Source: Desulfobulbaceae bacterium
GTDB lineage: Bacteria; Desulfobacterota; Desulfobulbia; Desulfobulbales; Desulfobulbaceae
Direction of reading: 5' to 3'
Assembly (NCBI GenBank): GCA_015484845.1
Contig: WFUT01000139.1
Location: 1-32,079, forward strand
DNA length: 32,079 nucleotides
Part shown: piece by piece, positions 1 through 32,079 of the stretch
Numbering within the stretch: position 1 is the first letter of the stretch
How the letters are laid out: every line of letters begins with the position of its first letter
Made by a program: the position numbers and the translations under genes
The notes under the pieces: generated by a model
Seen by the model: only the letters and a program-made list of their open reading frames with translations
Databases searched by the model: none
Told to the model about the DNA's origin: nothing

Positions 1-73
1 TGTTCGCATATAATGGTTTCTGGGCAAACGAATCACGGAGATCCTTGGTCTTGCCAGGCCATTTGTTTTGCAT
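1..73 (-). CDS. Possible 5' end of a gene cut by the left edge
   Basis: Reading leftward from an ATG at 73, 24 codons are open to the window edge (begins MQNKWPGKTK and continues DLRDSFAQKP). I do not recognise the family from so few residues. The main support is a near-consensus sigma-70 promoter on the same strand at 136-164, which would give a leader of roughly 55 nt. There is no clear Shine-Dalgarno sequence before the ATG, so the true start could differ. The codon use is less GC-rich at third positions than in the neighbours, and the surrounding DNA is also more AT-rich than the rest of the window. Confidence 0.35.
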   Translation of the reverse strand, partial: MQNKWPGKTKDLRDSFAQKPLYAN

Positions 74-454
74 TTTCGGGAGGATAAATGCAGCCTTGCC
101 CGAGCCATGCCGGCCGGTTTTATGAGCATATGCACAGTATATGGACGTGTCGCTGCTATGTCAAGCTGCGAAGGATATGACCGGTAATTTGGGCATGGGG
201 GTCTCTTTTCGTCGGGGATGCGAAAAGACACTGGAACAGGGCGGTATGATGATGGGGTGCGGGTATTCGGATGTTCAGGGCCCGGGGACAAGGTTTTGAA
301 GTGGTAGCGAAAATCGGAGAAAGAGAAAAAATCAATTGGAAAAACTGTAGAATATCCTTTATTGATAGTCCGGTAATGTTGTCGTCTCTTTAAGAATCGC
401 TGCCTGCCGCGGGATGTTCTCATCCCGGCGGGTGCCAAGCCAGAAGGAATTCCC
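74..454. other. Intergenic region between divergent genes
   Basis: No convincing gene is present in these 381 bp, which are more AT-rich than the rest. Besides the leftward promoter at 136-164, there is an imperfect inverted repeat at 201-211/221-229 (TTTTCG paired with CGAAAA, with a small bulge). A weak rightward promoter-like pair also occurs, TTGGAA (336-341) and TTTATT (358-363) at 16 bp. Neither is strong enough to call. The epimerase promoter should lie here. Confidence 0.5.
136..164 (-). promoter_or_regulatory. Strong sigma-70 promoter reading left
   Basis: On the minus strand there is a perfect -35 TTGACA (159-164), a 17-bp spacer and a -10 TATACT (136-141, 5 of 6 matches). Transcription would start near 129 and read into the partial gene at the left edge. 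This is the best match to the housekeeping consensus that I found in the window. Confidence 0.6.
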
Positions 455-1465
455 GTGCAAAAGATACTGATCACCGGCGCAGCCGGGTTCATCGGCCACG
501 CCCTGTCCAAACGTCTGCTGGAAGAGGGCCGTACCGTTGTCGGCCTGGACAATCTCAATGACTACTACGACCCGGAGCTCAAGCGGGCGCGCCTGGCCCG
601 GCTCACCCCCTATCCGGCCTTCACCCATGTCGGCTTTGACATGGCCGACCGGGACCAGGTGGCCTCGCTCTTTGCAGAGCACCGTTTCGATGCCGTCGTC
701 AACCTGGCCGCCCAGGCCGGGGTTCGCTATTCCCTCGTCAATCCGCACTCCTACGTGGACACCAACCTGGTCGGCTTTGTCAACATCCTGGAGGGGTGCC
801 GGCACACGAAGGTCAAGCACCTGGTCTATGCCTCGTCCAGCTCGGTCTACGGGGCAAACACGAAAATGCCCTTTACCGTGCACCATAACGTGGACCATCC
901 CGTCTCCCTCTATGCCGCCTCCAAGAAGGCGAACGAGCTCATGGCCCACTCCTACAGCCACCTGTACGGCCTGCCCACCACCGGCCTGCGCTTCTTCACC
1001 GTCTATGGTCCCTGGGGCCGGCCGGACATGGCCCTGTTCCTCTTCACCAAGGCGATCCTGGAGGACCGGCCCATCGACGTGTTCAACAATGGCAACATGG
1101 AACGGGACTTTACCTATATCGACGATATCGTCGAGGGGGTGGTCCGGGTGATCGACCACGTGGCCGAGCCCAATCCGGACTGGAGCGGCGATGATCCGGA
1201 CCCGGCAACCAGTTACTGTCCCTGGCGGATCTACAACATCGGCAACAATGCCAAGGAGAAGCTGATGCGTTATATCGAGGTCCTGGAGGACTGCCTGGGG
1301 CGGAAGGCGAAGAAGAATTTCCTGCCCATGCAGGCGGGTGACGTGCCGGCGACCTATGCCAACGTGGATGACCTGGTGCGGGAGATCGGCTTCAAGCCGG
1401 ACACGCCCATCGAGGTCGGTATCCGCAATTTTGTTGACTGGTACCGGGAGTATTACCAGGTCTGA
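455..1465 (+). CDS. NAD-dependent nucleotide-sugar epimerase, likely UDP-glucuronate 4-epimerase
   Basis: This 336-residue protein is an extended short-chain dehydrogenase/reductase of the sugar-nucleotide epimerase family, which interconverts UDP-hexuronic acids or UDP-hexoses for surface polysaccharide. The Rossmann motif GAAGFIG lies at residues 8-14 and the catalytic YAASK at 153-157 (Y153, K157), with a serine run at 127-130. The stretch [17 protein letters not shown] after beta-2 is typical of UDP-glucuronate 4-epimerases (CapI/LpsL type) rather than GalE, hence the call; substrate remains inferred. The start is a GTG preceded by AAGGA at 444-448 with about 6 bp spacing. It stands alone, with no other polysaccharide genes nearby, and ends just before a bidirectional terminator. 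Confidence 0.88.
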
Positions 1466-1500
1466 GAGGGGATGGTTCCGCCGGCGCAGCCTGGTAGCAG

Positions 1501-1542
1501 GGCATAAAAAAAGGTGGCGATTTCGCCACCTTTTTTTATGCC
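1501..1542. terminator. Perfect bidirectional rho-independent terminator
   Basis: Two exact 20-bp inverted arms (1501-1520 and 1523-1542) flank a 2-nt centre. The core is a GGTGGCGA/TCGCCACC stem bordered by seven A on one side and seven T on the other, so it acts as hairpin plus U-tract in both directions. It sits between the convergent epimerase and dxs, 35 bp after one stop and 21 bp after the other. Confidence 0.93.
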
Positions 1543-1563
1543 GTCTTGGTGGTTCACCGGGTC

Positions 1564-3474
1564 CTATTTCTTTTGCTTGAGTACCTCCAGGGCGCCGTTG
1601 ATGATGCCGGCCGTGTCAATGCCGGCGTTCTTCCACAGGATCTGCTGGGTGGCGTGCTCGATGAAGGTGTTGCCGTAACCCAGCAGGCGAACCGGGATGT
1701 TGATGTGCAGCTCGGCCAGCATCTGCAGCACAGCGCTGCCAAAGCCCCCCTTCTTGACATTATCCTCGATGGTGACCATGGCGCCGGTCCGCTCGGCCAG
1801 GGTGCCGATCAGCTCGTTGTCCAGCGGCTTGATATAGCGCGGATTGATCACGGTCGCCTCGATGCCCAGCTTGGCCAACCCCTCGGCCGCGGCCAGGGCC
1901 GGGTAGACCCTGTTGCCCACGGGCAGGAGCAGGAGATCGCCGCCCTCCCGCAGCAGCTCGCCCTGGCCGATGGGCAGTTTCTCGAGCCCGCTGTCCAGGG
2001 GCACGCCTTCGCCGGTGCCGCGGGGATAGCGGATGGCCACGGGATGGCCATGGTTGACGGCGGTGTAGAGCATGTGCTGGAGCTCGTTTTCGTCCTTGGG
2101 CGCCATCACGGTCAGGTTGGGGATGAAGCGGAGAAAGGAGAGGTCGAAGACGCCGTGGTGGGTGGGGCCGTCGTCGCCGACCACGCCGGCCCGGTCCAGG
2201 GCCAGGGTCACCGGCAGGTCGGGCAGGCAGACATCGTGGATGACCTGGTCCAGGGCCCGCTGCATGAAGGTGGAGTAGACCGCGACCACGGGCCGCATGC
2301 CTTCCATGGCCAGGCCGGCGGCAAAGGTGACCGCGTGCTGCTCGGCAATGCCCACGTCGAAGAACCGGTCCGGGAAACGCCGGCTGAACTTGACCAGGCC
2401 GGTGCCGGCCGGCATGGCCGCGGTAATGGCGGTGACCCGGCTGTCGCTCTCTGCCAGGCGGCAGATGGTGTCCCCGAAGACCGAGGTGTAGGACGGCCCG
2501 GCGGAGCGCTTCTTGGGCTTGCCGGTGGCGATCTCGAAGGGGCCGACCCCGTGGTAGTCGCCGGGACTGGTCTCGGCCGGCTCGTAGCCCTTGCCCTTGG
2601 TGGTCAGCACGTGGACCAGGACCGGCCCGTGGCTGTGGTCACGCACGTTCTGCAGGGTCTCGATCAGGTCTTCGAGCTCGTGGCCGCGGATGGGACCGAT
2701 GTATTCGAACTTCAGGGCCTCGAACAACATGCCCGGCGTAAAGAAACCCTTGAGGCTCTCCTCGCTCTTGCGCAGCACGGTGAGGATGTTCTCGCCCACC
2801 GAGGACAGGGAGAGGAGCCGTTCCTCCACGTGCTCCTTCATGCGCCGGATGGTCCGGCCGGTCAGCTTCTTGCTCAGGAAGCTGGACAGGGCGCCGACGT
2901 TGGGCGAGATGGACATCTCGTTGTCGTTGAGGATGACGATCAGGTCCTTGTCCATGTCCCCGGCCTGGTTCAGTCCCTCGAAGGCCAGGCCGGCGGTCAT
3001 GGAGCCGTCGCCGATGATGGCGATCACCTTGGCGTCGTCCTTCTTGAGGTCCTTGGCCGTTGCCAGGCCCAGGCCGTAGGAGATGGAGGTGGAGCTGTGG
3101 CCGGTCTCCACCACGTCGTACTCGCTTTCCGAGCGTTTCGGGAAACCGCTTATTCCCTGGTACTGGCGCAGGGTGTGGAAGCTGTCCCGGCGGCCGGTGA
3201 GCAGCTTGTGGGCATAGGCCTGGTGGCCCACGTCCCAGACCAGCTTGTCCCTGGGGGTGTCAAAGACGTAGTGCAGGGCGATGGTCAGCTCCACGACCCC
3301 CAGGCAGGGCGCCAGGTGACCGCCGGTCTCGGCGACCGTCGAAATGATCTTTTCCCTGATCTCGCCGGCCAGGGTTTCGAGTTGTTCAGGATCGAGTTTC
3401 CGCAGATCCTCGGGCGAGTCGACCTGCTCCAGCAGGTTGGTATGCCGGTCCGCGGGTGCATTCATCATGAGCAT
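1564..3474 (-). CDS. dxs: 1-deoxy-D-xylulose-5-phosphate synthase
   Basis: Dxs condenses pyruvate and glyceraldehyde-3-phosphate using thiamine diphosphate, the first step of the MEP isoprenoid pathway in the cytoplasm. The 636-residue length is normal for the family. Visible signatures are the ThDP/Mg motif beginning GDGSMTAG (155-162) and closing with NDN (183-185), the GIAEQHA motif with the cofactor-activating Glu378, and DDGPTHHG around 434-441. The transketolase C-terminal domain follows. The gene starts 2 bp after the ispA stop, so it is the last gene of an xseB-ispA-dxs operon; the purine-rich end of ispA (AGAGAAAAAG) probably serves as its ribosome site. Nearby ATGs at codons 3 and 4 are possible alternative starts. 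Transcription should stop at the terminator at 1501-1542. Confidence 0.97.
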
Positions 3475-3476
3475 GG

Positions 3477-4373
3477 TTATCTTTTTCTCTCCACGATGTA
3501 GGTGGCAAGGGCGCGCAGCGGTTCTGCGCTTTCCCCGAAGGATTCCAGGGCGCCGATGGCCGTGGCGACCGCCTCCCTGGCCATGGTGCGCGATTTCTCA
3601 ATTCCGAACAGGGCAGGGTAGGTGGCCTTGCCGGCATCGGCATCGCTGCCGGCGGTCTTGCCGAGCTGTTCGGTGGTGGATTCAACATTGAGCAGGTCAT
3701 CGACGATCTGGAAGGCCAGGCCGATGGCGTTGCCATAGGTGACCAGGGCATCGAGCTGCGTGCTGTCCGCGCCGGCCGCGATCCCCCCGGCCTCCACCGC
3801 CGCGGTGATCAGGGCGCCGGTCTTGCTGCGGTGGATGGTCCGGAGCAGCTCGTAGGGAATGTCCTTGCCCTCGTTGGCCATGTCCAGGCTCTGGCCGCCC
3901 ACCATGCCCAGCGGCCCGGCCGCCCGGGCAATGGTGTGGCAGATCCGCAGCCTGGCCCCGGCGGGCAGGGTGGAGTTGTCCGGGGCGCCGAGCAGCTCAA
4001 AGGCAAAGCTCAGCAGGCCGTCCCCGGCCAGGATGGCCTCGGCCTCGCCGAACACCTTGTGGTTGGTCGGCTTGCCGCGGCGCAGGTCGTCGTTGTCCAT
4101 GGCCGGCAGGTCGTCGTGGATCAGGGAGTAGGTATGGATGCACTCCATGGCGCAGGCCACGGGCATGACCTCCCGGTCCAGGGACGTATCGCCGGTGACG
4201 GCACGGGCCGCGGCCAGGCAGAGGATGGGCCGTACCCGCTTGCCGCCGACAAAGAGGCTGTAGCGCATGGCCTCGATGAGGCGGGCAAAGTCGCCCTCGG
4301 CCGGCAGCATGAGCCGGGCAAGGTGCTCCTCGACCAGGCGGCGCTGCTCTTCAAGATAGGGTTTGATCTCCAC
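3477..4373 (-). CDS. ispA: Polyprenyl (farnesyl/geranylgeranyl) diphosphate synthase
   Basis: A short-chain trans-prenyltransferase that builds FPP or GGPP from IPP and DMAPP, downstream of the MEP pathway that dxs begins. The first aspartate-rich motif DDLPAMDND and the second DDLLN are both present, with GGKRVRP and QSLDM blocks in the expected places. The second motif ends in Asn rather than Asp (DDxxN), a variant I believe is tolerated in bacterial homologues. I place the start at a GTG at 4373 ([10 protein letters not shown]) because GAGGA sits 5 bp upstream. In-frame TTG (4388) and ATG (4385) starts exist but lack any Shine-Dalgarno. With the GTG start the gene overlaps the end of xseB by 23 bp and encodes 298 residues. 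Product chain length cannot be read from sequence alone. Confidence 0.93.
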
Positions 4374-4596
4374 GTTCTTCCTCATCAAAAGGGACTGGTT
4401 CCAGCTGGCCGCTCTTTTCGAGCAGCAGGTCGACCCGGCTGCGCGCCTCCTCGAGCTGGGTGCTGCAGAACCGGACCAGTTGGATACCCTCGTCGAATTT
4501 TTTCAGGCTCTTTTCCAGGCTCAGCTCGCCCTGTTCAAGCTCGGCGGTGATCTGCTCCAGCCGGGAGAGGGCGCTTTCAAATGTCTTTTTGGCCAT
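4351..4596 (-). CDS. xseB: Exodeoxyribonuclease VII small subunit
   Basis: XseB is the small, helical subunit that binds XseA to form exonuclease VII, which degrades single-stranded DNA into oligonucleotides. The 81-residue protein has the family pattern [20 protein letters not shown] followed by a second helix ([19 protein letters not shown]). The ATG at 4596 follows AAGGAG with 8 bp spacing. It is the first gene of the xseB-ispA-dxs operon, an arrangement common in Proteobacteria; the large subunit gene xseA is not in this window. Confidence 0.93.
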
Positions 4597-4649
4597 GGCC
4601 TCTGCTCCTTACCGATGCCGCTGCGTGCCATAATCAGCGACGATGCCGG

Positions 4650-4678
4650 TTGCAGCGCGGGGGTTTCGGGTTTACAAT
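4650..4678 (+). promoter_or_regulatory. Candidate sigma-70 promoter for xerC-hslVU
   Basis: TTGCAG (4650-4655), a 17-bp spacer and TACAAT (4673-4678, 5 of 6). The -35 box is weak (3 of 6). A perfect TATAAT also occurs at 4715-4720 but has no -35 partner. Either could drive xerC, whose ATG is at 4758. Confidence 0.4.
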
Positions 4679-4715
4679 GCACCGGCAACGGAACACTGTA
4701 CAAAAGGAATCTTTT

Positions 4716-4744
4716 ATAATAAACATTCCCTGCAATGCTTTCAA
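4716..4744 (-). promoter_or_regulatory. Sigma-70 promoter of the xseB-ispA-dxs operon
   Basis: On the minus strand TTGAAA (4739-4744) is separated by 17 bp from TATTAT (4716-4721); each hexamer matches consensus at 5 of 6 positions. The start near 4709 gives a leader of about 110 nt before xseB. It overlaps the control region of the divergent xerC. Confidence 0.6.
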
Positions 4745-4757
4745 CTCCTGTTTCATA

Positions 4758-5687
4758 ATGACCGGCCAGATCGACAATTTTGCCTCCTGGCTGCTGGTGG
4801 AGAAGGGATATTCCATCCACACGGTTGACTCTTATCTTTCTGATGTCAGGGAGTTTTACCGCTCTGCCGGCGAGCCGGCCGACGCAGCGGCGCTGACCAG
4901 CGAGCAGGTGCGGGCCTTTGTCGCCTCCCTCTATGGCACCGGTTCCGCCGCCACGGTGGCGCGCAAGCTCTCGGCCCTGCGGACGTTTTTCCGCTTCCTG
5001 GCCCGGGAGAAGGTCCTGGATCACGATCCCCTGGCCGGTATTGCCAATCCCCGCCTGGCACGTTATATTCCGACCTTTCTCACCGTGGACGAGGTCTTTG
5101 CCCTGCTCGAGGAGCCGGTGCCGGGCAGGGACAGCTTCGCCCTCCGGGACCGGGCCCTGATGGAACTGATGTATTCCACCGGCATGCGTGTCTCGGAGCT
5201 GGTCTCCTGCAACATGGAGGACCTTGATTTTACCGAGGGCATGGTTAGAGTGAGGGGCAAGGGCAACAGGGAACGGATCGTTCCCTTTGGTCGCGCGGCC
5301 GCCTCTGCCCTGGAGGCCTATTTCCCGCAGCGGCAGCGGCTGATCGCCGACCGGGTGAGCCGCGGCCATGTGGCCGAGCGCAGGGCCCTGTTCCTGAACA
5401 GCCGCGGCAGTCGTCTGTCGGCGCGCAGCGTCGAGCGGCTGGTCCGGATGTACGGCGGGCGGGCCGGCATCGCCACCGTGGTGACACCGCACGCCCTGCG
5501 CCACTCCTTTGCCACCCATCTGCTGGAGATGGGGGCCGACCTGCGCGTGGTCCAGGAGCTGCTCGGCCACGCCAGCCTGTCCACGACCCAGAAGTACACC
5601 CATGTCAACATGGACCACCTGAACCGGGTCTACGACAGCGCCCACCCGCAGGCCCGGTCTGGCGGGCGGGGGCCTTCCGGAGACTGA
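4758..5687 (+). CDS. xerC: Tyrosine site-specific recombinase XerC (CodV-like)
   Basis: A 309-residue tyrosine recombinase that, with a XerD partner, resolves chromosome dimers at dif. The N-terminal SAM-like core-binding domain covers about residues 5-90 and the catalytic domain 105-290. All catalytic residues are visible: R144 (TGMRVSE), K168 (RGKGNRER), H245 and R248 (HALRHSF), H271 ([10 protein letters not shown]) and nucleophile Y280 (KYTHV). I chose the ATG at 4758 because family members begin close to this point (QIDNFASWL); an upstream extension to 4581 would overlap xseB and reads as noise. No clear Shine-Dalgarno precedes it. The order xerC-hslV-hslU parallels codV-clpQ-clpY of Bacillus, which favours XerC over XerD. 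Confidence 0.9.
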
Positions 5688-5751
5688 TCCGGGCCCCGGC
5701 GGGACGCGGCGCGCCGGTGGTTCCTTTCCCTTTCCGTACAATGGAGTTCCA

Positions 5752-6281
5752 ATGAAAAAGACACGATCAACAACCATCCTGGCCATCCGGCACAAGGGCG
5801 ACGTGGTCGTTGCCGGTGACGGCCAGGTCAGCCTCGGCGCCACGGTGATCAAGCACCAGGCCCGCAAGGTGCGGCGGCTCTACCATGACAAGGTGATCAC
5901 CGGTTTTGCCGGTGCCACGGCCGACGCCTTTACCCTCTACGACAAGCTGGAACAGAAACTCGAGCAGTACAACGGCAACCTGATGCGCTCTGCCGTGGAG
6001 CTGGCCAAGGACTGGCGCACCGACAAGATCCTGCGCCGGCTGGAGGCCATGCTCATCGCGGTGGACAAGAAGGACTCCCTTCTTCTCTCCGGCACCGGCG
6101 ATGTCATCGAGGCCGATGACGGTGTCCTGGCCATCGGTTCCGGCGGACCCTATGCCCAGGCCGCGGCCAGGGCGCTGCTCGGCCATACCGACCTGGATGC
6201 CGAGGCCGTTGCCCGGGCCGCCATGGAGATCGCCGCCTCCATCTGTGTCTACACCAACCACAACATAGTGATCGAAAAGAT

Positions 6282-6285
<4 letters not shown>
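5752..6285 (+). CDS. hslV: ATP-dependent protease peptidase subunit HslV (ClpQ)
   Basis: HslV is the proteasome-like threonine peptidase that forms a dodecamer capped by HslU. The 177-residue protein has the family blocks [28 protein letters not shown] and [13 protein letters not shown]. The mature catalytic threonine should be in STTILAIR; T7 or T8 lies after a six-residue MKKTRS leader, so processing beyond simple Met removal is needed, as in several non-enteric HslV proteins. GGAG at 5743-5746 supports the ATG. The stop overlaps the hslU start by 4 bp (ATGA), indicating translational coupling. Confidence 0.96.
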
Positions 6286-7697
<1,412 letters not shown>

Positions 7698-7768
7698 CCG
7701 GCGGTCGGGACGGTCCGATGCAGGGCCCGTGGGCCGGCCGTGGCGGCAGCCCGCGGCAAGGAGGGGAG

Positions 7769-8299
7769 ATGGAGCTGTTCATTGATCCGGATCTGAAGTA
7801 CTGCCCCCGGTGCAACGACGAGTACCGGGCCGATATCGTGACCTGCGCCGAATGTGGTGTCGAACTGCTCACCGGCAGGCAGATGCAGGCCATGCTCGAG
7901 AAGCGGCGGCAGGGCCGGGCCGCCGGGGCCGTGCCGATCCGCCCGGACGAGGAGCTGGTCGACGTGCGGCGGGGAGCGGTCCTGCAGATCAAGGAACTGC
8001 AGGTCATCCTCGGGGAACACGGCATCCCGTCACTTGCGGTCGGAGAGGGCGGCGGTGGCTGCGGCAAGGGATGCTGCGGCACGGATCTCGTCCTCAGGGT
8101 CCGGCCGGGCGATGCCCGGGAGGTGGCCCGGATCCTGGAAGAGGAGTACATCCGCGGCACGGCCCTGGCCGAGCACGATGGCGGCCACCTGGATGCGGTC
8201 TTTGACATGGACGCGCAGCAGGCGACCTGTCCGGCCTGCGGCTGCCGGTTTGCCACCACGACCACCACCTGTCCGGAGTGCGGCCTCTGTTTTGCCTGA
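7769..8299 (+). CDS. Double zinc-ribbon protein with a DUF2007-like central domain, unknown function
   Basis: A 176-residue soluble protein I cannot assign a function. An N-terminal zinc ribbon uses C12/C15 and C26/C29 (CPRC, CAEC). A C-terminal ribbon uses C154/C157 and C168/C171 (CPAC, CPEC). Between them, about residues 60-130 resemble the small ferredoxin-like DUF2007 fold (hydrophobic strand, helix ELQVILGEHGIP, strand LVLRVRP, helix DAREVARILEEE). A Gly/Cys-rich insertion, GGGGCGKGCCG (94-104), adds three more cysteines. The ATG at 7769 follows AAGGAGG; the frame is open further upstream but that start has no ribosome site. It lies 71 bp after hslU and ends only 4 bp from the convergent arfB. 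Confidence 0.72.
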   Translation: MELFIDPDLKYCPRCNDEYRADIVTCAECGVELLTGRQMQAMLEKRRQGRAAGAVPIRPDEELVDVRRGAVLQIKELQVILGEHGIPSLAVGEGGGGCGKGCCGTDLVLRVRPGDAREVARILEEEYIRGTALAEHDGGHLDAVFDMDAQQATCPACGCRFATTTTTCPECGLCFA

Positions 8300-8303
8300 A
8301 TTT

Positions 8304-8744
8304 TCAGTACCCCTCGTAGTCACCGCGCCGCCGCTGCGCCTTGATCCGGCCGCGCAGCCTCTTGGCCTTGAGCCGGCGTTCCTTTGCGCTGCGGCCGGGC
8401 CGCGTCCTGCGCCGGACCTTGTCCCGGTGCAGGGCCTGGCGCAGCAGGGCGGCAAACCGCTGCAGGGCCTCTTCCCGGTTGGCCCGCTGGCTGCGCCGCT
8501 GTTCGGCATGGAGGAGCAGGATGCCCTGGCGGTTGATCCGGCCGGCCAGCCGCTGCCGGACCAGTTGCTTCTGTTCGTCGGTGAGGGCGGTGGAGGCCCC
8601 GATGTCGAAGCGGAGGGTCACCTTGGTGTTGACCTTGTTCACGTGCTGGCCGCCACTGCCCGAGCTGCGGGAAAAGGAGAACGAGATCTCGGACATGGGG
8701 ATGCGGACCGTGGGGGTGACAGCGCACCATTGCCGGTCATTCAT
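8304..8744 (-). CDS. arfB: Peptidyl-tRNA hydrolase ArfB, ribosome rescue factor
   Basis: ArfB (YaeJ) hydrolyses peptidyl-tRNA on ribosomes stalled without a stop codon. The 146-residue protein has the RF-1-like domain with the catalytic GGQ at 31-33 in SSGSGGQHVNKVNTK. It ends in the expected highly basic tail (roughly 105-140, rich in Arg and Lys) that enters the empty mRNA channel. ATG at 8744 is preceded by AAGGAG at 8755-8760 (10 bp spacing). The same frame is open far upstream on this strand, but that extension runs antisense through the transporter and is not coding. It is divergent from the transporter gene. Confidence 0.94.
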   Translation of the reverse strand: MNDRQWCAVTPTVRIPMSEISFSFSRSSGSGGQHVNKVNTKVTLRFDIGASTALTDEQKQLVRQRLAGRINRQGILLLHAEQRRSQRANREEALQRFAALLRQALHRDKVRRRTRPGRSAKERRLKAKRLRGRIKAQRRRGDYEGY

Positions 8745-8828
8745 TGGCAGATGTCTCCTTTTGCGTGGGCGCCGGAGGAGGTTGAGGTGGCGGCCGCAGA
8801 TAAGGTGGAACCCGGGGGGTGCTTGCTC

Positions 8829-8876
8829 GTGTTGCACCGCTCTGCGGCGCAACACTTCACCAAGGCGCTCAGCGCC
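8829..8876 (+). promoter_or_regulatory. Two tandem hairpins in the transporter leader
   Basis: A 12-bp inverted repeat with one mismatch and a 3-nt loop (8829-8840 / 8844-8855) is followed by GGCGCT/AGCGCC (8864-8876) and then ATTTTC. They end about 12 bp before the transporter ATG. They could fold in the mRNA leader and affect translation or act as an attenuator, or be a DNA operator. I do not recognise a known riboswitch. Confidence 0.35.
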
Positions 8877-8888
8877 ATTTTCGGATAA

Positions 8889-10691
8889 ATGCTTGCAATG
8901 TACCTGACCCTGACCATCCTGGCGCTCACCTTCGGCCTGCTGATCTTCACCCGGCTGCCGCCGGTGGCCATCTTTGTCGGCGCCCTGACCCTGACCATCA
9001 CCTTCGACCTGGCGCCGCTTTCGGCCTCGCTCAAGGGGTTCTCGAATCCCGGCGTCCTGACCATCGGCGCCCTGTTCATGATCGCGGCCGGCATGTACTC
9101 CACCGGCGCCATCACCATCCTCAGCGACCGGCTCATCGGCCGGCCGAAATCCGTGTTCCGGGCCCAACTGAAGATCCTGCCCAGCATCGCCTTTGGCTCC
9201 GCCTTTCTCAACAACACGCCGCTGGTGGCCATGATGATCCCGGTGATCAGGGACCTGTCGCGCTCCTGTGACCTGGACGCCAGGAAGCTCTATCTTCCCC
9301 TCAGCTATGCCTCGATCCTCGGTGGCACCTGCACCCTGATCGGCACGGCCACCAACCTGGTCATTGCCGGCATGATCTCCGATCTCATCAGGGATGGGGG
9401 CGGCAACCTGCCCTACCTGAAAGAGGTGGGCCTGTTCGATCTCTCGGTCGTCGGCGTGCCGGTGACCGTTGCCGGCATTGCCTTCATTCTCTTCACCAGC
9501 CGCTGGCTGCTGCCACGGACCCCGACCAGCGGTATTGTCCACGACAAGAAGGAACGCCGCTACTTCCGGGTGGAGCTGAAGGTGGACCCCGACGGTCCCC
9601 TGGTGGGCAAGACCATCGAGGAGGCGGGCCTGAGCACACCGGAGGGATTTGAGATCATCTCCATCATCCGCCGCGAGAGCAGCATCGAGTTCGGGCCCGG
9701 CACCAAGCTGCAGCCCAACGACGTGATCGCCTTTGCCGCCGACATCGACGGCGCCAAGACCCTGTGGGCCACCATCGGCCTGCAGCCTGTCTATTCCTCC
9801 AGGAAGAGCAAGGCCGAGCGCCACAGCCATAACCTGGTCGAGGTGGTGGTCTCCAACCGCAACACCTTCCTCGGCCACCGCATCGGCGACCTGGCCGAAC
9901 AGGAGGACAGGGAGTACGATGTCTGGCTGGTGGGCATGGCCCGGGACGGTGCTGCCATGGATTATCCCCTGCGCGACACCATAATCCAGGCCGGCGACGT
10001 CGCCCTGCTCGAGGTCAAGGACCGTTTTTTCTACCGCAACCGCAACGAGATCGATTTCTCCATCACCAAGCGGCTGCGCGGGGCCCGTATCCAGCGCACC
10101 GACAAGGCCATCGTGGCCAGCCTGATCACGCTGGCCATGATCATCTGCGTCACCATGGGCTGGATGACCATGCTCAACGCCGCCCTGCTGGCCGCCGGGG
10201 CCATGCTGCTCACCGGGTGCATGGACCTCACCACCGCCGGCAGGTCCGTGGATTTCTCCACCCTGGTTATCATTGCCGCCGCCATGGGGCTCGAGTCGGC
10301 GGTCACGGCCAGCGGTCTTTCCGAGGTCATCGGCAACGGCCTGGCGGTCCTGGGCGGTGATTCGCCCTACATCGCCCTGGCCGTCGTCTTCCTGGGCTGT
10401 ATCCTCATGGACGCCATGGTCACCAACGTGGCCTCGGCGGTGTTCATCTTTCCCATGGCCCTGACCATGGCCCAGGACCTGGGTGTCTCGTTCATGCCCT
10501 TTGCCATCACCGTCATGGTCGGCGCCTCGTGTTCCTTTATCTCGCCGGTGAGCTACCAGACCAACCTGATGGTCTACGGGCCCGGCGAATACAGCTTTGC
10601 CGACTATGTCAGGATCGGGGTCCCCCTGTCCCTGCTGGTGGGGGTGATCACCGTGCTCCTGACACCGGTCTTTTTTCCCTTCCACCCATGA
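8889..10691 (+). CDS. SLC13/DASS-type anion permease with paired RCK_C (TrkA-C) domains
   Basis: A 600-residue inner-membrane transporter of the ArsB/NhaD/DASS superfamily. The N-terminal membrane half (about 1-210) includes FLNNTPLVAMMIPV (106-119) and GTCTLIGTATNLVI (146-159). Two RCK_C-like domains occupy the cytoplasmic insert (about 223-299 and 306-385). The C-terminal half repeats the membrane motifs (TNVASA 512-517, SPVSYQTN 552-559), as expected for the inverted repeat of this fold. Homologues move sulfate, dicarboxylates or other anions with Na+; the substrate is not readable here, although sulfate would fit a sulfur-metabolising host. The ATG at 8889 has no good Shine-Dalgarno, and a second ATG follows at 8898. 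It is convergent with dnaE, 25 bp away. Confidence 0.87.
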   Translation: MLAMYLTLTILALTFGLLIFTRLPPVAIFVGALTLTITFDLAPLSASLKGFSNPGVLTIGALFMIAAGMYSTGAITILSDRLIGRPKSVFRAQLKILPSIAFGSAFLNNTPLVAMMIPVIRDLSRSCDLDARKLYLPLSYASILGGTCTLIGTATNLVIAGMISDLIRDGGGNLPYLKEVGLFDLSVVGVPVTVAGIAFILFTSRWLLPRTPTSGIVHDKKERRYFRVELKVDPDGPLVGKTIEEAGLSTPEGFEIISIIRRESSIEFGPGTKLQPNDVIAFAADIDGAKTLWATIGLQPVYSSRKSKAERHSHNLVEVVVSNRNTFLGHRIGDLAEQEDREYDVWLVGMARDGAAMDYPLRDTIIQAGDVALLEVKDRFFYRNRNEIDFSITKRLRGARIQRTDKAIVASLITLAMIICVTMGWMTMLNAALLAAGAMLLTGCMDLTTAGRSVDFSTLVIIAAAMGLESAVTASGLSEVIGNGLAVLGGDSPYIALAVVFLGCILMDAMVTNVASAVFIFPMALTMAQDLGVSFMPFAITVMVGASCSFISPVSYQTNLMVYGPGEYSFADYVRIGVPLSLLVGVITVLLTPVFFPFHP

Positions 10692-10716
10692 GCGGGGTTG
10701 GCGGGCGGCGCGGCTC

Positions 10717-13700
10717 TCAGGACCGGGGACGGCCGTTACCGCGCCGTTTCCCGGTCTCTGACCGGCGCATGCTGACCTGGAGGCTGGCCGGGCCGCAGAA
10801 CTGCTCCACCCTGTGAAAGAAATCGGGGCAGGGCCGGATGGTCAGGTCCTTGAGCAGCTCGATGTCGACCTCGCCGCGGCCGTCGAAGTGCAGGGTCAGG
10901 TGGACCGGGGTCGGGCCGTGGTACTGGTAGAAGATCTCCTTGAGCTGTTCCATGTGCTGGCGCGAGGTCCGGTCGGCCCGCAGCGTGATACAGGCCCGCT
11001 CGGTGTAGCGGGCCATGGCCTCGGCCAGGGGCGAGATCTCCTCGGCAATGACCTTGGCGCCCCGTTCTCCCTGCTGGACCGTGCCCAGGACCACCAGGGG
11101 TTCCTCGCCGGCCAGCAGGTCGCTGCAGCGGGCAAAGGTGGAGGGAAAGACGATTACCTCCACCGAGCCGCTCATGTCCTCCAGCACGGTGAAGGCCATG
11201 CGGTCGCCCTTCTTTGACTTGTGCTCCTTGATGTGCTGGATCAGGCCGCCGATGCGCACGGCCTGCCCGTCCCGCCAGGAGTCGAGCCGCTCGATCTCCG
11301 TGTCCACCACCATGCGCAGGTCACGGCTCACGCCCTCCAGGGGATGGCCGGTGAGAAAGAACCCCAGGGTCTCCTTCTCCAGGGCCAGTTTCTTGAGTTC
11401 GGGCCATTCCTCGACATCGGGCAGCTCGATCTCGGCGGCCGGGGTCTTGTCCTCTTCCGCGGCCAGGGCAAAGAGGTTCATCTGGCCGCTCATCCGGTCG
11501 CGCTGCACCGCCTTGGCCCGGTCCAGGGCCTGCTCGAGCACCGCCATGTACTGGGCGCGGCGGCCGCCGAAGGAGTCAAAGGCGCCGGCCCGGATCAGGC
11601 TCTCGATCACCTTGCGGTTGACCCGGCTGGGGTCGATGCGGTTGCAGAAGTCGCTAAGCGACGCATAGGGGCCATTCTTCTCCCGTTCCTCGATGATGGA
11701 GTCCAGTGCCGCGCCGCCCACGTTCTTCACCGCGGCCAGCCCGAAGCGGACCCGGTCGTTGATGACCGTGAAGTCGTCAAAGGACTCGTTGATGTCCGGC
11801 GGCAGGACCTCGATTCCCTGCTGCCGGCACTCGCTGATGTACTTGACCACCTTGTCGGTGTTGTCCACGTCGCAGGAGAGGAGTGCGGCCAGGAACTGGG
11901 CCGGGTAGTGGGCCTTGAGGTAGGCGGTCTGGTAGGCGATCAGGGCGTAGGCCGCGGAGTGGGACTTGTTGAAGCCGTAGCCCGCGAACTTGGCCATCAG
12001 GTCGAAGATGTAGGTGGCCTTGTCCTCGGGAATCCCCTTTTCCCTGGCCCCGTTCATGAACTTCTCCCGCTCCTGCTCCATGACCTCGGGGATCTTCTTG
12101 CCCATGGCCCGGCGCAGGATATCGGCGTCGCCCAGGCTGTAGCCGGCCAGGATGTTGGAGATCTTCATCACCTGTTCCTGGTAGACGATGACGCCGTAGG
12201 TCTCCTCCAGCACCGATTTGATCTGGGGCAGGGGATAGTCGGGCAGGCGGCGGCCGTGCTTGGTCTCGACAAAGGTGTCCACCATGCCCGAGTCGAGCGG
12301 GCCGGGCCGGTAGAGGGCCACCAGGGCGATGAGGTCGGAGAACTGTTCCGGCGCCATCTTGATCAGCAGCTCGCGCATGCCGTCGCTCTCGAGCTGGAAG
12401 ACCCCCAGGCTGTCGCCCCGGCAGAGCAGGTCGTAGGTCTTGGCGTCATCCATGGGGATCTTGTCAAGCTCGACCTCGATACCGATGTCCTTCTTGATCA
12501 GCTTCAGGGCCCGGTCGATGACGGTGAGGGTCTTGAGGCCGAGAAAGTCGAACTTGATCAGCCCGGTCTTCTCGGTGTACTTCATGTCATACTGGGTGAG
12601 CACCTCCTTGTTGGGGCCCACGCAGAGCGGCAGGTACTCGACCATGGGGCCGGGCGAGATGACCACGCCCGCGGCATGGATGGTCTTGTGCCGCGCCAGC
12701 CCCTCCAGGGTCCGGGCCACGGTGAGCAGCTCGCGCACGGCGTCGTCCTTCATGGCCTCGCGCAGGCGCGGCTCGGCGTCAATGGCCTTGTCAAGGGTGA
12801 TCTTCAGCTCGTCGGGCACCAGCTTGGCGATCCGGTCCACCACCGGCAGCGGGATCTCCAGGACCCGGCCCACGTCGCGGAGCACGGCCCGCGCCTTCAT
12901 GGAACCGTAGGCCACGATCTGGGCCACGTGCTTGTCGCCGCCGTAGCGCCTGCGCACGTAGTCGATCACCTCGTCGCGCCGGTCCTTGCAGAAATCGACG
13001 TCAAAGTCGGGCATGGACTTGCGCTCGACATTGAGAAAGCGTTCGAAGATCAGGCCGTAGGGGATGGGGTCGATGTCGGTGATGGACATGCAGAAGGCGG
13101 CCAGGCTGCCGGCGCCGGAGCCGCGGCCCGGGCCCACCGGGATCTTCTTGCTCTTGGCCCAGTTGATGAAGTCGGCCACGATCAGGAAGTAGCCGGAAAA
13201 GCCCATCTCCTGGATCACGCCGATCTCCATGTCCAGCCGGTCGCGGTACTGCTTTTCCTCCTCGTCGTCCAGGCCCCTGACCTCGCGGATGTGATCGAGC
13301 CGTTTTTCCAGTCCCTCGCGGCAGGCCTTCTCGAACAGGCTCTCCAGGCTCTCGCCTTCGGGCACCGGGAAGACGGGAAAGTGGTGGGCGCCGAATTCCA
13401 GCTCCAGGTTGCACCGCCGGGCCACCTCCAGGGTGTTGGTCACCGCCTCGGGACAGTAGGAGAACTGGCGCGCCATCTCGTCGGGCGACTTGAAGTAGAG
13501 CTCGTCGGTGGAGAAGCGGAACCGCTTGGGATCGTTGATGGTGCGGCCGGTCTGGATGCAGAGCAGGACCTCGTGCGCGTAGGACTCCTCGCGGTTGAGG
13601 TAGTGGCAGTCGTTGGTGGCCACCAGCTTGATGCCCAGCTCCCTGCCCAGCTCCATGAGGCCCTCGTTGGCCACCTTCTGTTCCGGGATGCCGTTTTCCT

Positions 13701-14223
13701 GCAGCTCGAAGTAGAGGCGGTCGCCAAAGATCTCTTGCAGCTCGACCGCCTTGGCCCTGGCGCCGTCCGGGTCGTTGTGGGTGAGGCGCCAGGGGATCTC
13801 GCCGTGCAGGCAGGCGGTGAGGGCGATCAGGCCCTCCTGGTGCCGGAACAGCACCTCCTGGTCGATGCGCGGCTTGTAGTAGAACCCCTCGGTCTGGGCA
13901 ATGGAGGCCAGTTTCATCAGGTTCTGGTAGCCGGTCCTGTTCATGGCCAGCAGGACGATGTGGAAGTTGTGGCCCGCGGTCCGGTCCTGCAGGAGCCTGC
14001 TCTTCTGGGCGATGTAGAACTCGCAGCCCACCAGGGGCCTGATGCCGGCCTTTTTCGCCTTTTCGTAGAATTCCAGGGCCCCGTACATGGCGCCGTGATC
14101 GGTGATCGCCACGGCCTCCATGTCAAATTCCCTGGTGCGGTCGATGAGGTCGGCCAACCGGATGGCGCCGTCCAGCATGGAGTACTGGGTATGGACGTGC
14201 AGATGGACGAATGGAGCAGACAT
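10717..14223 (-). CDS. dnaE: DNA polymerase III alpha subunit
   Basis: The replicative polymerase catalytic subunit, 1168 residues, the usual DnaE length. The PHP domain begins with VHLHVHTQYSMLDG (6-19) and contains TDHGAMYGALEFY. GPGRGSGAGS lies at 364-373. The polymerase palm carries PDFDVDF at 405-411 with catalytic aspartates 406 and 408. The helix-hairpin-helix region, an OB fold (VRIGGLIQHIKEHKSKKGD) and a C-terminal tail follow. ATG at 14223 has no obvious ribosome site. It is preceded on the same strand by the pentapeptide lipoprotein with a 103-bp gap and ends convergent with the transporter. No sign of an exonuclease domain, so this is DnaE and not PolC. Confidence 0.97.
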   Translation of the reverse strand: MSAPFVHLHVHTQYSMLDGAIRLADLIDRTREFDMEAVAITDHGAMYGALEFYEKAKKAGIRPLVGCEFYIAQKSRLLQDRTAGHNFHIVLLAMNRTGYQNLMKLASIAQTEGFYYKPRIDQEVLFRHQEGLIALTACLHGEIPWRLTHNDPDGARAKAVELQEIFGDRLYFELQENGIPEQKVANEGLMELGRELGIKLVATNDCHYLNREESYAHEVLLCIQTGRTINDPKRFRFSTDELYFKSPDEMARQFSYCPEAVTNTLEVARRCNLELEFGAHHFPVFPVPEGESLESLFEKACREGLEKRLDHIREVRGLDDEEEKQYRDRLDMEIGVIQEMGFSGYFLIVADFINWAKSKKIPVGPGRGSGAGSLAAFCMSITDIDPIPYGLIFERFLNVERKSMPDFDVDFCKDRRDEVIDYVRRRYGGDKHVAQIVAYGSMKARAVLRDVGRVLEIPLPVVDRIAKLVPDELKITLDKAIDAEPRLREAMKDDAVRELLTVARTLEGLARHKTIHAAGVVISPGPMVEYLPLCVGPNKEVLTQYDMKYTEKTGLIKFDFLGLKTLTVIDRALKLIKKDIGIEVELDKIPMDDAKTYDLLCRGDSLGVFQLESDGMRELLIKMAPEQFSDLIALVALYRPGPLDSGMVDTFVETKHGRRLPDYPLPQIKSVLEETYGVIVYQEQVMKISNILAGYSLGDADILRRAMGKKIPEVMEQEREKFMNGAREKGIPEDKATYIFDLMAKFAGYGFNKSHSAAYALIAYQTAYLKAHYPAQFLAALLSCDVDNTDKVVKYISECRQQGIEVLPPDINESFDDFTVINDRVRFGLAAVKNVGGAALDSIIEEREKNGPYASLSDFCNRIDPSRVNRKVIESLIRAGAFDSFGGRRAQYMAVLEQALDRAKAVQRDRMSGQMNLFALAAEEDKTPAAEIELPDVEEWPELKKLALEKETLGFFLTGHPLEGVSRDLRMVVDTEIERLDSWRDGQAVRIGGLIQHIKEHKSKKGDRMAFTVLEDMSGSVEVIVFPSTFARCSDLLAGEEPLVVLGTVQQGERGAKVIAEEISPLAEAMARYTERACITLRADRTSRQHMEQLKEIFYQYHGPTPVHLTLHFDGRGEVDIELLKDLTIRPCPDFFHRVEQFCGPASLQVSMRRSETGKRRGNGRPRS

Positions 14224-14265
14224 GGTCGCTGGTGTGCCGTGTTGTGGTGTTGGGAAGGTGATGGA

Positions 14266-14294
14266 GCCGGCCCCGCCGGAGGAGCGGGACCGGC
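14266..14294 (-). terminator. GC-rich hairpin without U-tract after the pentapeptide gene
   Basis: Inverted arms of 11 bp (14266-14276 / 14284-14294, one G-U-type mismatch) with a 7-nt loop lie between the pentapeptide gene stop and the dnaE start on the minus strand. There is no T-run, so it may attenuate or stabilise an mRNA end rather than terminate by itself. Confidence 0.3.
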
Positions 14295-14326
14295 CGTGCA
14301 GCGCAGACGGTACTATTTTTCCCGGC

Positions 14327-15274
14327 TCAGGGACGCCGTTTCAGGCCCTTGACCCCCTCCAGGTTGGCCCCCTTGAGGTTGGCCCCCTCGAGCTGGGCCC
14401 CGGACAGGTCGGCCCTGAGCAGGTTGGCGCCCTTGAGGTTGGCGCCCTTGAGGTTGGCGCCACGCAGGTTGGCGCCCGGCAGGTTGGCGAAAACCAGGAT
14501 GGCGCCCTCCAGGTTGGCGCCCTCCAGGTTGGCCCGGCGCAGGTTGGCCATGCGCAGGTTGGCGCCGGCCAGGTTGGCGCCGGCCAGGTCGGCACCCACC
14601 AGGTCGGCCTTTTTCAGGTCGGTATGGGCCAGGTTGCAGCCGGGACAGTCACGGGCCATCCACTTGATGGTGGAGCGGAAATCCTTGTCCGCGGCCGGTG
14701 CGGGGGTCGTGTTCTCGTCAATGATGGCCGGCTCGGTCTCTGTCTCCGGCGTTGCCGGTTTGGCGGCCTCGCTGGCCGGTGCGGGCGCCGGCCGGTGCTC
14801 CCCCTGCTGCCTGCGGATGGAGCGGCGATAGCTCCTCCGCCGTGCCTTGATCTCGTGGTAGAGGCTCTTGGCATCGCCGGGCATCTGCTCTGCCGTGTAG
14901 GCAAGCACGCCCGAGCCGTTGACCAGGTAGTAGGTCCCGTCAGCGACAAGGACCTGGAAACAGCGCAGATCACCGTACCACCATGATTGCATTCGCAGGC
15001 AGAGCTCTCCCTGGTCGCTGACGTCCCACTTGCCGATGTCCTTGTTGTCAAAGATGTCCTTGCCAAAGAGACGTCCCGAATGGTCAAAGAAGAGGTAGGT
15101 GTCCTCCTGGAGCGAGTGGATGAACAGGGTGTTGCCATCCACCAGGGCGAGCACCTTGGCCGGCGGCAGTTGCCTGGCGCCCTTGCGTTTTTCCAGGCTC
15201 CTGGTGTTGTTGGGAGCACAGCCGGCAAGGAGGGAGAGGACCAGGACGATGGTAAAAAAGCAGAGACGTTGCAT
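14327..15274 (-). CDS. Pentapeptide-repeat lipoprotein
   Basis: A 315-residue predicted lipoprotein. The signal peptide ends in the lipobox LLAGC with lipidated Cys19. Residues about 38-135 form an uncharacterised domain ([16 protein letters not shown], a GDLRCFQVL block and [11 protein letters not shown]) with two cysteines (C92, C105) that could pair. A basic then Pro/Ala/Glu-rich linker covers 140-200. After a CPGC motif (210-213), 19 consecutive pentapeptides of the A(N/D)LxG type run from 214 to 308 and should fold as a right-handed quadrilateral beta-helix. I chose the ATG at 15274, with GAGG upstream, because it places the signal peptide at the N-terminus; the frame is open further upstream. 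Function unknown, probably envelope-associated. Confidence 0.82.
14351..14635. repeat. 15-bp coding tandem repeats (pentapeptide array)
   Basis: About 19 degenerate 15-bp units, each containing a variant of AGGTTGGC on the plus strand, encode the pentapeptide solenoid. Adjacent units differ by only a few bases, so unit number could vary between strains by slippage or recombination. Confidence 0.85.
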
Positions 15275-15721
15275 GTCGACCTCGGGGGACGGAAACCTAG
15301 GGGACAGGTCCGGGCGGCGGCCGCCTGCGCCGGACTCCTGCCTGTTACCTGTTTTCGTTGATTGTTGTGCCTGCGTGTGCATGACCGGCCGGCCGCGCAG
15401 GGACATGGCGTCCGCATCCCGGAGCATGCACGGAAAATGTCACTGACCAGGAGTGCCGCGGCCCTGGCCAGGCGCCATGGTTCGCCTTGGCCGTCCTGCG
15501 CGGGGGGTGGCGATGGCGCGGGGTATCCGTGACGGCTTGTCCCTGGTCACGTGCCGGGTATGGCTGCGGCCGGAACAGCAGCGGGGCTGGCATGGGATCT
15601 CCGCCCTGCCAGCGGTATCTTACACGTTCGCCACGCTTTTGGCATCTATTTCTTGCCGGCCGGCCGCCGACCGGGCCAGGCGCAGGATCTCCGGCCCGCC
15701 TGCCGGGTCCTTCTCGGCACG
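15275..15721. other. 447-bp GC-rich gap with no recognised gene
   Basis: Between the pentapeptide gene and motA, both on the minus strand, I find no gene with a ribosome site, no RNA gene and no confident promoter or terminator. Short palindromes such as GGCCGGCC occur (around 15376 and 15656) but look like GC-rich background. A promoter for the pentapeptide gene is expected here and was not identified. Confidence 0.5.
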
Positions 15722-16525
15722 CTAGGCCTGGATGCGGAACTGTTCCCTGATCCTGGCCAGCGGCACCAGGTCGGCCTTTCGCTCGGAGGGGGTGAGGAAG
15801 GAGAGGAGCTTGGTCTTGAGGATGGTGGGGTTGAGTTCACTCTTGATGGCGATCACCCCTTCCATGATGATCTTCTGCAGGAGCAGCTCCTGGTTGGTGC
15901 GCTCGCGCAGGTTGGCGGCAAAGGGGAGGAAGAGGAAGTTGGAGAGGATCAGGCCGTAGAGGGTGGAGGTGAGGGCCACCGGGATGGCGGACAGGATGAC
16001 CGAGGTGTCGCCGATGCCGGCGAGCATGGAGATCAGGCCGACCACGGAACCGATGATGCCAAAGGCGGGCAGGAAATCGGCAATGGTGCGCAGGACCCGC
16101 TCCGAGTCCTCCCGCCGCAGCTTGAAGAAGTACATCTCGGTGTTGAGGATGTCACGGATCTGCGCCGGCTCGTAGTTGTCCACCAGGCACCCCAGGGCGC
16201 GGCGGAGGAAGAGGATCGAGGTCTCGTTCTCGTCGGCCTGCAGGGAGAGGATCCCCTGCATCCTCGACTTGACGGCAAGGTCGATGAGGATATCGACGAT
16301 CTCGCTTTCCGACTTGATGCGGCGGCCGTAGGAGGCGCGCACCACCTTGCCGACGATCCTGAGCCGATCGAGCCGGAAGCTGAGCAGGGCCGCGGCCGTG
16401 GAACCGCCGACCACGATCATGAACCCGGCCAGGTTGAAATAGAGGCTGATGTTGCCCTTGAGGAAAAATCCCGCCGCAAAGACCAGGCAGCAGAGGATAA
16501 GGGCAAGGAGGTTCTGCCGCTGCAT
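15722..16525 (-). CDS. motA: MotA/PomA-type stator channel subunit
   Basis: A 267-residue inner-membrane protein of the MotA/TolQ/ExbB superfamily that, with MotB, conducts ions and drives rotation of a partner structure. The N-terminal pair of membrane helices includes LAGFMIVVGGSTAAALLSF. The second pair includes PAFGIIGSVVGLI and IPVALTSTLYGLILSNFLFLP, matching the proline-bearing MotA helices. The acidic/basic cytoplasmic segment RREDSERVLRTIADF precedes helix 3. The pattern is closer to MotA/PomA than to ExbB or TolQ. Its ATG overlaps the motB stop by one base (TGATG), so it is translated after motB; this order is the reverse of usual motA-motB operons. No flagellar genes are nearby. Confidence 0.87.
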   Translation of the reverse strand: MQRQNLLALILCCLVFAAGFFLKGNISLYFNLAGFMIVVGGSTAAALLSFRLDRLRIVGKVVRASYGRRIKSESEIVDILIDLAVKSRMQGILSLQADENETSILFLRRALGCLVDNYEPAQIRDILNTEMYFFKLRREDSERVLRTIADFLPAFGIIGSVVGLISMLAGIGDTSVILSAIPVALTSTLYGLILSNFLFLPFAANLRERTNQELLLQKIIMEGVIAIKSELNPTILKTKLLSFLTPSERKADLVPLARIREQFRIQA

Positions 16526-17727
16526 CAGGATCCCTCCTGCAGGGGAAAGGGCTCCTCTGCCGCCGGCACCGGTACGCTGGCCGCCTGTTGGCCGTTATCC
16601 AGGGGCATGGTCCGTATCGCCGGCGCCGGCTCGCGGGAGAGGATGATCTCCACCCGCCGGTTGGCGCTGCGGTTGGCTGCGCTGGTATTGGGCCGTACCG
16701 GCCGGAAATAGCTGTAGCCCGAGACAACGATCTGGGAGCCGGGGATGCCGGCCTCCTCCATGAGATAGCGGGCCACCTGGCAGGCCCGGGCCGTGGACAG
16801 TTCCCAGTTGGTGGGATAGCGGGGCGAGCTCATGGGCACCGAGTCGGTGTGGCCGACCACGTTGATCATGTAGGGGGTATGGCTGATGATGGCGGCCAGC
16901 TTGCGCAGGGAGCGCCGTGCTGCATCGGTCAGCTCGGCCCGGCCCGAGTCAAAGAGCAGGTCGCCGGTGAGAATGATGCGCATGGTCTTGTCCGGGACCA
17001 GTTCCACGGAGGCGAATTTTTTCATCTTTTCACTGGCCAGGGTGGTGCGGGAGAGATCATAGATCCTGGTGATCAGTTCCCTGCCGTCAGTTCCCGGCCT
17101 GTCGGCCACGGCCTGCGTCCTTTCCGGTTCGCCGGTCGTGACCGCCAGGGTGGCTGCGGCCGGCCTCTTTTCGTCCCCGGCCGCGGGCAGTGGTGCCGCC
17201 TGCCGGACCGGGGACCCCGGCGAGGCGTCTGCTGCGGCCGCAGGCGGTGTCTCCCCTCCCCCTGCCGCTTCCCGGAATCTGCCTGGTGCGGGTGTGCGGT
17301 CCTGGCGTGTATCTTCCACCGGTCGCAGGACCTTGCCCCTGTTCCTGGCGATCTCCGGGGAGATGGGATAGAAGGGCAGGGTGGCGGACCGGGGCAGGGG
17401 CATGGCAAGGGGCCTGCCGCCGACCACCTCCACCTTCCTGCTGCTCAGGAAATCGCGGTGGGCGACCTGGTAGACAAACAGGGTCAGGAAGAGCACGAAC
17501 ATGGTCATCATCAGGTCGGACCAGGCAATGGACCAGTGCGGCGTGGAGGGTGTGCGGGAACGGAAGAAGGTGTCGTCCACGACAAAGACCGGGTGCGCGG
17601 AGATGGAGAGATTTTCTGGGCTGTCCTGCCGGATGTGTTGATCCACCGCTGACCAGTTGACGGTTCGGGTTGACTGTCGGGGGCCGGTGCTGCCGGGCGT
17701 GGTGGTCCCTGACCACCTTTTTCCCAT
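16525..17727 (-). CDS. motB: MotB-like stator protein with OmpA peptidoglycan-binding domain
   Basis: About 400 residues from the ATG at 17727. A single membrane helix (about 64-89) carries the channel aspartate, D71, in WSDLMMTMFVLFLTLFVY. A long, low-complexity Pro/Ala/Gly-rich linker (about 120-215) follows. The OmpA/MotB domain (about 251-366) has LLFDSGRAELTD, GHTDSVP, NWELSTARA and NRRVEI, the residues that contact diaminopimelate in peptidoglycan. Two features are unusual: a cytoplasmic tail of roughly 60 residues before the helix, where about 20-30 is common, and an in-frame TTG at 17760 that could lengthen it. Neither start has a clear Shine-Dalgarno. It lies 44 bp after the hybrid kinase and overlaps motA. 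Confidence 0.83.
   Translation of the reverse strand: MGKRWSGTTTPGSTGPRQSTRTVNWSAVDQHIRQDSPENLSISAHPVFVVDDTFFRSRTPSTPHWSIAWSDLMMTMFVLFLTLFVYQVAHRDFLSSRKVEVVGGRPLAMPLPRSATLPFYPISPEIARNRGKVLRPVEDTRQDRTPAPGRFREAAGGGETPPAAAADASPGSPVRQAAPLPAAGDEKRPAAATLAVTTGEPERTQAVADRPGTDGRELITRIYDLSRTTLASEKMKKFASVELVPDKTMRIILTGDLLFDSGRAELTDAARRSLRKLAAIISHTPYMINVVGHTDSVPMSSPRYPTNWELSTARACQVARYLMEEAGIPGSQIVVSGYSYFRPVRPNTSAANRSANRRVEIILSREPAPAIRTMPLDNGQQAASVPVPAAEEPFPLQEGS
17701..17722 (+). terminator. Terminator-like hairpin antisense to the motB start
   Basis: On the plus strand a 7-bp stem with a 3-nt loop (17701-17717) is followed by TTTTT, with a second T-run after it. No plus-strand gene ends here. On the motB mRNA the same stem lies a few codons after the ATG at 17727 and could lower its translation. 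Confidence 0.35.
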
Positions 17728-17771
17728 TTTTTCTATCGGCAGATCCCAGCCGTCGGACAAGGAAAAAAGGC

Positions 17772-20087
17772 TCAGGTCCTGTTTTTTTCGTCCCGGCCCT
17801 GCTCCTCCCCTGCCGGTTCCGCGGCCAGGATCCTGCGCACGGCGAGGCCCAGCTCGGTGATGGTAAAGGGTTTCTTGAGAAAGCCGCCGGCACCGAGTTC
17901 CATGGCCCTGTGCAGGTGGCTGTCCTCGGCATAGCCACTGACGACCAGGGCCCGCTGGCCGGGCCGGAAAGAGACGATGCCGGCATAGGTCTCGGCGCCG
18001 TTCATGCCGGTGCCCATCAGCATGTCCAGGAGGACCAGGTCGGCCTCCTGCTCGCGGAGATAACCTATCGCCTCCTCGCCGCTGGCCACGGTCGTGACCC
18101 GGTAGCCGAGCTGGGTGAGCATCTTGTCGGCAATGTCGCGCTGCATGGCCTCGTCATCCACCACCAGGATGGTTTCGCCGTTGCCGCGCAGGTCTGCGGC
18201 CGGTGCCGCTTCATGCCCGTCCGGCGCCGTCTCCCCGGCCATGGGCAGGTAGATGGAAAACACGGTGCCCTGGCTGCCGCTGGTCACGGTGATGCAGCCG
18301 TCGTGCTCCTGGACGGTGTTCCAGACAATGGTGAGACCGAGGCCGGTGCCGCTTCTGCCCAGCTTCTTTTTACTGAAAAACGGCTCAAAGATCTGCCGGC
18401 ACGTTGCCTCGTCAATGCCGGGGCCGGTGTCCCTGACCCGGAGCAGGACATACTCGCCCGGGGCCATGGCCTCGCAGTCGGGCAGGGCGGAGCTGGCTGA
18501 AAACCGGCTGGTGGTCACGGTCACCGTGCCGGAACCGGTCATGGCCTCCAGGGCATTGATGACCAGGTTCATCAGGCACTTCCGGATATGGATGACCGAG
18601 CAGAAGACGGGCAGGGGGGTGTCGGCCAGCTCCAGCTCGAGCCGCACAGCCGGGGCGCTCTCCTTCTGCCGCCGGTACTCGGGCGAGTCGATGTAGTCAC
18701 GCACCAGGACGTTGAGATCAATGATCTTTTTCGTATTGGCCGTTCCCCGGGCCACGGTGAGCAGGTCGGCCACCACCTCCGAGGCCCGCAGGCCCGCCTC
18801 GCTGATGGCGACCAGGTCCTTTCTGAGGGGACTGTCCGGCGGCAGTTTCATGAGGAGGAGCTCGGGGTAGCTGACAATGCCGGAGAGGATATTGTTGAGG
18901 TCATGGGCAACGCCGCTGGCCATGAGACCGATGGCCTCCATCTTCCGGGCCTGGGTAAGTTTTTTCTCCATCCGCAGTTTTTCATCGGCCAGTCGTCTTT
19001 CCCGTTCCATGATCCTGGCCAGCTCACCGGTCATGGTGTTGAAGGCATCTTCCAGCTCACGGAGTTCGTCATAGCTGCGAAACGAGATCTGGCCGGAGAA
19101 GTTCCCCTTGGCCACCTCCTGCGAGGCATGGACCAGGGCGCGCAGCGGCCGGATGATGGAGCCGGCCAGCAGGTAGGAGAGGGTGAGGATCAGCAGGACC
19201 AGGGCCGCGAGGAGCAGGAGGATGGAGTTGCGCAGGGTCCTGGTGGCGGACAGGAAATCCGCCGCATCCCAGGAGACCACCGTGCTCCAGCCCATGTCCG
19301 CCAGGGGCACGTGCGCCACGAACGAGTCCACGCCGGCCAGGCGTGCGCGGCCAAAGCCGGGGATGCCGGCACTGATTTCGTCGGCAAGTTGCGCCGCCCC
19401 GTCCCCTGTCATCTCGAGGCGGTCCATGGTCTCGTCCGGCAGGATCGAGTAGAGTATGGTGCCGTCCTGGGAGACCAGCCGGTATGTCCGCCCGCTGCCG
19501 ACCGGCTCGACGCCGGCCTTCTCGACCAGGGAGGCAAGCGGGACCTCGCCGAGAAGAATGCCGATGAACCGGTCGCCGAAATAGGCGGTGCGCAGGATGG
19601 CAAAGGGGATGACCAGCGTCTGCAGGGCGTCGCTGTGGACCGGCTCGCCGATGACGACCTGGTTGGGCGTTTTCCTGGCCCTGCGCACCACCGGCCGGTT
19701 GCTGTCGTCATGATCGCCCTCCCCGATCCGGCCGAAAATCGAATGGACCTCCTCCCTGCCTGCCTCGTTGATGTAGGCCAGAAAGGGAAAGGACGCGCTG
19801 TGCCTGGCCAGGTGCTGCTCCAGCAAGCCCTCTTCAAAGTTGACCGCGTACATGTCCATGGGTTTTCCCCTGGCGATCTCGAGGAACGAGGATCTCTCGT
19901 CATCCAGGTGCTCCGTGATCCGGGAGGCGAGGTTGGCGGCCAGGTATTCCAGGTGCTGCCGCCGGCACCGGAGCAGGGGACGGGCAAGGGCGTAGTAACT
20001 GAAAAAGGAGACCGTGATGATGCAGCCGAGGATGAGGCAGAGCTGCCAGAGGAAGATCTTGCCCCGGATGGAAAAGCGTGACCGCAT
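17772..20087 (-). CDS. Membrane hybrid histidine kinase with C-terminal receiver domain
   Basis: A 771-residue sensor. TM1 (about 12-34) and TM2 (about 288-310) bracket a 250-residue periplasmic domain that looks like a double-Cache ligand sensor (SQDGTILYSI, MGWSTVVSWD near the end). HAMP follows (about 311-362), then a coiled segment and a HisKA domain with H395 in SGVAHDLNNILSG. The ATPase domain shows the N-box (N511), DTGPGID and the TGLGLTIV box. The REC domain has D688 (LVLLDML) and K739. H-box wording (HDLNNIL) places it in the NtrB-like/HPK4 group. The ATG at 20087 follows the binding-protein stop by 1 bp, and motB follows 44 bp later. With no separate output domain, phosphate may pass to another protein, or REC may be inhibitory. 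Confidence 0.9.
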   Translation of the reverse strand: MRSRFSIRGKIFLWQLCLILGCIITVSFFSYYALARPLLRCRRQHLEYLAANLASRITEHLDDERSSFLEIARGKPMDMYAVNFEEGLLEQHLARHSASFPFLAYINEAGREEVHSIFGRIGEGDHDDSNRPVVRRARKTPNQVVIGEPVHSDALQTLVIPFAILRTAYFGDRFIGILLGEVPLASLVEKAGVEPVGSGRTYRLVSQDGTILYSILPDETMDRLEMTGDGAAQLADEISAGIPGFGRARLAGVDSFVAHVPLADMGWSTVVSWDAADFLSATRTLRNSILLLLAALVLLILTLSYLLAGSIIRPLRALVHASQEVAKGNFSGQISFRSYDELRELEDAFNTMTGELARIMERERRLADEKLRMEKKLTQARKMEAIGLMASGVAHDLNNILSGIVSYPELLLMKLPPDSPLRKDLVAISEAGLRASEVVADLLTVARGTANTKKIIDLNVLVRDYIDSPEYRRQKESAPAVRLELELADTPLPVFCSVIHIRKCLMNLVINALEAMTGSGTVTVTTSRFSASSALPDCEAMAPGEYVLLRVRDTGPGIDEATCRQIFEPFFSKKKLGRSGTGLGLTIVWNTVQEHDGCITVTSGSQGTVFSIYLPMAGETAPDGHEAAPAADLRGNGETILVVDDEAMQRDIADKMLTQLGYRVTTVASGEEAIGYLREQEADLVLLDMLMGTGMNGAETYAGIVSFRPGQRALVVSGYAEDSHLHRAMELGAGGFLKKPFTITELGLAVRRILAAEPAGEEQGRDEKNRT

Positions 20088-20088
20088 G

Positions 20089-21012
20089 TTATCGGACAGG
20101 GAAGGCCCCGTACTCCTCGATGATGCGGCGGCCTTCCGGGCCGAGGAGGAAACGGATGAACAGCCGTTGCGGCGCGCTGGGCTCATCCTTCCAGACCAGG
20201 GCAAGCGGAATGGCCAGGGGATAGTCGCCGGACGCGACCGCCTTGCCGGTCGGGGCGACTCCGTCCAGGGACGGCATCCCGAGACCGGTTCCGGCGGCGG
20301 CGCTCAGCGGGATATACCCGATGGTGCCGGGGGTGGAACGGAGGATGGCCACTGTCTCCGGGGTGGTGTAGATCGTTTCGCCGACAAAGGTGCGGATATC
20401 GCGGAACCCGGGAAGGAAGCGTTCCAGGATCCGCCGCGATGAATCGCCGGCCTCGCGGTTGGCGACGTATATCTTGCGGTCGGGCGAGCCGCCCAGCTGG
20501 CCCCAGGTCCTGATCCGGCCGGTATAGATGCCGATGATCTGCTCCCGGGTGAGGTTGCGCACCCCCTGCACCGAGGGGTGGATGGCAAAGACCACCGGCG
20601 CCCGGGCAAAGAGCAGGTAGGTGAGGCCCTGCTCTTTCTCCCGTTGCGTGAGGGGACGGGCGACCCTGGCCATCTGGCAGGTCCCGGCCAGGACCGCCTT
20701 GATGCCGCCGCCGCTGCCGGTGGATTCGGGAACCTCCACCAGGATGCCGGGATGGCGGGCCATGAAATCGTGCGCCACATGGCGCAGCAGTTCCTGGCTG
20801 TCACCGGTGCCGGCGATGACGAGGTGTTGCCGGTACCGTTGCCCCGCGGCCAGGGGCAACGCCAGGAGGCAGGAGAGGAGCAGGAAGAGAAACGGCACAA
20901 GCCACCGCACCGGCGCCGACCTGCCGCCGGCAGGACCGGGCGCGGTGGGCGATGCGGTTGCGGACAGCGGGGATCCGGGGCGGTGGTGTGCCGCAGGGAC
21001 GGTATCTTTCAT
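20089..21012 (-). CDS. PstS-like periplasmic substrate-binding protein
   Basis: A periplasmic binding protein of the phosphate-binding (PBP-like/PstS) type. The ligand-binding core has the GTGDSQELL and ESTGSGGGIKAVLAG segments near its N-terminus, NLTREQIIGIYTGRIRTW in the middle and SGDYPLAIPLALVW near the end, all typical of PstS-related proteins. From the ATG at 21012 the protein is 307 residues with about 33 hydrophilic residues before a hydrophobic signal (WLVPFLFLLLSCLLALPLAAG). A GTG at 20910 would start just before the signal and gives a more ordinary export sequence. No ABC transporter genes are nearby. It instead abuts a membrane sensor kinase (1-bp gap), which suggests a ligand-presenting role. 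Phosphate as ligand is not established. Confidence 0.75.
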   Translation of the reverse strand: MKDTVPAAHHRPGSPLSATASPTAPGPAGGRSAPVRWLVPFLFLLLSCLLALPLAAGQRYRQHLVIAGTGDSQELLRHVAHDFMARHPGILVEVPESTGSGGGIKAVLAGTCQMARVARPLTQREKEQGLTYLLFARAPVVFAIHPSVQGVRNLTREQIIGIYTGRIRTWGQLGGSPDRKIYVANREAGDSSRRILERFLPGFRDIRTFVGETIYTTPETVAILRSTPGTIGYIPLSAAAGTGLGMPSLDGVAPTGKAVASGDYPLAIPLALVWKDEPSAPQRLFIRFLLGPEGRRIIEEYGAFPVR

Positions 21013-21148
21013 CGGGATTGGTTGTCTGTAGATGCTTTCCTGTCTCGATCCTGCGCCCATGGGGATGGCGGCATGGCCTCGAGGGCCCTGTATCGCCGCT
21101 GCCACCGCAGCTTCGTATCTCCGGCAAACCTATCAATTGCAGGATCCG

Positions 21149-21177
21149 TTTATAAGTATATATTCAATGGCAGGCAA
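21149..21177 (-). promoter_or_regulatory. Sigma-70 promoter of the binding protein-kinase-motBA operon
   Basis: On the minus strand TTGCCT (21172-21177, 4 of 6) is separated by 17 bp from TATAAA (21149-21154, 5 of 6), in an AT-rich island unlike its surroundings. Start near 21142 gives a leader of about 130 nt to the ATG at 21012. It lies between the TIM-barrel gene and the binding protein, so the operon probably starts here. Confidence 0.55.
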
Positions 21178-21231
21178 AGTGAAGATGCTTGCCGGGGAAA
21201 ATCCGCAAAAAATGTTCTGGCCCAACGGTTT

Positions 21232-22056
21232 TCAGGGATTTTCGTGTCCGGTGTCAGTGCCGGGTGGCCCGGAGCAGGGCAGGGCCATGGCCTGCATGGC
21301 GGCCAGCGACTGCCAGAGATCCTCTTCGCTGTGGGGCTCCAGGGTGAGCAGGGGCTCGAGACCCTGGCGGCCGAGATAGTCAAACAGGCCCTGGAAATCA
21401 AACCTGCCGCGGCCGATGGCCAGGTGGGCGTCGCTGGAACCGTCGTTGTCGTGCAGGTGGAGCTGGCCGAGCCACGGGCCCAGCTCGTCGAGCCACTGCC
21501 GCCAGCCGGTGCCGGCAAAGGCCAGCAGGTGGCCGACATCGAGGCAGAAGCCGACATTTTTCGCATCCAGGGCCTCCAGGAGTTTCCGGTGGACCCGGGG
21601 CCCCTGTTCGTAGGTGTTTTCGAACATGACCCGCGTGCCGGCACGTTCCGCCATGGGGATCAGCTCGGTCCAGGTGGCCAGGGAACGCTGCAGCCACTCG
21701 TCGAAACGGTTCGCGTGCTTGTGGGCCTCGTAGCCGAGGTGGCAGACAATGGAGCAGGGCCGGAAGATCTGGACCAGGGCAAAGGCACGGCGCAGCTTGG
21801 CGCGGCTGAGCCCGACGATCCGTTCTTCCCTGCCGCCGGGCGCAAGATCGGTAAAAGGCGCGTGCAGGGTGCAGGCCAGTCCCGCCCGGCGCAGGCGGTC
21901 CGCGATGCGGGCAAAATCGTCATCGCCTGCCTGCCAGAGGCACCGGCCGTCCAGGCCGATTTCCGGCTGCAGCCGGTTGCGGAGAAAAAGCTCCAGCAGG
22001 TCCTGCTGCAACCGCTCAAAGGGGGCATTGACAAAGCAGTGAAAATTTTTCTTCAT
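21232..22056 (-). CDS. Sugar phosphate isomerase/epimerase-like TIM-barrel protein
   Basis: A 274-residue cytoplasmic protein of the xylose isomerase-like/AP endonuclease 2 TIM-barrel superfamily. Likely metal ligands are visible: H106 (VCHLGY), E146 (FENTYE), D173 and H176 (LDVGHLL), H200/H202 (LHLHDND) and E240 (LEPH). This set fits a divalent-metal enzyme acting on sugars, sugar phosphates or cyclitols, or a DNA-repair relative; the reaction cannot be assigned. The ATG at 22056 gives MKKNFHCFVN; another ATG at 22083 (MPPKSCIPK) is possible and has only a weak AAAGA upstream. It is divergent from the sensor kinase at 22168 and lies 219 bp before the binding protein gene. Confidence 0.8.
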   Translation of the reverse strand: MKKNFHCFVNAPFERLQQDLLELFLRNRLQPEIGLDGRCLWQAGDDDFARIADRLRRAGLACTLHAPFTDLAPGGREERIVGLSRAKLRRAFALVQIFRPCSIVCHLGYEAHKHANRFDEWLQRSLATWTELIPMAERAGTRVMFENTYEQGPRVHRKLLEALDAKNVGFCLDVGHLLAFAGTGWRQWLDELGPWLGQLHLHDNDGSSDAHLAIGRGRFDFQGLFDYLGRQGLEPLLTLEPHSEEDLWQSLAAMQAMALPCSGPPGTDTGHENP

Positions 22057-22077
22057 TTTTGGAATGCAGGATTTGGG

Positions 22078-22093
22078 TGGCATTCTTTTTGTA
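22078..22093 (+). promoter_or_regulatory. Possible sigma-54 promoter of the sensor kinase
   Basis: TGGCAT-N5-TTGTA places GG (22079-22080) exactly 12 bp before GT (22091-22092), close to the -24/-12 consensus TGGCAC-N5-TTGCW but with T instead of the usually invariant C at -12. The regulator encoded downstream is sigma-54-dependent, so autoregulation is possible. Confidence 0.33.
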
Positions 22094-22167
22094 TAGTGGC
22101 CAGGAGGCAACAGGTTCCGGCGCAGGCCGCCGGCAAGAATCCCTGAGCAACAGGCGCGCACGAGCAG

Positions 22168-23760
22168 ATGAAAATCAAACGCAAGCTGGCAAATTACATC
22201 CTGATGGCCTTTTTCCTCAACATCTTCGCCATCATCAGCGTGGGCGGAGTCTGCATTATCCTGGTGCGGGACATGGCCCGGGACAATGACCGGATGAAGA
22301 CCGAGACCGATTATGTCGTCCGTATCTATGACATGAATAACAAGATCCAGGAAGCTATTTTCCTGGTACAGAACTCGGTCATCAAGCTGGACAGGGACCG
22401 GTTGCGTTACGCCCTCTCCGTGGTCAAGGATGTGGCGGGCGAGGTGGCGCTCGCCAAGGAGGAGGAGACGGACAAGGGATCCTATGGCCTCAAGATGTTT
22501 CTTCTTTTTCAGCAGATCGAGGAGAACGTCCGTGCCATCAGGAGCCAGCTGCACAGGATCGATTCCCGGTTTGATCGCGCCAGCCCCGTGACCAAGGTGA
22601 TCATGAAGGACCTGGAGAACCGCGGCTACAGGATACAGAAACTGGTGGAGAGCATCAACCGGGAACATATCGGGACCATCGAGAAGCTGGTCGATGAATC
22701 CGACGGCAAGATGTACTACATCCTGTTTCTGTACCTGACCTCCTGCGTTGTGGGCATCGTCGCCTCCTGTATCGGCTATATCGCCCTGACGCGTTACACC
22801 ATCATCCCCATCATGCACCTGGCCGAGGCAACGGAACGGGTGACCTTCGGCGATCTCTCGGTGCGGGTGCAGACCGATTCCAAGACCGAGCTCGGCCAGC
22901 TCTACTCCACCTTCAATCTCATGACCCAGAACCTGCAGGAGCATGAACGGCAGCAGGAGGCCTTTAACCGCGAACTCGAGCGGCTGGTGGAGGAACGGAC
23001 AGCCGAGCTGCGGGCCTCTGAGGAGTCCCTGCGCAAGACCCAGAAGGACCTGCTCCGCATGGAGAAGATCGCCACCCTGGGCCAGATCGCCTCCACGGTC
23101 AACCACGAGATCAAGACCCCCCTCAACGTCCTTTACATGAACCTGCAGCTCCTGAACAAGCAGATCAGGAAGGCCCGGGTCGAGGAGGCGACAGAGAAGG
23201 AGAAGATGCTCAAGATCACCTCGCTGATCAACAACGAGATCGTCCGTATCAACGGTATCATCGAGGAGTTTGTCAAGTATGCCCGTTTCCCGGCCCCGGA
23301 GTTCGGCAAAAAGGATCTCAACGAGATTGTCGACCAGATCGCGGAGATCGTTGACCAGAGCGCGGTCGATGCCGGCGTCACCATCGAGGTGGAGAAGGAC
23401 GAGTCCCTGGAGCCCATCATGCTCGACGACAAGAAGATCACCCAGGCCCTGCTCAACCTGTGCATGAACGCCATCCAGGCCATGCCCGACGGCGGCACCC
23501 TGAAGCTGTCGACCCGGCGGGAGGAGGACCATGTCCTGCTCCGGGTCGCCGATACGGGCAAGGGGATCGAGCCCGCGGACCTGGAAAAGATCTTCGAACC
23601 GTTCTTTACCAAGAAGGTCCAGGGCATGGGATTCGGCCTGGCCATCGTCCAGCGGATCATCGAGGATCACGGCGGCCAGATCACCTGCGAGAGCGAGCCG
23701 GGCAAGTACACGGTCTTCACAATACGGCTTCCCATTAACGCCGGATCGCAGTATCTGTAG
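22168..23760 (+). CDS. NtrB/ZraS-type membrane sensor histidine kinase
   Basis: A 530-residue kinase. TM1 (about 11-33) and TM2 (about 184-208) flank a helical periplasmic domain of about 150 residues, perhaps a four-helix bundle. HAMP (about 209-262) and a coiled coil (260-300) lead to the HisKA domain with H313 in TVNHEIKTPLN. The HATPase domain has the N-box (N434 in NAIQAMPDGG), D462 in DTGKGIE, FEPFFTKK and GFGLAI. Its partner is the sigma-54-dependent regulator 49 bp downstream. No clear Shine-Dalgarno precedes the ATG. The signal is unknown; the architecture resembles envelope or metal-stress sensors such as ZraS. Confidence 0.92.
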   Translation: MKIKRKLANYILMAFFLNIFAIISVGGVCIILVRDMARDNDRMKTETDYVVRIYDMNNKIQEAIFLVQNSVIKLDRDRLRYALSVVKDVAGEVALAKEEETDKGSYGLKMFLLFQQIEENVRAIRSQLHRIDSRFDRASPVTKVIMKDLENRGYRIQKLVESINREHIGTIEKLVDESDGKMYYILFLYLTSCVVGIVASCIGYIALTRYTIIPIMHLAEATERVTFGDLSVRVQTDSKTELGQLYSTFNLMTQNLQEHERQQEAFNRELERLVEERTAELRASEESLRKTQKDLLRMEKIATLGQIASTVNHEIKTPLNVLYMNLQLLNKQIRKARVEEATEKEKMLKITSLINNEIVRINGIIEEFVKYARFPAPEFGKKDLNEIVDQIAEIVDQSAVDAGVTIEVEKDESLEPIMLDDKKITQALLNLCMNAIQAMPDGGTLKLSTRREEDHVLLRVADTGKGIEPADLEKIFEPFFTKKVQGMGFGLAIVQRIIEDHGGQITCESEPGKYTVFTIRLPINAGSQYL

Positions 23761-23809
23761 CAGAGCAGAGTTTCGATACTGTCCATTCCGACCATCCCCC
23801 CTGACTGAC

Positions 23810-25156
23810 ATGGAAAAAAACAAGATACTCATCGTCGACGACGACAACATGACCCTGCAGACCCTGTCCATGGCCCTGGAGGACGATTACGAGACCCTCA
23901 CCGCCACCAATGGCCTGAATGCCCTCAAGGTCCTGGCCAGGGAGGACGTCGATGTTGTCCTCTCCGACATGGACATGCCCGGCCTCAACGGCATCGAGCT
24001 GCTGGCAAAGATCAACGAGATGGAGGAGCCGGTGCCGGTGATCGTCATCACCGGGCAGGGGACCATCGAGACCGCTGTCAAGGCCATGAAGCTCGGCGCC
24101 TGTGATTATGTCACCAAGCCCGTCAACCTGGACCGGCTGGCCCTGCTCATCGAGAAGACACTGGAGAACCAGCGGCTCAAGGACGAGAACCGGCTGCTCA
24201 AGCAGCGGATCCGCGAGCATGGTCCGGACCTGAACATCATAGGCCACTCGGCGGCGCTTGCAAAATGCAAGGACCTTGCCCTGCAGGTGGCCGGGACCAA
24301 GGCCACGGTTCTCATCGAGGGCGAGTCCGGGACCGGCAAGGAGCTGATCACCAACATCATCCACTACAACTCGCCGGTGGCGCACGGTCCGCTGATCAAG
24401 GTCAACTGTTCCGCCTTTTCCGAGGGCGTGCTGGAGTCCGAGCTGTTCGGCCACGAAAAGGGCGCCTTCACCGGTGCCGTGGCGGCCAAGAAGGGCCGGT
24501 TCGAGCTCGCCAACGGCGGCACCCTCTTCCTGGACGAGGTGGGCGAGATGCCGCTCTCCATCCAGGTCAAGCTGCTCCGTTTCCTGCAGGAGAAGACCTT
24601 TGAACGGGTCGGCGGCACCAGGACCATGAAGGTGGACGTGCGCATCATCTCGGCCACCAACAAGAACCTGGCCGAGCTGGTCAAGGAGGGAAAGTTCCGT
24701 GACGATCTCTTCTACCGCCTGCGGGTGGTGAAGATCGAGATCCCGCCCCTGCGTGAGCGCAAGGAGGATATCGATGACCTGGTGGCGGGATTTGTCGCCA
24801 AGTTCTCCGAGCTGCACGGCAAGCCCATTGTCGGCATCGACGACCATGCCATGGAACTGATCCGGGCCTACAACTGGCCCGGCAACGTGCGCGAACTGAT
24901 GAACTGCATCGAAAGCGCCGTGGTCATGGCCAGGGGCGACGTCATCACTGTCGAGGAGATCCCGGAATATCTCACCTACAAGGCGCCCGGCGTGGAGCTC
25001 AACTCCAAGGAGGGCCTGCTGCACGAACTGGAGCGCAAGGCGATCATCGACACCCTGAACGCGACCCGGGGCGAAAAGGTCAAGGCGGCCAAGATCCTCG
25101 GCATCGGCCTGCGCACCCTGTATCGGAAGATCGAGAAGTACGAGCTGGAGGTATAG
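23810..25156 (+). CDS. Sigma-54-dependent response regulator (NtrC family)
   Basis: A 448-residue transcription activator. The receiver domain (1-120) has phospho-acceptor D53 (LSDMDMPG), T81 and K103. The AAA+ domain (about 142-380) carries Walker A GESGTGKE (171-178), the sigma-54-contacting GAFTGA loop (218-223), Walker B GGTLFLDEV (236-244) and the arginine-finger region FRDDLFYRL. A C-terminal Fis-type helix-turn-helix (about 408-446, KAAKILGIGLRTLYRKI) binds DNA. The ATG at 23810 lies next to the start of the canonical receiver (KILIVDDD), though the preceding sequence is pyrimidine-rich and lacks a ribosome site. It should be phosphorylated by the upstream kinase. The palindromes just downstream (25204-25237) are candidate binding sites. 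Confidence 0.95.
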   Translation: MEKNKILIVDDDNMTLQTLSMALEDDYETLTATNGLNALKVLAREDVDVVLSDMDMPGLNGIELLAKINEMEEPVPVIVITGQGTIETAVKAMKLGACDYVTKPVNLDRLALLIEKTLENQRLKDENRLLKQRIREHGPDLNIIGHSAALAKCKDLALQVAGTKATVLIEGESGTGKELITNIIHYNSPVAHGPLIKVNCSAFSEGVLESELFGHEKGAFTGAVAAKKGRFELANGGTLFLDEVGEMPLSIQVKLLRFLQEKTFERVGGTRTMKVDVRIISATNKNLAELVKEGKFRDDLFYRLRVVKIEIPPLRERKEDIDDLVAGFVAKFSELHGKPIVGIDDHAMELIRAYNWPGNVRELMNCIESAVVMARGDVITVEEIPEYLTYKAPGVELNSKEGLLHELERKAIIDTLNATRGEKVKAAKILGIGLRTLYRKIEKYELEV

Positions 25157-25203
25157 CTCCGGCGGCTGGCCGCACCCCTTGTCCTTTCCGAAGGCAGGGA
25201 AAT

Positions 25204-25237
25204 TGTCAAAATGACAATTCAACGTGCCATTTTGGCA
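25204..25237 (+). promoter_or_regulatory. Tandem palindromic activator sites, candidate UAS
   Basis: Two 13-bp palindromes share the pattern TGYCATTTTGRCA: one at 25204-25216 (flanks extend it to AATTGTCA-AAA-TGACAATT, 25201-25219) and one at 25225-25237 (TGCCATTTTGGCA). Their centres (25210 and 25231) are 21 bp apart, two helical turns. The differing bases change together on both sides, so symmetry is kept. They lie about 108 and 87 bp before the start predicted from the sigma-54 promoter at 25292-25307, a normal position for an NtrC-family activator. Confidence 0.65.
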
Positions 25238-25291
25238 GGCCTGGCACGGCGGCAGGTGGCTTGCCCCCTGATATGGCGGCGGTTTTCCTGT

Positions 25292-25307
25292 TGGCATGAA
25301 TATGGCA
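25292..25307 (+). promoter_or_regulatory. Sigma-54 (-24/-12) promoter of the small membrane protein gene
   Basis: TGGCATG-N4-TGGCA: GG (25293-25294) and GC (25305-25306) are exactly 12 bp apart, as required, with one mismatch in each element relative to TGGCACG-N4-TTGCA. Transcription would start near 25318, about 54 nt before the ATG at 25372. Confidence 0.6.
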
Positions 25308-25371
25308 AAGACGGGGGCACGACAGCAGCAGCAAGCAACTGGCACCGGCGGATGGCCGGGAGGTGACAGGC

Positions 25372-25596
25372 ATGAAGACAGCGGCAAAGGAAAAGGTAAA
25401 GAGCGGCACCCGGACAGGGGAATCAGGCACTGAACTCATCCAGGCCGAGGTTTCCCGCGGAGCGATCCGCGCCCTGACCATCGCGGCCGGGCTCGTGGCC
25501 CTGTGGGTGGCGGCGTGCATTGTCGGCGGCATCATTGTCAGTGGTGGCCCCGTTGCCCTGGTCAAGGGATGGATTGCCGCCGTGACCGGCATGTAG
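25372..25596 (+). CDS. Small single-pass membrane protein, unknown function
   Basis: A 74-residue protein I do not recognise. A basic N-terminus (MKTAAKEKVKSGTR) and a short polar region precede a hydrophobic, Gly/Ala/Val-rich segment, with one likely membrane helix at about residues 33-57 (containing a GGxxxSGG stretch) and a second short hydrophobic tail. The N-terminal side, being basic, is probably cytoplasmic. The ATG follows GGGAGG at about 8 bp; an in-frame GTG lies 9 bp upstream. It sits directly behind the tandem palindromes and sigma-54 promoter, which makes it the best candidate target of the adjacent two-component system. Confidence 0.7.
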   Translation: MKTAAKEKVKSGTRTGESGTELIQAEVSRGAIRALTIAAGLVALWVAACIVGGIIVSGGPVALVKGWIAAVTGM

Positions 25597-25879
25597 CCCT
25601 GTCGGAAGAGGCGATATTCCCGAACCGGAAAGTCGTTGCAGGTCCGTGCGTTGCAACTGTGCCGATGATGGTTTAGATACATAGAGAAGGATATCCCGGG
25701 AAAGCGCCGGCCCGCCAGGCCGCCTTTCCTGCAGACTTTCTCAACCAGGTACCTGGGTACACTCTGCTTGTGCCCGGGTACTGTTGTGTTGTCCGCGGCG
25801 TATTCCCTGCCGCCGGAACCTGTTTCCGGAGGGTCGGCGCTCGCCGCCATCGTCAATCCAAATCCATGTAGCCATCATC

Positions 25880-27748
25880 GTGATTATCTTTGTCCGGACC
25901 GTTTTTGCGCTTGTCATCGCCTCCATCCTGGCAGGCGGGGTCTATCTCGCCGTCACCACGGAGGAGCGCGTGCCGGAAATCAGTTACAACGATTTCCTGG
26001 AACGACTTAACAACAAGGAGATAACAGAGGTTCACGTCAGGGGACACATGGTCACCCTGCACGATGCCTACAACCGCGTCGCCCTCACCTATGTACCGGA
26101 CGTGGAGTCGATCCTGCCGCGCCTGCTGAAGCAGGGGGTGAGGATCACCGGCCGGTCGGACCGGCCGTCGCCGCTCTGGAAGCTGCTCTATATCACCCTG
26201 CCGGTCCTGTTCATCCTGCTCGCCTGGTACTCGATGCTGAAAAAGACGGCCGGCGAGGACAAGGAAGGGGATTTTGCCAGGGAAAAGGCGGTCAAGCTGA
26301 CAAAGGCCGGCCAGGGGGTGACCTTCAGGGACGTGGCAGGCATTCCCGAGGTCAAGGAGGATCTGCTCGAGATCATTGATTTCCTGCAGAAACCAAAGAA
26401 GTACAGCCGGCTGGGCGCCATAACGCCCAAGGGCATTCTCTTCCAGGGGCCGCCCGGAACGGGCAAGACCCTGCTGGCCCGCGCCATTGCCGGCGAGGCC
26501 GGTGTGCCGTTCTACTCGATCAGCGGGTCCGATTTTGTGGAGATGTTTGTCGGGGTCGGTGCCTCCAGGGTGCGGGAACTCTTTGCCGAGGCCAAGAAGA
26601 ACGCCCCCTGCATCGTCTTCATCGACGAGATCGACGCCGTGGGCGGGCACAGGGCGGCCGGCGGCAACACGGCGGGCCAGGACGAGCGCGGCCAGACCCT
26701 CAATGCCCTCCTGGTGGAGATGGACGGTTTCTCCTCCGACGAGACGGTCATCGTGCTGGCAGCGACCAACCGGCCGGACATCCTGGATCCCGCCCTGCTC
26801 CGGCCCGGCCGTTTTGACCGGCAGATCAATATCCTGCCGCCGGACATCAAGGGGCGGCTGGAGATCCTCCAGGTCTATGCCCGGCGGGTGCCCCTGGCCA
26901 AAGACGTGGACCTGGATGCCATTGCCCGCTCCACCCCCGGCTTCACCGGCGCCGAACTGGCGTCCCTGGTGAACGAGGCCGCCATCCATGCCGGCAGGGA
27001 GGGGAAAAGGGAGGTCGACGAAGAGGATTTCGAGTTCGCCAAGGACCGGATCATGATGGGGGTCGAGCGCAAGAGCATGGTGATCAACCCCGAGGACAAG
27101 AAGATCATCGCCTATCACGAGGCAGGGCATGCGATCCTGGCCAAGATGCTGCCCGAGTCAGACCCGGTCCACAAGATCAGCATCATCCCGCGCGGCCGCG
27201 CCCTGGGGCATACACAGCAACTGCCCATGGACGACCGGCACGCCTACACCAAGGTCTACCTCTACAGCAAGATCACGACCCTGCTGGGAGGACGGGCGGC
27301 CGAGGACCTCCAGCTGGGGCAGCAGACCACCTTTGCCGAGGATGATTTCGAGCAGGCGGTGCGGATCGCCACCCAGATGGTCTGCCGCTGGGGGATGAAC
27401 AAGGCCCTGGGCCATGTCTCCTATACCAGGAGTGACGGCGGTTTCCTGGGCGAACAGATGCAGTTCAACACCTTCAGCGAGGAGACCGCCCGCGACATCG
27501 ACCGCGAGGTGAAGAGGATCATCGAGAAGGCCTATGCGCGGGCGATCAACCTGCTGAAAAAGGAGCAGGAATTTCTCGTCAACCTGGCCGAGGCACTCCT
27601 GGTCAACGAGACCCTGGATAACGAGGAAATGGACATCGTCTACCGGTGCGCCCTGAGCAAGGGGCGGGAAGAACTGGAAATGGCGGCAGATCCCGCCGGC
27701 GGACCATGCGTCTTCCCGGGGTCCGAAAGACAGGAGGGATCGGCATGA
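25880..27748 (+). CDS. ftsH: ATP-dependent zinc metalloprotease FtsH
   Basis: A membrane AAA+ protease that degrades misassembled membrane proteins and some regulators. Numbered from the GTG at 25880 (622 residues): TM1 about 5-26, a periplasmic domain, TM2 about 103-119, Walker A GPPGTGKT (190-197), pore loop MFVGVG (222-227), Walker B IVFIDEID (245-252), the second region of homology [20 protein letters not shown], and the zinc site HEAGH (413-417). The start is uncertain. No ATG fits; the frame is open back to a TTG at 25784, but neither start has a ribosome site, and the added 32 residues look non-coding in composition. The 283-bp gap before it has no confident promoter. It leads directly into the mini-ORF and cytochrome genes. 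Confidence 0.92.
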
Positions 27749-27792
27749 ACGGTTGCCTGGCAATTGAAAACAACGCAGGAAGAGTGGCCTGA
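27745..27792 (+). CDS. 15-codon mini-ORF linking ftsH and the first cytochrome gene
   Basis: The ATG at 27745 overlaps the ftsH stop (ATGA) and follows AGGAGGG (27732-27738) at good spacing. It encodes [15 protein letters not shown] and ends in TGA at 27790-27792, which overlaps the next gene's ATG (TGATG). Both junctions are of the kind that couple translation. It may be a leader peptide or a way to pass ribosomes to the cytochrome gene; no function is known. Confidence 0.4.
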   Translation: MNGCLAIENNAGRVA

Positions 27793-29246
27793 TGCCTTCC
27801 ACCTATAAAAAACTCATCAACCTTGTCTCCCGGAGCAAGGTCTCGGTCATTGGAGCGCTCCTTGTCAGCATCCTGCTGCCCGTTCTCCTGGTCTCCATCG
27901 CCTTCGACTCCCTGGGCCTGATCGAGAACCCCTATTTCGGCTTCCTGCTCTACGTGGTCATGGCCCCCCTGCTCGTCCTGGGGATCCTCCTGCTCATCTT
28001 CGGGATCCTCTTTTCCAGAAGCGGCGAGGAGCTTGGCACCTACACGGTGGAATATCTCAAGGAGCAGTTCACCCGGCCCGGCCGCTATACCCGGATCCGG
28101 CGCCTGCTCTACTTCACCGTCGCCATCACGCTGGTGCTGGTTTTCGTGATCGGCCTGGCGTCCTATTCCAGTTTCAGGTACACGAGCTCGTCGCAGTTCT
28201 GCGGCCTGTTCTGTCACAATGTCATGCAGCCCCAGTATACGGCCTATCTCCACTCGCCCCACTCGCGGGTCTCCTGCGTGGAGTGCCACCTGGGCAAGGA
28301 CGCGGACTGGGCCGAACGTTCGCGGTTCACGGGACTCAAGCAGCTCTGGGCCGTGGCCACGGATTCCTATCCCCGGCCCATCCTGCCGCCCATAACGGCC
28401 CTGCGGCCGGGGCGGAAGACCTGCGAACAGTGCCACCTGCCCGAGAAGTTCCACGGTTCACGGCTCTACAGCAGGGAACATTTTCTGCCGGACGAGAAAA
28501 ATACCAGGGTCCGCACCGTTATCCTGATGAAGGTGGGCTCCGGTGATATCGGGGGCAGGCGGGCGCACGGCATCCACTGGCACGTCTCCGAGACGCAGCA
28601 GGTCTTCTACCGCGCCGCGGACCGCGAGCGCGAGATCATCACCGAGGTCCGCCAGGTGGAGAAGGGCAAAAAGGACGTGATCTATACCCGCATACCGGGT
28701 ATCGACAGCGCCACGGTGAGCAGCGGTGCCGTGGGCAAGCTGCGGAAGATGGACTGCGTTGACTGTCACAACCGACCCACCCATATCTTCCTGTCGCCGG
28801 ACGAGGCCCTGGACCGCAAGATGGCCGCCAACATCATCTCTCCCTACCTGCCCTACATCAAGAGGCAGGCCCTGGCGGTCATCCAGAAGGACTACCCCTC
28901 CCGGGAGGTTGCCCGGGTCGAGATCTCCCGGTCCCTGCAGAACTGGTACCGGAAAAATTACCCGGAGCTCATCGGGAATAATCCGAACCTGTTCGCACGG
29001 ACGGTCAAGGGGGTGGTGGAGGCCTACATGGACAATGTCTTTCCCGCCATGCGGGTTACCTGGGGGACGTATCGCAACAACCTCGGCCACAGCAAAGGGT
29101 CGGGCTGTTTCCGGTGTCACGGCAAACTGCGGCAGGTCGACAGTGGCCGTGTCATCAGCAAGGACTGCAATCTCTGCCATGTTATCCTGGCGGAGAACGA
29201 GAAACAGCCTGAAATTATAAAATCTTTAAAAGGAGTAATTGAGTAA
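27792..29246 (+). CDS. NapC/NirT-like membrane multihaem cytochrome c (first copy)
   Basis: A 484-residue inner-membrane cytochrome with three predicted N-terminal helices (about 17-38, 48-74, 104-125) and a large haem domain on the periplasmic side. Haem motifs are CX3CH at 137-142 (CGLFCH) and five CXXCH: 162-166, 211-215, 322-326, 439-443 and 459-463. IHWHVS (261-266) may provide distal ligands. Family members of this kind pass electrons from quinol to periplasmic partners; the long form with three helices recalls inner-membrane cytochromes of Geobacter (ImcH-like), but that link is from memory. GGAAGAG precedes the ATG. It is translationally linked to ftsH through the mini-ORF, and a paralogue follows 12 bp later. 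Confidence 0.87.
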   Translation: MPSTYKKLINLVSRSKVSVIGALLVSILLPVLLVSIAFDSLGLIENPYFGFLLYVVMAPLLVLGILLLIFGILFSRSGEELGTYTVEYLKEQFTRPGRYTRIRRLLYFTVAITLVLVFVIGLASYSSFRYTSSSQFCGLFCHNVMQPQYTAYLHSPHSRVSCVECHLGKDADWAERSRFTGLKQLWAVATDSYPRPILPPITALRPGRKTCEQCHLPEKFHGSRLYSREHFLPDEKNTRVRTVILMKVGSGDIGGRRAHGIHWHVSETQQVFYRAADREREIITEVRQVEKGKKDVIYTRIPGIDSATVSSGAVGKLRKMDCVDCHNRPTHIFLSPDEALDRKMAANIISPYLPYIKRQALAVIQKDYPSREVARVEISRSLQNWYRKNYPELIGNNPNLFARTVKGVVEAYMDNVFPAMRVTWGTYRNNLGHSKGSGCFRCHGKLRQVDSGRVISKDCNLCHVILAENEKQPEIIKSLKGVIE

Positions 29247-29258
29247 AAGGAGAGAGGA

Positions 29259-30695
29259 ATGGCAACAGAAAACAACAGTAACGAAAACCAGCAGGATCCC
29301 CGGAAGGAGCGGAGTGCCTGGGGGCACATTATCCGGGGTATCTGGCGTACTCCCCTGGGGGTCTTCGCCATTGTCATGACCACGGTGAGCATCACCCTGA
29401 TGCTCCTTGGCATGGCCGCCGAGGTCCTGGGATTCTTCAGGAATCCCTACGTCGGTATCTTTGTCTACATGATCCTGCCCGGCTGCATGGTGTTCGGCCT
29501 GCTGCTCATCCCGGTGGCCGCCTACCTGCGCCGGCGCGAATGGCACCGCACCGGGGTCCCGAAGGAACCCCTGCAGTGCAACCTCAGTAACCCGAAACAC
29601 CGGCTTTTCCTGATCGGTTTTGTCGTCCTGACGGTCATCAACATGGTGATCCTCGGCGTGGTCGGTTACGAGGGATATCATTTCACCGATTCCCCCTACT
29701 TCTGCGGCGTGGTCTGCCACAGTGTCATGGCGCCGGAATATACCGCCTACAAGCGTTCCCCGCACAGTAAGGTCGACTGCGTGGAGTGCCATATCGGCCC
29801 GGGTGCCGAGTGGTTCGTGCGCGCCAAGCTCTCCGGTCTGCGCCAGGTGTACGCCGTGTTCACCAACAGCTACTCCCGGCCCATCCCGACCCCGGTCGAG
29901 GCCCTGCGGCCGGCCCGGGACACCTGCGAGCAGTGTCACTGGCCAGAGAAGTTCTATGGCAAGGTGGTCAAGACCTTTATCCGCTTCAGCAACGATGACC
30001 AGAAGCATCCCGAGCGGACCGACATCGCCCTGCACATCGGTGGCCACAACCCGGTTACCGGCCGCTTCGAGGGCATCCACTGGCACGTCAGTAAGAACGT
30101 CAGGGTCATGTACCTGGCTGCCAACGAGAAGCGGACCAGCATCGCCAGGGTCAAGGTCCGGCGGCCCGACGGCTCCGAGGAGGAGTTTGTCAAGTCCGAC
30201 GTCAAGGTCGAGGCCGGCTACAAGCCCAAGTGGCGGGTCATGGACTGTATCGACTGCCACAACCGGCCCACCCATATCTATGACATGCCCCAGGATGTTG
30301 TCGATTTCGGCCTGCTGAGCAAGAAGATGAACCCCGACATCAAGGGGATCCGCGAGGATGGCCTCACTGTCCTCACCATGAAGTATGCTTCCCAGGATGA
30401 GGCCAGGAAGAAGCTGGTCAACAACCTGCTGGAGCTGCAGAAGAAGCGGGATCCGGCCCAGTTCGCCAAGTACGAGAAGGACATCAGGAAGGCCGGCGAG
30501 TACCTGCTCGGGAAGTACCTGGGCAACGTCTGGCCCAGGATGAAGGTCTTCTGGGGTACCTACAAGTCGCACCTGGGACACCAGAATGCCGACGAGGGAT
30601 ACGGCTGCTGGCGTTGTCACGACGAGGAGCACGAGAACAGCAAGGGCGAGACCATCAGCCAGGACTGTTCGCTCTGTCATGACGAGCCCGAGTAA
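29259..30695 (+). CDS. NapC/NirT-like membrane multihaem cytochrome c (second copy)
   Basis: A 478-residue paralogue of the preceding gene, same layout: helices at about 34-55, 63-90 and 116-138, then six haem motifs, CX3CH at 149-154 (CGVVCH) and CXXCH at 174-178, 223-227, 330-334, 450-454 and 470-474. Shared blocks include RSPHSKVDCVECH, ALRPARDTCEQCHWPEKF, GIHWHVS and DCIDCHNRPTHI. It differs in an extended, charged, hydrophilic N-terminus and a longer helical segment before haem 5. The ATG follows AAAGGAGAGAGGA, the best ribosome site in the operon, so it may be made at a higher level than the first copy. Transcription ends at 30731-30767. Presumed role: quinol oxidation to a periplasmic electron acceptor. 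Confidence 0.88.
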   Translation: MATENNSNENQQDPRKERSAWGHIIRGIWRTPLGVFAIVMTTVSITLMLLGMAAEVLGFFRNPYVGIFVYMILPGCMVFGLLLIPVAAYLRRREWHRTGVPKEPLQCNLSNPKHRLFLIGFVVLTVINMVILGVVGYEGYHFTDSPYFCGVVCHSVMAPEYTAYKRSPHSKVDCVECHIGPGAEWFVRAKLSGLRQVYAVFTNSYSRPIPTPVEALRPARDTCEQCHWPEKFYGKVVKTFIRFSNDDQKHPERTDIALHIGGHNPVTGRFEGIHWHVSKNVRVMYLAANEKRTSIARVKVRRPDGSEEEFVKSDVKVEAGYKPKWRVMDCIDCHNRPTHIYDMPQDVVDFGLLSKKMNPDIKGIREDGLTVLTMKYASQDEARKKLVNNLLELQKKRDPAQFAKYEKDIRKAGEYLLGKYLGNVWPRMKVFWGTYKSHLGHQNADEGYGCWRCHDEEHENSKGETISQDCSLCHDEPE

Positions 30696-30730
30696 ACCGA
30701 TCCGGTTGCACCGGATATCCTGAGAGAATA

Positions 30731-30767
30731 AAAGAAAAAGGCGGGGAAGATCCCCGCCTTTTTCTTT
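30731..30767. terminator. Perfect bidirectional rho-independent terminator
   Basis: Exact 17-bp inverted arms (30731-30747 / 30751-30767) with an AGA loop. The GGCGGGGA/TCCCCGCC core is flanked by A-rich and T-rich ends, so it works in both directions. It lies 35 bp after the second cytochrome and 68 bp after the end of the convergent ferredoxin gene. Confidence 0.93.
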
Positions 30768-30835
30768 TTCCGTGTACCGCCCCGGCCGCGCCGGGGCATG
30801 TTGTTCCTGCCTCTGGTGCCGCCGCAGGTTGCGGC

Positions 30836-31657
30836 CTATTCTTCTTTTTCCCCGTCCTCCGCCAGGCCCTGTACGGCAAGGGCCCCGGCCAGGCCGAGCA
30901 GGCCCGCCGTCCTGACCTGGCGCACGGCCGGCTGCATGATGGCGGCCAGCATCCTGCGCCGGCTGGATACCTCGGGCATCACCTGCGGCGTGCTGGTTTT
31001 GGCCAGCAGTTCCAGGTCCCGGGGCTTGCCGTAGTAATAGACATTGGGACCGATCTTCACGTTGGCCGACTCCAACCGCCGGGCGCCTTTCTTTACGTAG
31101 GCGGCCACCTCGGAGCCGGGGTCGTCCAGGAAGCCGAAGATCCGGGCATCGGTGATGCAGGTCTGCACGCAGGCCGGGGCCAGCCCCTTTTCCACCCGCG
31201 GCATGCAGAAGGTGCACTTGTCGGCGATTCCCTCGCCGTCGATGTCCTCGTTGGCCACCTGGGTATTGACGTAGCGGGCCCCGTAGGGACAGGCGTCCCG
31301 GCAGGCGCCACAGCCCAGGCAGCGTTTCTGGTCGATCTGGACCGTGCCGTTGAAGGGATCCTTCCAGGTCGCGGCCACCTCCATGGTCTTGGTCTTGCCG
31401 CTGGGATCGGTGAAGGTCTTTTCCACCCTGTCCGCCGGGCAGACCGGGATGCAGGCGGGAGAGTCACAGTGGTTGCAGAGACCGGGGTAGAAGGTATGCG
31501 ACATCCCGTGGCTGGTCTTTGCCGGTCCGAGCCGCCGCACCCAGTTGCGCCGGTACCCCTCCCGGGTCGGTATCTGCCACTCGGCGCGACAGGCAACGGC
31601 GCAGGCGTGGCAGCCGACACACCGTTCGAGGTTGATGATCATGGCATATTGCTTCAT
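30836..31657 (-). CDS. Four-cluster [4Fe-4S] electron-transfer subunit of a molybdoenzyme (PsrB/PhsB/NrfC-like)
   Basis: A 273-residue iron-sulfur subunit with sixteen cysteines in four sets: 13/16/19/23, 61/64/69/73, 113/116/119/123 and 148/151/163/167, so four [4Fe-4S] clusters as in DMSO reductase-family B subunits. It carries electrons between a membrane quinol-reactive subunit and the molybdenum subunit. No signal peptide is seen, as expected if it is exported with a Tat-signal partner. The C-terminal 70 residues, beyond the clusters, are unusual: a basic stretch (SSRRRML) and a short hydrophobic segment (LLGLAGALAVQG) before an acidic end. AGGAGAG precedes the ATG at 31657. It follows the catalytic gene by 14 bp. 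Confidence 0.9.
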   Translation of the reverse strand: MKQYAMIINLERCVGCHACAVACRAEWQIPTREGYRRNWVRRLGPAKTSHGMSHTFYPGLCNHCDSPACIPVCPADRVEKTFTDPSGKTKTMEVAATWKDPFNGTVQIDQKRCLGCGACRDACPYGARYVNTQVANEDIDGEGIADKCTFCMPRVEKGLAPACVQTCITDARIFGFLDDPGSEVAAYVKKGARRLESANVKIGPNVYYYGKPRDLELLAKTSTPQVMPEVSSRRRMLAAIMQPAVRQVRTAGLLGLAGALAVQGLAEDGEKEE

Positions 31658-31671
31658 TGTTGCTCTCCTCT

Positions 31672-32079
31672 CTATGCGCTCTTGATTGTGTAGCGGGGAA
31701 GCTCATCGGGAACCGGACGGAGATCCGGGATGGCGAGCGGTCTGCCGCCGCGGATGATGCGGACAAAGTTGGTTCGCTTGCTGGTGGCGCCCATGAAGGG
31801 ATCCTCCACGTTTTTCGTCATCATGAAGCCGTCGGCGGCGCCCTTGCCATAGGCCCGGCTGAGCAGGGGCGACTTGCTGCCGAAACCGTGCGCCATGTAG
31901 ACGGCATCGGGCCTGATTCCCGGCGTGACCAGGACCTTGACCGGGTTGGAGCGCTTGCCGTCCTGGTTCTCCAGCACGACCTCCTCGTTGTCCTTGATGC
32001 CGAGCTTTTTTGCCACCTCGTCGTTGAGCCAGAGCCTGTTTTCCGGGACCTCGTGGTGCAGCCAGAGGTTGTTCATGGT
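31672..32079 (-). CDS. Molybdopterin oxidoreductase catalytic subunit, C-terminal fragment (PsrA/PhsA-like)
   Basis: The last 135 or so residues of a molybdopterin-bis(guanine dinucleotide) oxidoreductase; the gene continues beyond the right edge, so the ATG at 32076 is probably internal. The visible part is the molybdopterin-dinucleotide-binding barrel: NRLWLNDEVAKKLGIKDNEE, then VKVLVTPGIRPDAVYMAHGFG and a C-terminal block with DPFMGATSKRTNFVRI. The HGFG and RTNFVRI wording resembles polysulfide/thiosulfate (PsrA/PhsA) reductases more than formate dehydrogenase or nitrate reductase. The active-site region is outside the window, so substrate (polysulfide, thiosulfate, tetrathionate or arsenate type) is not determined. 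The B subunit follows 14 bp downstream. Confidence 0.85.
   Translation of the reverse strand, partial: TMNNLWLHHEVPENRLWLNDEVAKKLGIKDNEEVVLENQDGKRSNPVKVLVTPGIRPDAVYMAHGFGSKSPLLSRAYGKGAADGFMMTKNVEDPFMGATSKRTNFVRIIRGGRPLAIPDLRPVPDELPRYTIKSA

Follow-up and report, generated by a model that had tools for sequence, protein, structure and literature searches.

The most plausible reading of the four genes described here, to which we give a probability of roughly three in four, is that they are two independent units standing head to tail: a sensor kinase that would depend on a substrate-binding protein, by a principle like that of TorT/TorS, and an accessory stator with a promoter of its own. Gene content, the conservation of each unit without the other, a junction restricted to one genus, a promoter-like element at that junction and the co-occurrence of the stator with FliG are all observed directly and carry this reading. 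The arrangement is real, but it amounts to two units of known kinds that adjoin locally.

The window, i.e. the whole stretch of 32,079 nucleotides analysed, is one complete contig of a 3.4-Mb genome that is 97% complete and whose closest relatives carry the labels Desulfobulbaceae or Desulfobulbus. Re-reading it bore out the four minus-strand genes of the original prediction with their order and spacings, and profile searches with Pfam and NCBIfam agreed with the domains assigned to them. In the direction of transcription, they encode a PstS-fold periplasmic binding protein (20089-21012, ATG start; PF12849, PBP_like_2, 1e-32); a dCache-HAMP-HisKA-HATPase-REC hybrid sensor kinase (17772-20087, ATG start; domains from Pfam), which follows after 1 bp; a MotB-type stator subunit (16525-17727, ATG start; PF00691, 2.3e-18; PF13677, 0.0007), separated from the kinase gene by 44 bp if the ATG at 17727 is its start; and a MotP/PomA-like, MotA-type stator subunit (15722-16525; PF01618, 6e-19; NCBIfam MotP, 2e-51 but below the cut-off), whose gene overlaps motB by 1 bp in the sequence TGATG. 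Upstream on the same strand lies a gene for an AP-endonuclease-2/xylose-isomerase-like TIM barrel (21232-22056, putative start; PF01261, 1.6e-27), followed by a divergent pair on the plus strand (22168-25156) that encodes a HAMP histidine kinase, also found near the corresponding locus L007, and an NtrC-type sigma-54 regulator. An Rfam search of the window gave no match.

The history of the junction can be read from its neighbours. With MotA as the query, 80 loci were fetched, making 81 with the window, and a gene for the binding protein occurs in only three of them: the window and the loci L006 and L007 of the congeners G005 and G006. Hence, the four-gene order is not peculiar to this strain: each of the three species examined in the genus has it (3/3 genomes), and it was seen only in that one genus of sulfate-reducer-like bacteria. 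In these three loci the sensor pair is flanked by the AP-endonuclease-like gene on one side and motB on the other, two genes that are direct neighbours, the former immediately upstream of the latter, in 17 loci outside the genus. On the other side, dnaE lies downstream of motA in 45 of the 81 loci and, in 32 of the 81, a gene for a pentapeptide-repeat protein (14327-15427 in the window, minus strand; PF00805, 8.5e-36) lies between the two, counts that, like all synteny counts here, depend on the flank length that each contig offers. Because the sensor pair separates two otherwise direct neighbours, its insertion upstream of the stator in the ancestor of the genus would be the simplest history. 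The binding proteins of the three species are only about 75% identical, and the persistence of the junction across such distances could reflect selection keeping the units together, a point that speaks against their independence.

The binding protein belongs to a PstS-fold subfamily that is recognizable in alignment by motifs of its own: in place of the PstS binding loops GSTS, MASR and REDGSGTR, its members keep GTGDSQ, ARVARPL and NRExGDSSR, respectively, together with GSGGG. Since these conserved loops differ from those of PstS, the ligand may not be phosphate. It is very unlikely that the protein is an ordinary PstS of phosphate transport, possibly serving as a phosphate sensor, which came to lie beside the kinase by chance. 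Its AlphaFold model (pLDDT 86) does adopt the PstS fold, with 4gd5 as the best PDB match at about 26% identity, and the PBP_like_2 match points the same way, but the protein reaches only 111 bits against the cut-off of 206 of the PstS family model TIGR02136, neither Pst permease genes nor another phosphate-transport context was found in the window, the divergent loops are conserved across the subfamily, and its gene has a nearly constant partner of a different kind. Of the 243 genomes of the order, 43 contain a member of the subfamily, namely those of the three congeneric species and, at 31-52% identity, those of relatives outside the genus; in 32 of 33 inspected loci, those of the genus included, the gene directly downstream (spacing -43 to +147 nt) encodes a receptor homologous to the dCache/HAMP part of the kinase. 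No MotA or MotB relative was found outside the genus across 60 loci, of which 46 carry the binding protein. The binding protein and the kinase probably form one sensor unit, as the original prediction proposed, and the tightly spaced pair recurs in many genomes of the order.

Where their domains were read, these receptors have a hybrid kinase, a PAS kinase or a GGDEF (diguanylate) cyclase as their output. In locus L197, for instance, the output is swapped: the receptor beside the PstS-fold protein (3705-5678, minus strand) is a dCache-HAMP-PAS-GGDEF cyclase, and the receptors of L198 and L201 are similar to it in size. Fused variants of the binding protein also exist. In L204 (2687-4414) it is preceded by a further binding domain (ABC_sub_bind plus PBP_like_2), and the variant in L208 (2028-3752) is of the same length; a large receptor gene comes next in both, that of L204 coding for a dCache-PAS hybrid kinase. 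In the unit of the window, the secreted PstS-fold protein would bind its ligand and dock on the dCache domain that the membrane kinase exposes to the periplasm, and the signal would then run through HAMP to HisKA/HATPase and the attached receiver, from which phosphotransfer may reach a partner encoded elsewhere. Adjacency of genes for such binding proteins and sensor kinases (SBP-SHK) is common (PMC11113362), and activation of both kinases and diguanylate cyclases by such proteins is known (PMC9602780); in our literature search, this precise family of a PstS-like protein plus a dCache kinase was not found described.

The MotB-MotA pair, by comparison, is present across Desulfobulbales-type genomes, and motB precedes motA in 78 of the 81 loci, the three misses being contig ends; in six more distant loci, a gene with a CheZ domain lies downstream of motA. 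The original prediction had proposed a check for other motAB copies and flagellar genes, and the genome indeed contains a cluster with FliF, FlgE, FliG and a MotAB pair of its own, as well as FliA and flagellins. The MotA of that cluster and the MotA of the window are about 32% identical. The original prediction had also allowed for an ordinary flagellar stator with unrelated neighbours, which largely holds, except that the stator is a second one and not the only one. This MotA type, counted as present at 68% identity or more, or in one genome from a fragment of 84% identity where a contig ends, follows FliG closely. Both were found in 29 of 74 family genomes, only the stator in 2 (56% and 76% complete), only FliG in 11 and neither in 32; among the 41 with a completeness of 90% or more, the corresponding numbers are 19, 0, 3 and 19. 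Related genomes are not independent, so that a p-value from them is not a strict probability, but several genera lack both this MotA type and FliG.

The proteins themselves have the features of a flagellar stator. MotA combines a PF01618 (MotA_ExbB) domain and a MotA-type length with invariant prolines (P153 and P201, in 80/80) and a conserved R88, and its closest solved structures are flagellar stators (6ysf/8ucs, 6e-45; PomA, 1e-34). At the positions of PomA T158, T185 and T186, it has S160 (80/80), S187 (77/80) and T188 (69/80), with serine replacing threonine at two of them; one may guess that these hydroxyl residues would fit the use of Na+. MotB has a single transmembrane helix with a conserved Asp in SDLMMTM, a motif kept as SDL or ADL in 76 of 78 relatives, and an OmpA-like C terminus of the peptidoglycan-binding type, and its match to MotB_plug is below the cut-off (19.5 versus 24 bits). 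The N-terminal part of this MotB type is unusually long, and a stretch RSRxP-HWSIAWSDLMMTMF is conserved before and in the transmembrane helix. One may argue that the pair drives a non-flagellar task such as gliding or envelope energisation (Tol/Exb-like), both among the possibilities named in the original prediction, or Zorya-type defence, given that motB and motA are located apart from the flagellar cluster and that the OmpA part of MotB gives matches to ZorB models. However, the near-perfect co-occurrence with FliG, with no case of stator without FliG in the more complete genomes, the conserved R88, P153 and P201, the flagellar stators as closest structures and the sigma-28-like element upstream of motB described below all argue against such a task, which we consider extremely improbable. 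The Zorya reading (padloc) was rejected: ZorA models have no match, ZorB is matched only via the OmpA domain, and no ZorC, ZorD or ZorE was found in the window by Pfam. Thus, motB and motA encode a putative second flagellar stator, MotA5:MotB2, that would serve the normal flagellum together with the MotAB pair of the flagellar cluster.

The gap between the kinase gene and motB contains an element that resembles a sigma-28 (FliA) promoter (17733-17761, minus strand), with a CTTGTC-like -35 and the -10 octamer GCCGATAG at 17740-17733, which is identical in the three congeneric species. The core of this -10, CCGATA, occurs in 47 of 78 motB upstream regions, compared with 4 on the antisense strand, 5.4 in shuffled sequences and 9.5% of windows elsewhere, and the spaced form TTTG-N16-18-CGATA occurs in 23 motB upstream regions and in none on the antisense strand. 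A motif derived from the motB upstream regions without those of the genus reads TTTCTTTTG-N-CCGATA, and a held-out scan with it recovered the element in the window (p=0.03) and in L007 (p=0.008), the best score in L006 being elsewhere. Compared with the Salmonella consensus for sigma-28, TAAAGTTT-N11-GCCGATAA (PMC4866697), the -10 fits, whereas the -35 fits poorly, being TTTTG in the relatives and degenerate in this genus; the degenerate -35 and the result in L006 both count against two independent units. In the flagellin loci, a search for GCCGATA at promoter distance gave no convincing match, and a TAAAG-N17-CGATAC-like site was seen by eye upstream of three of the genus's flagellin genes. 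The size of the gap itself depends on where MotB begins, which is uncertain: the first approximately 45 residues are poorly conserved, the ATG at 17727 is missing from both congeners, and an alternative in-frame GTG at 17646, which is TTG in both of them, would widen the gap to 125 bp. A hairpin of an A-tract and a T-tract overlaps the stop codon of the kinase gene (17755-17794, minus strand) and has a similar position in the three species, but it is a weak and non-canonical candidate for a terminator. Since there is no convincing terminator between the kinase gene and motB in the window, L006 or L007, read-through from one to the other is possible, which also counts against independence. Nevertheless, motBA is probably transcribed from this FliA-type promoter-like element, which would place it under sigma-28 and separate it from the sensor genes.

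This bears on the idea of the original prediction that one co-transcribed ligand-sensing unit is at work, with a kinase that is activated by the binding protein and whose output tunes a dedicated stator. The tight spacing of the genes and the order kept throughout the genus favour it, as does a promoter-like site that all three species keep upstream of the gene for the binding protein. This sigma-70-like site, TTCACT-17-TATACT, lies at 21155-21183 on the minus strand, not at 21149-21177 as originally given, and is a consensus match only (9/12); it is kept at the same position and with the same 17-bp spacing in L006 (11/12) and L007 (9/12), but one such match in this region is what chance predicts (1.1 expected). 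A single promoter for all four genes is doubtful because the sigma-28-like element sits between the kinase gene and motB. In addition, each unit is conserved where the other is missing, the stator across the group and the sensor pair across the order, the stator tracks FliG, the four-gene order is confined to one genus, and the unit encodes no response regulator or other effector able to act on the stator. A ligand-tuned dedicated motor is thus unlikely. Another form of coupling is conceivable, if doubtful, in which the insertion is functional in this genus: read-through from the promoter of the binding-protein gene would come on top of the stator genes' ancestral FliA-driven transcription, or the partner of the kinase would regulate motBA, and either way a periplasmic ligand would set the amount of the second stator.

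Setting aside the tempting ligand-driven motor leaves two more general points, both of which are testable. The first concerns the second stator, which is conserved in Desulfobulbales-type bacteria, linked to the flagellum and marked by a promoter-like signature. The second concerns a family of binding proteins with the PstS fold and with dCache receptors as partners; the outputs of these receptors, kinase or diguanylate cyclase, are interchangeable, and the family could help to find what such anaerobes sense.

Both units have well-studied counterparts. TorT-TorS, LuxP-LuxQ and ChvE-VirA are working analogues of sensor kinases activated by a binding protein. Together with NspS-MbaA, which acts through c-di-GMP, they share with the present pair a periplasmic binding protein encoded beside a membrane receptor, and TorS is, in addition, a hybrid kinase with a C-terminal receiver. 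The present pair differs from all four in that its binding protein has the PstS fold and in that the output of its dCache receptor varies between kinase and diguanylate cyclase; the PstS proteins 4gd5 and 1twy, in turn, are alike in fold, but here that fold is coupled to a receptor and not to a permease. Dual flagellar stators are likewise well known, as MotAB/MotCD in P. aeruginosa, PomAB/MotAB in S. oneidensis and MotAB/MotPS in B. subtilis, and motBA resembles them in being an additional pair of MotAB type that a flagellated genome carries apart from its main flagellar cluster. For Desulfovibrio, two to four stator sets are reported, and there may be three or four (PMC9039648). Compared with the three dual systems, the stator described here is distinguished by its gene order, motB before motA, by the conserved N-terminal cytoplasmic extension of MotB and by its synteny with the pentapeptide-repeat gene and dnaE.
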